Origin: Lachnospiraceae bacterium
Lineage (GTDB): Bacteria > Bacillota > Clostridia > Lachnospirales > Lachnospiraceae
Length of the DNA stretch: 57,447 bases
Direction of reading: 5' to 3'
Assembly (NCBI GenBank): GCA_017428265.1
Contig: JAFRRD010000044.1
Coordinates: forward strand, 1 to 57,447
Below, one piece after another: positions 1 to 57,447 of the stretch. The position numbers and the translations under genes are program-made. The number at the start of each line of letters is the position of its first letter. The first letter of the stretch is position 1. The notes under the pieces are model-generated. The model saw only the letters and a program-made list of their open reading frames with translations, had not been told where the DNA came from and made no database searches.

Positions 1-21
1 ATCCCGCGTTGCTCCAGCAAC

Positions 22-55
22 ACTAAAACGAAACCTGGCGTTGATCAACGCCAGG
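22..55 (-). terminator. Rho-independent terminator after the unknown small gene
   Basis: A perfect palindrome with 11-bp arms lies at 34-55. Read on the minus strand it is followed by a T-rich stretch (TTTCGTTTTAG). It lies about 100 bases past the stop codon of the minus-strand gene at 153-563, as expected for the end of that transcript. Confidence 0.7.
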
Positions 56-152
56 CCTCGCAAAGTTCTTGGTTTTCGTTCAGCTCAATCTTTATGGGAT
101 CTTGAACTTCAAAACTGTTGCACTTAGTTTGACAATTCACTCAATTTTCCAG

Positions 153-563
153 TCACTGACTGGAATTTTTCTTCCCTTCTCTCTGCTCTCTCTTTTTCCT
201 TCTCTGCGGGCGGTTAGCTTTCTCGGATTCGAAGAGTTCCACCGCGGCGTCGGTCAGGTCGGGATTCCAGGTCTTGCCGACAGGCTTGCTCTTGGCCGCC
301 CAGGGGCAGTAGTCGACGTAGTCTTCGTCCAGGATGACCGTGTAGGGCGGGCCGCACTGATCGTTGACGTGCGAGTAAATGTGCCGCCCTGTACGGATCA
401 GTTCCTCCGCAGCGCTGTCGGACATTTTTGCCGTCAGCTGGCTGAATACCGCGCCGGAGATCTCGTACATGTCCCGGGAGCCCTGAAATACGATCTGCGC
501 GCCGTACACGCCTTTCGCCTCATTGTAAGCGGCCTTCCAGCTGCCGCCCTGCTTGATCTGCAT
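153..563 (-). CDS. Unknown small protein, 136 aa
   Basis: I do not recognise this protein. The start is set at the ATG at 561-563, preceded by GGAGGGAGGACTGAG. A longer frame upstream reads through the end of the neighbouring gene in another frame and has an arginine-rich composition typical of a shadow, so it is discarded. The protein begins MQIKQGGSWKAAYNEAKG, has an acidic, aromatic middle (DEDYVDYCPW) and a very basic C-terminus rich in Lys, Arg and Gln. There is no signal peptide or membrane segment, so it is probably cytosolic. It starts 14 bases after the stop of the YjbR-like gene, so the two are probably co-transcribed. No function is proposed. Confidence 0.75.
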   Translation of the reverse strand: MQIKQGGSWKAAYNEAKGVYGAQIVFQGSRDMYEISGAVFSQLTAKMSDSAAEELIRTGRHIYSHVNDQCGPPYTVILDEDYVDYCPWAAKSKPVGKTWNPDLTDAAVELFESEKANRPQRRKKREQREGKKNSSQ

Positions 564-577
564 CTCAGTCCTCCCTC

Positions 578-1324
578 CTACTTCTTCAACTCTTCGCTCA
601 GCCCGTAGGGGACGCCGCGCGGGCCGCGGACCACGGTCACGCCGAACTCGCTGCAGAGGCGCTCGAAGGTGAAGCGGTCGCGCTCGTAGCGCCGCTGCAG
701 CCTCAGCCTCATCAGCGCCTTGATAGTCAGGTTTTCGTCCGCGTACGCGTAGGGGATGTCCGTCTCCGTGACGCGGCATTTGTACAGGATCGCCGAGACC
801 GGCGCCGCCACGTACATGTACACCGTGTCGCCGACCTTGATGCCGGCGCCCTGTTTCCAGTCGACCTCATCAGACGCCGCAAAGGCGCCTTCCACGTCGT
901 AAAACTTCGGGTTCGCCGGGACGATCCACTCCTTCGCCGGACGCATTTTCACCTTCTTTTCGCGCGGCGCGGTGGCGAGGAAGCTCGCGTCGATCATGCC
1001 GCAGATCTCATCGAATCCAACCGTCCCGTCAAGCAGTATCGATATCCAGTTCCGGCGGTTCATGTGCCAGCCGGGGAAATATCCGCTCTGCCGCAGCAGT
1101 AGGTCCAGAAGGATCGGATCGTCCACCTTGACGTTCAGGATGTCCGTCGCGTCGTTTCCGGCAAGCCCCAGCACACTCTCCGGCACATTCATCACGATGC
1201 CGAACCATTTGCGGTTTTCCGCGTGACGGAACACCGCATAGTCCGGCCAGCTCCGCCACAGGTACTCCGGCTCCGCCTTATATTTCTTCTTCACATATGC
1301 AAACACGTCATCCCGCAGGCTCAT
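578..1324 (-). CDS. MmcQ/YjbR family protein with C-terminal EVE/PUA-like domain
   Basis: Residues 1 to about 115 match the YjbR (MmcQ, CyaY-like fold) pattern: an N-terminal helix rich in Lys and Glu, WPDYAVFRH, KWFGIVMNV, and the PGWHMNRRNWISI block with a following helix. The remaining 130 residues (IVPANPKFYDVEGAF, IKVGDTVYMYVAAP, YKCRVTETDIPY) look like an EVE/PUA-type domain, a fold often found binding modified bases or nucleic acid. Two adjacent ATG codons (1322-1327) exist; the second is better spaced from the CGGGAGG site. YjbR proteins are suspected DNA-binding proteins without a firm role. The two-domain form recurs in Firmicutes as far as I recall. Function is inferred only. Confidence 0.85.
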   Translation of the reverse strand: MSLRDDVFAYVKKKYKAEPEYLWRSWPDYAVFRHAENRKWFGIVMNVPESVLGLAGNDATDILNVKVDDPILLDLLLRQSGYFPGWHMNRRNWISILLDGTVGFDEICGMIDASFLATAPREKKVKMRPAKEWIVPANPKFYDVEGAFAASDEVDWKQGAGIKVGDTVYMYVAAPVSAILYKCRVTETDIPYAYADENLTIKALMRLRLQRRYERDRFTFERLCSEFGVTVVRGPRGVPYGLSEELKK

Positions 1325-1393
1325 CATGCACCTCCCGGCAAAGCCTCATCCGCCGCTTTATTGCGTAAACCGATGTTTACAGGCTATCCTTCT

Positions 1394-4300
1394 CTAATCG
1401 ATACCGTACTGCATCTTCTGCGTTTCCGACAGTTCCCAGTCTCCCAGGATCTTTTTTCCGTACTCAACAAGAGACTCTGCTGTGTGTCTTTTGAAGCCTC
1501 CGGCTTTGTAGCTGTAAAAGCTTTCAGGAATGAGCACGAAGAGATCCTCAGACGGCAGATAAGCTGTGCACTTTGAGATAACTGTAAAAATGTCCCAGTC
1601 ATCTTCACTGACAAGGAAAGCGCCGAGGCTGTCGAACATCAGCATCGTAAATCCCTTTTCTGTCCCGACCCAGCTTACATTCTGAGGCGTTATATATGTA
1701 CAGTCATAATCAACGTCACATCTGCTGAGAAGCTGCCCCGTCTTTGTATCGTATCTTCTGATCTGATTGTCCTGGCAAAGCGCCAGCAGATACCTGCCGG
1801 CTTCGGCAAAGGTCGCTGATATGATGGCAAAGCTGCCGTCACCGACTTCGGAAATCACCGCCTTATCTTTATCAAAAAGCACTACCCTGTCACCCGTATT
1901 GACCGCAGTGATACGGGAAGCCTTATCATAGGCCATCCACTTTTCCAGTTCCCGGACTCCGCTTGCCGCCAGCGCCTTGCCGAAATCCCCTGAGCACTCC
2001 TTCACGGTAAAGCTCTTAAGATCTATGACATAAGCTTCCTCAGCTTCAGAGAATTTAACATACACGCTGCCGTCGTTATCCCAGAACTTGCCCACAGAAG
2101 CATAATCCAATACGCTGATCAGCACCTTGTTCTTCATACGGAATTCATAGTCAAAGGAAACAAAGTAGAACTCGGATTTCCAGTTCTCATCATAAGCCCT
2201 GACGATCCCGTACCATTCTTCACAGCTGCTGTCCCCGATGACGCCGCAGAACTCCATTTTATCTTCCGGCTGCGCATATACCTTCCTGTCTTCCGTCGTC
2301 ATGCTTACGTTCCACAGTTCGTAGATCCCATTGGAGGAACGCCTCAGCAGACTCAGCACACCGTCTTTGAGCCTGACCGACTCGTCTGTATAGTGTTCTC
2401 CCGGTTCATCATATCCTCCGGGAAGTGATGTATACCGGAATTCCTTTGCATCCGGATCGAAATACAAAATCTTTTTCCAGCTTGCCCCGACAGCAAAACT
2501 CTCCTTGTCGAATATGGGTCCATCTCCGATGTAACCTATTTCCACATCGTCCGGGATGTCGTCTGTAAACTCTATCCAACTGGGGTCGGGCTTTCTGTAT
2601 CCGTAGTGCAGTATCGAATCAGAACCTCTTTGAACCATCCAGTAATCGGATGCGTCATAGATGACATCCTCTATATCGTTCACAAAGGAATAGACCAGCG
2701 ACCAGCTTTGCGCTCCGGCATTGAGGCCGCCGAATCCTCCGTCAGCGGTTATGCACTGAACGGCATCATTGTAGACTTCAGCATGACTTACGACGGTTGG
2801 ATACTCTGCATGCGTAAGAACATCTCCCGTCCCGGCATCAACAATATCCACGAAGTTGGAATATACGTTCACAAAAGCAGGGCTTCCCAGGCGGTCCGTA
2901 TATAGCGTCCGGTAGTTGTCATTCGTCAAATTGAATGTGGACGCGACTTCCCACAGTTTATTTCCGCTTTCCGTATCATAGAGTGAAAGATAATGCGCTT
3001 TTTCTGAGAAAAACTCTATCGTCACTCTATCTATTGTTCCGCTCATCTCCATATAATAGGGAACATAAGAGATGCACAGCCTGTTGTCCTCAGCAAACAG
3101 CACATCCACCATGTAAAGCTGATCTGCAGTAAAAGAATCAAGATCCGTGATTATGCTGCCGCTTCCCGTATCATATACTCTGATTCCTTCAAACCAGCTG
3201 TTGTATCCCGAGGAACGGCCTGCGGCGATCCTACTCCCGTCGTCTGAAATTGACAGTATCTCCAGTTTCTCGCCTTCAGGGCACTCTATGCTGCATATTT
3301 CTCCCTTGCTTTCAATATCGAATACATTGATCCCCAGCCAACTGGATACGGCAAGTCTTTTTTGATCCTTTGAGGTCAGCGCGCCGTAGATAAAGCCAAA
3401 TCCATTATCTCCCGATCCACCCAGTTTATACCTCACGCTGCCGCTTTGCCCGTCAATGAAATATACGATCCCGGCATCATAGATCACGACCGTATTATCT
3501 GACAGGACATCAACAAGACCTGCAGAACTGCAGTCTGTGACCTGAACGGTCCACAGCCTGCTGCTTGTTTCGGTATTCCAGGCAGTAACGATATCGTCCT
3601 GGCTCAAAGAAACGATCAGGTCACCGTTTTCGCTGAGCATGAAGGACCGGACTTTGTTTGAATGCTTCAGCGCACTGTTTATCGTATAACCCTCGCGCCG
3701 GTTTTTATACCAGTCAGTTCCGTAGGCATTTACACTCTCTGCAAGGGCATACTCAGCTTTCGAGATAAGCGGTCTTTCGTTGTTTTCCCGAGGAAGCGCC
3801 TCTATGGCAAGTGCAATGGCAGCGAACCTGTCTCCCTCGTCAAGTAGCCTTTGCGACTCGGACGCAAGATACATGGACTGATTCCTGAGCGCCTGCTCAT
3901 AGTTCTTTTGGATGACCGCATTGCTGTTAAGCAATACGCCGATGAACGACAGGGCAACTGCTGCAGCTGCCGATCCGAGCGCTAAATTTCTGCGTCTTTG
4001 GTATCGCTGCGCACGTTTATACAATTCGTCGAAAGCACAGCCGATAAGAGACGCAAGGATACGGTATTTTTCTTTGGCAAAAAGTTTCCGCCTTTTCCGG
4101 CCGGTATCCGCTGCAATGTTTGCCGCAATAGGTTCCGTGTCTCCCGTAATATTGCCTTTTTCATCATATGTATGAAGAAGCAGCGGGGAAAAAGACGCAT
4201 CGGGAGAGCCGTCGGCAAGGACCGTTATGACGTGGTCTCTGTCACGGGTTCTTAAGAAATGGCTGATCTCCTGCTCGCACCATTTGGATAAAGGCAGATC

Positions 4301-4546
4301 GGGCGTACAAATGACGATCAGGAACTCACTGTTGTCAAGTGCATCAACTATGCTGTCCGAAAGAGAGGAAGAAAGCGGCAGCTCATCTTCATCTCTGAAG
4401 ACTTTGCCCAGTTTTTTCCCGCCCGTCAGGGCTCTCAGATCTTTGGGGACCGTATAATGTTCTATGGTGCGCTGAACATTGGCCGCAACACTGCTGTCCA
4501 GGGGCTTGTGTCTGTAACTGATAAATGCTTTATATGTGTATGACAT
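1394..4546 (-). CDS. TIR domain - membrane segment - beta-propeller protein, 1050 aa
   Basis: Residues 1-130 form a TIR domain: YKAFISYRHKP at the start, the FRDEDELP loop and SKWCEQEISHFL, whose E93 aligns with the catalytic glutamate of NAD-cleaving TIR domains. Residues 187-206 (ALGSAAAAVALSFIGVLL) are one transmembrane helix behind a basic stretch (KRAQRYQRRR). Residues 215-275 are helical and resemble the linker seen in other TIR/WD-type signalling proteins (LASESQRLLDEGDRFAAIALAIEAL). The remaining roughly 760 residues are a series of short beta repeats (ENGDLIVSLS, DDGSRIAAG, LYDTESGNKLWEV) typical of WD40/PQQ propellers. The TIR part should be cytosolic and the propeller outside. The role could be envelope sensing or defence by NAD depletion; neither is proven. 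It stands alone, with an uncertain ribosome site. Confidence 0.88.
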   Translation of the reverse strand: MSYTYKAFISYRHKPLDSSVAANVQRTIEHYTVPKDLRALTGGKKLGKVFRDEDELPLSSSLSDSIVDALDNSEFLIVICTPDLPLSKWCEQEISHFLRTRDRDHVITVLADGSPDASFSPLLLHTYDEKGNITGDTEPIAANIAADTGRKRRKLFAKEKYRILASLIGCAFDELYKRAQRYQRRRNLALGSAAAAVALSFIGVLLNSNAVIQKNYEQALRNQSMYLASESQRLLDEGDRFAAIALAIEALPRENNERPLISKAEYALAESVNAYGTDWYKNRREGYTINSALKHSNKVRSFMLSENGDLIVSLSQDDIVTAWNTETSSRLWTVQVTDCSSAGLVDVLSDNTVVIYDAGIVYFIDGQSGSVRYKLGGSGDNGFGFIYGALTSKDQKRLAVSSWLGINVFDIESKGEICSIECPEGEKLEILSISDDGSRIAAGRSSGYNSWFEGIRVYDTGSGSIITDLDSFTADQLYMVDVLFAEDNRLCISYVPYYMEMSGTIDRVTIEFFSEKAHYLSLYDTESGNKLWEVASTFNLTNDNYRTLYTDRLGSPAFVNVYSNFVDIVDAGTGDVLTHAEYPTVVSHAEVYNDAVQCITADGGFGGLNAGAQSWSLVYSFVNDIEDVIYDASDYWMVQRGSDSILHYGYRKPDPSWIEFTDDIPDDVEIGYIGDGPIFDKESFAVGASWKKILYFDPDAKEFRYTSLPGGYDEPGEHYTDESVRLKDGVLSLLRRSSNGIYELWNVSMTTEDRKVYAQPEDKMEFCGVIGDSSCEEWYGIVRAYDENWKSEFYFVSFDYEFRMKNKVLISVLDYASVGKFWDNDGSVYVKFSEAEEAYVIDLKSFTVKECSGDFGKALAASGVRELEKWMAYDKASRITAVNTGDRVVLFDKDKAVISEVGDGSFAIISATFAEAGRYLLALCQDNQIRRYDTKTGQLLSRCDVDYDCTYITPQNVSWVGTEKGFTMLMFDSLGAFLVSEDDWDIFTVISKCTAYLPSEDLFVLIPESFYSYKAGGFKRHTAESLVEYGKKILGDWELSETQKMQYGID

Positions 4547-4570
4547 ATGATCGCAATACCTTTACCGCTT

Positions 4571-5191
4571 TTATTCCGTCCACTCGACTTTGAAGGTGAC
4601 CGTCACGTCGCCGGTTCCGAAAGCGTCCAGCAGTTCTTCTTTCGTGACGTCCGGGATGTGGCCGAGGCGGGTGAAATTCCACGTGTTTTCGCCGTAGTAG
4701 ATCGTGATTTGGTTGCCCTGGTAAAGGATGATGTCGCCGGGCTTCGTGGTGATCTCGGTGTCATTGCGCGGCAGGTCCCAGGGAAGCGGGCCGACCTTTT
4801 CGAAGCCGCCGTAGTCGTGCATGGCGACCTCCACGTCGCCTTCCTTCATCTTCTCGAAGAAGGCCTCCGCCGAGGAATTGCTGTCCCAGTAAATGCTGAA
4901 GGACTTCCCGTTGGCCGTGAGGTACGGGACCGCCGACGGGGTCATGTCCTCTTCTTCCGACGACGGCTCGGCCGTCCGCTCAGTCGGGGCCGCAGGCGCC
5001 GCGCTTTCCGTCATTCCGACGCTCTCCGCCGCAGTCTCCGCCCCGGTGTTCTCCGCCGTCCCGGGCGCGCCGTTTTTCATATTCAGCATTCCGTCACCGT
5101 CCATGACATCTCCTTTTCGGCTGCAGCCCGAAAGCATCGCAGCCGCCGCGATCACAGCCACCGCGGCGAAAGCAATAATGAACCATTTCAT
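4571..5191 (-). CDS. Lipoprotein with cyclophilin-like fold domain
   Basis: The N-terminus is a lipoprotein signal peptide ending at LSGC (Cys23). Residues 25-90 form a low-complexity linker rich in Ala, Glu and Ser. The last 115 residues match the cyclophilin-like fold family: a SFSIYWDSNSSAEAFFEKM start, then MHDYGGFEKVGPLPWDLPRN and the ILYQGNQITIYYGENTWNFT block. Members keep the cyclophilin barrel, but a prolyl isomerase activity is not established for them. The protein is expected on the outer face of the membrane. It starts 2 bases after the stop of the carboxyethylornithine synthase-like gene, so it is probably in the same transcript. Confidence 0.88.
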   Translation of the reverse strand: MKWFIIAFAAVAVIAAAAMLSGCSRKGDVMDGDGMLNMKNGAPGTAENTGAETAAESVGMTESAAPAAPTERTAEPSSEEEDMTPSAVPYLTANGKSFSIYWDSNSSAEAFFEKMKEGDVEVAMHDYGGFEKVGPLPWDLPRNDTEITTKPGDIILYQGNQITIYYGENTWNFTRLGHIPDVTKEELLDAFGTGDVTVTFKVEWTE

Positions 5192-5193
5192 GG

Positions 5194-6150
5194 CTATCTC
5201 CCCTGAAACTCAATGATCTCCTTATCCAGGATCTCGCCGTCCCTTACGATCAGCGCATCCTGCAGCACGTGCCCGATCTCGCCCGAAGCCAGCTGCTCCA
5301 GGTAGGGCGCGATCACCTTCGAATTGTTGTAGGAGAAGGTCTTGTAGAAGAAGGACGGCGTGTGGTCGACCGCATAATGCATGATCCCGTCGACCATGTA
5401 CGTCGGCTTCTCGATCGTGGTCGGAATGCAGGTCTCGATGCCGCCGCCGCGGTCGCAGCTGACGTCAATGATCATCGCATTTTTCTTCATTCGCTTCAGA
5501 TCGTCCCGGTAAATGATGTGGTCCGTCCGCCTGACGTCCCAGAGCACGCAGTTCACGATCACGTCATAGTTGCCGATCTCCTCGCGGAGCAGCCTCTCCT
5601 GGCGCCTGTTGTACTGCATGACGTGCGCGCCGAGCATGTGCAGGACGCGGCAGGCCCCGCGGGCGGTATTTCCGTTGCCGATCACCGCCACTTCCAGGCC
5701 GTAAGGCAGCTCGCCGTAGCACTGAAAACCGTTGATCACCGCGGCCTCGCCCGCCAGTTCGTTGTTGAACCAGAAGACGTGCCGGCCCTCCTCGAACATT
5801 TTTTCCCAAGCATATGCCGTCAGCCGGTTGTTCACGATTTTATCCGTGATGTCCCGGTTCTGCGTGGCGTGGACCCATCCGAAAATGATCTGTCCGGGGT
5901 GCAGGCGCCCGATATATTCCGCGTCGCCGATCTTCGGATCGCAGACGATGTCCTTCCCAATCGCCTCCTCGTGAGAACAGATCCGGCAGCCGGCCGCTTC
6001 ATACTCTTCGTCCGTGATCCCGAGGACCTTGCCGAAGCCGGTCTCAATGTAAATATTCTCCGGATGCGGCAGCCCCGCGATGTCCGCCGGGACGATCGCG
6101 CGCCTGTTCTCATTCTCCTTCGGGCTTATCGGAAATCCTATGGTCTTCAT
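5194..6150 (-). CDS. ceo: N5-(carboxyethyl)ornithine synthase-like dehydrogenase
   Basis: The 318-residue protein belongs to the alanine dehydrogenase/pyridine nucleotide transhydrogenase superfamily. It shows an N-terminal KTIGFPISPKENENRRAI motif, a nucleotide-binding VIGNGNTARGACRVLHMLGA glycine motif near residue 160, and the C-terminal MHYAVDHTPSFFYKT block. Length and these blocks fit N5-(L-1-carboxyethyl)-L-ornithine synthase, known from Lactococcus, which condenses pyruvate with the side-chain amine of ornithine or lysine using NADPH. Substrate here is inferred. The ribosome site is GAGAGGAGG before the ATG at 6150. The lipoprotein gene follows directly, and an alcohol dehydrogenase gene lies upstream. 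Confidence 0.82.
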   Translation of the reverse strand: MKTIGFPISPKENENRRAIVPADIAGLPHPENIYIETGFGKVLGITDEEYEAAGCRICSHEEAIGKDIVCDPKIGDAEYIGRLHPGQIIFGWVHATQNRDITDKIVNNRLTAYAWEKMFEEGRHVFWFNNELAGEAAVINGFQCYGELPYGLEVAVIGNGNTARGACRVLHMLGAHVMQYNRRQERLLREEIGNYDVIVNCVLWDVRRTDHIIYRDDLKRMKKNAMIIDVSCDRGGGIETCIPTTIEKPTYMVDGIMHYAVDHTPSFFYKTFSYNNSKVIAPYLEQLASGEIGHVLQDALIVRDGEILDKEIIEFQGR

Positions 6151-6176
6151 ACGGTGATCCTCCTCTCAGTGTCGGT

Positions 6177-6206
6177 CCCGGCCCGCGGGCTTTTCCGCAG
6201 GCCGGG
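6177..6206. other. GC-rich hairpin between adh and ceo
   Basis: An inverted repeat (CCCGGCC-C-GCGG, loop GCTTTT, CCGC-A-GGCCGGG) fills most of the 72-base gap between the dehydrogenase stop and the ceo ribosome site. No T-run follows on either strand, so it is not a clear terminator. It may be a processing site or a weak attenuator. Confidence 0.4.
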
Positions 6207-6222
6207 CAACGGTATTCGGTAC

Positions 6223-7422
6223 TTACCGGCAGGCCTTGTAGATCTCTACGATGTCGTCGTAATCCAGCACCTTGAAGGAGCCGATCTTACGCTTTTTGCC
6301 GTAGCTGCATTCCCAGGCGATCTTCTCGATCTCCTCGTCCGTAACTTCGTGGCCCAGCAGCTCCGACAGCGACAGCGGCATGCCCAGGCTCTTAAAGAAC
6401 GCGTTCGTCCGGACGATCCCTTCCTCCGCGGCCTTCCCGTCATCGGCGTCGGTCACGCCGTAGACCTTCCGGGCAAACTGCGCGAAGCGGGCCACATTTG
6501 CCCCCATCACATAGCGGCTCCAGGCCGCCCAGACCGCCGTCAGCGTCGCGCCGTGCGTCGAATCGTAGAGCGCGGAAATGGCCATGCCCAGCTGGTGGCA
6601 GGCCCAGTCGCCGTCACGCGGCGTATCGCCCTGCGCCCCGATCCCGGTCAGGCCCACGTGCGACACGCTGCCGCACCACATGATCTCGCTCATGGCCTCG
6701 TAATCGTGCGGATCGGCCACGCCGCGCGGCCCGTATTTGATGATGTCGCGGAACAGGCCCTCCGCGATCTCGTCGGTCAGGTGATTGCCCAGGATCGCCG
6801 CAAAATAGCGCTCCGAGGTGTGCATAAAAATATCGGCGGCGCCGGCTCCGATCTGGTACAGCGGGAGCGTCATGGTCAGTTCCGGGTTCATGATCGCAAA
6901 TTTGCAGCGGTTGAAATCCGTATTGATCCCGCGCTTCGTGGGCGCCTCCAGCAGGTCATTCGTCAGCACGGAGGAATTGCTGGTCTCGCTTCCGGCCGCG
7001 GAAATTGTCAGGATCGCGCCCTTCGGCAGGCTCGCCTGCACCTTCGTTCCCGTCCAGAAATCCCAGATCTCATGCTCCGGGGCAGCAATGGCATGCGCCA
7101 CCGCCTTCGCGGTATCGATCACGCTGCCGCCGCCGACCGCCAGAACAAAATCCGCGCCGAAGCGCTTGCCTTCCTCCGCCATCTTCACCGCCGTCGAAAC
7201 TAACGGGTTCGGCACGACGCCGCCCATGGCCAGGACCTCGAGCCCGGCCTCCTTCAGATTGGCCGTCACGCGGCCCAGCAGGCCGCTCTTTTCGGCGGAC
7301 TTTCCGCCGTAGATCAGCAATACACGGCTCCCGCCGTATTTTTTGACAAGTTCCGCCGTGCGCGCTTCCGTGCCGGGACCGAACACGATCTCCGTCGGCG
7401 CATAATACGTGAATTTCTGCAT
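6223..7422 (-). CDS. Iron-containing alcohol dehydrogenase, butanol dehydrogenase type
   Basis: A 399-residue type III (iron) alcohol dehydrogenase that would reduce aldehydes or ketones with NAD(P)H in the cytosol. It shows FTYYAPTEIVFGPG at the start, the nucleotide-binding GGGSVIDTAKA motif near residue 95, and metal-site residues in AADIFMHTSERYF, and in THGATLTAVW. It most resembles the NADH-dependent butanol dehydrogenase group (BdhA/YugJ). The start is the ATG at 7422, preceded by GGGAGGTATTGACA; an upstream in-frame ATG lacks a good site. It has its own promoter and is followed by ceo. Actual substrate cannot be read from the sequence. Confidence 0.92.
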   Translation of the reverse strand: MQKFTYYAPTEIVFGPGTEARTAELVKKYGGSRVLLIYGGKSAEKSGLLGRVTANLKEAGLEVLAMGGVVPNPLVSTAVKMAEEGKRFGADFVLAVGGGSVIDTAKAVAHAIAAPEHEIWDFWTGTKVQASLPKGAILTISAAGSETSNSSVLTNDLLEAPTKRGINTDFNRCKFAIMNPELTMTLPLYQIGAGAADIFMHTSERYFAAILGNHLTDEIAEGLFRDIIKYGPRGVADPHDYEAMSEIMWCGSVSHVGLTGIGAQGDTPRDGDWACHQLGMAISALYDSTHGATLTAVWAAWSRYVMGANVARFAQFARKVYGVTDADDGKAAEEGIVRTNAFFKSLGMPLSLSELLGHEVTDEEIEKIAWECSYGKKRKIGSFKVLDYDDIVEIYKACR

Positions 7423-7453
7423 TGTCAATACCTCCCTGCAGTTTTTCAAATCA

Positions 7454-7462
7454 ATTATAACA
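7454..7462 (-). promoter_or_regulatory. Extended -10 promoter for the alcohol dehydrogenase
   Basis: On the minus strand TGTTATAAT (TGnTATAAT, an extended -10 element) lies about 32 bases before the dehydrogenase start. No good -35 is visible, which extended -10 promoters can tolerate. Confidence 0.5.
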
Positions 7463-7535
7463 CAAACAACGCTTCCGCTGCCTCATAATATCGCATTGAT
7501 TTCTTCGGTCCCGCCGGCGCGGGCAAGGGCGTATC

Positions 7536-8351
7536 TCAGCCCTGCCGTCTCCCCGGCAGCCCACAGGCAGGGCCGGCAAGCATTTCCGCCTTCCGCACCT
7601 CGTCCTCCGGATCTGCCAGAACGTCGGCATATTCAGGGTGCTGCGCAAACCATTTGATGGAATAGGAGCACGACAGCTCCGCCTTCGTGCCGCCGGCCCG
7701 CAGCTGTTTCGCGACCGTCTCGGTGATCCGGCCCGCGATCCCCTGGCCGCCGAACGAAGGATCGACCTCCGTGTGCGCCAGGTTCACGACACCCGGCCGG
7801 ACCTGCGGATGCTCCAGCAGCGCGATCTGCCGCCCCGTCTCATCCTCCAGCCAGGTCTTTTCGCCGTCGGTGCGGAAAGTACGCGCTTCCCGCCTCATCA
7901 CCTCGCCCATGATGATATAATGCGGCTCGATCCCGCCCACATAGATCTTCTTCGCAACGTCCGGGACATCCTCGCGCTTCATCGGCGCCATGTAGATCTT
8001 GCGGCACACGAAGGTCTCCGACGCCTCCGCATAGGTCACACTGTTTTCCAGGAACTTCGGCGTCAGGCCGCTCGCCGCCGGCTTGTCCACGTCCCGGCCC
8101 GAAAGGCTGCCCATCTTCATAAGCGCATCGCGGCAGGCCTCCGGATAAAACGACACCGTGAAGGTATCACTCTCCTTCAGGAACTGCCAGGTGAAGCGGT
8201 CCGGCCGGATGTAGATGGTGATCACGCTCTTTCCCCAGACGGTCCCCATGGAGCCCCAGGAAACGGTCATGCTGTTGAAATGTTCGGGTGTGCCGGCGGT
8301 CACCAGCGCCCAGTCCTTGTTGAAACGTTCAAAAGGATCGATTTTGTTCAT
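7536..8351 (-). CDS. Flavin reductase-like protein fused to a small GNAT domain
   Basis: Residues 1 to about 165 match the FMN-binding flavin reductase-like family (split-barrel): KDWALVTAGTPEHFNSMTVSWG, VWGKSVITIYIRPDRFTWQFL, and FTVSFYPEA. From about residue 178 a second domain begins (ALLEHPQVRPGVVNLAHTEV, DPSFGGQGIAGRITETVAKQ, SIKWFAQHPEYADVL). This is the short YjdJ-type GNAT fold with a GGQGIA acetyl-CoA loop and the C-terminal HPEY block. The first part may bind FMN or act as an oxidoreductase; the second may acetylate an amine. The ribosome site is CAAGGAG. The gene lies just after one copy of a 43-bp direct repeat and was probably once directly behind the beta-repeat gene at 9546-9854. 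Confidence 0.85.
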   Translation of the reverse strand: MNKIDPFERFNKDWALVTAGTPEHFNSMTVSWGSMGTVWGKSVITIYIRPDRFTWQFLKESDTFTVSFYPEACRDALMKMGSLSGRDVDKPAASGLTPKFLENSVTYAEASETFVCRKIYMAPMKREDVPDVAKKIYVGGIEPHYIIMGEVMRREARTFRTDGEKTWLEDETGRQIALLEHPQVRPGVVNLAHTEVDPSFGGQGIAGRITETVAKQLRAGGTKAELSCSYSIKWFAQHPEYADVLADPEDEVRKAEMLAGPACGLPGRRQG

Positions 8352-8366
8352 AGCGGTACTCCTTGC

Positions 8367-8409
8367 TACATATTCATGGAAACGATGTTCCTGGCTTCCT
8401 CCATGGACG
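8367..8409. repeat. 43-bp direct repeat, left copy
   Basis: This stretch is identical to 9547-9589, exactly 1180 bases away. On the minus strand it encodes the last 13 codons of the beta-repeat gene (SMEEARNIVSMNM) and would end in TAG here. The two copies bracket the unknown gene at 8423-9490. Confidence 0.95.
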
Positions 8410-8422
8410 TCGCTTTTTGTAC

Positions 8423-9490
8423 TCAGTCTGTTTGATCTGATGGCGGAACCAGTGTGATCGTCCCGTCATCATTATGTACCACAGATGTGTCTTTCGGACA
8501 CACAACTCCTATTGTCGGAGCAGCAAATCCTGTCCCCTTCTTCTTGAAAGAAGCATAAAATGACTTTCCATGAACATTCGCACCGGCCTCGGTCAGTTTG
8601 TCAATCTGTTCATCTGTCATTCTTGAGAGGATAAGCTCTTTCTCTTGCTTCGTCGGAAATGCCTTCTGGAAATAATTCAAAACCGCCCATCGCCGACATT
8701 GCTCAGGTGTCGCCTTTTCCGTCGCATTCTCCTCAACTGTTTCAAGGGTAAAAGGTGCCTTTTGCGCCTTTTGCTCCTGTCCCCATAAAGTCGAAAGAAA
8801 CTCCGTTAACAACACTTCATACCTGTCGGCATGTTCCGGATGAACAACGAATATATATGAGCGCTGAGTTCCTCGGTGAAATGTAAGAACAAAGAGTCTG
8901 GCATCGCAGACATAGTCTTTGATTTGAACCTTTGTCCGTTCCCACGCTTCATCTTTCCGTCTTCCCTTATGGCAATAGAAAACGACATCTTTCCCGTCAT
9001 AATAGTACTGCGCGATCTCTTCCGGAAGGATGAACTTTTCACAGCCTTTATTTCGAGAAGTTTTAGTATAGCTGACCCCGTTATCAGGATCTGCAAAGAC
9101 TAATTCGGCATCTTTCAGCGCCAGCTTACTGCGATAATACCACAAGTAACGAGCCCGTGCCCGTTCCTGCGGATCAGTATGATTTGAATCAACCTGATCA
9201 TTAAAAAACAATGCATCGGGAATAAGATCAGCGACCTCAATCATTCTAATATCTTTTTGATCCCGCTCATACTTTTCTACAATTCTCTTCAGCTCGAAAT
9301 AGACGATTGGGTCATAATCTTTGTCGGAATCATCTTTATTTTTCAAATAATACGTAAATCCACCGTCATTAGACCCGTCGTTTTCAGTCAAATACCAGTT
9401 GATACCGATCTTAATGCCGCGCTCCGCCAGAAAGCGCAGCAAGCCATACTTGCCGTAATCTCCTATGTCTCCAATGTATTGGTTCTTCAC
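8423..9490 (-). CDS. Unknown protein in a repeat-flanked insert, 355 aa
   Basis: I do not recognise a named family with confidence. The protein starts MKNQYIGDIGDYGKYGLLRF, carries ELVFADPDNGVSY near residue 130, VVFYCHKGRRKDEAWERTKVQ and LFVLTFHRGTQRSYIFVV. The DPDNG and following strand-helix blocks recall the catalytic region of methyltransferase-like or TcmP-like proteins, but the match is loose. The start appears to be GTG at 9490 behind AAGGAAAGATTAAACA. Base composition is clearly lower in GC than the flanks, and the gene sits between two identical 43-bp repeats, so it was probably acquired as a unit. The C-terminal 90 residues may be a separate domain. No membrane segment is seen. Confidence 0.8.
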   Translation of the reverse strand: MKNQYIGDIGDYGKYGLLRFLAERGIKIGINWYLTENDGSNDGGFTYYLKNKDDSDKDYDPIVYFELKRIVEKYERDQKDIRMIEVADLIPDALFFNDQVDSNHTDPQERARARYLWYYRSKLALKDAELVFADPDNGVSYTKTSRNKGCEKFILPEEIAQYYYDGKDVVFYCHKGRRKDEAWERTKVQIKDYVCDARLFVLTFHRGTQRSYIFVVHPEHADRYEVLLTEFLSTLWGQEQKAQKAPFTLETVEENATEKATPEQCRRWAVLNYFQKAFPTKQEKELILSRMTDEQIDKLTEAGANVHGKSFYASFKKKGTGFAAPTIGVVCPKDTSVVHNDDGTITLVPPSDQTD

Positions 9491-9545
9491 TGTTTAATCT
9501 TTCCTTCCAGGCGGTAAACGACGCCGGTACTCGCCGTCAGCTTTT

Positions 9546-9854
9546 TTACATATTCATGGAAACGATGTTCCTGGCTTCCTCCATGGACGAAACGCCGCGC
9601 CACTGCTCCCCGTGCGGGCCGAAAAGGATATTGCCATTCAGCACGTATCTCTCCCCGTCGCTCGTGAACAGATAATTGCCGTTTATGCGGATCGTCTTCT
9701 GGTTCTTGAAGGTGATGTTTCCGTTGTGGATCGTGCGCGAACCGTCCGAGCCGAACAGGTTATTGCCGACCTTATGGTAAATCTTGTCGTTGGCCCAATA
9801 AAAGTTGCCGTCAGTGTTCTTGCGAATAATGTCGCCGTTGTTTTTGAAGATCAT
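9546..9854 (-). CDS. Small beta-repeat protein with NGN motifs, 102 aa
   Basis: The protein consists of short beta repeats built around Asn-Gly-Asn and Ser-Asp-Gly turns (VGNNLFGSDGSRTIHNGN, INGNYLFTSDGERYVLNGN). This suggests a small beta-sheet or solenoid protein. I know no function. The ATG at 9854 is chosen because GGAGG lies 5 bases before it; an upstream ATG would overlap that site. Its last 13 codons are the right copy of the 43-bp direct repeat. It likely once headed a short operon with the flavin reductase-GNAT gene. Confidence 0.7.
   Translation of the reverse strand: MIFKNNGDIIRKNTDGNFYWANDKIYHKVGNNLFGSDGSRTIHNGNITFKNQKTIRINGNYLFTSDGERYVLNGNILFGPHGEQWRGVSSMEEARNIVSMNM
9547..9589. 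repeat. 43-bp direct repeat, right copy
   Basis: Identical to 8367-8409. This copy forms the 3' end of the beta-repeat gene, which ends in TAA here instead of TAG. Confidence 0.95.
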
Positions 9855-9891
9855 AGTATCCTCCAAAAAGCTCTAGTTCCAACCGGTTTCC

Positions 9892-12800
9892 TTACGCTGC
9901 CACCGCATTGGCATTTATCTTATCAATCGTCTTTCTTATCGCCATCCATACCGACAGATCAGTGAATATCTCCACGATGCTTCCCTGGTCCGTGAAGGGT
10001 GTTTCCTGCAGCACCGAGAGGTCTTTCATAAGCCCGTTCCGGACGATATATTCCACGATCTGGTTGACGAAATAGATCTGCCGGCTGTCCAGATTCGTGT
10101 CGTTCAGGAATTCGGAGAATGCCTCTTTTGCCGCGGTCATGTCCAGTCCGACGATCTCGCGGACGAACTCGCCCAAAGGCTTGTGCCCAAACTCTGCTTC
10201 ATAGTCCTGTTTGGTTCCGAGCTCATTCCACAGGATCCCTTCCAGCACCTTGACGTCTGCCTCCGTAAGCGGAACGTTGCTCTTCAACTTGGCAATGACT
10301 GCGTTGTCCTGATGCTGTCGGACATAGTATTCCGCTTTGGCCTTGTAGTTCTTCAGATCATCGTTTTCCAGCTCCGATTCGTTCCAGTTTACAGACAGGA
10401 TCTCGTCGCTGAAATCCGTATCGTAACGGATCCGTGTGATCGGTATGTACTTCATCAGATCCCTGAGATTTTGACGGATATGCTCGAACTCGTTCACGCC
10501 TGCGTTGTCCAGGTAATCTGTGTGCAGGATCTTATCGATCAGTTCCGCCTGCATCATGATCTCCGGGATATTCGCAACACTGGCGACGGCAGCAACTTTT
10601 TTCACGAGATCGTTTCTGCCCCGATTATACTTCTTTCCGGCCAGATATGCGAGTTCGATTCCGTACATCAGCGCGTCGAAACGCAGTGCCTTTGCGTCAT
10701 CCTCGTCCGGTTCGATCAGCGGCGCCAGTTCTTCGCGAACCAGCAGCGTGTCACCGTAGGTCAGTCCAACATAATTCTCTTCCATCACGTACTGATCCAC
10801 GTATTTCAAATGCTGACGTACGGCGAAGTTTTCACGGTTCAGTTCCTTCACTTTGCGCGTCATTTCGCTGACCAGCCACTTGCGAAATTCTATGAGTTCA
10901 GGCGTCTGGAACTGCAGATCCTGCAGTTTGTAAGACAGTTCAAACTGCAGGCCGAAAATGGCCCCCTGCAGCGCGATCATATTGGCCGTTGGCTTCCCTT
11001 GATTCATGCGGAAGAACTCAAAGTTGCCGCAGAAATCAAAGATATAAAACTTGCTCTTGTCCTTGCCGTCAATCAGCCCGGGGCAAAGTCTCGTGCCACG
11101 GCCGATCATCTGCCAGAACTTGGCCTTGCTCATCACCTTCTTGAAAAAGACCAGATTCAGCACTTCCGGCACGTCGATACCGGTATCCAGCATGTCCACG
11201 GAAATGGCGATCTGCGGCAGCTTCTTCGGGTCGGAAAACTCATCGATCGCGCTCTGCGCATAGGTCATATAGTTGTCGATGACCTTTGCATAGCCGGGCA
11301 GATGCGGGTACTCTTTGCCGAACACTTCCAGGATCTTTTCCGCATGCTGATGGTTCTTCGCGAAGATGATCGACTTGCCGATTTTATTGCCGTAATCGAT
11401 CTTCAGACCGTCCTTCATCAGGGTACGCAGGACCGCGCGGATCGTGTCTTCGTTGAAGATCCATTCGTTCAGCGCAGAGGAGGCAATGCTTTCCGGCAGT
11501 TCTCCATTCTCGCCCAAAAAAGTGTTCTCATAGGCCGCTTTATCCTCTTCCGACAAGTCAGCATATACGATGCCCTGCTGGACGAACTTCAGCACGGTTT
11601 CAACCGAAACGAAGTCGACCAGATAACCGTCCTGTACCGCCTGCGCCAGTTCGTAGCCGTAAGTCGGCACACCGTTTTCCAGTTCGAAAACAGCATAAGT
11701 ATTCTTGTCAATTTCATCCTTCGGCGTTGCGGTCAGACCGACCAGCGGCGCGTCGAAGTAGTTGAATATATCCCGATATTTGTTATAGATCGAGCGGTGC
11801 GCTTCATCGCAGATCACCAGGTCAAAATGCCCGCAGGAGAAGATCTTGCCTTCTTTATCGGTCGCCGAATCGATCACGTTGTACATGGTCTGATAGGTCG
11901 AGAAAACGCAGTGCGCGGTATAGTTGTCCTTCTCCTCGCAAAGGTTCGTAACCGATAGATCAGGGAGCAAATTAACGAAGCTGCGCTTGGCCTGCGTGTC
12001 TAAAGAATTGCGGTCCGCGAGGAACAGAACATTCTTGATCCAGCCCTGGTCCAACAGCACTTTCACGAGGGCGATGACCGTTCTTGTCTTGCCGGAACCG
12101 GTCGCCATGACCAGCAGCGCTTTCCGGCGGTTCTTCTGTCCGAAGCTGTCGCAGACCGCCTTGATGGCAGCCTCCTGGTAGTAGCGTCCAGCAATCTTTT
12201 TATCGACCACAATGTTCTTCAGCCCGCTGCGCATACGCTGCAGATTGAAGAGTTTTTCCAGGTCGCGCTTGGAATAAAATGCCGCAACCTTACGTTCCGG
12301 ATATTGGTTATCAACGATCCTCGTTTCAAAGCCGTTGGTCAGGAAAACGACCGGGCGGCGCCCCTGTTTCTTCTCAATAAGGTCCGCATACAGCTTCGCC
12401 TGCTGGCGTCCTTTTGCCGCATCTACGCAGGTGCGCTTCGCTTCAACAACGGCAAGGATCCGTCCGTCGTCGCCCATCAGCACATAGTCAGCAAAGCCAA
12501 CCTCGGACTTATTCGGCATGCCGGGGATCTCATATTCATTGATCCAATCCTTGCCCTCGGTCCAGCCGGCGTCCTCGAGCATGGCGTCGATATAGAGCTT
12601 GCGGGTCTTGTATTCGGAGATATCCAGAGGCTTCGGGACGTAGGTCTGCTGCTGTTCGGCGCGGCGAGCGGTGAGTTCCTCTTTCAGCGCTTTGTTTTCC
12701 GCAATCAAGGCTGCGAAGTCAACCTCGCTCTCCCCTCCGGGAGAAGCGATCGCCGAAGGCAACGGATGAGATTCTTCCAACAGAGCCGGATCAAACTTCC

Positions 12801-13194
12801 CTTCCTGATAACTCGTCCCATAGCAGTACGCCACAAAGTCCAGGAAATAGAACAGATTCTCCAGGCACAGCGCCGCCTTTTCCTTCGTGATCTTCTTGGC
12901 TGCATGCGCTGCGGAATTGCCGATCCTGCGGATGTATTCCATGCGGCGGAGCAAGTTATCGTCAACGATGTCATGGAACTCATCCGTATGCATCAGGCTG
13001 ATCAGCGTATCCTGGTAAGGCATGACCAACGAACTGTCCACGGAATACATCCATTTGACAGCAAACTCCATAGACCTGCGACAGTTCAGTACGCAGGCAG
13101 AAGGATCGATCTGATAAATACGCTCCGCAGAAACTGCCACTTCAGCAAAGGAGGCAAATTGCGGATCAGATTGCAAGAAGTCAAAGTTGGTCAT
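9892..13194 (-). CDS. hsdR: Type I restriction enzyme R subunit (HsdR) with N-terminal DUF4145
   Basis: The 1100-residue motor and nuclease subunit cuts unmodified DNA after ATP-driven translocation. Residues 10-125 form a DUF4145/HEPN-like domain with R90-IGNSAA-H97. Residues 195-300 hold the nuclease core: D236 in GFADYVL and E251-A-K253 in VVEAK (PD-(D/E)xK). The helicase begins with ATGSGKT at 364-370, then VICDEAHRS near 463, LVGLTATPKD and MIGRGTRL. The C-terminal 250 residues resemble the EcoEI-type R subunit C-terminus. It is the last restriction gene in the island, 12 bases after the HEPN gene. No frameshift is seen, so the enzyme should be intact. Confidence 0.97.
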   Translation of the reverse strand: MTNFDFLQSDPQFASFAEVAVSAERIYQIDPSACVLNCRRSMEFAVKWMYSVDSSLVMPYQDTLISLMHTDEFHDIVDDNLLRRMEYIRRIGNSAAHAAKKITKEKAALCLENLFYFLDFVAYCYGTSYQEGKFDPALLEESHPLPSAIASPGGESEVDFAALIAENKALKEELTARRAEQQQTYVPKPLDISEYKTRKLYIDAMLEDAGWTEGKDWINEYEIPGMPNKSEVGFADYVLMGDDGRILAVVEAKRTCVDAAKGRQQAKLYADLIEKKQGRRPVVFLTNGFETRIVDNQYPERKVAAFYSKRDLEKLFNLQRMRSGLKNIVVDKKIAGRYYQEAAIKAVCDSFGQKNRRKALLVMATGSGKTRTVIALVKVLLDQGWIKNVLFLADRNSLDTQAKRSFVNLLPDLSVTNLCEEKDNYTAHCVFSTYQTMYNVIDSATDKEGKIFSCGHFDLVICDEAHRSIYNKYRDIFNYFDAPLVGLTATPKDEIDKNTYAVFELENGVPTYGYELAQAVQDGYLVDFVSVETVLKFVQQGIVYADLSEEDKAAYENTFLGENGELPESIASSALNEWIFNEDTIRAVLRTLMKDGLKIDYGNKIGKSIIFAKNHQHAEKILEVFGKEYPHLPGYAKVIDNYMTYAQSAIDEFSDPKKLPQIAISVDMLDTGIDVPEVLNLVFFKKVMSKAKFWQMIGRGTRLCPGLIDGKDKSKFYIFDFCGNFEFFRMNQGKPTANMIALQGAIFGLQFELSYKLQDLQFQTPELIEFRKWLVSEMTRKVKELNRENFAVRQHLKYVDQYVMEENYVGLTYGDTLLVREELAPLIEPDEDDAKALRFDALMYGIELAYLAGKKYNRGRNDLVKKVAAVASVANIPEIMMQAELIDKILHTDYLDNAGVNEFEHIRQNLRDLMKYIPITRIRYDTDFSDEILSVNWNESELENDDLKNYKAKAEYYVRQHQDNAVIAKLKSNVPLTEADVKVLEGILWNELGTKQDYEAEFGHKPLGEFVREIVGLDMTAAKEAFSEFLNDTNLDSRQIYFVNQIVEYIVRNGLMKDLSVLQETPFTDQGSIVEIFTDLSVWMAIRKTIDKINANAVAA

Positions 13195-13206
13195 AGCTAC
13201 AGTCCC

Positions 13207-14133
13207 TTAATAAAATGATGGATGAAAATGTCCAAGAAAACCCTCAACGCATGATATTAACTTATCCGTTACTTCATCTGAAGGGAAAACTGTTTTGTTG
13301 TGCATAACAGCATTACGCGGGTTAATGACTAACGCTTTATAATCCTCATTGGGAAAACCATTGTCGAGTGTCTTTAATAAATCAATACGTTCTCCAAGAT
13401 AACGGTATTTATTTATAAGTATTTCGGGAGGCAGTCCAATTGATTGACAATACTGATTAATCTCGTCAACTAGCGTTATCTCCATTGCTGAACAAGCATC
13501 TAAGATTGCTCTACGATTTTGATTCTGACGTCTAGCTTCGTATGCCGATAAAAGCATTTGATATTCAAGCAATAATTCTTTTCCGGAATCAGCAAACGCA
13601 ATTGCATTCAAAATATTCTTTTCAGACGCGAAAGTTTTCGCACTCGGAATAATGGCATAAATTCGAATTGTTTTCTTTTCCGGAATATAATTGTCTTCGA
13701 ACAATTCAAATTTACAAGTATCGCGCTGTATATTTTGATCTCTTTCAATATTTTGCTTGGTTTCAAGTTTTATGTGATCGACAAAAGCAAGTTCCCACCT
13801 TTCTATCGACGCATACAGTTTTTGCGCACACGTATTGGTGTATGATTTTTCGCATTGAGTAGTTATAGCTAACATCTTCACACAACTATCCCCTGCTGGG
13901 TGACTCATAGGAAATCCCCAAGAAAGAGAAAATGCCCCTTTTTTCCATTCTCTTTCAATCTTTGGTGGTAACAATGGAGTTCCCACTCCAAACCAGGAGT
14001 CAGAATCATCTATTACAGGATAAAGTGGAAAATGAATCAGAACTTGTTCATCCGCGATTGAACATTCGAAAGCCTTTCCCAACACCTCTTTTTTGCATAG
14101 AATTTGTTCAGACAGTGTTAATAGCCCTATCAT
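13207..14133 (-). CDS. HEPN-like protein inside the restriction operon, 308 aa
   Basis: I do not recognise the N-terminal 180 residues, which appear beta-rich (SWFGVGTPLLPPKIEREW, FSLSWGFPMSHPAGD). The C-terminal 110 residues are helical and end with R273-NAVM-H278, an Rx4H motif as in HEPN ribonuclease domains, preceded by a DACSAMEITLVDEINQY helix. Known HEPN proteins act as RNases, toxins or abortive-infection factors. The catalytic reading is inference from one motif. The gene is low in GC, starts behind GAGGGAAAA, and lies between hsdS and hsdR in the same direction with gaps of only 12 bases on each side, so it is surely co-transcribed. It may back up restriction or be a tolerated passenger. 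Confidence 0.82.
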   Translation of the reverse strand: MIGLLTLSEQILCKKEVLGKAFECSIADEQVLIHFPLYPVIDDSDSWFGVGTPLLPPKIEREWKKGAFSLSWGFPMSHPAGDSCVKMLAITTQCEKSYTNTCAQKLYASIERWELAFVDHIKLETKQNIERDQNIQRDTCKFELFEDNYIPEKKTIRIYAIIPSAKTFASEKNILNAIAFADSGKELLLEYQMLLSAYEARRQNQNRRAILDACSAMEITLVDEINQYCQSIGLPPEILINKYRYLGERIDLLKTLDNGFPNEDYKALVINPRNAVMHNKTVFPSDEVTDKLISCVEGFLGHFHPSFY

Positions 14134-14145
14134 TTTTCCCTCTTT

Positions 14146-15252
14146 TTATCCAAAAAATTGCTGCAATAAACTATCAAATAAAAGTTGTGCTTTATCTAAT
14201 GATTTTTGAACAGCAACCTTTGATTTGTCGACCTGAGCAACAAACCGCAAAAACTCTTGCTGAACTGTCAGCGGAGGAACGATCAACCGCAAAGTGTTAA
14301 TTGAATTGAAGTTCAAGCCTGCTTTAACGGCACTTTGATTTTTTGAGATAAATTGTTCTTTGCCGGCTGAGCTTTCCATGAAATAGGCTACATACACCGG
14401 TTCCAGAGCATTTCGATCCAGGCGAATACAAGTTAAATGCTGGTTTATATATGCTCCATGATCGGCGATTTCTTTTGTTACAACGCCAGTCCGCCCTAAA
14501 TCTGCTGTAATACTGATTAGAAGATCTCCTTCTTGGACACGGGTGCGCTTTGCTTCGGCATTGTCCGGCGCATTTACGGGTTGCATATTGTCAGTTGTGA
14601 TATGGCAGTCTTTCACATTCTTTATGGTTATAAACCATTCTGATCCATCATCAACGCAGTATTCAGCCCATCCGCGAGACCCTGATGTAAGGAATTGGAT
14701 ATGCTTAGAAAGCTGGTGTATCGGATAATCGTTCGGGTTTAGTTTTGGGTCCCCAAACATCTCGACAAATCGGGCTTTGATCAAGTCATCAAGAGCAGTA
14801 ATCTCAGATTTACGAGCATTGATAACCTCAGAAATCTTGTCAAGGATTTCAATTACGCGATCCTGCTCATCAAGCGGTGGTATTTCAGAAATTGTAATAC
14901 CTCCTATGTGTTTCTTGTTAGTATGCTTCAGTCCGGCGCCCTTGAAACCAGCCTCAAGGATCGGCATATTTGCTAAGAAGAAATAGTATAAATATTTACA
15001 ACGCATCCGATCATCAGGGTTCAGCACGATGCAATCTGTTGAAACCGCATATTTCCCATGGTAATAATGCAATGTGGCATTGCCACCTGTTCCCATAATG
15101 ATGCCTTCGCCATCATATTGATAGTCTGTATAACGTTTACTCTCATCTTCACCAGACGTGAAAAACATATACTGGCCATCTTTTGTTGCATCGCCTGCTT
15201 TTATCCCCGATTTTAGAGCATAGGTACAGATATCATCAATTCTCACGCTCAT
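14146..15252 (-). CDS. hsdS: Type I restriction-modification specificity subunit (HsdS)
   Basis: The protein determines the bipartite DNA site recognised by both methylation and cleavage complexes. It shows two target-recognition halves. The first ends with ISEIPPLDEQDRVIEILDKI and a helix (ITALDDLIKARFVEMFGDPK). The second begins with YPIHQLSKHIQFLTSGSRGW and ends with RLIVPPLTVQQEFLRFVAQV and a terminal helix. The ATG at 15252 is preferred: an upstream TTG in frame has no ribosome site, while GAGG lies 9 bases before the ATG. At 368 residues it is slightly short of the usual 380-450 but looks complete. It follows an AT-rich gap behind the DUF3800 pair. Confidence 0.94.
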   Translation of the reverse strand: MSVRIDDICTYALKSGIKAGDATKDGQYMFFTSGEDESKRYTDYQYDGEGIIMGTGGNATLHYYHGKYAVSTDCIVLNPDDRMRCKYLYYFFLANMPILEAGFKGAGLKHTNKKHIGGITISEIPPLDEQDRVIEILDKISEVINARKSEITALDDLIKARFVEMFGDPKLNPNDYPIHQLSKHIQFLTSGSRGWAEYCVDDGSEWFITIKNVKDCHITTDNMQPVNAPDNAEAKRTRVQEGDLLISITADLGRTGVVTKEIADHGAYINQHLTCIRLDRNALEPVYVAYFMESSAGKEQFISKNQSAVKAGLNFNSINTLRLIVPPLTVQQEFLRFVAQVDKSKVAVQKSLDKAQLLFDSLLQQFFG

Positions 15253-15316
15253 CTCTACAAGCCTCAATTTATATAAAATAATAAGGATAATTATAAAAGA
15301 AGATAAATATATTTCT

Positions 15317-15345
15317 AATATCGATTATATTATTATAATAATCAA
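15317..15345 (-). promoter_or_regulatory. Possible internal promoter before hsdS
   Basis: On the minus strand TTGATT and GATATT are separated by 17 bases within a very AT-rich gap (15268-15360). This could let hsdS, the HEPN gene and hsdR be transcribed apart from fic and hsdM. In such AT-rich DNA chance matches are likely. Confidence 0.35.
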
Positions 15346-15397
15346 AAAACACCTCTTGACGCGCATAAGGTTCATATACTATCGTTTAATTGCTCAT

Positions 15398-15934
15398 CTA
15401 TCCAAGCGTAGAAGGAGTTGAGATTTCGTCCATCCTTGTGATGGGCGTTTTCGTTTTATTATATTCTTTTTCGTATTTCTTGACCATATACTCTTCTACA
15501 GGATATGCCGTTATCAGTTTGAACCCCACTTTTCTCTCTTCAAGAATCACAAGATAGTTCTCTCTCTGGCACCAAATGTAATGCCTGTTTCTTTTGCTCT
15601 GGTCATGATATTTTATCCATGTCTTATAATCCCGGCAGTCTATAACCGTGTCCATAATCAATGCCCTGGCGTAGGGTAGATAAGAACTCCTTACATTATA
15701 GACCATTCGCTCTTCGTCACGGCCGCCCTCGGAAATAAGATGCCAAAAAGAACGCTCCCTTCCCGAGAAGTATTTTTCATGGATGATGTCGACTCTTTTT
15801 CCAAGATACGTCACTTCATTTTCAATAAAGTCTCGTCTAAAAATCTTATAGAGCGCATCATAATAAGCTGATATGTCCCCGCGAAATAAGCTGAAATTGA
15901 TCCGCGAAGGGAGTTGTCCGCAAACCATACTCAT
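15398..15934 (-). CDS. DUF3800 partner protein, possible RelE/barnase-like fold
   Basis: The 178-residue protein starts in an ATGA overlap with the DUF3800 gene, so the two are translationally coupled. The C-terminal half (WIKYHDQSKRNRHYIWCQRE, NYLVILEERKVGFKLITAYP) has the beta-strand order and Arg-His-Tyr-Ile-Trp block seen in RelE-, barnase- and EndoU-like small nucleases. I infer this fold only from the strand pattern. The N-terminal half has INFSLFRGDISAYYDALYKI and several basic residues. No membrane segment. Together with its partner it may be a two-gene defence or toxin unit inserted between hsdM and hsdS. Low GC. Confidence 0.75.
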   Translation of the reverse strand: MSMVCGQLPSRINFSLFRGDISAYYDALYKIFRRDFIENEVTYLGKRVDIIHEKYFSGRERSFWHLISEGGRDEERMVYNVRSSYLPYARALIMDTVIDCRDYKTWIKYHDQSKRNRHYIWCQRENYLVILEERKVGFKLITAYPVEEYMVKKYEKEYNKTKTPITRMDEISTPSTLG

Positions 15935-16635
15935 AGAAGTCTGCGCCCTCCGTTACTGAGTTGAAGATGGAATATATTCATTTTTTCTTCTCTTAACGGC
16001 GTGCTCTTATCGAGAGAATAGCCGCTTCTATTCTTTATCAAATCAATGGCGGCTTCCTTTGCTTTTACTCCTGAAAGGCCTCTTGAATAGTAGCCAAGTG
16101 CACCGATAAGAATATCAACGACCTGCATTATTTCGACTTCATGTGATTGAATCACCTGCATTTTATCAATCATTGTTCTTGAAAAGTCATAATGACTGTT
16201 TGACAGCACTTCTCTGAGTTTGGCGATTTTCGACTTTGATTTTGTGTCCTTAATATCTAAGTAGATATTGTATTCGTTGTCTGATGAAATGATATTATTC
16301 AACATATGGAAATACATTTTATAGTACCAATCGTCATACGTTTGAGAAGCAAACTCTTTATATTCATTCTTGTTATCCACAACAAGAGCTCGAAAATGCA
16401 GTTCCTTGCAATCAAAGAAGTAGTTTACCAAATCAAGGTAAGCGGCTTCTCTGGCTGTTGACAGCTTTACCCATTTCATCTCATTATGAATGCCATGGCT
16501 GTGTTTGATTGATCGTATGGTATCATTTATTTCTCGCACTCTCTTCTGATCAATCCAAATACTCCCAAGAATCATTTTACTCTCGCCGTCATTTGGAAGA
16601 TGACAGCTTTCGTCGCAGTATATATTGTACTTCAT
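15931..16635 (-). CDS. DUF3800 domain protein
   Basis: The 234-residue protein begins MKYNIYCDESCHLPNDGESK, the typical DUF3800 opening with an early acidic pair (Asp-Glu-Ser). It continues with MILGSIWID, HNEMKWVKLS, YNIYLDIKD and a late IQSHEVEIMQVVDILIGALG. These acidic residues would form a metal site in an RNase H-like fold. DUF3800 proteins occur often in mobile and defence loci, but their activity is not settled. GGAGGAAAGT before the ATG gives a strong start. The gene follows the BRO-N relic and overlaps the next gene by 4 bases. Low GC suggests transfer. Confidence 0.88.
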   Translation of the reverse strand: MKYNIYCDESCHLPNDGESKMILGSIWIDQKRVREINDTIRSIKHSHGIHNEMKWVKLSTAREAAYLDLVNYFFDCKELHFRALVVDNKNEYKEFASQTYDDWYYKMYFHMLNNIISSDNEYNIYLDIKDTKSKSKIAKLREVLSNSHYDFSRTMIDKMQVIQSHEVEIMQVVDILIGALGYYSRGLSGVKAKEAAIDLIKNRSGYSLDKSTPLREEKMNIFHLQLSNGGRRLL

Positions 16636-16676
16636 TACTTTCCTCCAAAATGTAAGTTGAAGTGGTATTTTCCATT

Positions 16677-16933
16677 TTAGAAATACCCACTTTTGCCATT
16701 AGGCGTTTTCGCTTTCAGCTGGTGACAATTAGTCACCAGTTGGCCTATCAACCGACATCATCTTCAAACCGTGACAATCTGTCACAAGTTGGCCCGTCAG
16801 CCGACATCATTTACAAATCGTTACAAAATGTAACGGTTTAATCCCCTCTTGAAAAATACGACTCTTCCTGTTCTTCGTCCCAGGCTGTACATATGGGCTG
16901 ATGATCGTAGATCTGAAGCTTCTCCTGATTCAT
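16677..16933 (-). pseudogene. Relic of a BRO-N/antirepressor-type gene behind hsdM
   Basis: An ATG overlapping the hsdM stop (ATGA at 16930-16933) opens a 31-codon frame, MNQEKLQIYDHQPICTAWDE and onward to SYFSRGD, then TAA at 16838. This start resembles BRO-N family proteins (AWDEExEEWYFS). Downstream, in shifted frames, come three versions of another block of the same family, the last reading QLVTNCHQLKAKTPNGKSGY before a stop at 16677-16679. The middle of the domain is missing and the frame is broken, so the gene is dead or reduced to a 31-residue peptide. BRO-N genes are often carried within type I restriction loci. The identification is from memory of family motifs. Confidence 0.7.
16722..16834. 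repeat. Three tandem 49-bp repeats, each with a GTGAC-N5-GTCAC dyad
   Basis: Units begin at 16722, 16771 and 16820, exactly 49 bases apart; the third is partial. Each begins with a 15-bp dyad: GTGAC-N5-GTCAC twice, then GTTAC-N5-GTAAC, a paired change that keeps the symmetry. On the minus strand each dyad spells Val-Thr-X-Cys-(His or Asn). Because 49 is not a multiple of 3, each unit changes the frame of the relic gene. Confidence 0.9.
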
Positions 16934-18429
16934 TTCAGCATCTCCTCCAGTTCTGCCAGCGCCTGGCTGATCTCCGCTTCCAACGCCTTGATATTCGCCA
17001 TGATCTCGCTGGTCGGCGGGTATTCTACCGCCTTGTATTCCGTCTGTTTGTACTTGTTGATCGACAGGTCATATTCATTGCCAACGATCTCTTCCTTCGG
17101 CACGAAGAAGCTCTGGTCGGTGCGTTTTCTATCCTCCTCAGCGCCTAAGTTATGGAACCTCTCGATAATATCCGGAATGTCGTTTTCCTTCGTCTCGCTG
17201 CGCTTATCATCAAGGCTGTAGCCGTCAGCCTTCATGTCATAAAACCAAACTTTGTCTGTTCCGCCGTGCCCGGTCTTAGTGAAGATCAGGATGGCTGTCG
17301 ATACGCCTGCATAAGGCTTGAACACGCCGGAGGGCATGGAGATCACGGCTTCCAGCCGGTTGCCCTCAATGAGTTCTTTTCGGATAGCTTTATGTGCTGT
17401 GGATGACCCGAACAGCACGCCGTCAGGAACGATGCAGGCGCAACGTCCACCGACTCTCAGCATCCGCAGGAACAGCGCCAGGAAGAGAAGTTCCGTCTTC
17501 TTCGTCTTGCAGACTTTCAGCAGATCGGTAGATACGATATCCGCATCCAGACTTCCCTTGAACGGTGGATTGGCCAGAATCAATGAATATTTGTCCCTGT
17601 CCGGATTCTGGTCGGACAGGCTGTCGCGGTACTCGATAAAGGGATTGTCCACGCCGTGGGTCATCATGTTCATGGCACCGATGCGCAGCATGGTGCGGTC
17701 CATGTCGTAGCCGTGGAACATGTGGTTCATATAGTGGTCTTTGTTCTGGCGGTTGAAGAAGACCTCCTGCTTGCGGTTTTCCTTCAGGTAGTCGCTCACC
17801 GCCACCAGGAAGCCGGAGGTGCCACAGGCGGGATCGCAGACGATCTCGTCCGCCTTGGGCTCCATCAGATCCACCATCATGCGGATGATGTGGCGGGGCG
17901 TTCTGAACTGGCCGTTGACGCCCGCCGTGGCAATCTTCGAAAGCAGATATTCATACACGTCGCCGCGGGTATCCGCGGTCTTTAACTGTGCCATCTGCTC
18001 ATAGATCCCGTCCATGGCATTGACGATCTTATCCAGCATCAAGGGCGTAGGCACCTTGAAGATGGCGTCGCCCATATATTTGGAATAAGCGCTTTCTTTG
18101 TCACCGTGCAGGTTTTTGATAAAGGGAAATACCCACTCCTGCATGGTGCTGTACATCTTTGCGGCAGGGAAGTCGTGGAACACACTCCATTTGAGCTGGC
18201 TGCCGTCGATCGTGCGGTCACCGATCTGCACCTCTTTCACAAAAATGCTCTCATAAGGCAGTCCGAGCATGGCTGCCTCTTTGGCGCGCAGATTGTCGGA
18301 GTCATCCAGGTCATGGATAAACATCAGGTAGGTCATCTGCTCGATGACGTCCAGCGGATTTGTCAGTCCGCCGGTCCAGAAGATTTCCCAGAGGCTGTCT
18401 ATTTTGCTTCTCAGTTCACCTGTTACCAT
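16930..18429 (-). CDS. hsdM: Type I restriction-modification methyltransferase (HsdM)
   Basis: The 499-residue subunit methylates adenine in the target site using S-adenosylmethionine. The N-terminal helical HsdM domain (LTNPLDVIEQMTYLMFIHDL) is followed by motif I DPACGTSGFL at 199-208 and the catalytic NPPF at 287-290. The C-terminal helix (MANIKALEAEISQALAELEE) is the expected contact with HsdS. The start follows GGAGTAATAAG and lies 5 bases after the fic stop. The stop overlaps the BRO-N relic. Unusually, hsdS is 1.7 kb away, with other genes between. Confidence 0.97.
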   Translation of the reverse strand: MVTGELRSKIDSLWEIFWTGGLTNPLDVIEQMTYLMFIHDLDDSDNLRAKEAAMLGLPYESIFVKEVQIGDRTIDGSQLKWSVFHDFPAAKMYSTMQEWVFPFIKNLHGDKESAYSKYMGDAIFKVPTPLMLDKIVNAMDGIYEQMAQLKTADTRGDVYEYLLSKIATAGVNGQFRTPRHIIRMMVDLMEPKADEIVCDPACGTSGFLVAVSDYLKENRKQEVFFNRQNKDHYMNHMFHGYDMDRTMLRIGAMNMMTHGVDNPFIEYRDSLSDQNPDRDKYSLILANPPFKGSLDADIVSTDLLKVCKTKKTELLFLALFLRMLRVGGRCACIVPDGVLFGSSTAHKAIRKELIEGNRLEAVISMPSGVFKPYAGVSTAILIFTKTGHGGTDKVWFYDMKADGYSLDDKRSETKENDIPDIIERFHNLGAEEDRKRTDQSFFVPKEEIVGNEYDLSINKYKQTEYKAVEYPPTSEIMANIKALEAEISQALAELEEMLK

Positions 18430-18433
18430 CTTA

Positions 18434-19489
18434 TTACTCCTTCCAGTTCCAAATATAGGCAGTGTATCGACCGCCGCCGAGCTTGATTATCTCGCCTTTT
18501 TCCAGCAGTTCCGCCAGTGCGCGCTGCACGGTCACGGTGCTGATATCCGGGCACTGATCCTTGATTTCTGCCTTTGTAATCGTCCCGATATGGTTCTTAA
18601 TGATCTCTCTGATGCGTTCCATTTTCGTGAAGTTGCCCTTCGTCAGCAGGAAGGCTCTGTCACCGAATTCACGGTATGCCGCAACAATGATTCCCAGCAT
18701 GTATCGGACAAACGGTGAGTAGTCATTCTGCCCTTCATGCCAGTTTACCGAGCTTTCTTCAAGCGCCTCATAATAGGTCTCCTTGCTGTCGGCAATCAGC
18801 TTTTCAAGACTGATATATTTCCCGACAGAATACCCCGCGCGGTACAGAAGAAGGAGCGTCAGCAAGCGGCTCATTCGGCCGTTTCCGTCGTTGAAAGGAT
18901 GGATGCAGAGAAAGTCCAGAACGAACATGGCTGACAGGATGAGTGGGTCCATATTGCCGTCCTGAAGCGCCTGTTCATAAGCGCTGCAGAGCCTGTCAAC
19001 GGCTTCCGGAGTCTCCCATGCCGGTACCGGTTGGAAGCGTATCTTCTGCGTGCCGTCCGGAAGCTGTTCCGCAATTACGTTGTCGGAGTTCTTGTAGTTT
19101 CCACCGATCGACTGTCCCGTATAACGGAACAGGTCGCGATGAAGCTGAAGGATAAACGTGGCGCGCGGATAGATGTAATCATAGGTCTCGTGGATCGTTG
19201 ACAGAACGTCACGGTAACCGGCGATCTCTTTCTCGCTTCTGGACTGGGGCATAGTCTTTTCGCGAACGATCTTTTCCAGACGGTCCCTTGTCGTTACGAT
19301 ACCTTCGATCCTGTTGGATGCTTCCGTGCTCTGGATTTTTGCAATCGTAAGAAGCTGTTCCAACGTGTCCTTATTTGCCTCAATATAGAGTAGCTGCTCG
19401 CCGCGAAACTCGTGAATTGCCGTCAGCATCGTCACGATATCCGGCGTCAGCAGCTTGCTGTATTCACTTTTAAAGTCGAATTGCCTCAT
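18434..19489 (-). CDS. Fic family protein with N-terminal inhibitory motif and C-terminal wHTH
   Basis: The 351-residue protein has the Fic active site HPFNDGNGRMSR, which in active members transfers AMP from ATP to target hydroxyls. Near residue 60, EASNRIEG fits the inhibitory S/T-xxx-E-G/N helix that blocks the site in class II Fic proteins, so activity is probably restrained. The last 65 residues form a winged helix (ITKAEIKDQCPDISTVTVQR, ALAELLEKGEIIKLGGG) able to bind DNA. The ATG at 19489 is chosen for its AGGAG site 5 bases upstream. As first gene of the restriction operon, with repeated sites just before its promoter, it is a candidate autoregulator. Confidence 0.93.
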   Translation of the reverse strand: MRQFDFKSEYSKLLTPDIVTMLTAIHEFRGEQLLYIEANKDTLEQLLTIAKIQSTEASNRIEGIVTTRDRLEKIVREKTMPQSRSEKEIAGYRDVLSTIHETYDYIYPRATFILQLHRDLFRYTGQSIGGNYKNSDNVIAEQLPDGTQKIRFQPVPAWETPEAVDRLCSAYEQALQDGNMDPLILSAMFVLDFLCIHPFNDGNGRMSRLLTLLLLYRAGYSVGKYISLEKLIADSKETYYEALEESSVNWHEGQNDYSPFVRYMLGIIVAAYREFGDRAFLLTKGNFTKMERIREIIKNHIGTITKAEIKDQCPDISTVTVQRALAELLEKGEIIKLGGGRYTAYIWNWKE

Positions 19490-19541
19490 AGGTGCTCCTA
19501 ACATATATTTGCATCATCAGGGGGCAAAATAATGCACTTGT

Positions 19542-19570
19542 AGAATAGCATCAATGTCGTCATATGTCAA
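19542..19570 (-). promoter_or_regulatory. Sigma-A promoter of the fic-hsd operon
   Basis: On the minus strand TTGACA (19565-19570) and TATTCT (19542-19547) are separated by exactly 17 bases. It lies about 50 bases before the fic start and directly beside the operator-like repeats at 19572-19629. Confidence 0.85.
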
Positions 19571-19571
19571 G

Positions 19572-19629
19572 TCAATTTAGTCATTTGTTGCAAAAATGAT
19601 TAAATTGAAGCAAAAATGATCAAATTGAA
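19572..19629. promoter_or_regulatory. Three-copy operator-like repeat upstream of the fic-hsd promoter
   Basis: Two direct 20-bp copies (19590-19609 and 19610-19629) differ at one base. A third copy at 19572-19591 is inverted, with one base gap and one mismatch. Copies 1 and 2 form a head-to-head dyad of about 38 bp. One base separates it from the -35 element, a typical place for an activator or repressor, perhaps the Fic wHTH domain. Confidence 0.7.
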
Positions 19630-19742
19630 ATCTGCAACATCTTCTATGCCATTCCTATGCCTTTTCATTCTCTCCTCTTTCTTTTTTCTGCCCTATCATA
19701 GTATATTTATCCTGTACAAAACGAATCCTGGAAGGAATTTCC

Positions 19743-20063
19743 ATGAGTACCTACGACGACATTCAGAAAGACCCGTTTTACCGCACCAATATGGCTGCCA
19801 TGTTCGGTCGCTGGTAGAACATCGCAGAGTCCGACGCGTTCCGGGCGGCATTCGGCGCGCAGGCCGGGGAGGCGAAGGAGCAGCTCAAGGATATGCTGCA
19901 CGGCATGCAGGATATTTACGGCGCCAACTATCATGCGGACGCGATGGCCGGCCTCAAAGAGGCGCAGAACATGAAGGCTTTCCTCAGCCGCAAATTGCCG
20001 AAAGAGGCGGCTCCTGCCGGCGGCAGGGGTTTGAGCCGCAGCCGGACATTTCATCAGCCATAC
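19743..20063 (+). pseudogene. Broken small gene with in-frame amber codon
   Basis: From the ATG at 19743, behind GGAAGGAA, the frame reads MSTYDDIQKDPFYRTNMAAM then FGRW and TAG at 19815-19817. It continues open as NIAESDAFRAAFGAQAGEAK, LKDMLHGMQDIYGANYHADA, and so on into a terminator hairpin. Composition stays protein-like and acidic or amphipathic after the TAG, so a lysine-like codon probably mutated to TAG. The end is unclear: the open frame runs into the terminator stem, suggesting a further frameshift. I know no family. It lies alone between the restriction island and the mal operon. Confidence 0.55.
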
Positions 20064-20105
20064 AGCACCCCCGTATGCCTTTGCCGGCGTGCGGGGGCTT
20101 CTTTT
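20064..20105 (+). terminator. Rho-independent terminator after the broken small gene
   Basis: A GC-rich stem (AGCACCCCCGTATGCC against GGCGTGCGGGGGCT) with a 6-base loop is followed by TCTTTT. It separates the broken gene from the mal promoter. Confidence 0.75.
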
Positions 20106-20138
20106 GGCCTCCAATTCGAAAAATTTTATAAAAAAATC

Positions 20139-20167
20139 TTGATTTCACAGGCATGCAGGAGTAGAAT
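20139..20167 (+). promoter_or_regulatory. malE: Sigma-A promoter of the mal operon
   Basis: TTGATT (20139-20144) and TAGAAT (20162-20167) are separated by 17 bases, about 95 bases before the malE start. It is the only good promoter seen before malE. Confidence 0.7.
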
Positions 20168-20209
20168 GGTTGCATCACAAAGGCGATCCGCCTGAAAAAG
20201 TGAATAGCC

Positions 20210-20237
20210 CCGGGAAGAGGTAATATTACATTCCCGG
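20210..20237. promoter_or_regulatory. Inverted repeat in the malE leader
   Basis: CCGGGAA and TTCCCGG are spaced by 14 bases around an AT-rich centre (TAATATTA), between promoter and ribosome site. It could be a repressor site or a leader hairpin; no regulator gene is next to it. Confidence 0.4.
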
Positions 20238-20261
20238 CGATTATTATGAGGAGGAAACATT

Positions 20262-21878
20262 ATGAAGAAATCTCTCAAACTGATTTCCCTGCTTCTTGCC
20301 CTCGCGATGGTGCTGAGCCTCGGCGCCTGCGGCGGCAAGACCCCGAGCAGCACTGCTGCTCCTCAGGGAAGCACCGCGGCTCCTCAGGGCAGCACCGCTG
20401 CTCCTGCTGAGACCAAGTCGGCTCTGGCCGGCACCTACAAGATCCTTGTGTGGACCGGTGAAGCCGCTGTTGAACTGACCAAGAAGCAGATCGAAGACTT
20501 CAACAACAGCAACACTTTCGGCATCAAGTTCGAAGCGGAAGTCAACCCCGTCTCCGAAGCGACCTCGGCTGACCAGATGCTGGTCGACGTCGAAGCCGGC
20601 GCCGATCTGTACTGCTTCGCGCAGGACCAGTTCGCCCGTCTGGTTCAGGGCGGTGCTCTGGCCAAACTCGGCGATGCGGCGAAGGAATTCGTGAAGACCA
20701 ACAACGACCCCGACACCGTGACGGCGGCCACCAGCGGCGAAGAGCTCTATGCCTACCCGCTGACTGCCGACAACGGCTACTTCATGTACTATGACAAGTC
20801 CGTCATCCCGGAGAGCGACCTGGATTCCCTGGAAGCCCTTATCGCGGACTGCGAGAAAGCCAACAAGATCTTCGCTTTCGAAGCGCAGACCTCTGCCTGG
20901 TACATCGCCTCCTGGTTCTTCGCCACCGGCTGCAACTCCGAATGGACGACCGACGACGGCGGCAATTTCATCTCCGTTGCCGACACCTTCAATTCCGAAA
21001 ACGGCCTGATCGCCGTCAAGGGCATGAAGAAGCTCGTGGATTCCCCGATCCACAAGTCCTCCAGCTCTCAGGATGAATTCGCCAACGGTGCTGCGATCGT
21101 CGTGACCGGTACCTGGGCGTTCGAAGCTGTCAAGGATATCCTGGGCGACAACATGGGCGCGACCGATCTTCCTTCCTTCGAAGTTGACGGCAAGTTCTAT
21201 CACCTCGGCTCCTTCCAGGGTTGTAAGCTGATGGGCGTGAAGCCGCAGACCGACAAGGTCAGACAGGCTGCTCTTCACCAGCTGGCCCAGTACCTGACCG
21301 GCGAAGCCGCTCAGATGGAACGCTTCAACGAGCTGGCCTGGGGTCCTTCGAACCTGGTCGACCAGGCGAAGCCCGAAGTTCAGACCAACCCCGGTCTTGC
21401 TGCTCTGTGGCAGCAGAAACCGTACTCCCGTATCCAGGGCCAGATCCACGGCTCCTGGTGGGATATCGCCAAGGTCATCGCTGACGAAGTCAAGGAAGCC
21501 AAGGACGAAGCCGGCCTGAAGGCTGCTCTGCAGAACTACTACAACAAGATCGACGCTCTGTTCAACCTGGATACCTCTGCTCTGCTCTTCGTGGGCGCGT
21601 GGAACGGCTGGAACAATGCGGATGACACCGACACCTACTACCTGACGAAGAATGATGACGGCACCTACACCATTACGCTCGACGTTCCTCAGAGCGATTA
21701 CATGGGCGGCCGCATCGTCAGCCCGGGCAGCTGGGGCACCGATAAAGGCGGCGCTCAGGTCACTACCGGTGCGGATCTGATCGGCGACGGCGGCGGCGAC
21801 AACAACATCGTCTTCAACGAACCCGGCAACTACACCGTCACCTGGGACGGCACGGCGATCACCATCGTCAAGAACTGA
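20262..21878 (+). CDS. malE: Maltodextrin ABC transporter binding lipoprotein with C-terminal starch-binding-like domain
   Basis: A 538-residue lipoprotein (signal ending LSLGAC, Cys23) with a Ser/Thr/Ala/Pro linker that repeats QGSTAAP. Residues 55 to about 430 are a family 1 solute-binding fold: YKILVWTGEAAVELTKKQIE at the start, DLYCFAQDQFARLVQGGAL, and VTGTWAFEAVKDIL. The final 95 residues (FVGAWNGWNNADDTDTYYLT, DGTYTITLDVPQSDYMGGRI, NNIVFNEPGNYTVTWDG) form a separate beta domain resembling SusE/SusF starch-binding modules. That tail is not part of normal MalE, whose length is near 400. It probably helps the protein hold longer glucans at the cell surface. GAGGAGG precedes the ATG. Confidence 0.93.
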   Translation: MKKSLKLISLLLALAMVLSLGACGGKTPSSTAAPQGSTAAPQGSTAAPAETKSALAGTYKILVWTGEAAVELTKKQIEDFNNSNTFGIKFEAEVNPVSEATSADQMLVDVEAGADLYCFAQDQFARLVQGGALAKLGDAAKEFVKTNNDPDTVTAATSGEELYAYPLTADNGYFMYYDKSVIPESDLDSLEALIADCEKANKIFAFEAQTSAWYIASWFFATGCNSEWTTDDGGNFISVADTFNSENGLIAVKGMKKLVDSPIHKSSSSQDEFANGAAIVVTGTWAFEAVKDILGDNMGATDLPSFEVDGKFYHLGSFQGCKLMGVKPQTDKVRQAALHQLAQYLTGEAAQMERFNELAWGPSNLVDQAKPEVQTNPGLAALWQQKPYSRIQGQIHGSWWDIAKVIADEVKEAKDEAGLKAALQNYYNKIDALFNLDTSALLFVGAWNGWNNADDTDTYYLTKNDDGTYTITLDVPQSDYMGGRIVSPGSWGTDKGGAQVTTGADLIGDGGGDNNIVFNEPGNYTVTWDGTAITIVKN

Positions 21879-21938
21879 GCATAAGAAGAGGAATCCTGTA
21901 TCTGACAGGCTGACCAGCTTCTGACTATCACAAGTCCG

Positions 21939-21972
21939 GCCGGAGCCAAGGAATTGGCTCCGGCTGTTGTTT
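21939..21972 (+). terminator. Intercistronic hairpin between malE and malF
   Basis: GCCGGAGCC and GGCTCCGGC form a 9-bp stem with an 8-base loop, followed by TGTTGTTT. As a leaky terminator or 3' stabiliser it would give more MalE than membrane subunits, the usual ratio in such operons. Confidence 0.65.
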
Positions 21973-21986
21973 AAAGGGGCTATTCT

Positions 21987-23519
21987 ATGAAAAAATACAG
22001 CGATCTGGAATTTCTGCGGCTGAGCAAATGGCAGAAATTTTGTTATAAAATAGCAGCCTTCTTCTGCAGCATCCCGCACGCGGTCGGCAACCTCTTTAAA
22101 AAGATCGGGCTTTTCTTCAAGAACGTCTTTGTTTCCATCGGAAAAGAACTTGCCGACGTCGTCTCTGCTTTTACCAGAGGCGACTGGAAGACCAAAGTGT
22201 CCTACGTGATCATGGGCTTCGGGAATATCGCGCGCGGACAGGTGCTGCGGGGACTGATGTTTCTTCTGTTTGAAGCAGTATTCATTTTCTATATGATCAC
22301 TACCGGCGGCTACTGGGTCAGTATGCTTCCGTCACTCGGCAAGCAGGGTCCTCAGGAGATCTACGACCCCATCCTGGATACCTATCACACGGAATACGGC
22401 GACAACTCCTTCAAGATCCTTCTTTACGGCGTTCTGACGATCTTCTTCATCATCGCGTTCATCTATACCTGGCGCGCGAACATCCGTCAGAATCAGGTTG
22501 CCGAGAAGATACTCCGCTCGGGCAAGAAATTAAAGAGCGGCAAGCAGGATCTGCATTCGCTGGTGGATGACAACTTCCACAAGACGCTGCTGGCACTTCC
22601 GCTGACCGGCATCGTGGTCTTTACGGTCCTGCCCATCTTCTTCATGATCCTGGTCGCCTTTACGAACTACAACGGCGCCCACAACAACGGCTACACCAAC
22701 GCGCTGTTCAGCTGGGTCGGTCTTGAGAACTTCAGGACCCTGTTCTCCTGGAACGTCGGCGGCGTCAACTACGCGGCGACCTTCGGCGAGATCCTGACCT
22801 GGACGCTGCTCTGGGCGTTCTTAGCCACCTTCACCAACTACTTCCTCGGCATCTTCGTTGCCATGATGATCAACAAGAAGGGCATCCGCCTGAAGAAGGT
22901 ATGGCGCACGATCCTGGTCCTGACCATCGCCATCCCGCAGTTCATCTCCCTGCTGTACGTATCCCGCATGTTCGATAAGAACGGTATCGTCAACGGCGCG
23001 CTGATGTCACTGGGGCTGATCTCAAAGGCGATCGATTTCTGGGGCACGGCAAAACTGGCCCGCATCATGGTCGTCGTAATCAACATCTGGATCGGCATCC
23101 CGTACCTGATGCTGATCGCCACCGGTATCCTGATGAATATCCCGGCTGACCTGTACGAAAGCGCCAAGATCGACGGCGCAAGCGGCTGGAAGCAGTTCTC
23201 CAAGATCACGCTGCCGTACATGCTGTTCATTACCGGGCCTTACCTGCTGACAAGCTTCACCGGCAACATGAACAACTTCAACGTCATCTACCTGCTGACC
23301 GGCGGCGCGCCGACCAATACTGCGGCATCCGGTGCAGCCGGGTCGGTAGGCTATACCGACCTGCTGATCACCTGGCTGTTCAAGATCACGACAGGCAGTG
23401 AAGCGCAGTATTACCTGGCATCCGTCGTCGGTATCATGATCTTCGTTGTCGTTGCTCTCATCAGCCTTGTAGTGTATAACATGCTGCCCTCGATCAAGAA
23501 TGAGGAGGATTTCCAGTGA
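21987..23519 (+). CDS. malF: Maltodextrin ABC transporter permease MalF
   Basis: A 510-residue membrane subunit of the maltodextrin importer. After a basic, aromatic N-terminal segment there are several extra hydrophobic helices (FLLFEAVFIFYMITTG, ILLYGVLTIFFIIAFIY), then the permease core (VVFTVLPIFFMILVAFTNY). The EAA loop reads ESAKIDGASGWKQFSKITLP and contacts MalK. Length and the large extra region fit MalF rather than short sugar permeases. The gene lies 108 bases after malE and its stop overlaps the malG start. Confidence 0.95.
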   Translation: MKKYSDLEFLRLSKWQKFCYKIAAFFCSIPHAVGNLFKKIGLFFKNVFVSIGKELADVVSAFTRGDWKTKVSYVIMGFGNIARGQVLRGLMFLLFEAVFIFYMITTGGYWVSMLPSLGKQGPQEIYDPILDTYHTEYGDNSFKILLYGVLTIFFIIAFIYTWRANIRQNQVAEKILRSGKKLKSGKQDLHSLVDDNFHKTLLALPLTGIVVFTVLPIFFMILVAFTNYNGAHNNGYTNALFSWVGLENFRTLFSWNVGGVNYAATFGEILTWTLLWAFLATFTNYFLGIFVAMMINKKGIRLKKVWRTILVLTIAIPQFISLLYVSRMFDKNGIVNGALMSLGLISKAIDFWGTAKLARIMVVVINIWIGIPYLMLIATGILMNIPADLYESAKIDGASGWKQFSKITLPYMLFITGPYLLTSFTGNMNNFNVIYLLTGGAPTNTAASGAAGSVGYTDLLITWLFKITTGSEAQYYLASVVGIMIFVVVALISLVVYNMLPSIKNEEDFQ

Positions 23520-24397
23520 TGAGTACGAACAACACATCCATGAAAAAACATATGGGTCTGAAGGCGAGTACGAAACTGAGCAACACCGCGATCTACATCA
23601 TCCTGGTGATCATCAGCATCATCTGGCTGATCCCCTTCGTGTGTATCGTCCTTCAGTCCTTCCGCGTGGAATCCACCTGGAAAGTCGGCTACGTCATTCC
23701 GCAGCAGTGGGGACTTGACAACTACGTAAAACTGTTCCAGACGAACTTCCCGCGTTGGTATGCCAACACCTTCATTATCGCCCTTATCGTGGCGGCCCTG
23801 CAGACGATCATCATCCTGTGCATGTCCTACACGCTCTCGCGCTTCCGCTTCAAAATGCGTAAGCCGCTGATGCAGTTCATGCTGGTCCTGGGCATGTTCC
23901 CCGGCATTCTGGGTATGATCATTCTGTACCGGGTCCTGGCCGACCTGAACCTGGTCGGTGCCAATTCCCTGCCCGGCTTGATCCTGGTCTATGTGGCCTC
24001 TTCCGGCATGGGCTACTATGTTTCCAAAGGCTTCTTTGATACGCTGCCGAAATCCCTGGATGAGGCAGCCCGCGTGGATGGAGCAACCCGTGCACAGGTC
24101 CTGACCAAGATCATCCTGCCGCTGTCCAAGCCGATCGTCATCTATACGATCCTGACAGGATTCATGGGACCCTGGGGCGACTTCGTATTTGCCCGCTACG
24201 TCTCCCAGCTGAAACCGCTGGGCATGAACGCGGCTGTCGGTCTGCAGTCATGGCTGGCAACGGATACGATGACGCACGATTATTACACGATGTTCTGCGC
24301 AGGCGGCGTAGTTGTGGCTCTGCCCGTAGCTCTCCTGTTCATGTGCCTGCAGCGGTACTATGTGGAAGGCGTTACCGGCGGCGCCGTCAAGGGTTGA
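23519..24397 (+). CDS. malG: Maltodextrin ABC transporter permease MalG
   Basis: The second permease of the importer, about 292 residues with six predicted helices. It begins its core with IYIILVIISIIWLIPFVCIV, has GMFPGILGMIILYRVL, and the EAA loop DEAARVDGATRAQVLTKIIL. The ATG at 23519 overlaps the malF TGA; a GTG at 23516 is slightly closer to the GGAGG site and could be used instead. Overlap implies translational coupling with malF. Confidence 0.95.
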   Translation: MSTNNTSMKKHMGLKASTKLSNTAIYIILVIISIIWLIPFVCIVLQSFRVESTWKVGYVIPQQWGLDNYVKLFQTNFPRWYANTFIIALIVAALQTIIILCMSYTLSRFRFKMRKPLMQFMLVLGMFPGILGMIILYRVLADLNLVGANSLPGLILVYVASSGMGYYVSKGFFDTLPKSLDEAARVDGATRAQVLTKIILPLSKPIVIYTILTGFMGPWGDFVFARYVSQLKPLGMNAAVGLQSWLATDTMTHDYYTMFCAGGVVVALPVALLFMCLQRYYVEGVTGGAVKG

Positions 24398-24417
24398 TCA
24401 TTTAGGAGGAAAGAACA

Positions 24418-25545
24418 ATGGCAAGCGTCAAACTCACCAACGTCGAGAAAGTCTACGACAACAAAGTAATTGCCGTGCACGACTTCAATCTGGATATCAA
24501 GGATAAAGAATTCATCGTATTTGTCGGCCCTTCGGGCTGCGGCAAATCCACCACGCTCCGCATGATCGCGGGCCTGGAAGAGATCAGCGCCGGTACCGTG
24601 GAGATCGACGGCGAGGTCGTGAACGACCTGCAGCCGAAAGACCGCGATATCGCGATGGTTTTCCAGAACTACGCGCTGTATCCGCACATGACGGTCTACG
24701 ACAACATCGCGTTCTCCCTTCGCCTGAAGAAGGTTCCGGAGGAAGAGATCTACCAGAAGGTCACCTGGGCGGCGGAGATCCTGGGCATCACCGATTACCT
24801 GCTCAGAAAGCCCCGTGCTCTGTCCGGCGGCCAGCGCCAGCGTGTCGCCATCGGCCGCGCCATGGTGCGTAATTCGAAGGTCTTCCTGATGGACGAACCG
24901 CTGTCCAACCTGGATGCGAAGCTCCGCAACCAGATGCGCGCCGAAATCATTCTGCTGCGTCAGCGTCTGGACACCACCTTCATCTATGTCACGCATGACC
25001 AGACCGAGGCCATGACCCTCGGTGACCGTATCGTCATCATGAAGGATGGCTACATCATGCAGGTCGGCTCGCCCACCGAAGTGTTCGAGCGTCCCGCCAA
25101 CCTCTTCGTCGCCGAATTCATCGGCGCCCCGAAGATGAATACCTTCAAGGCTGATCTGGTCAAAGAAGGCGGCAATTACTTCGTCAAGGCTTTCGGCGCG
25201 AAGCTTCCGGTCGACGGCCCGAACGGCGAACTGCTCGCGAAGAACGGCATCGGTTCCCGTGAAGTGACCCTGGGCGCCCGCCCCGAGCACATCGTGCTTG
25301 CGGATGCCAAGGCCGAGAACACCATCGAGACGAAGCTGATCGTCAGCGAAATGATGGGCAGCGAAGTGCATCTGCACGTCCGCACCACGGATGATACCGA
25401 CCTGATCGTCCGCGTCCCCACCATCCAGCTCAGCCAGGCTCAGCGCGCGAACCTGCACGCGGGTGCGACCCTGTACATCACCTTCGAAGACAAGGTCATG
25501 TACTTCTTCGATCCCGAAAGCCAGGAGAACCTGCTGTTCCACTAA
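24418..25545 (+). CDS. malK: Sugar ABC transporter ATPase, MalK/MsmK type
   Basis: The 375-residue ATPase powers the MalFG channel from the cytosolic side. It shows Walker A GPSGCGKST, Q-loop VFQNYALYPHM, signature LSGGQRQR, Walker B VFLMDEPLSNLDAKL and switch THDQTEAMTLGD. The C-terminal 130 residues (LGARPEHIVL, MMGSEVHLHV, LYITFEDKVMYFF) are the OB/TOBE regulatory domain. In Gram-positive bacteria one such ATPase often serves several sugar importers, so it may have a wider role. It is the last gene of the operon, followed by a strong terminator. Confidence 0.96.
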   Translation: MASVKLTNVEKVYDNKVIAVHDFNLDIKDKEFIVFVGPSGCGKSTTLRMIAGLEEISAGTVEIDGEVVNDLQPKDRDIAMVFQNYALYPHMTVYDNIAFSLRLKKVPEEEIYQKVTWAAEILGITDYLLRKPRALSGGQRQRVAIGRAMVRNSKVFLMDEPLSNLDAKLRNQMRAEIILLRQRLDTTFIYVTHDQTEAMTLGDRIVIMKDGYIMQVGSPTEVFERPANLFVAEFIGAPKMNTFKADLVKEGGNYFVKAFGAKLPVDGPNGELLAKNGIGSREVTLGARPEHIVLADAKAENTIETKLIVSEMMGSEVHLHVRTTDDTDLIVRVPTIQLSQAQRANLHAGATLYITFEDKVMYFFDPESQENLLFH

Positions 25546-25557
25546 GGGAAAACACAT

Positions 25558-25597
25558 AAAAGAACACCGCACGGAGTACTCCGTGCGGTGTTCTTTT
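25558..25597 (+). terminator. Strong terminator of the mal operon
   Basis: A perfect 40-bp palindrome (two 20-base arms, GC-rich core CACCGCACGGAGT) ends in TTCTTTTGTTG, 12 bases after the malK stop. The symmetric A and T tails would also let it act on the other strand. Confidence 0.92.
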
Positions 25598-25610
25598 GTT
25601 GTTGCCATCT

Positions 25611-25775
25611 GTCATTCTGAGGAGGATCCTCTTCCTGTCATCCTGAGGAGGATCCTCTTCCTGTCATCCTGAGGAGCAAAGCGACGAAGGATCTTCACAT
25701 CAAAGATCCTTCGCTTCGCTCAGGATGACACTGGAATTAAACTCAGGATGACACTGGAATTAAACTCAGGATGAC
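25611..25775. repeat. Nested fold-back repeat cluster A (GTCATCCTGAG / CTCAGGATGAC)
   Basis: Three left-hand copies of GTCATYCTGAG start at 25611, 25637 and 25663 (26-base period, separated by a GAGGATCCTCTTCCT spacer). Three right-hand copies of CTCAGGATGAC start at 25719, 25742 and 25765 (23-base period). Between them lies an inner stem, GAAGGATCTT and AAGATCCTTC. The whole is a symmetric, nested hairpin. A related cluster lies at 33696-33903. Confidence 0.9.
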
Positions 25776-25812
25776 AGCGTGGACACAGCTAACGCTCTTA
25801 CCGCTGTACTAT

Positions 25813-27570
25813 TTACCGCAGCACCACGCTGGTCTGCGGGTCGATGACGAGGGTCGCGCCGTCGAGTGCGGTCTTCACCGGATTCTCGAAATCGGTCACG
25901 CCGATGACGGCCGCGAGCTTCGTGAACTCTGCCGCGCCGATCTTGGCCAGATCGACGGTCTCGGCCTTGCCGGTCGTGTTGTGAATAACCATGCATTTGC
26001 TGCCGTTGTACTCGGCGATGAAGCCGCCCACATTCGTGCCTTCCAGGTTCAGGGAAGTGTAGGTGCCGCGTGCGATCTCCGGGTTCGCATTCCGGATCAT
26101 GATCAGCTTCTTGTAGTAGCTGTAGAGGCTGTCGCCGTCGCCGATCTGGCTCGCCACGGTGCCGTTCGACTGCTGGTTCTTCCTGTTGTAGGTCGCTTCG
26201 GACGGATCCTTCACGGTATCGCCGTCGCCCCAGAGCATCGCCAGGCGCCGGTCGGCGTCGGTATTGGCCGAGCCGCGGGAGCCCTTCATCCCGATCTCTT
26301 CGCCGTAGTAAATGAAGGGCGAGCCGGGACCGAGGATCAGCAGGTTGGCGCCTACGTACGCATAGCCGGAAGCTACGGTCAGGTAGCCGGCCGAGCGGTC
26401 GGTGTCGTGATTCGCGATGAAGGGGACGAACATCGCGTCGGCGCGCATCGCCTGCACCGTCTTCAGGTAATTTTCCGTGTAATTCGTCAACCCGTTCACG
26501 TTGCCCATGCGTGCCGCGTCCGCGTACAGACCGGAAGTCTGCGCCCCGGTGAAGTTGAAGCAGTTAAAGGCCGGGTAATACAGCTGCGTGATGGAGTCGC
26601 TGTCCCAGACCTCCCCTACGGTGTAGATGTCGGGCTTGACCTTCTTCAGTTCGGTGATGTACCAGGCCCAGAACTCTTCCGAGGCTTTATTGTCGCCGAA
26701 ATAGATGTATTTGGCGGCGTCAAAGCGAAAGCCGTCCACGCCCAGATCCAGATAGTACTTCGCGACCTCAACCATCTCCTCGCGCACGGCTTCGTTGTCG
26801 TAGTTCAGCTCGGGCATTCCGCTGAAGAAATTGCATTCGTAATAATGATCCGAGTCATTGATGCGGTTGAAGGCCCGGCCGGACAGGTATGACTGCGTGC
26901 CCCAGGAATAGAAATCGTAGTACGGGCTCGAGGTGTCGCCGTTCACATGGGCGTTCTTGAACTCGACGAACCACTTGTTGTTGGTCGACGTGTGGTTGAG
27001 CACGAGATCGAGGATCAGCTTGACGTTCCGCTCGTGGCAGAGGTCGATCAGTTCCTTCAGATCGTCCATGGTCCCGAACGACGAATCGACTTCATAGTAA
27101 TTCGTCGCGTCATACTTATGGTAGGTCGGAGATCTGAAAATGGGGGTCAGCCATATGCCTTCCACGCCCAGGCTCTCACCGGAATCCGGATCGCCGTCGT
27201 TCAGGTAATCCATCCGGTTGATGATGCCGCGCAGGTCACCGATGCCGTCGCCGTTGCTGTCCGAGAAGGATCCGACAAAGATCTCATAGAACACGCGGGC
27301 GTTGTCATCGGTGGGGCCGGCCGACGTGAATTCGGGGCCGGTGATCACCGCCTCGCCCGTCTTCGTGTCCAGCGGATACTTTCCGGTCTTATCCATTTCG
27401 CTTGAAGTTGCCACCGGTTCCGTCTCCGCTTCCGCAGGGGTCGATTCCGCTGAGGTCGTCTCCGCACCGCTTGATTCCTTCTGCTTGCCGCAGGCACCGA
27501 GGCACATGATAACTGCTATGAAAAGCGCCGCTGCGCGCGCAAGGGACATGATCTTCTTATTCCTTCTCAT
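25813..27570 (-). CDS. Alpha-amylase family (GH13) lipoprotein
   Basis: A 585-residue secreted lipoprotein (signal ending CLGAC, Cys27) with a short Thr/Ser/Glu linker. All four GH13 regions are present: DLVLNHTSTN, GVDGFRFDAAKYI with the nucleophile Asp, GEVWDS with the acid Glu, and FIANHDTDR with the third Asp. It should cut alpha-1,4 glucans outside the cell to maltodextrins. The C-terminal 80 residues are the usual beta domain (YNGSKCMVIHNTTGKAETVD). The start is the ATG at 27570 behind GAAGGAGGAG; the longer frame upstream overlaps the preceding gene. It converges on the mal operon, and the two probably cooperate. Confidence 0.95.
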   Translation of the reverse strand: MRRNKKIMSLARAAALFIAVIMCLGACGKQKESSGAETTSAESTPAEAETEPVATSSEMDKTGKYPLDTKTGEAVITGPEFTSAGPTDDNARVFYEIFVGSFSDSNGDGIGDLRGIINRMDYLNDGDPDSGESLGVEGIWLTPIFRSPTYHKYDATNYYEVDSSFGTMDDLKELIDLCHERNVKLILDLVLNHTSTNNKWFVEFKNAHVNGDTSSPYYDFYSWGTQSYLSGRAFNRINDSDHYYECNFFSGMPELNYDNEAVREEMVEVAKYYLDLGVDGFRFDAAKYIYFGDNKASEEFWAWYITELKKVKPDIYTVGEVWDSDSITQLYYPAFNCFNFTGAQTSGLYADAARMGNVNGLTNYTENYLKTVQAMRADAMFVPFIANHDTDRSAGYLTVASGYAYVGANLLILGPGSPFIYYGEEIGMKGSRGSANTDADRRLAMLWGDGDTVKDPSEATYNRKNQQSNGTVASQIGDGDSLYSYYKKLIMIRNANPEIARGTYTSLNLEGTNVGGFIAEYNGSKCMVIHNTTGKAETVDLAKIGAAEFTKLAAVIGVTDFENPVKTALDGATLVIDPQTSVVLR

Positions 27571-27616
27571 CGTCTCCTCCTTCGGTTTTGGGGAAATATT
27601 TCCCGAATTCAAACCG

Positions 27617-29971
27617 TTATATCGTTCTCGCCATTTTGACGACGGTATATCTTTCCCGTTTTTCCTCTTCTCCGGTGAGGGCAAAGCCCTGCTTTTCCCA
27701 GAATTCGATGGCCGGTTCGTTCTCCCGGATGACGGCGAGCGAGAGTTTGGTCGTGCCCTGCGCTTCGAGCGCCGCACGGATGTCCGCGAAGAGCTGCGAA
27801 CCGATGCCCTGACCCTGCAGTTCGGCGGATACCATGAACCAGCCGATGAACGCGCTGCCGGCCTGCGGGTAATCCGTGATCAGGTCGAGGATGGCAATGA
27901 GCTTATTTCCCTCATCATAGAAGCCCAGGAAATGCTTCTGTGCGGCGTCGGTGCCTTCGGGCATCTCGCTGATGACCTCGGTGAGGCCGCGCTTCGTCGG
28001 CTCGGTCTTCGCATAGCGGTAGTAGCGGCGGTTCGCCCGGCAGAGATTGTAGACCGCCGTGATGTCGCCTTCCGTGATGCGCCGGACGTCGTAGTCGGTC
28101 GAGAGGGCTTCCGTATCCACGCTGCTGCCTTCGCCTTCCGCTCCGTTCTCGTAGTCGATCGCAGCCCGGAACTGGGTCTCATACAGCTCGCGGTAGACAC
28201 CGTCCTTCGCCAGCAGTTCCTCGTGCGTGCCCTGCTCGGCGATCACGCCGCCGGCCACGACCAGGATCTGGTCGGCCTTCAGGATGGTGCTCAGGCGGTG
28301 TGCGATGACGATGCTCGTCCGGCCCTGCATCATGATGTCCAGGGCGTCCTGGATGGCGCTTTCGGAGATCGAGTCGAGCGCGCTCGTCGCCTCGTCGAGG
28401 ATCAGGATCTTCGGATCCTTCAGGATCACGCGGGCGATGGAAATGCGCTGCTTTTCGCCGCCGGACAGCTTCAGGCCGCGGTTGCCGACCTCGGTGTCGT
28501 AGCCCTTCGGCTGGCGCATGATGAAGTCGTGGATGGATGCCTTTTTGCAGGCCTCTTCGAGTTCCTCCTGCGTCGCGTCTTCCTTCGCGTAGAGCAGGTT
28601 CTCACGGATCGTCCCGTTGAAAAGGTAGGTGTCCTGCGTGACGATGCCGATGGCGGAGCGCAGCCACTCCAGATCCATGTCGCGCACGTCCACGCCGGCG
28701 ATCGTCACCTTGCCGCCGTTCACGTCATACAGGCGCGGGATCATGTTGACGACGGTGGATTTGCCCGAACCGGACGGCCCCACGATCGCGTACATCTTGC
28801 CGCCGGGCACCGTGAAATCGACGTCCGTTAAGAGCGGCTTGTCTTCCGTATACTGGAACTTCACATGGTCGTAGACGATGTCCTGCTGCTCCAGGGACGG
28901 CTTCAGGCCGTTCTCCGGGCTCTTGATCGTGATCGGACGGTCCAGGTAGTCGAAGATGCGGGTGAACAGCGCCAGGGACCTCGTGAAGTCCACGCCCAGG
29001 TTCAGCAGCGATTCCACCGGCCGGTAGAGGCGGTTGATGAGGGCGACCGTGGCCGTGATGGCACCGACGGTCAGCGCCGAGTTCCCCTGTTTGATGAGAA
29101 AATACCCGCCGGCCAGGTAGATCAGCAGCGGCCCGATCTGCATCATCATCCCCATCGCCACGCGAAACCATTTGCCGCTGCGGTTTTCCTTCAGGGACAG
29201 CTGCGTGACCTCTTCGTTCACCTTGACGAAGTTTTCATATTCCTTTTCCTCCCGGGTGAAGAGCTTCACGAGCATGGAGCCGGAGACGCTCAGGGTCTCG
29301 TTGATCACCTGGTTCATCTCGTCGCGCTTCGCCTGGCTTTCGGTCGCGAGCTTGTAGCGCGTATTGCCGACGGCGCGGCTCGGGAAGATCATGAGCGGGA
29401 TCACGACCATGCCGATCACGGCGAGCCTCCAGTCCATGGAGAGCAGCGCGACCACCGTGGTCACGACCGTCGCGATGTTCGAGACGATGCTCGTGAGCGT
29501 GCCGCTGATGACCGAGCCGACACCGGAAATGTCGGTGTTCATGCGGGTGATGATGTCGCCCTGCTTTTCGGTCGTGAAGAACGCGTGCGGCATGTACTCC
29601 AGATGCCGGTACATCTCATTTTTCATGTCGAAAATGATGCGCTGACTGATCCAGGAGTTGATGTAGCTTTCCACCACGCCGATGATCTGGCTGACGGCAA
29701 CGGCGCCGAACGCGGCCAGGCACAGCTGGATTAGCTGCTCCATGTTGCGGTCGACGAGCGCCTTGTCAACGATCTTCCCGGTGATGATGGACGGGAACAG
29801 GCCGACGGTGGCGCTGAGTAAGATCGCCACGAAAACAAAGATGAACTGCACCCAGTAGGGCTTCAGGTAAGCCACGATCCTTTTGATCAGCGCACCTGTC
29901 ACTTTCGGTTTGTTGGCCTTCTCTTCTTCGGTCAGATAACCGCGCGGGCCGAGGGAATTTCCGGGAGGCAT
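27617..29971 (-). CDS. ABC exporter (permease-ATPase) fused to a GNAT acetyltransferase
   Basis: Residues 1 to about 330 form a six-helix type I exporter domain (FVFVAILLSATVGLFPSIIT, GDIITRMNTDISGVGSVISG). Residues 350-610 are the ATPase: GPSGSGKST, LSGGEKQR and ILILDEATSALD. This half resembles multidrug or lipid exporters that work as dimers. Unusually, residues 628-784 are a complete GNAT domain: YDVRRITEGDITAVYNLCRA, LQGQGIGSQLFADI (the acetyl-CoA loop) and AIEFWEKQGFALTG. There is no stop or frameshift between them. The ATG at 29971 follows AAAGGAG. It lies between the Na/Pi transporter and amylase genes, 16 and 46 bases away. Confidence 0.93.
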   Translation of the reverse strand: MPPGNSLGPRGYLTEEEKANKPKVTGALIKRIVAYLKPYWVQFIFVFVAILLSATVGLFPSIITGKIVDKALVDRNMEQLIQLCLAAFGAVAVSQIIGVVESYINSWISQRIIFDMKNEMYRHLEYMPHAFFTTEKQGDIITRMNTDISGVGSVISGTLTSIVSNIATVVTTVVALLSMDWRLAVIGMVVIPLMIFPSRAVGNTRYKLATESQAKRDEMNQVINETLSVSGSMLVKLFTREEKEYENFVKVNEEVTQLSLKENRSGKWFRVAMGMMMQIGPLLIYLAGGYFLIKQGNSALTVGAITATVALINRLYRPVESLLNLGVDFTRSLALFTRIFDYLDRPITIKSPENGLKPSLEQQDIVYDHVKFQYTEDKPLLTDVDFTVPGGKMYAIVGPSGSGKSTVVNMIPRLYDVNGGKVTIAGVDVRDMDLEWLRSAIGIVTQDTYLFNGTIRENLLYAKEDATQEELEEACKKASIHDFIMRQPKGYDTEVGNRGLKLSGGEKQRISIARVILKDPKILILDEATSALDSISESAIQDALDIMMQGRTSIVIAHRLSTILKADQILVVAGGVIAEQGTHEELLAKDGVYRELYETQFRAAIDYENGAEGEGSSVDTEALSTDYDVRRITEGDITAVYNLCRANRRYYRYAKTEPTKRGLTEVISEMPEGTDAAQKHFLGFYDEGNKLIAILDLITDYPQAGSAFIGWFMVSAELQGQGIGSQLFADIRAALEAQGTTKLSLAVIRENEPAIEFWEKQGFALTGEEEKRERYTVVKMARTI

Positions 29972-29987
29972 AGTCACTCCTTTCTGT

Positions 29988-31817
29988 TTACACTTCCTGT
30001 TCTGTCTCGTCTGCCGAGGCTTCCGCCTCATAGCTCAGTTTGGCAAAGAACTCATCGTGGGCAGCATGGTATTCGTGATTGAAGCGCTCGCTGCTGCCGG
30101 AATGAAGGGAACTCATATAGTCGTGGGTCTGGCTCTCCAGCTCCGGATTGATACGGGTGATGACCTCGACGCCGATGTTCGAACAAAGGTCGGAAATACG
30201 CTCTATGTCGGACAGAAGGTTCAGGAAGCAGGTGCCGGCGTCGATGTTGCATTCCCCGGCGCGCAGGCGGGCGATGTGACCCTCCTTGAGGACGCTCGTC
30301 ATGTCGTCGACGACCTCTTCGAGCGGCTCGATCTGCGCCGCGGCCTCGCCGTCGCGCTTCTCGAAAGCCTGGCGCGCGAGGTCCAGGATCCGGTCGATCA
30401 GTTCCTTCAGCACCTTCAGGTCATGCATCGCCTTGTCGGAGAACTGCAGCTTCAGCTCGTGCAGCTCGTCAGCTATCTCGGAAATGTTCGTCGCGTGGTC
30501 GCCGAGACGCTCGATCTCCGTCACGACCTTGTAGTACTGGTCGATGATCTTGACGTGATAATCTTCCTTGAGATGCGGGTTCAGCGAAAGCATGTAGTTG
30601 CTGACGGCGTCCGTCATCCGGTCGATGTAATCTTCTTCCTCATCGATCGCGCGGCGGCGTTTGTCCTGCCAGTCCGTGATCTGAGAGAAGGCCGCTTCGA
30701 TGTTCGCGCGGGCCGCGATGATCATGGTCAGCAGCATGTCGTAGCAGCTCCGGAGAGCCAGAGCCGGCGTCTGGAAGAAGGCCGGACTGAGGGCGTCGAA
30801 CTTGTCCTGATATTTATTTACCGGCGCCGGCTCGTCCTTCACGATCTTTTTGCTCAGTTTCTCGTAAATGCCCGCGAACGGGAAGAGAAGGAGCGCGCAG
30901 GAAAGGTTGAAGACCGTGTTCGTGTTCGCGATGAGGCCGGGGCTCGCGGTGGTCTCCCACAGTTTGTCAATGACGCCGAACTGATGCAGGAGCGTGACCA
31001 CCAGAAGGACCAGGACCGTCTCCGACAGGTTGAAGAGGATGTTGACGATACCGACGCGCTTCGCATCCGATTTCGCGCCGATGGAACAGACGATGGCAGT
31101 CGTCACGCAGTCGCCGAGGTAAATGCCCACGATGACCGCGTAGATGGCCTTGAAGGTCAGCTGGCCCGACATGGAGAAGGCCTGCAGGATACCGACGGTC
31201 GCCGAGGAGCTCTGCAGCACGAAGGCCACGCCGGCGCCCGTGATGTAGCCGAGCACGGGATTCGAGCCGAGGTTCGCGAAGAGGGAGTCAAAGACGCCTT
31301 TTTCCGACAGGGCATCGACCGCGCCGGTCATGTTCATCAGGCCCGTAAAGAGGATGCCGAAGCCCATGGCGATGCTGCCGACGGTCCGCGAATTCTTGAA
31401 CTTCAGGAACATGATCATCACAATGCCGATGATCAGGGCGATCGGGGCCAGCGTCGAAGGCTTGAAGAGGCGCATCCACATCGTGGCGGAATCGGAAATG
31501 CCCAGCAGCCGGATGATCTGGCCGGTCACCGTGGTACCGACGTTCGCGCCGATGATGATGCCGAGCGACTGGTGGAGCGTCAGGATCCCGGCCGCGACAA
31601 GGCCGGAGGTGATGACGATGGTCGCCGTCGAAGACTGGATGAGCGCGGTCACGAGGATGCCCAGGCCGAGCGCCTTCAGCGGGTTGTCCGTGAGCTTCTC
31701 CATGACCTTTTTCAGCGTGCCGGACGAACCTTCCTTCAGGGAGTCGCCCATGAGGCGCATGCCGTAAAGGAAAAGGGCGAGGCCGCCGAAAAGAGTAATG
31801 ATGCTGAAGATATCCAT
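29988..31817 (-). CDS. Na/Pi cotransporter family protein with C-terminal PhoU domain
   Basis: A 609-residue membrane protein. The N-terminal 310 residues hold the duplicated Na/Pi-II repeat with its signature LIQSSTATIVI and VLQSSSATVGIL and GANVGTTVTG. Residues 360-600 form a helical PhoU-like domain (SCYDMLLTMIIAARANIEAA, RLGDHATNISEIADELHELK, DIERISDLCSNIGVEVITRI). Such proteins move phosphate with sodium, probably as exporters or low-affinity carriers, controlled by the PhoU part. The ATG at 31817 follows AAGGAGACGG. It starts 13 bases after the sulfatase-like gene, so they share a transcript. Confidence 0.94.
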   Translation of the reverse strand: MDIFSIITLFGGLALFLYGMRLMGDSLKEGSSGTLKKVMEKLTDNPLKALGLGILVTALIQSSTATIVITSGLVAAGILTLHQSLGIIIGANVGTTVTGQIIRLLGISDSATMWMRLFKPSTLAPIALIIGIVMIMFLKFKNSRTVGSIAMGFGILFTGLMNMTGAVDALSEKGVFDSLFANLGSNPVLGYITGAGVAFVLQSSSATVGILQAFSMSGQLTFKAIYAVIVGIYLGDCVTTAIVCSIGAKSDAKRVGIVNILFNLSETVLVLLVVTLLHQFGVIDKLWETTASPGLIANTNTVFNLSCALLLFPFAGIYEKLSKKIVKDEPAPVNKYQDKFDALSPAFFQTPALALRSCYDMLLTMIIAARANIEAAFSQITDWQDKRRRAIDEEEDYIDRMTDAVSNYMLSLNPHLKEDYHVKIIDQYYKVVTEIERLGDHATNISEIADELHELKLQFSDKAMHDLKVLKELIDRILDLARQAFEKRDGEAAAQIEPLEEVVDDMTSVLKEGHIARLRAGECNIDAGTCFLNLLSDIERISDLCSNIGVEVITRINPELESQTHDYMSSLHSGSSERFNHEYHAAHDEFFAKLSYEAEASADETEQEV

Positions 31818-31830
31818 AAGCGCCGTCTCC

Positions 31831-33576
31831 TTATTTGTACAGATCGCCGATGTTGGTGCTGGATTCGAGGGTCCAGTTCTTGAAATTCGTGCCGCGGCCC
31901 TCCACGCGGAAGCGCAGGATGAGATTTCCCTCATTGGTCAGCTGCTGGAACTGGTGCCAGCGGACCTGATCCACGCCCTCCGGTACCTCGCTGTAGGCAG
32001 GGCCGTAGTCGTGCGACGTGACGATGCCGGCGGACTTGACGATCGTGGCCGCGAGGTTCGCCTGCGAGACCTGCGCCGAGCTGGTGGTGAACGGCTCGTC
32101 ACTGCGGCCGGCTTCCTTCACGAAGAGGGACGTCACGCGGGACTGGGTCGGGACCTTGACGTCCGAGAGCGCGCTCGGGTGGTCGCCGGTGATGATGATC
32201 GTCGCCTGCTCATAGAGGCCTTTTGCCTTCAGCTGATCGAAAAGCTCGTAGAGGATGCGGAAATCTCCCTTGATCTGGCCGTACGACGTGCCGTCTTTCT
32301 CATCCACCTCGTTCACGTTCTCATCGATCACGTAGGGGTCGTGCGCGCCGTGGAAATGCAGGTAGTTATAGGCATTTTCATAGCCGCCGTCCGTAAGGCC
32401 CTTATCCGTCAGTTCCTGATAGAAGCCGAAGTCGTCCAGGCCGGCCAGCGGCGAGGAGGTATCGTATTCCACGCAGTAATCAAAGCTCTGCGTGGAGATC
32501 GCAACGAGCGGCTTGAACAGCGTCGGCAGCGCCTTATAAAGGGAAAGGCGCAGCAGGTTCACCGACAGGACCAGGGGCATCGTCACATGGTAGCCGGTGT
32601 AGCTGGCCATGTTGTCCGCGATGCCGTAAAGCGACCGGCCGCTGCGGTAGGCATAGTAGGCCGGCGCGTAGAGTTTCACCTTGTAACCGTTGTCCTTGAG
32701 GTCCTTCAGGAAAGGCGAAGTGCCGTAGACCGTCTGGAAGAAGGCTTCGTTCGAGACCGAAAGGTCGCCGTCCTGCCCGGCTATGATGGTCGCGGCCGCG
32801 GGGAAGGTGCGGCTGTAGAGGGACAGGTTGTCGCCGTAGTAGGTGAAGCCGGTGAGCGGTTCAAAGAAATCCGGTTCCGTCCGGAAAATGTAATTGATGT
32901 AGCTGACGTCCAGCCGGTCCAGGATCAGGACATAGACGTTATTCTTCGAGGCGGTCTCCGTCCTGCCGTCAGTGGACAGGTAGCTCGCCGCGATCAGCAT
33001 TTCGTTCTCGTCGGCGCTGTCCCCGCTGCCCGCTTCGGCAACCATTTCGAAACGGTCCTTCACAAGGCGCGGCAGGTTGGAAATGAAACCGGCGGCCTGC
33101 ATGCCGATGACCGCGATCATCGCGATCACAGCAACGGTGCGGACGGTCTCCTCCTTCAGGCGGAGCGCCAGGACCACGATCGCGGCAAGCGCGACGATCC
33201 AGATGATGAGGTTGATGACAGCCGGGGTCCCGGTCTCAAAGGCTTCGCGGTCGTCGCCGGCCAGCCCCGCCGTCCCGTTCAAGAAGGTGCTCTGGACGTA
33301 GCCCATCACGGTCAGCCACACGAAAACCGCGCCGACGATGCGGCCGATCTTCTTCCCGGGCAGCCAGATGAGCGAGGCTGCGATGACCGCAAAGCAGAAG
33401 ACCGCGATCAGGATCCAGGGCAGGAAGTCCTTAAAGTTGAAGAGAAGTTCGACGCGGTTCGCCGCGAAGACTTCCGTCACGCTGAAAAAGCAGAAGGTCA
33501 GGCCGAAAGCCGCCCCGATCAGAAACGGCAGCCCCAGGCCCGATCTCTCTATGGATTTATGGGTCTTTTTTCCCAT
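31831..33576 (-). CDS. Membrane sulfatase-like (alkaline phosphatase superfamily) protein
   Basis: A 581-residue protein with about five N-terminal helices (LGLPFLIGAAFGLTFCFFSV, FLPWILIAVFCFAVIAASLI and others). An extracellular domain from about residue 200 follows with NNVYVLILDRLDVSYINYIF, TFPAAATIIAG, LHFHGAHDPY and TIIITGDHPS, the conserved metal-binding blocks of the sulfatase/alkaline phosphatase superfamily. Similar architecture is found in lipoteichoic acid synthase and other envelope phosphotransferases. Here the nucleophile is uncertain and the substrate unknown. The ATG at 33576 follows GGAGGTAAAG. It has a promoter 62 bases upstream and leads a likely operon with the Na/Pi, ABC-GNAT and amylase genes. 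Confidence 0.87.
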   Translation of the reverse strand: MGKKTHKSIERSGLGLPFLIGAAFGLTFCFFSVTEVFAANRVELLFNFKDFLPWILIAVFCFAVIAASLIWLPGKKIGRIVGAVFVWLTVMGYVQSTFLNGTAGLAGDDREAFETGTPAVINLIIWIVALAAIVVLALRLKEETVRTVAVIAMIAVIGMQAAGFISNLPRLVKDRFEMVAEAGSGDSADENEMLIAASYLSTDGRTETASKNNVYVLILDRLDVSYINYIFRTEPDFFEPLTGFTYYGDNLSLYSRTFPAAATIIAGQDGDLSVSNEAFFQTVYGTSPFLKDLKDNGYKVKLYAPAYYAYRSGRSLYGIADNMASYTGYHVTMPLVLSVNLLRLSLYKALPTLFKPLVAISTQSFDYCVEYDTSSPLAGLDDFGFYQELTDKGLTDGGYENAYNYLHFHGAHDPYVIDENVNEVDEKDGTSYGQIKGDFRILYELFDQLKAKGLYEQATIIITGDHPSALSDVKVPTQSRVTSLFVKEAGRSDEPFTTSSAQVSQANLAATIVKSAGIVTSHDYGPAYSEVPEGVDQVRWHQFQQLTNEGNLILRFRVEGRGTNFKNWTLESSTNIGDLYK

Positions 33577-33637
33577 CTTTACCTCCGACATTTGATGACA
33601 TAACAATCAGCGGGAAAGTACGTTTTCCGCCATTGTC

Positions 33638-33666
33638 ATCATACTCGCATCACGCTGCAAAATCAA
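33638..33666 (-). promoter_or_regulatory. Sigma-A promoter of the sulfatase-like operon
   Basis: On the minus strand TTGATT (33661-33666) and TATGAT (33638-33643) have a 17-base spacer. It lies in the 351-base gap 33577-33927, whose remainder is mostly the repeat cluster at 33696-33903. Confidence 0.8.
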
Positions 33667-33695
33667 GGTTTTTCCTCGCGGCACGGTTGAGCAGG

Positions 33696-33903
33696 AAGAT
33701 CCTTCGCTGCGCTCAGGATGACAGTAATGAGCAAGTGAAGACATAAAAAACTGTCATCCTGAGTGACCGAAGCATAAAAAAGGTCATCCTGAGTGACCGA
33801 AGCATAAAAAAGGTCATCCTGAGCGAGCGAAGCGAGTCGAAGGATCTTCACTTCAAAAGATCCTTCGGCATCGCATCCTTCGGATGCTCCGCTCAGGATG
33901 ACA
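33696..33903. repeat. Nested fold-back repeat cluster B
   Basis: Three copies of GTCATCCTGAG start at 33753, 33783 and 33813 (30-base period, with a TGACCGAAGCATAAAAAA spacer). They are flanked by CTCAGGATGAC at 33712-33722 and 33892-33902, and the inner stem GAAGGATCTTC / AAAGATCCTTC is again present. It is the same element as the cluster at 25611-25775, differently expanded. It fills the gap between the convergence-free ends of cysE and the sulfatase promoter. Confidence 0.9.
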
Positions 33904-33927
33904 GAAATATGGCTCTGTTCCGGCTTG

Positions 33928-34710
33928 TTATACTTCGGGCCCGGGGCCACTGCGATAGGCCCGGATGGAAACGGTCTCATAGGGTTCGACGCTTGACGTG
34001 ACCCAGGTGTTGCCGCCGATCACGGCGTCGTGGCCGATTTTCGTGAGGCCGCCGAGCACGGTCGCGCCGGAGTAGATGACCACCCGGTCGCCCACGTCGG
34101 GGTGGCGCTTGATGCCCTTGACGGGCGTGCCGTCCGGGTTCAGTTCGAAGCTCTTCGCCCCGAGGGTCACGTGCTGGTAAAGCTTCACGTGCTCGCCGAT
34201 GGTCGTGGTCTCGCCGATGACGACGCCGGTGCCGTGGTCGATGAAGAAGTACGGGCCGATGGCGGCGCCGGGGTGGATGTCGATGCCGGTCGAGCTGTGC
34301 TCAAGTTCGGTCATCATGCGCGGCACTACGGGAACCTTCAGCAGGTAGAGTTCATGCGCAAGGCGGTAGGTCGAGATCGCCGGGAAGGCCGGATAGGACA
34401 GGATCACCTCGTCGGTGCTGACGGCAGCGGGGTCGCCCTCATAGGCTGCCCGGATATCCGTCTCGATCAGCGCGGCCACGCCGGGCAACTTTTCCTCGAG
34501 AATCGTGAACGCTTCTTCTGCGTGTTTATCGTTCAGGAAATATTTCATCGCTTTCAGGAGTGAGTCCTTGAAAAGGGAAAACTCCAGCCTCTTCTTTTCT
34601 TCCTCCTCGAAATGCTCCTCCGCACCGAAATGCCGCGGGTACAGCGCCGCAAAGAAATGCGCGAGCGCCTCCCTGACCGTATCCTTTAATCCGAGATAGC
34701 TTTTTTCCAT
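33928..34710 (-). CDS. cysE: Serine O-acetyltransferase
   Basis: The 260-residue enzyme transfers acetyl from acetyl-CoA to serine, the first step of cysteine synthesis in the cytosol. The N-terminal helical half contains DIRAAYEGDPAA and AISTYRLAHEL. The C-terminal left-handed helix carries the hexapeptide repeats and catalytic block STGIDIHPGAAIGPYFFIDH, then GVVIGETTTIGEHVKLYQHV and KRHPDVGDRVVIYSGATVLG. Length fits the EpsC-type subgroup with a longer N-terminus. CGGAGC precedes the ATG. It has its own promoter overlapping an upstream terminator hairpin. Confidence 0.95.
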   Translation of the reverse strand: MEKSYLGLKDTVREALAHFFAALYPRHFGAEEHFEEEEKKRLEFSLFKDSLLKAMKYFLNDKHAEEAFTILEEKLPGVAALIETDIRAAYEGDPAAVSTDEVILSYPAFPAISTYRLAHELYLLKVPVVPRMMTELEHSSTGIDIHPGAAIGPYFFIDHGTGVVIGETTTIGEHVKLYQHVTLGAKSFELNPDGTPVKGIKRHPDVGDRVVIYSGATVLGGLTKIGHDAVIGGNTWVTSSVEPYETVSIRAYRSGPGPEV

Positions 34711-34724
34711 CGGTAATGCTCCGT

Positions 34725-34760
34725 AAAAAAGACTGTCCTTCGATCACGAAAGACAGTCTT
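34725..34760 (-). terminator. Terminator hairpin in the cysE leader
   Basis: AAGACTGTC and GACAGTCTT enclose an inner TTCG/CGAA stem, and TTTTTT follows on the minus strand. It would end transcription from the alpha-galactosidase gene. Because the cysE promoter lies just before it, the cysE transcript would also begin within this hairpin and meet the T-run. Confidence 0.8.
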
Positions 34761-34761
34761 T

Positions 34762-34790
34762 ATCATAATATAGCTGCGTCAGCTTTTCAA
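34762..34790 (-). promoter_or_regulatory. cysE: Sigma-A promoter of cysE
   Basis: On the minus strand TTGAAA (34785-34790) and TATGAT (34762-34767) have a 17-base spacer, about 50 bases before the cysE start. Confidence 0.75.
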
Positions 34791-34824
34791 CTGCCAAATC
34801 TTTTGAACTGAGTCTTCGCGGACC

Positions 34825-36393
34825 TTACACCCTCACGTCTATCGGAAGTTTGATCTCTTTCTCCTCGCCGTCTTTTTCGTAGACGAGCCGCGTCCGCAGC
34901 CCTTTGTGCACGAGCCTGCCGTGCGGAAGCTTCGTCATCTCGCGGTACTCACGGTAGCGCTGCTTCTGCTCGCCCGTGTAGCTGCCCGGGTCGTCCGAGG
35001 TCAGGAACACGCTGCCGCAGAGGGCATCCACCTTCGCCAGCAGGTCCTTCTGCTTTTCGTTCAGCTTCAGGTTCTCCGTCCGCAGGAATAAAACGTCCGG
35101 GTCGCAGCCGAAAGCGTAGCCGTCCAGCGGCATGCGGTTCATCGTATCCGCCATGGAGCGGCGCGTTGAAATGCGCTCCGGGTGCGCGATGTGCATGTAC
35201 AGCTTGTCGTCCCAGTCAAGGCTCACGTCACAGCCGATGCGGCAGTAGTCAACGAGGCCGAAGGCCGGCATCAGCGGCACGCCGCAGCCGAGGATCAGGG
35301 CCTTGCCGCACCATTTGCGCAGCATCTCCATCGCCCGGCGCATGCGGCCCGCGCGGGTCTCCTTTTCATTTCCGAAACAGGCCGCCCCGTAGAGGAAGTC
35401 CAGTTTCAGCAGGTCGAAGCCCCAGTCCTCGACAGCCCGGCGGATGCATTTCTCCACATAGGCCATCGCCTCTTCGTTATCGATGTCGAGGGCATAGAAG
35501 CCGCTCCAGTTGCAGCCGCATTTCCAGGGCTGGCCGTCCTTCTGGTAGAACCAGTCCGGATGCTCCTGATACACGGAAGACTTCTCTTCCGCGACGAAAG
35601 GCGCCATCCAGAGGCCGGCCCTAAAGCCCGCGCCGTGGATGATCCCGGCCATGCGCTTCATGCCGCCCGGGAACTTCTCCTCCGATGCCTCCAGCCAGTC
35701 GCCCACGAAAGGCTCCCAGCCGTCGTCGACCTGGAACATATCACCCGTTTCAAACACGTCGCGGCAGCCGTCCAGCGTCTCCAGGATGCAGTCTTCGCTG
35801 ATGTCCTGATAACGGTGGTACCAGCTGCTGTAGCCGTAGAGTTTCGGGATCTCCCGCTTTTCCATGCCCATGGCTTTGAACCAGGCCGCGAAGACTTCCT
35901 CGCGGCTTCCCTCGGCCGTAAAGAGGTCGAAGGCGCGGAAATCGCCGCTGACTTTCAGCCCCTCGGCGTCGCGCGTGATCGTCAGCACGCGCCGCAGCGA
36001 ATCGTAGGAAAAGACCGTATAGCCGTTCGTCTCATCCAGCGAGGCAAAGAGCCGGTAAGTCTCCCCCTTCCGGAACCAGCACCAGGAAAAGCCGTGGAAG
36101 CGCCCGCGCATGACGGAATAGCCCGTGATCTGCGCGTCTCCGTAGCGGTCAAGCGAGAAGTTGTTGACCAGCTGCTGCGGCAGGTGTCCCGTGCCGTACA
36201 TCCGCTGCGGGGGGAGCCATTCGGGACTGTAAGTCCAGCTCTGGTAGCCGTTGAAATACATGCCTTCCGGAGGGTCGATCTTCAGCGTCGCCCTCACCTC
36301 CCGCACGGTCCCGTCAAAGGGTCCGTGGATATGCACCTCGCCGATCCACTCGGCAGTTCCTTTAAGGCCGTTTACGGTCCACTCAAGCTTCAC
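34825..36393 (-). CDS. Alpha-galactosidase-like glycoside hydrolase (GH36 type)
   Basis: The 522-residue protein has a beta-sandwich N-terminus (YFNGYQSWTYSPEWLPPQRM) and a TIM-barrel catalytic part: FQVDDGWEPFVGDWLEA, RAGLWMAPFVAEEKS, LLKLDFLYGAACFG with the likely nucleophile Asp, and YCRIGCDVSLDWD with the likely acid Asp. These match GH36/clan D alpha-galactosidases. No signal peptide, so it acts in the cytosol on sugars brought in by the neighbouring symporter. The start is GTG at 36393 behind AAAGGAG, overlapping the symporter end by 11 bases. It is shorter than the usual 700 residues, lacking part of the N-terminal domain. Confidence 0.9.
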   Translation of the reverse strand: MKLEWTVNGLKGTAEWIGEVHIHGPFDGTVREVRATLKIDPPEGMYFNGYQSWTYSPEWLPPQRMYGTGHLPQQLVNNFSLDRYGDAQITGYSVMRGRFHGFSWCWFRKGETYRLFASLDETNGYTVFSYDSLRRVLTITRDAEGLKVSGDFRAFDLFTAEGSREEVFAAWFKAMGMEKREIPKLYGYSSWYHRYQDISEDCILETLDGCRDVFETGDMFQVDDGWEPFVGDWLEASEEKFPGGMKRMAGIIHGAGFRAGLWMAPFVAEEKSSVYQEHPDWFYQKDGQPWKCGCNWSGFYALDIDNEEAMAYVEKCIRRAVEDWGFDLLKLDFLYGAACFGNEKETRAGRMRRAMEMLRKWCGKALILGCGVPLMPAFGLVDYCRIGCDVSLDWDDKLYMHIAHPERISTRRSMADTMNRMPLDGYAFGCDPDVLFLRTENLKLNEKQKDLLAKVDALCGSVFLTSDDPGSYTGEQKQRYREYREMTKLPHGRLVHKGLRTRLVYEKDGEEKEIKLPIDVRV

Positions 36394-37765
36394 CGCGTCT
36401 CTCCTTTAATACTTCGCCGATCTCCGCCATCTTCGCGTCGGTCAGCTTGAACTTCTTGCCGAAGAAGAAAAATACTGCGATCAGGGTCAGGATCGGGATG
36501 ACCGTCATCAGGAGCCGCAGGCCGGTGATGGTGCTTGCGCTCTGCTGGATGATCTCGCCCGTATCCTCCGTATTGCCGACAAGGCCGATCAGGTCGATGC
36601 CGATACCGGTCAGGAACACCGCAACGCCCGAGGCCAGTTTGACCACGAAGGTCTGCATGGAGAAAATGACGCTCTCCTCGCGGCGGCCGTTCTGCAGCTC
36701 GCCGTAGTCGACGCTGCCGGACAGGAAGACCGTCGTCAGAACGCTCAGGATACCGTTCGCCATGAAGACCATGATGCCCGGGACGAACAGGGCATAAAGG
36801 GTGTGTTCGAAGCCCAGGAAGACGAGGCCGAGCAGGACGCCGTAGCCGGCAAGCGCGAGGCCGACCGCAATGCGGAAGATCTTCTCGTTCGCGATCTTTC
36901 TCGCACGCAGCAGCGGGTAGACGACCATCATACCGACGATCTGGAAGGCGCCGCCAACCGTCGAGAAGAGGGTGTAATCGCCCTTCCAGCCGGCGCCGCC
37001 AAAGTCATATTTGAAGAAGTAAATGATAAAGTTGGAGGTCAGGTACAGGGCCATGTTGACCATGACGATGGTGAGGACCACGGTCAGGGCCTGGTCGTTG
37101 TGGAAGAGCGCGCGGAACATTTCCTTCACGCTGACGTTCTCCATCTTCGTCTCGCGTTCTTTCACGTTCAGACAGCAGATCACTTCGGTGATGATGAAGA
37201 TGACCGCGACGATCAGGGCCACGTAGCGGAAGCCCGTGCGTTCGCTGTCGCCGCCGAGGATGCCGACCATCAGCATCGTGCCCATGGCCATGATGGCGGC
37301 GCCGATGCCGGCGCAGGTACGGCCGACGACGGAGAGGTTCTCGCGCTCAGCCTGCGTATCGGTCAGGGCGGGGATCATGCTCCAGTAAGGGATGTCCATC
37401 ATGGTGTAGGTGACGCCCCAGAGGATGTAGACGACGCTGAAAAAGACCATCATCTTGCTCTCCGGCATGACCGGCGCCGCATACAGGGCGTAGAGCACGA
37501 GGGCGTTCAGCACGGTCCCGGAGAAGAGCCAGGGCCTGAATTTGCCCCATTTGGTCTTGGTCTTTGCGACCAGCACGCCCATGAAGGGGTCGTTCAGTGC
37601 GTCGAATACCCGCGCCACCATCAGGATGGTGCCGACGAAAGCGGCGCTCAGTCCGATGATATCCTGGTAATAATACAGAACATAGTTCGCGGAAAGCGCG
37701 TAGACCATGTCCTTGCCGACCGCACCGATACCGTAGGCGATCTTCTTGCCTGTTGTCAGTTTCAT
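36383..37765 (-). CDS. GPH-family (MelB-like) sugar:cation symporter
   Basis: A 460-residue protein with 12 predicted helices. It begins MKLTTGKKIAYGIGAVGKDM and has YYQDIIGLSAAFVGTILMVA, VFDALNDPFMGVLVAKTKTK and WGKFRPWLF, all typical of the glycoside-pentoside-hexuronide family. It should import alpha-galactosides such as melibiose with Na+ or H+, given the overlapping alpha-galactosidase gene. The ATG at 37765 follows CGGGAGG; the longer frame upstream runs through the promoter and is not real. Confidence 0.95.
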   Translation of the reverse strand: MKLTTGKKIAYGIGAVGKDMVYALSANYVLYYYQDIIGLSAAFVGTILMVARVFDALNDPFMGVLVAKTKTKWGKFRPWLFSGTVLNALVLYALYAAPVMPESKMMVFFSVVYILWGVTYTMMDIPYWSMIPALTDTQAERENLSVVGRTCAGIGAAIMAMGTMLMVGILGGDSERTGFRYVALIVAVIFIITEVICCLNVKERETKMENVSVKEMFRALFHNDQALTVVLTIVMVNMALYLTSNFIIYFFKYDFGGAGWKGDYTLFSTVGGAFQIVGMMVVYPLLRARKIANEKIFRIAVGLALAGYGVLLGLVFLGFEHTLYALFVPGIMVFMANGILSVLTTVFLSGSVDYGELQNGRREESVIFSMQTFVVKLASGVAVFLTGIGIDLIGLVGNTEDTGEIIQQSASTITGLRLLMTVIPILTLIAVFFFFGKKFKLTDAKMAEIGEVLKERRGEA

Positions 37766-37811
37766 AAATAAATCCTCCCGGCCCCGCGGACGGGGCATAA
37801 GTTTCTGAAAT

Positions 37812-37840
37812 ATTATAGCCGACACGGGATGAAAATGCAA
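37812..37840 (-). promoter_or_regulatory. Sigma-A promoter of the symporter-galactosidase operon
   Basis: On the minus strand TTGCAT (37835-37840) and a perfect TATAAT (37812-37817) have a 17-base spacer, about 50 bases before the symporter start. It begins directly after the serpin terminator. Confidence 0.85.
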
Positions 37841-37842
37841 TG

Positions 37843-37871
37843 AAAAAAGCCCCTTTCGCGGAGAAAGAGGC
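37843..37871 (-). terminator. Terminator of the sigma-serpin operon
   Basis: GCCTCTTTC and GAAAGGGGC, with a CGCG-type loop, are followed by TTTTTT on the minus strand, about 70 bases after the serpin stop. One bulged base is present. Confidence 0.8.
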
Positions 37872-37941
37872 TTGTTCTGTCGTAGTATTACGCTCCGGCC
37901 GGCGGCGCCGGCAGACACCGGCCCGTCAAGCCGGTTGACTC

Positions 37942-39402
37942 TTATTCGATGTTCTGCACGACGCCGGCAAAGAGGATCGAATTATCCTGCCCGGTCACGA
38001 GGAAAAGGAAGGGGCGGTCGACGGTGAAGCTATGACCGGGTTCGATATAAGCCGCGAGCATTTCCAGATACGTATATGCCGCGCCGACGATCCCGTCTTC
38101 ATCGATCTCTACCATGGCCGCATGCTGTGCCTTGCCGAGATAAAGGCCGGCGGCCTCTTCTTTTTTTGCCATGAGCGGCGTAAAATCAGCCAGCGTTTGG
38201 TCCGTCACGTCTGTGATGCCGAGCGCCGGCAGAATCTTCATAAGATCCGTCTGTCCTTCCACCTTAAACTTCGGGAGCGACAGAATCACTTTTCCGCGGG
38301 GTTCATACGGTCCCTGCTCATTTCGTTTCAGCATGTTCAGCAGTTCCGGATCCGCGGCAAGATCGGCAGCTTCCGTACCTTCTTTCGGCAGGCAAATATA
38401 GACAAAACCGCTGTCCGTGAGCGGAAGACCGACCGACTCAAAGCACTCACCTTCATACCAGTCCGCCGTTTTCTCCCCGTGCATCATCTCGACTTCGGTA
38501 TCACCCTTCGCTCCGTGAAAGACCTCCTGTCTGTTATTCGTTTTCCAGAACGGATCTTCCCACATTGCCTTGAAGAGAATTGTCGAGACCAGCGCCAGCA
38601 CGGCGTTTCTGTCCATCTTCATTTCTTTCGTCTGCTCGGAAAGCAGACCGCCGGTATTTTCATCGGTCCATTTCTGCAGAGCCTTATTCATTGCGTCGGA
38701 ACCGGGAGTTCCGATAAAGGAATCGGCATAGTAACGCTCAGCCAGGGTCTGCAGCGTCGATTTGTTGTAATTGTAAGCGCTGCTCAGCCAGTATGAATCG
38801 GCGAGCAGACTCTGCAGCTGGAAGGAGTCGGCATAATTGCTTTTCCAGAGAAGAGCAGCTTTCTCCCGCAGCGTTTCAACATCCGGCACGCACAGCACAT
38901 CCAGGATCTGCTGCCTGGTATTTCCGTCTGTAACCTCTGCGAGCATGGCCAGGGCCATGTAAATGTTCAGCGGAGAGCAGACGGCATTGTCCTCCTGCCC
39001 CGCCAGCATCACCTTCATCAGGCGTTCGTAGTAGGGCCGCATGCCCTCCTGCAGTGCATAGGCGGGATCGGTGAGTTTGGCCTGCGCGTTCCACCAGGCA
39101 GTATGTTTATTGTATGAATGGAGGTCTTCTTCCGAAGACAGTTTGATTGAAGAGACCGGCTTTACCGCCTGCACGGTTTCGACGCCCGGATAGTTCACTT
39201 TCGCCGTGACCTTTCGGAAAAGCGGGATCCCGACCGTCAGCACCAGGGCGATCACCGCCGCGCCGCCGAGCGCCCAAAGCCACATCTGCCTTCTCTTTCG
39301 CCCGGCAGCCGTTCCTTTGCCGAGTCCCTCTTCCACGATATGTTTCACCGCCCGGTCGATCATTTCCGGGGCAGGCATGACGATCTTCTCATCACCGCTC
39401 AT
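37942..39402 (-). CDS. Membrane-anchored serpin, candidate anti-sigma factor
   Basis: The 486-residue protein has a short cytosolic N-terminus (1-39, APEMIDRAVKHIVEEGLG), one membrane helix at 41-62, and an extracellular serpin domain from about residue 95. The serpin signature FTVDRPFLFLV lies near the C-terminus. The reactive loop begins near G437 (GIVGAAYTYLEMLAAYIEPG) with small residues in the hinge, compatible with an inhibitory serpin; scissile bond is roughly Ala-Ala or Ala-Tyr. Secreted clostridial serpins inhibit host or gut proteases. Here the gene overlaps the ECF sigma gene by 11 bases, the place of an anti-sigma factor, so the cytosolic tail may hold the sigma factor. That role is inference. 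GGGAGG precedes the ATG. Confidence 0.93.
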   Translation of the reverse strand: MSGDEKIVMPAPEMIDRAVKHIVEEGLGKGTAAGRKRRQMWLWALGGAAVIALVLTVGIPLFRKVTAKVNYPGVETVQAVKPVSSIKLSSEEDLHSYNKHTAWWNAQAKLTDPAYALQEGMRPYYERLMKVMLAGQEDNAVCSPLNIYMALAMLAEVTDGNTRQQILDVLCVPDVETLREKAALLWKSNYADSFQLQSLLADSYWLSSAYNYNKSTLQTLAERYYADSFIGTPGSDAMNKALQKWTDENTGGLLSEQTKEMKMDRNAVLALVSTILFKAMWEDPFWKTNNRQEVFHGAKGDTEVEMMHGEKTADWYEGECFESVGLPLTDSGFVYICLPKEGTEAADLAADPELLNMLKRNEQGPYEPRGKVILSLPKFKVEGQTDLMKILPALGITDVTDQTLADFTPLMAKKEEAAGLYLGKAQHAAMVEIDEDGIVGAAYTYLEMLAAYIEPGHSFTVDRPFLFLVTGQDNSILFAGVVQNIE

Positions 39403-39928
39403 TGCTGAATTCCTCCCTGATCCGTTTCTGCAGGCGGTAATACTTCGTCTTGACGCTCGCTTCGGGCATTCCCGTCATTTCCGCGATCCCGCGGAACGTC
39501 AGGCCCTCAAAGATGTGCAGGCGGAAGACCGTCTGCGTCTCCTCATCAAAACCAGAGACGTAAGCTTCGATCCGCCGAAGAAGCGCTGCGTCATCGAGCC
39601 TTGCAAGCTCGTCAGGTCCCTCCTGCACGGTGTCATCTTCGAGAGGCAGAAGCGTCACTTGCGCAGCGCGGCGCCGATCGATCACCTTGTGCGTCGCGAT
39701 GGCATAGAGCCAGGTCCGGAAAGCGCTCTTTTTGCTGTCGTAGCAGCCGATCGACTGCAGCACCGCGATGAAGATCTCCTGCGTAAGGTCCATCGCATCC
39801 TCCCGGTTCCCGGTCTGACGGTAAACGTAGACATAGATCTCCTCATAATATCCGCGCACCAGAAGATCGGCCGCCTTTCGCGACCCGTATTTCTGTACGC
39901 GTCTGATGAGTCCGGATTCTCCGTCCAT
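39392..39928 (-). CDS. ECF-type RNA polymerase sigma factor
   Basis: The 178-residue protein has sigma region 2 (YYEEIYVYVYRQTGNREDAM, DLTQEIFIAVLQSIGCYD, FRTWLYAIATHKVIDRRR) and region 4 (LHIFEGLTFRGIAEMTGMPE, ASVKTKYYRLQKRIREEF), with no region 3, as in extracytoplasmic-function sigma factors. It would direct polymerase to its own regulon. A matching TGAAAC-N16-CGAATA promoter lies just upstream, implying autoregulation. AAGGAGAG precedes the ATG. It overlaps the serpin gene by 11 bases. Confidence 0.96.
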   Translation of the reverse strand: MDGESGLIRRVQKYGSRKAADLLVRGYYEEIYVYVYRQTGNREDAMDLTQEIFIAVLQSIGCYDSKKSAFRTWLYAIATHKVIDRRRAAQVTLLPLEDDTVQEGPDELARLDDAALLRRIEAYVSGFDEETQTVFRLHIFEGLTFRGIAEMTGMPEASVKTKYYRLQKRIREEFSNER

Positions 39929-39964
39929 GTCCTCTCTCCTTCGAAGTATTCCCTTCTGCTGATA

Positions 39965-39992
39965 TATTCGGCCCTGCAGGGAAAAAGTTTCA
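39965..39992 (-). promoter_or_regulatory. ECF (SigW-like) promoter of the sigma-serpin operon
   Basis: On the minus strand TGAAAC (39987-39992) and CGAATA (39965-39970) are separated by 16 bases, close to the SigW-type consensus TGAAAC-N16-CGTA. It lies about 37 bases before the sigma start and indicates control by the sigma factor itself. Confidence 0.8.
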
Positions 39993-40078
39993 GCGATCCC
40001 CGTGCTTTTTTCTCAATTCAATTCGGAAAAATCATAACATAGCGCTTCCGAAGGCGCAATAATCACCTGGGAAAGCAT

Positions 40079-40107
40079 TTGCGAAGCGCCGCCGGATGAA
40101 GTATGAT
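40079..40107 (+). promoter_or_regulatory. Sigma-A promoter of the MFS transporter gene
   Basis: TTGCGA (40079-40084) and TATGAT (40102-40107) have a 17-base spacer, about 42 bases before the transporter start, divergent from the sigma-serpin operon. Confidence 0.7.
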
Positions 40108-40149
40108 GGAAGCAGCAAAATCGCTGGCAAGCGGAAAGGAGGAAAGCCC

Positions 40150-41352
40150 ATGCGCAAGTTTACGGAAGTCTTCCGGGCGGAATCCGGCTGGCGGATGTTC
40201 TTTGTCTCGGTCATGACCTTCGGCCTCGGCTACGGCCTCTACAAGGGGATCATCGACAATTATCTCGCCGAGATCGTGTCCATGACATCGTTCGACAAAG
40301 GCGTTTCCGAGTTCTTCCGGGAGTTGCCCGGTCTCCTGCTCGTCTTTATTCTGGCCGTTTTCTTCATGCTTTCCGCAGAAACGATCTACAAGCTGGGCGC
40401 CCTCTTCATGCTCGGCGGCATGGTCATGCAGGCCGTCGTGCCGGCGACGCGCGTGATGGTGATCCTCGCCATCTTTGTCTTCTCGCTGGGCGACCATATG
40501 CAGCTCGGCATGCGTTCGACTCTCTCTCTGCAGTACGCAAAGGAGGGACGCGGCGGCGCGGCACTGGGTCTCCAGACCTCGGTCTACCGGATCGGGACGC
40601 TCGCGGGGTATCTTGCCATCGCCGCGGTCTTTTATTTCCTCGAAGGCGCCGAAAGCCCCTACCGGACGGTCTTTGCCGTCAGCGCAGCCATCATCGCCCT
40701 CGGGGCTCTCGCTTCCCTGCGCATGAAAGGAAGCAGCCGTCCCGACGAGACGAAACGGCGCTTCTATTTCCGCAAAAAATATTCGAAATATTACATGCTT
40801 GAGGTCTTCTACGGGGCCCGCAAGCAGATCTTCTTCACCTTCGGGCCGTACGTTCTGGTCCTCTTTTACGGCGCCGACGCCATGGTCATCAGCCTGCTTT
40901 TTGCAGTTTCGTCGGTGTGCATGTTCCTGGCCGCGCCCGCCGTCGGCCGCATCATCGACCGCTTCGGCTACAAGATCGTGATGATCACGGACACGCTGGT
41001 CCTCGTGATCGTCTGCTTCTTCTACGGCTTCGCGCACCACATCTTCCCGCGGAACGTCGCCTTCATCGTCTGCTGCGTCAACTACGTGCTGGATTCGGTC
41101 ATTTCGCTGGCCTCCATGGCCTCAAACGTCTACGTGCAGGATCTGTCGGACAGTCCCGACGAAGTGCGTGCGACGATCTCCACCGGCGTCTCCGTCAACC
41201 ACCTGATCACGATCCTGATCGCGCTTTTCGGCGGCTGGATCTGGCAGGTGCTCGGCATCGAGACGCTGTTCATCCTCTCGGCAATCCTCGGCCTGTGCAA
41301 CAGCGCCTACGCCGCAACGATCAAGACCGGGAAGGCGGCGGCAAAATTATAA
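40150..41352 (+). CDS. MFS transporter
   Basis: A 400-residue membrane protein with about 12 helices (FFVSVMTFGLGYGLYKGIID, ELPGLLLVFILAVFFMLSAE, HLITILIALFGGWIWQVLGI). The loop after helix 2 is short, and a Lys/Arg-rich loop (ETKRRFYFRKKYSKYY) separates the halves. This is the general shape of major facilitator carriers; substrate is not recognisable. The start is the ATG at 40150 behind AAAGGAGG. It is a single gene on the plus strand among minus-strand neighbours. Confidence 0.88.
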   Translation: MRKFTEVFRAESGWRMFFVSVMTFGLGYGLYKGIIDNYLAEIVSMTSFDKGVSEFFRELPGLLLVFILAVFFMLSAETIYKLGALFMLGGMVMQAVVPATRVMVILAIFVFSLGDHMQLGMRSTLSLQYAKEGRGGAALGLQTSVYRIGTLAGYLAIAAVFYFLEGAESPYRTVFAVSAAIIALGALASLRMKGSSRPDETKRRFYFRKKYSKYYMLEVFYGARKQIFFTFGPYVLVLFYGADAMVISLLFAVSSVCMFLAAPAVGRIIDRFGYKIVMITDTLVLVIVCFFYGFAHHIFPRNVAFIVCCVNYVLDSVISLASMASNVYVQDLSDSPDEVRATISTGVSVNHLITILIALFGGWIWQVLGIETLFILSAILGLCNSAYAATIKTGKAAAKL

Positions 41353-41361
41353 CCATCTTAT

Positions 41362-41658
41362 TTATCCGTTTACGGCTTTCCGGGGAATGAATTCAACTTT
41401 CAGCGTCATTCCCATCCCGTTCGCAAGGCGCTGCAGCGTGCGGATCGACGGGTTGGCATTGCCGTTTTCCAGCTTGCTGATGTCTCCCTGGGCAATCCCG
41501 GTGCGCTCGGCAAGCTCTTTTTGTGTCAGCCCGGACCGGCGCCGTGCCTCAATGATCGCCCGGATCACGGCGCGTTCCGGCTGCAGAGCCTCATACTCTC
41601 TTCGGAATTCGGGATCGCGAAGCTGCTCTTCCAAAAAATCATTATACTTATTGCTCAT
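41362..41658 (-). CDS. HTH (XRE) antitoxin of a HigBA/RelE-type pair
   Basis: A 98-residue protein with a central XRE helix-turn-helix (SGLTQKELAERTGIAQGDIS, KLENGNANPSIRTLQRLANG). The acidic N-terminus (FLEEQLRDPEFRREYEALQP) probably wraps the toxin. It would neutralise the upstream toxin and repress their common promoter at the palindrome 42049-42068. The start overlaps the toxin stop by 4 bases. Toxin-first order is typical of HigBA. Confidence 0.93.
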   Translation of the reverse strand: MSNKYNDFLEEQLRDPEFRREYEALQPERAVIRAIIEARRRSGLTQKELAERTGIAQGDISKLENGNANPSIRTLQRLANGMGMTLKVEFIPRKAVNG

Positions 41659-42014
41659 TCGGCGCTCTCCCTTCTTCTCAGATGATCCGCCCTGTATCTC
41701 TTTGCTTTTTCGATCTCTCCCGGCGGTGTTTTCTGAGTCTTTTTGATAGATCCGTTTGTTAAAATGATTCGCCGATCCACATAGAAGAAATACAGAACTC
41801 TCGAAATGTCTGTTCCGACTTTTGCCCTGAGTTCAAATATCCCTTCCTCCAGATGTTTGGAATACGGTTCGCGGAGCTCATAGCCATAATCCTGCAGGAT
41901 CGACATACTACTCATCATCTTGGCCCGCATTTTTGTATTGAGGCTGAGCAGGAATTCTTTCGCGGGTTGTTCTCCGTTTTCTTTTGTGTAGAATTCTACT
42001 TCAAATTTTGGCAA
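41655..42014 (-). CDS. RelE/HigB-type toxin
   Basis: A 119-residue phage-derived Gp49/HigB-like toxin: KFEVEFYTKENGEQPAKEFL, SKHLEEGIFELRAKVGTDIS and RVLYFFYVDRRIILTNGSIK with the strand carrying conserved Arg and Tyr residues. Known members cut mRNA in the ribosome. The C-terminus is basic (RYRADHLRRRES). It is the first gene of the pair, with the palindromic operator inside its promoter. Confidence 0.93.
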   Translation of the reverse strand: MPKFEVEFYTKENGEQPAKEFLLSLNTKMRAKMMSSMSILQDYGYELREPYSKHLEEGIFELRAKVGTDISRVLYFFYVDRRIILTNGSIKKTQKTPPGEIEKAKRYRADHLRRRESAE

Positions 42015-42045
42015 TTCAACCTCCTGCCTGACACCTCCCGTCTTG

Positions 42046-42074
42046 ATATTATAGGATAAATCCTATAACGTCAA
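42046..42074 (-). promoter_or_regulatory. Promoter of the toxin-antitoxin pair
   Basis: On the minus strand TTGACG (42069-42074) and TAATAT (42046-42051) have a 17-base spacer; TATAAT two bases off gives a 15-base spacer. The operator palindrome fills the spacer. Confidence 0.6.
42049..42068. promoter_or_regulatory. Palindromic operator of the toxin-antitoxin pair
   Basis: TTATAGGA-TAAA-TCCTATAA has perfect 8-bp arms and lies between the -35 and -10 elements, where a bound antitoxin would block polymerase. Confidence 0.8.
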
Positions 42075-42082
42075 GCATAATT

Positions 42083-42109
42083 ACAGCACAGCAAAAACTG
42101 CTGTGCTGT
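42083..42109 (-). terminator. Hairpin after the DUF1294 gene
   Basis: ACAGCACAGC and GCTGTGCTGT form a perfect 10-bp stem with a 7-base loop. On the minus strand only AATTATG follows, so termination may be weak. It separates the DUF1294 gene from the toxin promoter. Confidence 0.45.
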
Positions 42110-42122
42110 TGATCAGTCAGCA

Positions 42123-42419
42123 TTAGAACGGCAAAGTGATGATGCCTTTGTTTACAAGAAGATAAACGATCACGATCTGCGCGATCAGGATCGCGGGGAT
42201 CCCGATCCGGAAATACCAGTGTTTCGTTTTGTGACGGAAAAGGTACATCCCGAGGATGGCGCCGATGCTCCCTCCCAGGATGGCGGACAGGAACAGTGTC
42301 TTCTCGGGGATCCTCCACTGTCCTTTTTTCGCGCGCTTTTTATCGATGCCGAAAATGGCAAAGGCAACGAGATTGATGATGACAAGCCAGGCAATGACTG
42401 CGATCCATACGGGCGGCAT
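42123..42419 (-). CDS. DUF1294 membrane protein
   Basis: A 98-residue protein with three helices (VWIAVIAWLVIINLVAFAIF, LFLSAILGGSIGAILGMYLF, GIPAILIAQIVIVYLLVNKG). The conserved DUF1294 block GIDKKRAKKGQWRIPEKTLF and the FRHKTKHWYF block lie between them. No function is known to me. The ATG at 42419 follows AAAAAAGGAG. It lies 16 bases behind the MFS-like gene, likely the same operon. Confidence 0.92.
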   Translation of the reverse strand: MPPVWIAVIAWLVIINLVAFAIFGIDKKRAKKGQWRIPEKTLFLSAILGGSIGAILGMYLFRHKTKHWYFRIGIPAILIAQIVIVYLLVNKGIITLPF

Positions 42420-42435
42420 ATAAATTCTCCTTTTT

Positions 42436-43476
42436 TCAGCGGGCAGGCGCCCCATCCGTCAGCGTATACCGCAGAAGGACGAAGCTCAGGATGGAAAAGA
42501 CCGTGATCAGCACGATATTGACAATCGGACTGAACTGTACGAAAAAGGCCGGCAGCAGGCCGATGAAGAGCCCTGCCGTCGTGATCCCGAAAGCCAGTCC
42601 CGGATTCGTTTTCAGGATGCTGAGGCACATAGCAAAGGTGATACTCATCGTCATTGAGAAGAAGAACACGCCGATGCAGGACACAACCATGACCTTGTCA
42701 CCGAAAAGCAGGAAGGGGATCGCGGCAAGCGTCCCGATGAACGCGGTCTTTCTGACACCGACCGTATCGGCCATGAGGCCGCCCAGCGCCTTCCCCGCGC
42801 CCATGATGAAAAAGAGGAAAAAGCTCTGCCACAGCTGCTTGTTCCACGAGATCGGGATCGCGTAGCCGATGTAGCTTCTGACGGAGGTCACGATGAAAGC
42901 GATCAGCAGAATCAGGCCGGCCGAAACCTTCGGGCTGACAACGTGGAACTCGGGGTAGCTTTCCTTCCGGACGGAGACCTTCGCGGACAGGCAAAGCAGC
43001 TCCGATACGGCGAGCGGGATGAGCAGCCACCAGGGGGAGACGCCTGCCACACCCATCGTCTGGCCGATCACCACACCGTAAGAACCGCCGGCAACGAACA
43101 GCGCCGAGGGGAAGATCTTTCCTTCGCTCTCCGCGACCGTCGCGATCGCTCCGCACTCGTGCAGGATCGCATTTCCGACGGCCAGAACGATGTAGCCGGC
43201 AATGTGCAGCGCATCACCCGGGGCCAGGATCATGAAGGCGCTCACACCCATCAGCGCATTGCCGATGCTCTCGTAGGGGGTCTTCCTGTGTTTGATGATG
43301 AAGTCCCCGATGAGCCCCTGCGGCAGGAAGGCGAAGAAGTCGTAGGACAGCGCAATGGCGCCTGCCATCGCTGTCGGAAAATGGATCCGCAGCAGATAAA
43401 AGCAGACGATCTCCACGCAGGCATGGACAAAGAAATACTTCGTCCCCGTCAGATTTCCCTTATTGCGTGTCATCAT
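42436..43476 (-). CDS. MFS-like membrane protein, 346 aa
   Basis: A protein with about 10-11 predicted helices (YFFVHACVEIVCFYLLRIHF, ALSYDFFAFLPQGLIGDFII, WLLIPLAVSELLCLSAKVSV, FGITTAGLFIGLLPAFFVQF). The loop after helix 2 (IGDFIIKHRKT) and the second-half GKALGGLMADTVGVRKTAFI resemble the MFS motif A. It is slightly short for MFS and the substrate is unknown. The exact start is unclear: ATG codons at 43488, 43476 and 43473 compete, all overlapping the previous gene end. It shares a run with small membrane proteins. Confidence 0.72.
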   Translation of the reverse strand: MMTRNKGNLTGTKYFFVHACVEIVCFYLLRIHFPTAMAGAIALSYDFFAFLPQGLIGDFIIKHRKTPYESIGNALMGVSAFMILAPGDALHIAGYIVLAVGNAILHECGAIATVAESEGKIFPSALFVAGGSYGVVIGQTMGVAGVSPWWLLIPLAVSELLCLSAKVSVRKESYPEFHVVSPKVSAGLILLIAFIVTSVRSYIGYAIPISWNKQLWQSFFLFFIMGAGKALGGLMADTVGVRKTAFIGTLAAIPFLLFGDKVMVVSCIGVFFFSMTMSITFAMCLSILKTNPGLAFGITTAGLFIGLLPAFFVQFSPIVNIVLITVFSILSFVLLRYTLTDGAPAR

Positions 43477-43747
43477 CCCCCGGCTCATCCTTCTCCTCAT
43501 CGGCTGGCTGATCACCTTCGGGCAGCGGTTCGCCCTCAATGACCGGTTCGGCTTTGAGCAGCATTTCATCCACGGCAGGTGCAGCCACCTCCGGCTGTCC
43601 TTTTTTCTTCTTCAGTTCGCGGCGGATCGCCCTGACACCGAGCCAGATGAGAAGGGCCGCAAGACCTATGGCCAGTACGGCCGTGATCGGGTTCATAAAT
43701 ACAAGATCAAAAAAGCCGAAACTCACATCCAAAAGCAGAAAACTCAT
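43460..43747 (-). CDS. Small single-helix membrane protein, paralogue 1
   Basis: A 95-residue protein with an N-terminal LLLDVSFGFFDLVF segment, one membrane helix (ITAVLAIGLAALLIWLGVRA), the basic block RRELKKKKGQP and a long acidic tail ending EKDEPGDDDTQ. It is a tandem paralogue of the gene at 43744-44028: both begin with a LLLLD-like start, share IRRELKKKKGQP and end in an acidic tail. Function is unknown. CGGAGG precedes the ATG. Confidence 0.8.
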   Translation of the reverse strand: MSFLLLDVSFGFFDLVFMNPITAVLAIGLAALLIWLGVRAIRRELKKKKGQPEVAAPAVDEMLLKAEPVIEGEPLPEGDQPADEEKDEPGDDDTQ

Positions 43748-44028
43748 GATTTTTCCTCCGTAATATCTGCATGATCAGCTTCCGGGGCAGGCTGCATTTC
43801 TTCGACCGGCTGCTTTTCTTCAGTCGGCTGCATTTCTTCGACCGGCTTTTGTTCCCCGGCGGGCTGTCCTTTTTTCTTTTTCAGTTCGCGGCGGATCAGC
43901 CTGATGCCGAAAAACAGCAAAAGCCCGGCGACCGCAATGAACGCGATCACAACGAGCGGGTTGCGGCTTGCCTCCTCGACGATATCTTCCGGCCCGATAC
44001 TGATATCCAGCAGCAGTAAACGTACCAT
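43744..44028 (-). CDS. Small single-helix membrane protein, paralogue 2
   Basis: A 94-residue protein with DISIGPEDIVEEASRNP, one helix (LVVIAFIAVAGLLLFFGIRL), the same RRELKKKKGQP block and an acidic tail with an EEMQP repeat (PVEEMQPTEEKQPVEEMQP). It overlaps the next paralogue by 4 bases, so they are translated together. The tail would be cytosolic. Function unknown; it may be a scaffold for a membrane complex with its neighbours. Confidence 0.82.
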   Translation of the reverse strand: MVRLLLLDISIGPEDIVEEASRNPLVVIAFIAVAGLLLFFGIRLIRRELKKKKGQPAGEQKPVEEMQPTEEKQPVEEMQPAPEADHADITEEKS

Positions 44029-44049
44029 ATGCGTTCCTCCGTTCCTCTC

Positions 44050-44454
44050 TTAAAACAGATAATACCTGATTATTGCTTCCAATACAAGCCCGGCGGCGCA
44101 GGACACGAGGTTTGCAAGGTAGGTAAATGCGAAGATCCTCTTCGTCCCCGCGTCGGAGATCCTGCGGTAGGCGAGCGCTTCCGAAACCGGGACGAGAATT
44201 GCTTCGCCAAGGATGAACCAGACGGTCCCGGCCGTTTCGGCCGCGTACGTACCGACAGTCGGCGCAAGAAGCCCGAGCCCCAGGCGGACCGCATTCAGCA
44301 GGACATTCGTCACGATGTTGACGCCGCGAATGTATGCTTTGTTGTCCGTCACGCGGCCGCGGATGATGATCGGGGTCTCGATCAGGATGGTCAGCCCGAC
44401 CGCCGCAGCAAAGTACAGGATAACGGCCAGTAAAGGCAGAATGAACTCCCGCAT
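44050..44454 (-). CDS. Membrane protein of unknown function, 134 aa
   Basis: About four helices are predicted (FILPLLAVILYFAAAVGLTI, IVTNVLLNAVRLGLGLLAPT, TVWFILGEAILVPVSEALAY, FAFTYLANLVSCAAGLVLEA). A charged loop RGRVTDNKAYIRGVN lies after helix 1. I do not recognise the family. It lies 7 bases after the DUF4405 gene and 21 before the small paralogues, so it belongs to the same run. Confidence 0.8.
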   Translation of the reverse strand: MREFILPLLAVILYFAAAVGLTILIETPIIIRGRVTDNKAYIRGVNIVTNVLLNAVRLGLGLLAPTVGTYAAETAGTVWFILGEAILVPVSEALAYRRISDAGTKRIFAFTYLANLVSCAAGLVLEAIIRYYLF

Positions 44455-44461
44455 ACGCGCC

Positions 44462-45232
44462 TCATTTCTTTTTCTTCGTGCGGTAGAAAAGCAGAAGCCG
44501 CGCGACGCGGATGCCGATCCAGACGAAGAAGAACAGCTCAGCCAGGTTCTCGGCGAAGACGATCAGCGCCGGCTTGCTGTAGTCAATGCTTGCAAAATGC
44601 GTCCGGAAGAAGAGATAATCCGGGATGCCGTTTTTTATGAGGAGCCAGAGGCCGGTGCCCGCCGCCAGGGCGAGCGCGTAGTTCACGATGCGCCGCACAA
44701 GGTAACTGTTGCTGAGCCTTGAGGTGATCGATGCCATGTGCAGGCCGAGGTGTGCGCCCATGAGCGCGAAGGCCCACCAGGACATCGAGAGATGGAACTG
44801 CTGCGCGAAGGCCCGCTCCGTCAGGCCGTAAAGGGAAGGCAGCGCGTAATTGCTCATGCTGACGCCGGTAAGGACCGTCAGGACGATTGCTGCCAGCATG
44901 GCCAGGTTCACGACGGTCAGGATGATGCGGTAGAGCGTGTAGCGGTCCTTGAAAAAGCTGCCGGTCCAGCGGATGTTCAGCAGGTGGTGAAGAAGCAGAA
45001 GCGCCGTCATGGCGATGCCGATCCACTCGTGAAGCGACTCGCCGCTCACCTGCCGGGCGGTCAGGCAGAGCAGAAGGAGGACGAGGATCACGTCAACAAA
45101 GCGCTTGAAGCCCTTGTGCGACTTCTTTGCTTTTTTGCCGCTCTTCGCGTTTACGACCTTCTTGCCGCTTGCGGTAGTTTTCCCGCCTGCGGTGTTTTTT
45201 CCGGTCTTTTTGTGTACGACCTGTGCGCTCAC
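44462..45232 (-). CDS. DUF4405 cytochrome b-like membrane protein
   Basis: The 256-residue protein has a highly basic N-terminus (1-45, Lys/Gly/Thr rich) and about six helices. His residues lie inside or at ends of helices: SLHEWIGIAMTALLLLHHLL, FHLSMSWWAFALMGAHLGLH. This pattern is typical of the DUF4405 family, which resembles di-heme cytochrome b subunits. Whether heme is bound is not known. The start is GTG at 45232 behind AGGAGGGCGGCC. A flavodoxin gene just upstream suggests electron transfer. Confidence 0.85.
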   Translation of the reverse strand: MSAQVVHKKTGKNTAGGKTTASGKKVVNAKSGKKAKKSHKGFKRFVDVILVLLLLCLTARQVSGESLHEWIGIAMTALLLLHHLLNIRWTGSFFKDRYTLYRIILTVVNLAMLAAIVLTVLTGVSMSNYALPSLYGLTERAFAQQFHLSMSWWAFALMGAHLGLHMASITSRLSNSYLVRRIVNYALALAAGTGLWLLIKNGIPDYLFFRTHFASIDYSKPALIVFAENLAELFFFVWIGIRVARLLLFYRTKKKK

Positions 45233-45309
45233 GGCCGCCCTCCTTTCTCCGGGGATGGTGTCTTATGCCCTCTCACGAAGCCCGATTTTTTAGCCTGCAA
45301 GACGCCTTT

Positions 45310-45786
45310 TCACAGCCATTTCTCCGCCCAGTTTTTCAGTTCGGCCTTCGGAACGAGGCGGCCGAAACGCCGGCCCTCGGCGACCTTCGCGCCCTGCGCG
45401 AGCGCCTGCAGATTGGCCGAGGAATCGCCCATGCCGCTGCCGCCGGAAGTTGCAAAAGGAACGACCGTCTTCCCCGTGAAGTCATATGCTTCCATGAAGG
45501 TATCGATGATCGACGGCTCGCGGTACCACCAGATCGGAAAGCCCACGAAGACGACGTCATACTGCGCCATGTTTTCGACATGGGTCCCGATCGCCGGGCG
45601 CGCGCTCCGGTCGTTCATTTCCAGAGTGCTGCGGCTCTTTTTATCCATCCAATTCAGGTCTGCCTTCGTGTAAGGCACCTCCGGTACGATCTCATACAGG
45701 TCCGCGCCGGTCACCGCCGCCAGTTTTTCGGAAAGCGCGGCCGTCGTCCCGCTCGCGCTGAAATAAGCCACCAATGCCTTGCTCAT
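45310..45786 (-). CDS. Flavodoxin
   Basis: The 158-residue protein has the flavodoxin phosphate loop AYFSASGTTAALSEKLA, the VVFVGFPIWWYREPSIIDTF strand with the flavin-facing Trp, and FATSGGSGMGDSSANL. It binds FMN and acts in the cytosol, carrying electrons or reducing small substrates. This WWYREP type is common in Firmicutes. AAGGAG precedes the ATG. The downstream gene encodes a DUF4405 membrane protein, 77 bases away. Confidence 0.94.
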   Translation of the reverse strand: MSKALVAYFSASGTTAALSEKLAAVTGADLYEIVPEVPYTKADLNWMDKKSRSTLEMNDRSARPAIGTHVENMAQYDVVFVGFPIWWYREPSIIDTFMEAYDFTGKTVVPFATSGGSGMGDSSANLQALAQGAKVAEGRRFGRLVPKAELKNWAEKWL

Positions 45787-45903
45787 AATGCTTCTCCTTG
45801 CCTTTTCATACGTTCTTTACCGTATTCGATCTCGATTCCAATAAACTGCCCAGGAAGCAGACGGAATCCGAGACCATCGGGTCGCCCTTTTATTCTGTCG
45901 CCG

Positions 45904-48219
45904 TCAGCCTTCCGGTCCCGGATAGATCAGGCTTCCCTCAATCTTGTGAAAGGGAACCTGCCGGACGTCGTCATAGTCAAACAAAGAATACTGCCAGTTG
46001 CTCTCCGTATCCAGGTAAGAAAACACCTGATGCATGATCTCCCATCTCTGTTCCGGTGCGCATGACGTCTTAAAACGGATTACAAATGCACTGGTGGACT
46101 TTTCCGCTGTAATTTCCTTCCTGACCAGATAAACCTGCTCGATCTGATCCTTCCCTAGGGAAAGGATATACTGCAGTATCGTTTCCCGCTTTCCTTCCGG
46201 CAGCTGTTCCGCACTGAGTTTATCGCGCGGCAGAAGAATCGACTCTGCCGTCTTATAATCCTTCATTTCCTGCATCAGCGCCACTGCTTTCTCCCGATAG
46301 CGGTCCAGTTCTTCCTGATTGCCCGTCATACAGCAGAACGCACCGATATCATTTAGTCCTTCTTCCCAGAAGTTTGAATTGATCAAAGAGCGGTAAAGAA
46401 ACGGCAGTCCTTCCGGATCCAGCCGGCGGATCAGTAAGCTGCCATGCACGTATGCGCCATAGGCCGCTGCCGGATCCGGCAGGGTCTGAATGGCCTGAAC
46501 ACAGAGCTGATCCGCTTCTTCAATGCGCCCCAACTTGCGCAGATCGGCCACGATATCGCCGTACTGCTCCGGAATCAAGGGCTCTCCGGCATCTTTCCAT
46601 TCTGTTATTTTTTTCATCGGGTCGCTGTAGTTTTCCTTGTGATAATCCTCCCAGGATCCCCGATATTCCTTATTTGTGATCGCATCCAGCTTTTCGATCA
46701 GCCGATCGCATTCCGCGCGGTATTCACCATCCGTCTGGCGGGGAAATACGATCGGATCGCTTACACCGAACGAATCCAGCCGCATTTTTGTCGTCGGATG
46801 AGTTGCCGATCGGGAAATGATCTCTTTGGGGATCAGTTTTTTCCATGTCTCCGCTCGCCGCGCAATGCGTTCCCGCCGTTCAATGATATTTTGGCTTATA
46901 TAATCGATCCGTTCCGGCGTTTCCTCCACAAACGACGGTGCCGTATCATACGATCCCAGTTCCCAATCAAAGCAGCTCTCATAGAAACATTTGATGATTG
47001 CGGAAGCAGCCGTTTCCGGCTGTCCGTTTCTGACCATGGCCTGATCCGCTTCTGCCTCGACAAGAACAGAAACTGCACGCTCGAACAGGATATAATCATA
47101 ATAGCAGCGAAGATCCATACCGCCGAAAAGCCAGAAAGAAAAGGGCGTCGCGATTTGATTTCCCCCTGGTCCCGCATCCAGCCAAGTATGATAAAAAGCT
47201 TCCTTTTTGTACCGGTTATTCGCAATATGCGTATACTCATGAAACAGGATCGTCGAAAATTCATCCGCATTCAGCTGGTCCATCAGATATACGCCAAGCA
47301 GAAGAACACAATAATCCTTCGTGTCGACAATTGAGATCTCTCCGGAATCAACGGCGATCAGATAGACTTTCCTGTGCAGCGATATTCGTGCAGCCGCTTC
47401 TTCTGCGAGACGGTGCAGCACAGGGAAGGAAGCCGGATCGATATAGTTTTCCAATTCTTCCGGTTTTTCCGGGCTTCGCTCCTTGAATCGAATACGAAGC
47501 AGGCAGCAGCCAAGCAGTACAAAAGCAAAAAGAATCAGAATCACGGAGATACCGCTGGCGGCCGAAACGAGCATCTGTTCTGTGACAACAGCGATCAAAA
47601 CAGCATCCAGCCCCCAGATAACAGCAAATATATCGGCACGCACGCGTTGTTTTTTCAATTGTCCGTAAAGCTGATCTGCGGAAGTCTTTGCCAGTTCCTT
47701 CTTTTGCAGAAATTCCTGCTGCATATCACTGACGGAAGTATTCTGCCACTTCCGAAGCGTTGCATCATAGATCACAATATTCACGACCAGAAAGACCAGC
47801 GGGGCAAGGCAAAGCAAAACAAGGATCCAGACTGTCCAGGCAGACGGCAGAAAGTTCTGAGGCAGCACCTCTGCAGTAAACATAAATACAGCCATAACGA
47901 TCAAAAAAGCTGCCAGCCAGCACAGAAAGTTTCTGCCGCGCAAAGCTTTATCGGCTTTAGTCAGTTCCTCGGGCGACGGGATCTTTCCTTCCGCACGCAG
48001 CTGCTTATCGATCTTTACTGCAAGCACGAATACGGAAACAACTATTGCCGCTTCCACTGCAAGAAAGATATAAAATATCTGCCTGTCTCTTCCCGTGAAA
48101 TCGCGAAGTTCCCTTCCGTCGGTCAGAGCTATCGTAATAAAGATTGCAGCAACCATCAACACGAATAACAGGATCAACAGAATAATGCGCTTTCTTTGAG
48201 CTGACGCTGTTTTTTTCAT
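45904..48219 (-). CDS. Membrane M48-like metalloprotease with C-terminal helical repeats
   Basis: The 771-residue protein has about six helices in the first 245 residues (LLILLFVLMVAAIFITIALT, IFYIFLAVEAAIVVSVFVLA and others). Next comes a metalloprotease domain with H327-EYT-H331 and E388-AEAD as third ligand, the M48 pattern. Residues 560-690 are TPR-like helices (YGDIVADLRKLGRIEEADQL, CVQAIQTLPDPAAAYGAYVH). Helices in the M48 group are usual, but this membrane-protease-repeat layout with an additional C-terminal 80-residue beta domain is less common. It may degrade membrane or extracellular proteins. Start is the ATG at 48219 behind ATAGGAGG. Confidence 0.88.
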   Translation of the reverse strand: MKKTASAQRKRIILLILLFVLMVAAIFITIALTDGRELRDFTGRDRQIFYIFLAVEAAIVVSVFVLAVKIDKQLRAEGKIPSPEELTKADKALRGRNFLCWLAAFLIVMAVFMFTAEVLPQNFLPSAWTVWILVLLCLAPLVFLVVNIVIYDATLRKWQNTSVSDMQQEFLQKKELAKTSADQLYGQLKKQRVRADIFAVIWGLDAVLIAVVTEQMLVSAASGISVILILFAFVLLGCCLLRIRFKERSPEKPEELENYIDPASFPVLHRLAEEAAARISLHRKVYLIAVDSGEISIVDTKDYCVLLLGVYLMDQLNADEFSTILFHEYTHIANNRYKKEAFYHTWLDAGPGGNQIATPFSFWLFGGMDLRCYYDYILFERAVSVLVEAEADQAMVRNGQPETAASAIIKCFYESCFDWELGSYDTAPSFVEETPERIDYISQNIIERRERIARRAETWKKLIPKEIISRSATHPTTKMRLDSFGVSDPIVFPRQTDGEYRAECDRLIEKLDAITNKEYRGSWEDYHKENYSDPMKKITEWKDAGEPLIPEQYGDIVADLRKLGRIEEADQLCVQAIQTLPDPAAAYGAYVHGSLLIRRLDPEGLPFLYRSLINSNFWEEGLNDIGAFCCMTGNQEELDRYREKAVALMQEMKDYKTAESILLPRDKLSAEQLPEGKRETILQYILSLGKDQIEQVYLVRKEITAEKSTSAFVIRFKTSCAPEQRWEIMHQVFSYLDTESNWQYSLFDYDDVRQVPFHKIEGSLIYPGPEG

Positions 48220-48270
48220 AAATATCCTCCTATTGTTCTGCCGATTGATGGTGCATTGACCGGCTTTTCT

Positions 48271-48858
48271 TCAAATACTCCCAGCCGCCCGCAGGGCGAT
48301 GCTGATGAGGAACCCTCCAATCAGCATGGCCGCAAAGCTGACTGGCCATTTGCCGTCCCGGTTGAAGGTATAGAAGTCGTCCCAGCGCTTATCCTCCGGC
48401 GCGTACACGACCTTGTACAGATAGAACAGGCCGTAGCAAAATACGGGAGCCACGCCGAGCAGCGTGAAGGAAAACGGCATGGCGGCCCTGTCGAAGAGAC
48501 AGTAGGACGCGATGGCGACCAGCGGGCAGATAAGATGCAGGAACAGATCCTGCTTCTCCAGCAAAGGCTTGAGGCTGCCGAGCGCCGGGGCCAGAAAGAC
48601 CAGGACCGTCAGCAGCGTCACCGTGACGGCGCAGGTCCCGACATATTTGAACACGGACACGCCGAAACTGATCCCTCCTGCGGCCGCACTGACTGCGGCA
48701 GCCGCCGACGCCGCTGCGCAAAGCACATTGGAGAGCACGGTGAAATAGCGAAAGAGCGCGCCCAGAGGCTCGTTCTTTTTTTTCACTCTCCGGCAGGCCC
48801 AGAGCACGGCTGCCGTGATCAGGAGCGCATTCAAAACGTTCAGAATGATACCGATCAT
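48271..48858 (-). CDS. Membrane protein, possibly Pr6Pr/FAR-17a/AIG1-like
   Basis: The 195-residue protein has six predicted helices (IILNVLNALLITAAVLWACR, LGALFRYFTVLSNVLCAAAS, SFTLLGVAPVFCYGLFYLYK, PVSFAAMLIGGFLISIALRA). The blocks FRYFTVLSN and LFLHLICPLVAIASYCLFDR and the helix count fit the Pr6Pr membrane family, but I am not certain. Its start follows the MFS stop by 4 bases. Confidence 0.7.
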   Translation of the reverse strand: MIGIILNVLNALLITAAVLWACRRVKKKNEPLGALFRYFTVLSNVLCAAASAAAAVSAAAGGISFGVSVFKYVGTCAVTVTLLTVLVFLAPALGSLKPLLEKQDLFLHLICPLVAIASYCLFDRAAMPFSFTLLGVAPVFCYGLFYLYKVVYAPEDKRWDDFYTFNRDGKWPVSFAAMLIGGFLISIALRAAGSI

Positions 48859-48862
48859 AGTC

Positions 48863-50260
48863 TTACCTGTAGGTGTCCGCCGTGATGCTGTCCAGATCGG
48901 CGTCCTTCGTTTCCCTGACCTTGGTGATCAGAATGAACAGCGAAACGGCCATGAACGGCACGCAGATGATGAGGAAGAGCAGATCCATCTGCATGAAGTT
49001 CTGCAGAACGATGAACAGGACCTGGCCCACGAACATCCCGGCACCGATCATCACGGAGATCGTCCCCATGACGGAGGAGCGCATGCCGGAAGGCGAGGAT
49101 TCCGCCGGCATGGTCAGGATGACGGTATCCGACATCGACCACAGGCCGCCGATCGAGCAGCCGTAGGCGATACCGGCAGCGGCCGGTCCCCAGCCGCCGC
49201 GGCAGGCCAGCACGAAGAGGAGAAGCCCCAGCAGGGCAACGCTGCCCAGCAGGACGCAGACCTTTTTCCGGCCGAGCCTGTCGGAGAAGAAACCGCTCAG
49301 GATGGTCACGATCCCGTTGAAGAACGGGTAAATAATCAGGACGGTCGCGACCATTTCCGTGCTCATCGCGCCTTTCAGCACGGTCGAATAGTAGGAAGTA
49401 TAGAAGGTCGTCGCGAAGAACAGAAATCCCGCGATCAGGATCCAGCGAAGCTGCCGGTTGACGAAGATGAACCTGATGGCGCGGAACACGCCGCCCTCTT
49501 CCGCCGTGCCGGCCTTTTTATCTTCCGCCGCCTTTGCCGCCCGCTGCTCCGGCGTAAGCTGCAGATAGCCGATGCGCTGCTCCACGAAGACCGGCGTTTC
49601 CTTCAGCAGGAAATACGAGATGAGCCCGATCGCGATCGCCACGATGACCGGGATCAGATAGACCGTGCGCCAGCTGCCGGCATCGTTATCGTTCAGGAAA
49701 GCCCGGGACATGACGCCGATGAGGGAAACACTGATCAGCGCGATCCCCTTGGCCACAAAGCTGTAGGTGGCGCGCTTTTCCTTCGGCGCCGTTTCCATGA
49801 TGTACAGCACCTGCATGTCGTTCGGGGTGAAGAACATCATGAAAAGCATACCGAGGATATACTGAGGGACCGAGTGGCTCGTCATCACGATCAGCATCCC
49901 GAGGCCCATGCCCACGGTATTGATCATCAGGAATAAACGCCTGCCGTACTTATCCGCCAGCGCTTTGTAAAACGGCGAGATGATCAGGAAGAGGTTCGAG
50001 GCGACCTGCCACGGTGCCACGGTGTTGATGGCCGACTTGTATTCCGCCGAATTAACGTCTCTGGATCCGATTTTGAACAGGTCAAACAGCACGTATGGCT
50101 GCATCGCCGCGTTTACGTTGGAAGTGATCTCGTCGACGATGTAGACCACGGTCAGGACGATCATCACGAACAGCAGATATTTGCCTGCTGCGGGGACGGT
50201 GCTCTGTTTTTTCAGACGTTCCAGCTCTTTTGTTTCCTTGCTGCTTCGATCGGTGCTCAC
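48863..50260 (-). CDS. MFS transporter, sugar/acid carrier type
   Basis: A 465-residue carrier with 12 helices (YLLFVMIVLTVVYIVDEITS, VASNLFLIISPFYKALADKY, LISVSLIGVMSRAFLN). ADKYGRRLFL in loop 2-3 and SDRLGRKKVCVLLG in loop 8-9 are the two MFS signature loops. The substrate is not known. The start is GTG at 50260 behind AAAAGGAGGG. A cyclase-family hydrolase gene is just upstream, so it might import that enzyme's substrate or product. Confidence 0.93.
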   Translation of the reverse strand: MSTDRSSKETKELERLKKQSTVPAAGKYLLFVMIVLTVVYIVDEITSNVNAAMQPYVLFDLFKIGSRDVNSAEYKSAINTVAPWQVASNLFLIISPFYKALADKYGRRLFLMINTVGMGLGMLIVMTSHSVPQYILGMLFMMFFTPNDMQVLYIMETAPKEKRATYSFVAKGIALISVSLIGVMSRAFLNDNDAGSWRTVYLIPVIVAIAIGLISYFLLKETPVFVEQRIGYLQLTPEQRAAKAAEDKKAGTAEEGGVFRAIRFIFVNRQLRWILIAGFLFFATTFYTSYYSTVLKGAMSTEMVATVLIIYPFFNGIVTILSGFFSDRLGRKKVCVLLGSVALLGLLLFVLACRGGWGPAAAGIAYGCSIGGLWSMSDTVILTMPAESSPSGMRSSVMGTISVMIGAGMFVGQVLFIVLQNFMQMDLLFLIICVPFMAVSLFILITKVRETKDADLDSITADTYR

Positions 50261-50333
50261 TATATGAGCCCTCCTTTTCAGGCTGTGGTTTCTTTATGGC
50301 ATAAACAGATCATCTGTCGGGGTTTTCCTCTTG

Positions 50334-50933
50334 TTACTCTGCGGTTTTTATCAGGATGGCCCTGCAGGGCGAGCCGTCCGCCCCGGCCAGATTGAGCGGC
50401 GCCGCATTCAGGAGATAAACGCCCTCCGGGACTTCGGCCAGGCGGATCCCTTCGAGCAGGATGACGCCGGCCCCCAGCAGGATGCAGTGCACTTCCATCG
50501 GCGCGTCTTCGGGACCGAAGGTCTGGGATTCATTTCCGAGCAGGAAGATCCCGGCAGAGGCAAAGACTTGCGCCGCCTCCGCAGAGACTTCGGCGTCCCC
50601 CTTAAGAAGGATCCGCTTTGCCGCTTCGGGGTCCTGCTTTTTCGCTTTTTCCAGGATCGCTGCGGCATCCGCGCCGGAAACGATGCCCTGATGCTCGGCA
50701 ACATAAGCCGGTCCCACGAAGGCCTCCAGACCGACCGCGTCCACCGTTTTTCCGTCTTTCAGAAAATGATACGGCGCATCGATGTGCGTCCCGTTGTGCG
50801 CGCACATGCTGAAAGCCGTCAGATTGTACAGGCTTCCCTCTTCCATGGAACTGAGCCGCCTTCTTTCCGGTGCAGGGTCGCCGGGATAGACCCGGCAGCT
50901 GAAAACTTCCTGCGAAATATCGTAGATCGTCAT
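50334..50933 (-). CDS. Cyclase family protein (kynurenine formamidase-like hydrolase)
   Basis: The 199-residue protein has the family motif HNGTHIDAPYHF with metal-binding His and Asp residues, an early YDISQEVFSCRVYPGDPAP, and VHCILLGAGVILLEGIRLAE. Such enzymes hydrolyse N-formyl or cyclic amides, for example N-formylkynurenine, or isatin. The actual substrate is unknown. The ATG at 50933 is chosen because the longer frame overlaps the methyltransferase end; its site GGAAAGGTG is rather far. It is followed by an MFS gene. Confidence 0.9.
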   Translation of the reverse strand: MTIYDISQEVFSCRVYPGDPAPERRRLSSMEEGSLYNLTAFSMCAHNGTHIDAPYHFLKDGKTVDAVGLEAFVGPAYVAEHQGIVSGADAAAILEKAKKQDPEAAKRILLKGDAEVSAEAAQVFASAGIFLLGNESQTFGPEDAPMEVHCILLGAGVILLEGIRLAEVPEGVYLLNAAPLNLAGADGSPCRAILIKTAE

Positions 50934-50944
50934 AACCGAACTTT

Positions 50945-51712
50945 TCACCTTTCCTGTGGTTTTCTCGCAATGATCCTGTACCACTCCATCTTTGTGAAGT
51001 CTGTCTCCGGAACACTGCAGGGGAAGGGCCGCAGAGACAGCTCTTCGTATCCGAGATCGGACAGTTTTTCCGTAACGATCCTCAAGGGAAACGGATGATA
51101 ATGCTCTTCGAAGATCTCCTTCTGGACGATCTTCTCGTTCTGTTCAAAGGTATAGAGCAAGTTGAAGGTGATGGACCCGTCCGCGTTGTGGTCCCAGACC
51201 TGCACCAGATTGACCCTCGTCCCGTCATGAAAGAAAGGCGGGTACAGATAGAAACGCTGCTTTTCCCTTTGGATCTTTTCCCAGTTTCGCGAATCAAAAC
51301 ACAGATACCCGCCGGGCCGAACGTGGGCATCCATCTTTTCCAGCGCCACCGGCACGTCTTCGTTTGACACGTATCCGAGGGCATTTCCCGTGCTCGCCAC
51401 GCAGTCGAAGAGGCGGTCTCCCCAGCAGGAAAGGTCTCTGAAATCGCTGCACTGCAGTTCGATCGGCCGGTTCTTTGCGGCGGCTTTCGTGCCGCAGCGG
51501 GCAAGCATCGCCTCGCTTAAATCGGAGCCGCAGATCGCAATGCCCAGTTCCTGCAAAGGCAGCGACATGCCGCCCGTCCCGATGCTCACATCCAGAAGCG
51601 AACGGATCTTCCTGTCCCCAAGAAACTGCTGCCAGTCCCTGCGGAGGATCTCCGTCCGTTTTTCGCTTTCGATCAGATCGTATATCTCTGCTCTGTCGTA
51701 CAGTTGGCTCAT
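50945..51712 (-). CDS. Class I SAM-dependent methyltransferase
   Basis: The 255-residue protein has motif I LLDVSIGTGGMSLPLQELG, then ICGSDLSEAMLARCG, FRDLSCWGDRLFDCVASTGN and MDAHVRPGGYLCFDSRNWEK. The overall pattern resembles glycine/sarcosine N-methyltransferase-type small-molecule enzymes. The C-terminal 90 residues are a beta insert (DGTRVNLVQVWDHNADGSIT). Substrate unknown. It lies 11 bases before the cyclase gene and may share its transcript. GAGGTGATACGG precedes the ATG. Confidence 0.9.
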   Translation of the reverse strand: MSQLYDRAEIYDLIESEKRTEILRRDWQQFLGDRKIRSLLDVSIGTGGMSLPLQELGIAICGSDLSEAMLARCGTKAAAKNRPIELQCSDFRDLSCWGDRLFDCVASTGNALGYVSNEDVPVALEKMDAHVRPGGYLCFDSRNWEKIQREKQRFYLYPPFFHDGTRVNLVQVWDHNADGSITFNLLYTFEQNEKIVQKEIFEEHYHPFPLRIVTEKLSDLGYEELSLRPFPCSVPETDFTKMEWYRIIARKPQER

Positions 51713-51752
51713 CTCCGTATCACCTCATCAAATCGTTCGGGCCGATGCATTA

Positions 51753-52832
51753 TTATGTTTCCGGGTTCAGGTATGCGGCGATAAAGGCGTCGATGTCCGG
51801 GAAGCGCTTCGGCTTCAGTCCGGCTCGGTCATATTCCTGCAGGTAAGTCTGCAATATCGTATCAAATCCCTGAGCTGTCTTTTGCAGGTCCCCGGGATCG
51901 TAGACCGATAGCGCATCGTAAGTTCCGATATCGACCTCGCTGCCGATATCCGCCAGCATCTCGTTCAGATTCTCCAGACTCGTAAAAGCGAGATGCCGGT
52001 CACCGCGCTCTGCCGCAAGGGCCATCTTACCGTGCCAGTTGGAAAACATTTCCTCATACGTGCCGGAAAGGGTCTCGGGCGAGGCGGGCTTTTTTGCCGG
52101 GCTCAGCGACTGCCCGGCCTTGTGAAAGCAGAGGTTCAGTTCTTTCATCAGCCGCGTCAGTTTTTCTTTGATATACGGAACTGACGTGGCTTTCAGAATG
52201 TCCTCGATCATCCCGCAAAGATCCTCCGGGCGCCTTTCCATGGCATTCAGCTCTTCATAGCGATTTTTGGCCCCTCTGCGGAAATAGCGCTTGTTCAGCA
52301 GGGCGACTGCGTTCTCGGCATAATAGATCGTGCCGCCGGCATGCCTGCGGACCGTGCTGAGATTTTCCGCAGTCATGGCCTCCGCATAGCAGCAGCGTGC
52401 CTCTTTCAGCTCATTTTCCGCCTTCTGAAGATCCGCCTCCCCAAAGGGCTCCGCCAGGATTTTACGCACCTGGTCCCGAAGCTTTTCCAGTTCCGTCCGG
52501 TAGCTTTCATCCGAGCAGTATACGATCCGCGAATCCATCAGCTTGGCGATATGGGGAGACGTAAAGCAGGCGTCCTCCCGCAGACTGTCCCAGCTCGTGC
52601 AGTAGATATCGTGTCCCACGCCCAGGTCATCCTGGATGAAGCCGGTCCCCAACTGCCAGCCTCGGTCGTCATTGATCAGGATCAGCAGGTCCAGATCCGA
52701 CAGCGGATGAATGTCGCCGGTCAGAAAAGAACCGTATATGCCGATGAGCGCCACCGCGCCGGGGCACAGCGTCTTTTCTTTCTGCAGGACTGCTTCTATG
52801 ATTCTCTTGTTTCTGTCTTCCAGTGCATTCAT
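51753..52832 (-). CDS. Nucleotidyltransferase-fold protein
   Basis: The 359-residue protein has the nucleotidyltransferase signature GSFLTGDIHPLSDLDLLIL near residue 34, where G-S and the two Asp residues bind nucleotide and metal. The rest is helical (EKLRDQVRKILAEPFGEADL, YEELNAMERRPEDLCGMIED). Related proteins include aminoglycoside nucleotidyltransferases and MNT-type antitoxins, but the target here is unknown. The start has a weak GGAAG site. Neighbouring genes are a methyltransferase and low-GC immunity-like genes. Confidence 0.88.
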   Translation of the reverse strand: MNALEDRNKRIIEAVLQKEKTLCPGAVALIGIYGSFLTGDIHPLSDLDLLILINDDRGWQLGTGFIQDDLGVGHDIYCTSWDSLREDACFTSPHIAKLMDSRIVYCSDESYRTELEKLRDQVRKILAEPFGEADLQKAENELKEARCCYAEAMTAENLSTVRRHAGGTIYYAENAVALLNKRYFRRGAKNRYEELNAMERRPEDLCGMIEDILKATSVPYIKEKLTRLMKELNLCFHKAGQSLSPAKKPASPETLSGTYEEMFSNWHGKMALAAERGDRHLAFTSLENLNEMLADIGSEVDIGTYDALSVYDPGDLQKTAQGFDTILQTYLQEYDRAGLKPKRFPDIDAFIAAYLNPET

Positions 52833-52850
52833 ATCAATCGCTTCCGTTTG

Positions 52851-53246
52851 TCATCCATTAAATAGTTCTGTTACATCTTCCGGATGCGCATTATAGTAGT
52901 TTTGAAGCCATATCTCATGTCCAAAACGACTGACCTCATCCTTGCTGTTCTTTGATTCCTCTTCTATTACTTCCAGCGCTTTGATCCTTATCGCTTTGTC
53001 ATAGGTCATTATCTCCAGAATATGATGAGCAGCCCATAACTTCGTATCGTGATCAGCCGAATTAAGCAAGTCTGCAAAATCATCCTTAAGATCTTCGTTC
53101 TCAGTATTGATTTTAGCCGCTATTTTTCTGTTTCGGACAGAAATACTGTTATGTTTTTTCACCTTTTTCTTATCACCGTAATCGTCCGGTGACAGCTTCA
53201 TCTTCGCGATATTTTCTATGTATTCGTCAATAAGACTGGGCATCAT
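52851..53246 (-). CDS. Immunity-like protein, DUF2019 type
   Basis: The 131-residue, mostly helical protein has the pattern of DUF2019 proteins: a Lys-rich, NSISVRNRKIAAKINTENED region and helices DFADLLNSADHDTKLWAAHH, EIMTYDKAIRIKALEVIEEE. DUF2019 proteins are HEAT-like and are predicted immunity proteins of polymorphic toxin systems. No toxin gene is nearby. AGAGGTGAT precedes the ATG. Low GC. Confidence 0.75.
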   Translation of the reverse strand: MMPSLIDEYIENIAKMKLSPDDYGDKKKVKKHNSISVRNRKIAAKINTENEDLKDDFADLLNSADHDTKLWAAHHILEIMTYDKAIRIKALEVIEEESKNSKDEVSRFGHEIWLQNYYNAHPEDVTELFNG

Positions 53247-53258
53247 ATCACCTCTTTG

Positions 53259-53903
53259 TCAGTTCGTAAAACCTCTTCTTTTTATGGCTTCTATTGCATT
53301 CAATGCGCTGTCTTTTATATCTCTGATTCCGGAATGTGTATGCAGTTCCAATAGCTCGATATCTTCCATGACACCGATTTCATTAAGGCTTGCGTTTGCA
53401 TAGATTATTTCATTCTTATAAAGTTTTTCGTCAGCCTGCTTTACCCAATAGCGCGCCGCCTCTCTGCACGGTTCCGAATCAGAAGCCCGTAAGGCGTTGA
53501 TCGCACTATGTCTAACGAGCCATTTGTCATCTCTGCTGCATTTGATGACAAGATCCATATTGACTTCTCCCGGAATACGTAAGGACGCAATTTGATCAAG
53601 TATGGACGATAAAACATATTTGTCTGTCTCGATTCCAAGCCGGTCGATGAAATACTGGCAATACTCCACTGTCATTTTCTTTCGGAGCAATGAGCCCATC
53701 ACAAAATAAATGTTGCTTCGCAACTCTTTCTGTTTATTATCCTCGTTTTCCTGAATCAAATCACAGAGCATCGGCAACAAAGCGGAATCGTTCAGCATCT
53801 CTGCTTTCCTGAATGCTTTCCAGGAAAGAGATTTCGCAGAATTCTTTGCATTTGTATCAAGCTTCATTTGCTCAAGAAGGTTAAGCAACTCAGTCTTATC
53901 CAT
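53259..53903 (-). CDS. HEAT-repeat-like protein, possible immunity protein
   Basis: The 214-residue protein is a chain of paired helices (SALLPMLCDLIQENEDNKQK, VLSSILDQIASLRIPGEVNM, RHSAINALRASDSEPCREAA, GIRDIKDSALNAIEAIKRRG) typical of HEAT or PBS-lyase repeats. Such proteins bind partners and serve as immunity proteins in toxin systems. The ATG at 53903 is chosen because GGGAGG lies 10 bases upstream. It is followed by the DUF2019-type gene after 12 bases. Confidence 0.75.
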   Translation of the reverse strand: MDKTELLNLLEQMKLDTNAKNSAKSLSWKAFRKAEMLNDSALLPMLCDLIQENEDNKQKELRSNIYFVMGSLLRKKMTVEYCQYFIDRLGIETDKYVLSSILDQIASLRIPGEVNMDLVIKCSRDDKWLVRHSAINALRASDSEPCREAARYWVKQADEKLYKNEIIYANASLNEIGVMEDIELLELHTHSGIRDIKDSALNAIEAIKRRGFTN

Positions 53904-53959
53904 ATGAACGACTCCTCCCTTCAAACTCCGATCTGCCAGGAACACATGGTCAGAATGCA

Positions 53960-54367
53960 CTAAATATTCAAACTATACAAAATATTTTCTTTCAAATCGG
54001 CAAGAAACATCGGCAGATCGGTATCGCTGAGTTTTATCTTAATTTCTTTTTTATTCTGTTGTCCCGTCCATGTTTTGCAAATGTTGATCTGTTTAGCACC
54101 GGGAAGAGCAGAAAGATCTGTAATCAAATTGCTTAGTTCGATAATTGTAGGATCCGTAGGATCGTGTTGGCCAACAGGGCTGTCACAATCACAAACCCAA
54201 TCGGTGATACGATAATCGTCCTGGACAAACTCTTCAGCGGCTTTTACGGCATTCTTTATATCATGCTTAGTTCCAAGCGAAATTTTTACGCCATATTTAT
54301 TCTTAACATCGACATATTCTGATTCAGAAACATTTCCATATAATGAACCGTATAGAAAAAAACACAT
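53960..54367 (-). CDS. Unknown immunity-like protein, 135 aa
   Basis: I do not recognise the family. The protein begins MCFFLYGSLYGNVSESEY, has NAVKAAEEFVQDDYRITDWV, CDCDSPVGQHDPTDPTIIEL and a final TDLPMFLADLKENILYSLNI. It is mixed alpha/beta with an acidic character. AAGGGGGATC precedes the ATG at 54367. The size, low GC and run with immunity-like genes suggest a similar role. Confidence 0.7.
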   Translation of the reverse strand: MCFFLYGSLYGNVSESEYVDVKNKYGVKISLGTKHDIKNAVKAAEEFVQDDYRITDWVCDCDSPVGQHDPTDPTIIELSNLITDLSALPGAKQINICKTWTGQQNKKEIKIKLSDTDLPMFLADLKENILYSLNI

Positions 54368-54416
54368 GACTTGATCCCCCTTCCTGTTCCATTCCACACT
54401 CATTCAGAAAATCTTT

Positions 54417-54869
54417 TCAAGTGTTGTAATAATCGATCAGGTACTTCATCTGCTCTATCATTTCATTTTTCCCATCCCAGGCCCAGTAATCATCAATGGA
54501 ATTCAGCCTGATAAACGGTTGCTCACTGGAAATATCATCCGGCAGCAATGTCCAGATCACATACAGTTTATGCGATAATTCTTTCAATGTTTCGACGTCA
54601 TCACTGTATTGTCTCCCCAGTTCATCGAAGAGCATTTTTCCAACTTTTCGAAAATCGATCTGTTTGATCTTGTCATACAGAGCAGTTTTCAAGGTGGCAA
54701 TGGTCTCCTGGGGATCTCCCGTGCAGTATTCAAGCTCCAAAAGAATATCGCTTTTCTCCTCATCTGCAAGAAATAACCCGTTGAGTTTTTCGATATAGTC
54801 ATCATATTCTATCAAACCGGATGAAATGGCAAGATAGAAAAAATACAATAATTCGTTGCTTACAGCCAT
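54417..54869 (-). CDS. Unknown helical immunity-like protein, 150 aa
   Basis: A mostly helical, acidic protein (ELLYFFYLAISSGLIEYDDY, IATLKTALYDKIKQIDFRKV, GRQYSDDVETLKELSHKLYV, NEMIEQMKYLIDYYNT). I do not recognise it. Composition and size resemble small immunity proteins. GAGGTATATAAT precedes the ATG. It is the first of the four-gene run; a hairpin element lies upstream. Confidence 0.7.
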   Translation of the reverse strand: MAVSNELLYFFYLAISSGLIEYDDYIEKLNGLFLADEEKSDILLELEYCTGDPQETIATLKTALYDKIKQIDFRKVGKMLFDELGRQYSDDVETLKELSHKLYVIWTLLPDDISSEQPFIRLNSIDDYWAWDGKNEMIEQMKYLIDYYNT

Positions 54870-54970
54870 ATTATATACCTCTGACTGACAATTGTTTGTT
54901 TACAGTAATAGATATCATATCATAAAACTGCCGTATTCGGAAGATATCGCAAGCGGACAAATGATCCGCC

Positions 54971-55114
54971 GAATAAGCTTTGAGCCTTCAGCTCGACCGG
55001 CTTCGCCGCTCTCGCTGTCGGCATTCGCCATATGCCAACTCAAAAGAGAGCCTGCGGGAATGCAAGCACTCCCTCGGCTCTCTTTCTCTTTGGCATGCGG
55101 CTCAAAGCTTATTC
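54971..55114. other. 144-bp fold-back hairpin element
   Basis: In the 458-base gap 54870-55327, outer 16-bp arms GAATAAGCTTTGAGCC (54971-54986) and GGCTCAAAGCTTATTC (55099-55114) are perfect. Inside lies a second stem: CAAAAGAGAGCC against GGCTCTCTTT with GCCA/TGGC parts further out. Folded, most of the 144 bases pair. It may be a structured RNA, a small non-autonomous element or an end of a mobile element. No gene is seen in the gap. Confidence 0.7.
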
Positions 55115-55195
55115 AAACTCGCTCTTTGAAAACTTAACTTAAACAGTTTTGTATAAGCGATATGGCACGTAGTGTTCTGATTATCTGTATTCTCC

Positions 55196-55222
55196 ATCGG
55201 ATATGGGCTATCCGATTTTTTG
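55196..55222 (+). terminator. Plus-strand terminator in a gap without a plus-strand gene
   Basis: ATCGGATA and TATCCGAT form a perfect 8-bp stem with a TGGGC loop, then TTTTTTG on the plus strand. No plus-strand gene precedes it except the hairpin element, so it may end a small RNA. Confidence 0.7.
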
Positions 55223-55327
55223 TTGCCATATTGTTGCCGGGAAACAGTTATTGTTTATTATTCTTGGATACCCGTTTTTGCTGACACGTGCCTGGGTTTT
55301 TCGTTTTTTCCGCCGTCAAAAGCCGGT

Positions 55328-56158
55328 TTATTTCAGCAGTTTTCTGACCTGCGCAGCTTCCTCGGAATCGACCGGGAACAGGCTGTTTTGGGAAGAAATG
55401 ACATAGATCCCATCGACTCGTTTCAGCAGCAGAAGAACGCTGTCTCCCTGCTTCACGGAATCCAGGGGAACAATTGCCTGGAAGGAGGCAGGAAGCGATC
55501 CTTTTAAGGTTTCAACAGGAGTACATACTGCCATGACACGGTCGTCTCCGGTCTGCTGAACGCTGCTGACCTTTACAACGGCGATACAGGCGGTTTTCGA
55601 AACGATTGTCGGAAGATCCGTGGCGTGGATATAAGCGCCTCTCAGGAACTCATTTCCGGTATAGGATACGGTTTTTGTGGTTTCCTTCAGTCTGGCAATG
55701 AACTCCTCTTCCGTCAAACCGGCGATGTCGGTAATGGTATCAGTGAACAGCTTATCCCCTTCCGTGTAGATTTTCTGTCCGTAGGCATAGGAGGTGACGC
55801 CGGTGAAGACGTCTTCCTGTTTTTCCATGAAGAGGACATAGCTGCTGCCGTTTTTCAGACTATTGTCCCGCACGAGAAGCGTAAAACGGCTGTCTTCCAT
55901 GTTCTGGAAGTTTTCTTCCAGAACCGCTTCCTGCAGATACTGCTGTGCGATCGTCGGTACCGGGTCGGAAACGATCTTGACTTTTGCGATATACGGAAAC
56001 ATTTCGATTTCTTCCTTCAGGGAGAAACGCAGCTTCAATCCGCTGGCTGTTGGCTCGGCATTTGCTGCGGAAGGCGCATTCCCATCCGGCTTCTGATTCC
56101 CGCAGGCAACAAGAAGCAATAGAACGCAGATGAGCAGGACAAATACGGATCGTTTCAT
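55328..56158 (-). CDS. Lipoprotein of unknown function
   Basis: The 276-residue protein has a lipoprotein signal ending LLVAC (Cys19) and a short linker. Two similar beta halves appear: PYIAKVKIVSDPVP and KTACIAVVKVSSVQQTGDDR, each followed by a VETLKGSLPASF- or LVRDNSLKNGSSYVLFME-like block. It may thus be a duplication. The pattern recalls surface proteins with repeated beta sandwich units. Function is unknown. AAAGGAGG precedes the ATG; it follows the matrixin-like gene by 16 bases. Confidence 0.85.
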   Translation of the reverse strand: MKRSVFVLLICVLLLLVACGNQKPDGNAPSAANAEPTASGLKLRFSLKEEIEMFPYIAKVKIVSDPVPTIAQQYLQEAVLEENFQNMEDSRFTLLVRDNSLKNGSSYVLFMEKQEDVFTGVTSYAYGQKIYTEGDKLFTDTITDIAGLTEEEFIARLKETTKTVSYTGNEFLRGAYIHATDLPTIVSKTACIAVVKVSSVQQTGDDRVMAVCTPVETLKGSLPASFQAIVPLDSVKQGDSVLLLLKRVDGIYVISSQNSLFPVDSEEAAQVRKLLK

Positions 56159-56174
56159 GAGTCAAACCTCCTTT

Positions 56175-56813
56175 TTAATATACATAGGTGTCGTAGATCT
56201 GATGCAAATGGTTCTTCTCGTTCGGAGTGAGCGTATAGGTGTTAACATTTCCATACATAACGGCGCTAACCGTGGTGGAATGATCCAACCAGCCCATCGC
56301 GTGTCCCATTTCATGAAGACACAGATGTTTATAGTAGTTAAATGTGCCGTTCGAATTAACGATATATACTTTCTGTTGGTTTACTTGCTTTTTTACGGTT
56401 TTTAATGATCCGTTATAGGATGCATATGTATAAAAAATACTTGCACCAACTGTAACTCCGGCTTCGTTAGGTAAGACAGTATATCCCGTCCCGTCTAATA
56501 TTTCAGGTCTTGTTCCACCAAATACCGGAATGCTTACGTTTGGAGAAGAATTATAAGTTATAGAGCAAGTAACAGAGGACCATTGATTAACAGCATAGGT
56601 TAATGCTTGCTGAAATTGCGAAGCAAAAGCCGCGTCATTTCCAAAAGTTGTTCTGGAATAAGCCGGGGAGAATGACCAAAAAGCAACTGAATTGCCGGTT
56701 GAATCCCAATAGGAAAGGATCGCATAGGCTTTTGCCGTTTGATCGTAAGTTATGACAGCAGTTATAATTGTAATTGCAATGAGAACAGCACGAAGTCTTT
56801 TCTTTTTGGTCAT
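56175..56813 (-). CDS. Secreted matrixin-like metalloprotease
   Basis: The 212-residue protein has a signal-like helix (AVLIAITIITAVITYDQTAK) and a metzincin active site HEMGHAMGWLDHS, where three His bind zinc and Glu acts as base. AVMYGN is the Met-turn. The domain is like a minimal matrixin without prodomain. It should cleave proteins outside the cell. GAGGTAACGACAA precedes the ATG. It lies in one run with a small ORF upstream and a lipoprotein downstream. Confidence 0.92.
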   Translation of the reverse strand: MTKKKRLRAVLIAITIITAVITYDQTAKAYAILSYWDSTGNSVAFWSFSPAYSRTTFGNDAAFASQFQQALTYAVNQWSSVTCSITYNSSPNVSIPVFGGTRPEILDGTGYTVLPNEAGVTVGASIFYTYASYNGSLKTVKKQVNQQKVYIVNSNGTFNYYKHLCLHEMGHAMGWLDHSTTVSAVMYGNVNTYTLTPNEKNHLHQIYDTYVY

Positions 56814-56832
56814 TTGTCGTTACCTCAATTAT

Positions 56833-57009
56833 TTACGTCCTATCACGTCCAGCATCCATTGCTGCGCAAGTTCGGTTCCAAGCATAATACTGTCCTTTTG
56901 TTTGGTCTTCCATATGCACATTATCAATGGATTGTTTACGTCGATCATTTACCGCATCACGTAGTTCGCTAGCATATTTCGTGTTAAAATGAAATGTGTA
57001 TGTTTTCAT
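56833..57009 (-). CDS. Small conserved-looking protein, 58 aa
   Basis: From the ATG at 57009, behind AAAGGAGGAGA, a 58-codon frame reads MKTYTFHFNTKYASELRDAV, with DRRKQSIDNVHMEDQTKGQY and YAWNRTCAAMDAGRDRT, then TAA at 56833-56835. The site is strong though close. The sequence is well-balanced, polar and has no membrane segment, unlike a shadow frame; no large gene is on the other strand here. It lies 20 bases before the matrixin-like gene, so they may be co-transcribed. Function unknown. Confidence 0.65.
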   Translation of the reverse strand: MKTYTFHFNTKYASELRDAVNDRRKQSIDNVHMEDQTKGQYYAWNRTCAAMDAGRDRT

Positions 57010-57075
57010 TCTCCTCCTTTGGCAATCTGCATCAACGTATCATTATGCATTCAATACTATCAAATCAAAATATAA

Positions 57076-57447
57076 TCACTCCGCTTTTACCTTCCAGTAC
57101 CCCTTCCGGTCTGATCCGACTCGCTCAATCAATCTCTTTTCTTTCAGAGCCTTTAAATACTTTGTCACTGATACACGACTGACCCCCATCTTATCTGCTA
57201 TCTGCGGCGACGTATATCCTGGATCTTCTACAAGCAGTTCAAGCGTCAGCTTTTCCTTATCAGACAACTTATCTGATAACTTTTCTGATAACTGATCTGA
57301 TAACCGATCAGTCACCCTGACAATCCGATCTTCCGGCCCGGTAAACTTTATCATGATATCGCCCGGATGGACTGTATACTCCGGCATAGGCAGATTGTCC
57401 GCCTTCAGCGCGTCACATATCTTTTCGACACCGCGCCCCCAGCTTTC
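57076..57447 (-). CDS. 3' part of an AlbA/Schlafen-type ATP-binding protein (partial)
   Basis: The frame is open to the window edge, so the 5' part is missing. It reads ESWGRGVEKICDALKADNLP followed by MPEYTVHPGDIMIKFTGPED, the end of the AlbA_2/AAA_4-type ATP-binding domain. A polar linker with tandem LSDQLSEKLSDKLSDK follows, then a winged helix (GYTSPQIADKMGVSRVSVTK, YLKALKEKRLIERVGSDRKG). Such proteins are thought to be transcriptional regulators. The gene is common in Clostridia and its start lies beyond 57447. Low GC. Confidence 0.88.
   Translation of the reverse strand, partial: ESWGRGVEKICDALKADNLPMPEYTVHPGDIMIKFTGPEDRIVRVTDRLSDQLSEKLSDKLSDKEKLTLELLVEDPGYTSPQIADKMGVSRVSVTKYLKALKEKRLIERVGSDRKGYWKVKAE

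Follow-up and report, generated by a model that had tools for sequence, protein, structure and literature searches.

Why should the gene of an ECF sigma factor run into that of a membrane-anchored serpin, and could the serpin protein be the sigma factor's own anti-sigma factor? The window (the whole stretch of DNA analysed, 57,447 nucleotides) corresponds to positions 1–57,447 of contig JAFRRD010000044.1 in the Lachnospiraceae bacterium assembly GCA_017428265.1; the features of the operon are collected in Table 1, and L-numbers (e.g. L010) label the individual loci that were compared. The first gene encodes an ECF sigma factor by the usual definition (regions 2 and 4 only, in about 160–200 residues), with both Pfam matches above the cut-off in a protein of 178 residues. 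According to the preliminary description, the gene overlapping it encodes a protein that crosses the membrane once, with a short tail inside and a serpin outside, and this arrangement, including the overlap of 11 bases, is confirmed. The predicted protein has the anatomy of a membrane anti-sigma factor: its gene adjoins the ECF gene, and a short cytosolic N-terminus is followed by a membrane helix (assigned by eye) and an outer domain, which has the serpin fold along its whole length. The structure model places a helix at residues 50–57 within the membrane-helix stretch and one helix (12–26) in the tail, both at low confidence.

Table 1. Predicted features of the sigma–serpin operon, in window coordinates
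Feature	Positions	Strand	Basis or remark
ECF-type promoter box TGAAAC-N16-CGAATA	39965..39992	minus	Upstream of the sigma gene
ECF sigma factor, 178 aa	39392..39928	minus	Sigma70_r2 E 5.7e-18, Sigma70_r4_2 E 4e-8 (Pfam); TIGR02937 sigma70-ECF E 5.8e-26 (NCBIfam)
Putative serpin-fused anti-sigma protein, 486 aa	37942..39402	minus	Start overlaps the sigma stop by 11 bp
Predicted cytosolic tail, residues 1–40, basic, putative anti-sigma module of type B	39283..39402	minus	Tail comparisons
Single membrane helix, about residues 41–62	39217..39282	minus	By eye from the sequence; hydrophobic
Outer serpin domain, residues 129–484	37951..39018	minus	Pfam Serpin
Reactive-centre loop, residues 437–458	38029..38094	minus	Conserved hinge 437–444 (P15–P8), variable bait from 445; column entropies in two alignments

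The 486-residue protein matches Serpin alone in Pfam at E values up to 0.001 and nothing in NCBIfam; at the same Pfam threshold it has no match to an anti-sigma family, and its tail is matched by no Pfam family. The serpin gene is followed at its 3′ side by genes for a predicted sugar symporter and a melibiase-like protein, and a divergent transporter gene lies on the other side of the operon. Among the flanking ORFs scanned with Pfam (33928–43747), two of which lack any match, none matches an anti-sigma family; a separate anti-sigma gene nearby was what the preliminary description had named as a reason to abandon its reading.

The same reading depended on the pair being conserved in other genomes, and here the recurrence is clear. 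The source genome has 16 matches to sigma-70 region 2 and 8 to serpins, and four of the serpins lie directly 3′ of an ECF gene. The pairing fractions that follow describe the loci examined, a subset of all serpin matches: 30 of 48 distinct serpin ORFs follow an ECF gene in the genus set, with paired ORFs in 13 of 16 genomes; 43 of 83 distinct serpin ORFs do so in named genomes, counted without duplicates at the best 80 of the 218 loci that matched there; and 9 of 29 were counted as paired in a family sample of 150 genomes, including one doubtful case (L074) whose ECF gene is about 740 bp away. The best 80 of the 218 named-genome loci include Lachnospiraceae, Oscillospiraceae, Ruminococcus, Butyricicoccus and Acetatifactor, and the closest named relative among them, from the Lachnospiraceae metagenome-assembled genome RUG13475, is 90% identical. 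In a class-level scan, 13 of 391 genomes, the source genome included, matched at E 1e-60 or better, and four other families include five serpins (L226, L231, L234, L235, L238) that also have an ECF gene next to them. In many genomes the two genes overlap or abut. With the pair conserved and no anti-sigma family matched in the flanking ORFs scanned, two of the three findings that the preliminary description had named as refuting its reading did not come about. In paired serpins a short tail comes first and a membrane helix follows. A few cases tell against the reading: L030, L120 and the second gene of L150 are unpaired serpins that possess the helix but neither the tail nor an ECF gene, and L225 is a serpin with a type-A tail and no detectable ECF gene alongside. 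Serpin genes also stand in tandem, two or three together and with no ECF gene beside them (L001/L002, L046, L047, L022, L023, L109), and those of the genus that were placed in the serpin tree branch apart from the paired serpins.

At least four types of tail, sorted by eye, are found with serpins. The commonest, type A, has the profile consensus MKsedLmdAiteiDddlveeA, and a profile built from serpin-fused tails also marks the N-termini of three ECF partners of the source genome that carry no serpin (L171, E 2.8e-9; L170, 9.3e-7; L162, 6.8e-5). When the profile was built from the 27 genus pairs alone, it was found, across the family and named sets, in 29 of 52 paired serpins and in none of the 60 unpaired ones (L049 and L079 left out as duplicates, the latter being the same locus as L010), a contrast with a Fisher p of 6e-13, uncorrected for kinship. 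The tail in the window is of another kind, type B. Relatives of its sigma factor, 40–57% identical, have partners that appear by eye to be multi-spanning and that carry the same kind of N-terminal tail; the tail of the closest of these type-B partners, L176, reads EEIPMPSRDEINRSVNMILDQGL, as against EKIPMPAPEEIDRAVEHIVEEGL in L010. A type-B profile made from five non-serpin tails recovers L010 (E 1.8e-4) and L011 (0.0022), but matches the window's own tail only weakly (0.33–0.40), which tells against the reading. Since several tail types carry a serpin, fusion of the serpin domain seems to have involved several different anti-sigma tails. Further combinations of sigma and tail with serpin outer domains were seen by eye in L091, L093, L134, L150 and L064 (e.g. 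MNRYKKANxGIHAPEELK in L134).

The tail, moreover, follows the sigma factor and not the serpin to which it is fused. Across 75 pairs (without L049, L079, L051, L063, L140 and L144, which are duplicates or have doubtful starts), the rank correlation of pairwise distances is 0.718 between sigma and tail, 0.350 between sigma and serpin, and 0.267 between tail and serpin, where the physical closeness of the tail and sigma genes also raises the first of these values. The partial correlation of sigma and tail given the serpin is 0.691, a value reached in none of 499 permutations (highest 0.225), and that of tail and serpin given the sigma is 0.025. In 44 pairs the nearest neighbours by sigma and by serpin differ, and in 32 of these the tail is nearer to the sigma neighbour, in 9 to the serpin neighbour. 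The window itself is a case in point: in the serpin-domain tree it forms a group (99/100) with L012, L004 and L026, loci with type-A sigmas and tails, and in the sigma tree its group sits on a branch of length 3.06. This tracking over 75 pairs gives comparative support for an N-terminus specific for its cognate sigma factor, and taken together the tail comparisons strongly support an anti-sigma role for the tail, as a module that goes with its cognate sigma. The proposal that the serpin protein occupies the anti-sigma position thus comes out well supported by comparison: the pair is recurrent, no anti-sigma family was matched in the flanking ORFs scanned, its tail is common to non-serpin ECF partners, and the tail tracks the sigma. 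On these grounds we regard an anti-sigma function of the serpin protein as highly probable.

Whether the outer domain has a history of its own was examined at L010 and L011, the same locus in two genomes, compared in 90-bp steps. Identity is 95–100% in the upstream flank, 90–99% in the sigma gene and 96–98% in the tail and helix, falls to 74% in the one step that crosses the boundary, and is 50–76% within the serpin domain; the last step, crossing the gene end, is back at 81%, and the downstream flank at 88–97%. Synonymous distance is 0.15 for the sigma gene and 0.85 for the whole serpin gene, which lies at 1501–2958 in both loci and is of equal length. Because flanks, sigma, tail and helix are near-identical and the serpin domain is not, the outer domain changes alone. 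The simplest reading of this pattern is exchange by recombination, the alternative being that the outer domain diversifies fast. Comparison of the window with L010 gives a different picture, with unrelated flanks (0–48%), 68% in the promoter step, and 76–99% in the sigma, tail and serpin steps except the last, which crosses the gene end. The operon is kept between unrelated flanks, which indicates that it moves as a unit, and dN/dS values of 0.14–0.33 in the sigma and serpin genes indicate that both are under purifying selection.

How do other accounts of the pair fare against these data? That the two genes are neighbours by chance might be entertained since both kinds of gene are multicopy in the source genome, yet the recurrence of overlapping or abutting pairs in many genomes, the distribution of the tails, and the persistence of the operon between unrelated flanks already make it very unlikely, and we give it next to no credence. 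A more substantial alternative is that the serpin is a mere membrane-anchored inhibitor, its gene a target of the neighbouring sigma factor and its tail simply an export start. Unpaired relatives of the same serpin subfamily mostly start with a lipoprotein-type signal (62 of 78, as against 17 of 82 paired ones, by a crude lipobox pattern that also catches membrane helices), so that the fold could plausibly serve for inhibition alone. Against this, the tail goes with a neighbouring ECF gene (29 of 52 against 0 of 60), recurs on ECF partners without a serpin, and tracks the sigma rather than its own serpin; we consider this account improbable. Less easily set aside, although still the weaker candidate and in our view unlikely, is the notion that L010 and L011 differ through fast divergence of the outer domain and not through exchange, which would make the modular story weaker than it appears. 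The change is gradual in parts (50–76% from step to step) and the lengths are equal, as divergence would have it; against this stand the sharp drop and recovery at the two ends of the serpin domain (96–98% to 50%, and 81% to 88–97%) and the disparity in synonymous distance between sigma and serpin genes. Under exchange and divergence alike, these alignments indicate change in the outer half and constancy in the inner one.

The outer serpin domain is likely to be the signal input, and the question becomes what it senses. The register of the reactive loop was set by alignment against antitrypsin-type serpins, and we take the hinge of the window serpin to be P15–P8. In two alignments the column entropy is 1.07 and 0.68 bits for the hinge, 1.74 and 1.64 for the core, and 2.66 and 2.13 for the bait, and a conserved hinge with a variable bait is a pattern consistent with that of inhibitory serpins. 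Hinges of inhibitory serpins have small residues at P12–P9, and Tyr or Phe at P9 is unusual. The window serpin has Gly at P15 and Gly-Ala-Ala at P12–P10 followed by Tyr at P9, a position taken by Tyr or Phe in these serpins. For the inhibitory loop that was thought plausible from the sequence, the conserved hinge and the variable bait speak in favour and the aromatic P9 against. This residue, with the other departures in the hinge, leaves room for a different sensor, namely an anti-sigma factor that uses the serpin fold as a scaffold and, with no trapping of proteases, senses another cue such as a ligand, a peptide or the envelope state. Corticosteroid- and thyroxine-binding globulins, carrier serpins that are non-inhibitory, are among the structural matches of the model, though the fold is common to all serpins. 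A hinge more conserved than the core and a bait more variable is nonetheless what is expected of a working trap, and the lipoprotein-type relatives have the same hinge; we therefore hold a sensor of this non-trapping kind to be rather doubtful. That capture of a protease is the signal seems to us, from the conservation pattern of the loop, somewhat the better bet.

Any mechanism also has to explain how sigma would be set free. The preliminary description supposed that protease attack on the outer serpin could do this; the conserved hinge, the variable bait and the independently changing outer domain are consistent with the idea, but an extra step is needed, since the body of the protein stays on its anchor when the loop is cut near residue 451. 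We therefore place the release at a second, juxtamembrane cut, followed by a site-2 protease. In the resting state the tail would hold sigma at the membrane. An extracellular protease would take the reactive loop as bait, and loop insertion and the trapped protease would alter the outer domain so as to expose the juxtamembrane stretch, which signal peptidase or another protease could then cut (site 1). Next, an M50 site-2 protease would cut the membrane helix; the source genome has one M50 site-2 protease match. The freed sigma would transcribe its own operon from TGAAAC-N16/17-CGAATA, giving more traps and perhaps acting on other targets. Every such protein would then serve as a sensor and also, once only, as an inhibitor, and the differences in bait loop among the several paralogous pairs of a genome would make them responsive to different proteases. 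Two-step proteolysis, which is drawn from analogy with RsiV, we rate as an even call. The operon as a whole, understood as a sigma/anti-sigma switch with the serpin as its sensor, triggered by a protease and destroyed stepwise like RsiV, is moderately probable.

The promoter bears on the last step of this scheme. The exact box TGAAAC–CGAATA (spacer 15–17) has two sites in the source genome, one of them that of this operon, and the same box with N17 precedes the operon in L010 and L011. The box in the window is probably read by the operon's own sigma factor, and its retention before the operon in these two loci supports the self-activation that had been proposed, although conservation falls short of showing it. 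A relaxed version of the box has 10 matches in the genome, as against 2 in a reversed control: two belong to the window, one at the operon and one within the serpin gene; one more is a coding site; four of the other seven are inside ORFs of at least 120 aa; and three are outside ORFs of that size and precede a cold-shock-like gene, an ATPase-subunit-like gene and the gene of a Gly/Ser-rich protein (named by eye). In three relatives, the exact box has 10 sites (control 4), of which two are the operon's own and seven are inside ORFs of at least 120 aa, besides one in L220. As these searches (exact and relaxed box in the source genome, exact box in three relatives) found no conserved regulon beyond the operon, we claim autoregulation alone.

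Among described systems, SigV–RsiV of Bacillus subtilis and Clostridioides difficile comes closest in its working: the partner of an ECF sigma factor is an anti-sigma factor that spans the membrane once and contacts an extracellular enzyme directly with its outer domain, and binding of lysozyme lets signal peptidase make the site-1 cut, after which RasP finishes at site 2 (PMC4183432; PMC6066255). Unlike in RsiV, the outer domain here is a serpin and not a lysozyme-binding domain, the enzyme sensed would be a protease, and it would be held by suicide trapping; neither the RsiV outer domain nor DUF4179 is matched in the serpin protein (Serpin only in Pfam at E up to 0.001, nothing in NCBIfam). 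It may thus work like RsiV without being RsiV. In the presence of several paralogous pairs per genome, each with an outer sensor of its own, the system resembles SigI–RsgI of cellulolytic Clostridia (PMC12203970; PMC12484212), where nine RsgI factors of C. thermocellum sense different substrates (PMC12203970). It differs from them in that the sigma is an ECF factor and not SigI, the tail is matched by no Pfam family, and the sensor is a serpin rather than a carbohydrate-binding domain; searches of Pfam and NCBIfam gave no match to an RsgI-type N-terminal domain. With class I anti-sigma domain (ASDI) proteins the serpin protein shares a cytosolic N-terminus before the membrane helix and a gene beside an ECF gene, but the N-terminal domain of ASDI has four helices and often Hx3Cx2C (PMC7406223), whereas the tail here is about 40 residues long, shows no His-Cys motif by eye and has its one low-confidence modelled helix.

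Bacterial serpins, for their part, are described in the passages cited here as inhibitors. Siropins inhibit human neutrophil elastase and proteinase 3 (PMC5127057), and PinA-type serpins inhibit subtilisin-like proteases (PMC12484212); both have the serpin domain in common with this protein and are not presented as sigma partners in those passages, nor are the cellulosome-located clostridial serpin inhibitors presented as parts of anti-sigma factors (PMC12484212). In Bifidobacterium breve, likewise a gut bacterium, serpin production is induced by proteases, papain in particular, through a separate two-component system, whereas here the serpin itself would be the sensor (PMC8012564). A literature search aimed at sigma–serpin pairs and the bacterial-serpin context, with subscription papers, preprints and supplements outside its scope, found no description of an ECF sigma–serpin anti-sigma pair, so within open papers the earlier remark that no described example was known stands. 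The closest placing would be among membrane anti-sigma factors, as one whose sensor domain we did not find described, working most like RsiV and having the modular multiplicity of RsgI.

Proteases are a main chemical feature of the rumen, the gut and the inflamed mucosa, and to our knowledge it is poorly known how gut commensals sense them. With an inside end that looks built to hold sigma and a trap outside, the cell may feel and answer attacking proteases through the trap itself. Generalized to a class of receptors with a suicide protease trap as the sensor, the proposal is that gut Clostridia hold sets of ECF/serpin anti-sigma pairs, each with its own bait loop and with outer domains exchanged or diversified apart from the inside half, by which particular host, diet or rival proteases are detected by their attack and answered with more traps; the balance of evidence tips slightly towards it. 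If true, a serpin serving as receptor would give one answer to the question of protease sensing by gut commensals. It would also add a new type of input domain to those of ECF switches, supply naturally interchangeable sensors that go with different sigma factors, and account for what some of the numerous unexplained serpins in gut Clostridia do.

Several smaller observations concern the promoters and the surroundings of these operons. A GTTAN-N14-19-CGWN box stands in the 130 bp upstream of 20 of the 27 type-A operons (mean 2.28 and maximum 7 in shuffles that preserved base composition only), and 8 have a near-perfect TGAA palindrome (e.g. TGAAAACGTTTTCA) 34–35 bp after the start of this box (mean 0.14, maximum 2 in the same kind of shuffles). 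The palindrome lies upstream of the sigma gene in L016, L017, L007, L020, L021, L018, L033 and L038, with weaker versions in several others. We take it to resemble a LacI/CcpA-type operator; it is placed like an operator over the start site and, if of that type, would bring in control by carbohydrates as well. In Bifidobacterium longum, glucose inhibits the production of serpin (PMC10059941). A regulon of the type-A sigma was sought with TGTTAC-N15-17-CGAC, but this had 2 matches against 8 in the control and showed none. The promoter spacer also holds an inverted repeat by eye, CCCTGCAGGG in the window and a different one, TCCTTAAAGGA, in L010/L011, and these repeats are perhaps an operator. 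Elsewhere on the minus strand of the window, a gene for a Gp49-like (DUF891) protein adjoins an HTH_3 regulator gene at 41362–42014, arranged in the order of a HigB/HigA-type toxin–antitoxin pair. The ORFs at 43460–43747 (without a Pfam match) and 43744–44028, also on the minus strand, encode adjacent small membrane proteins that have RRELKKKKGQP in common, as if duplicated.
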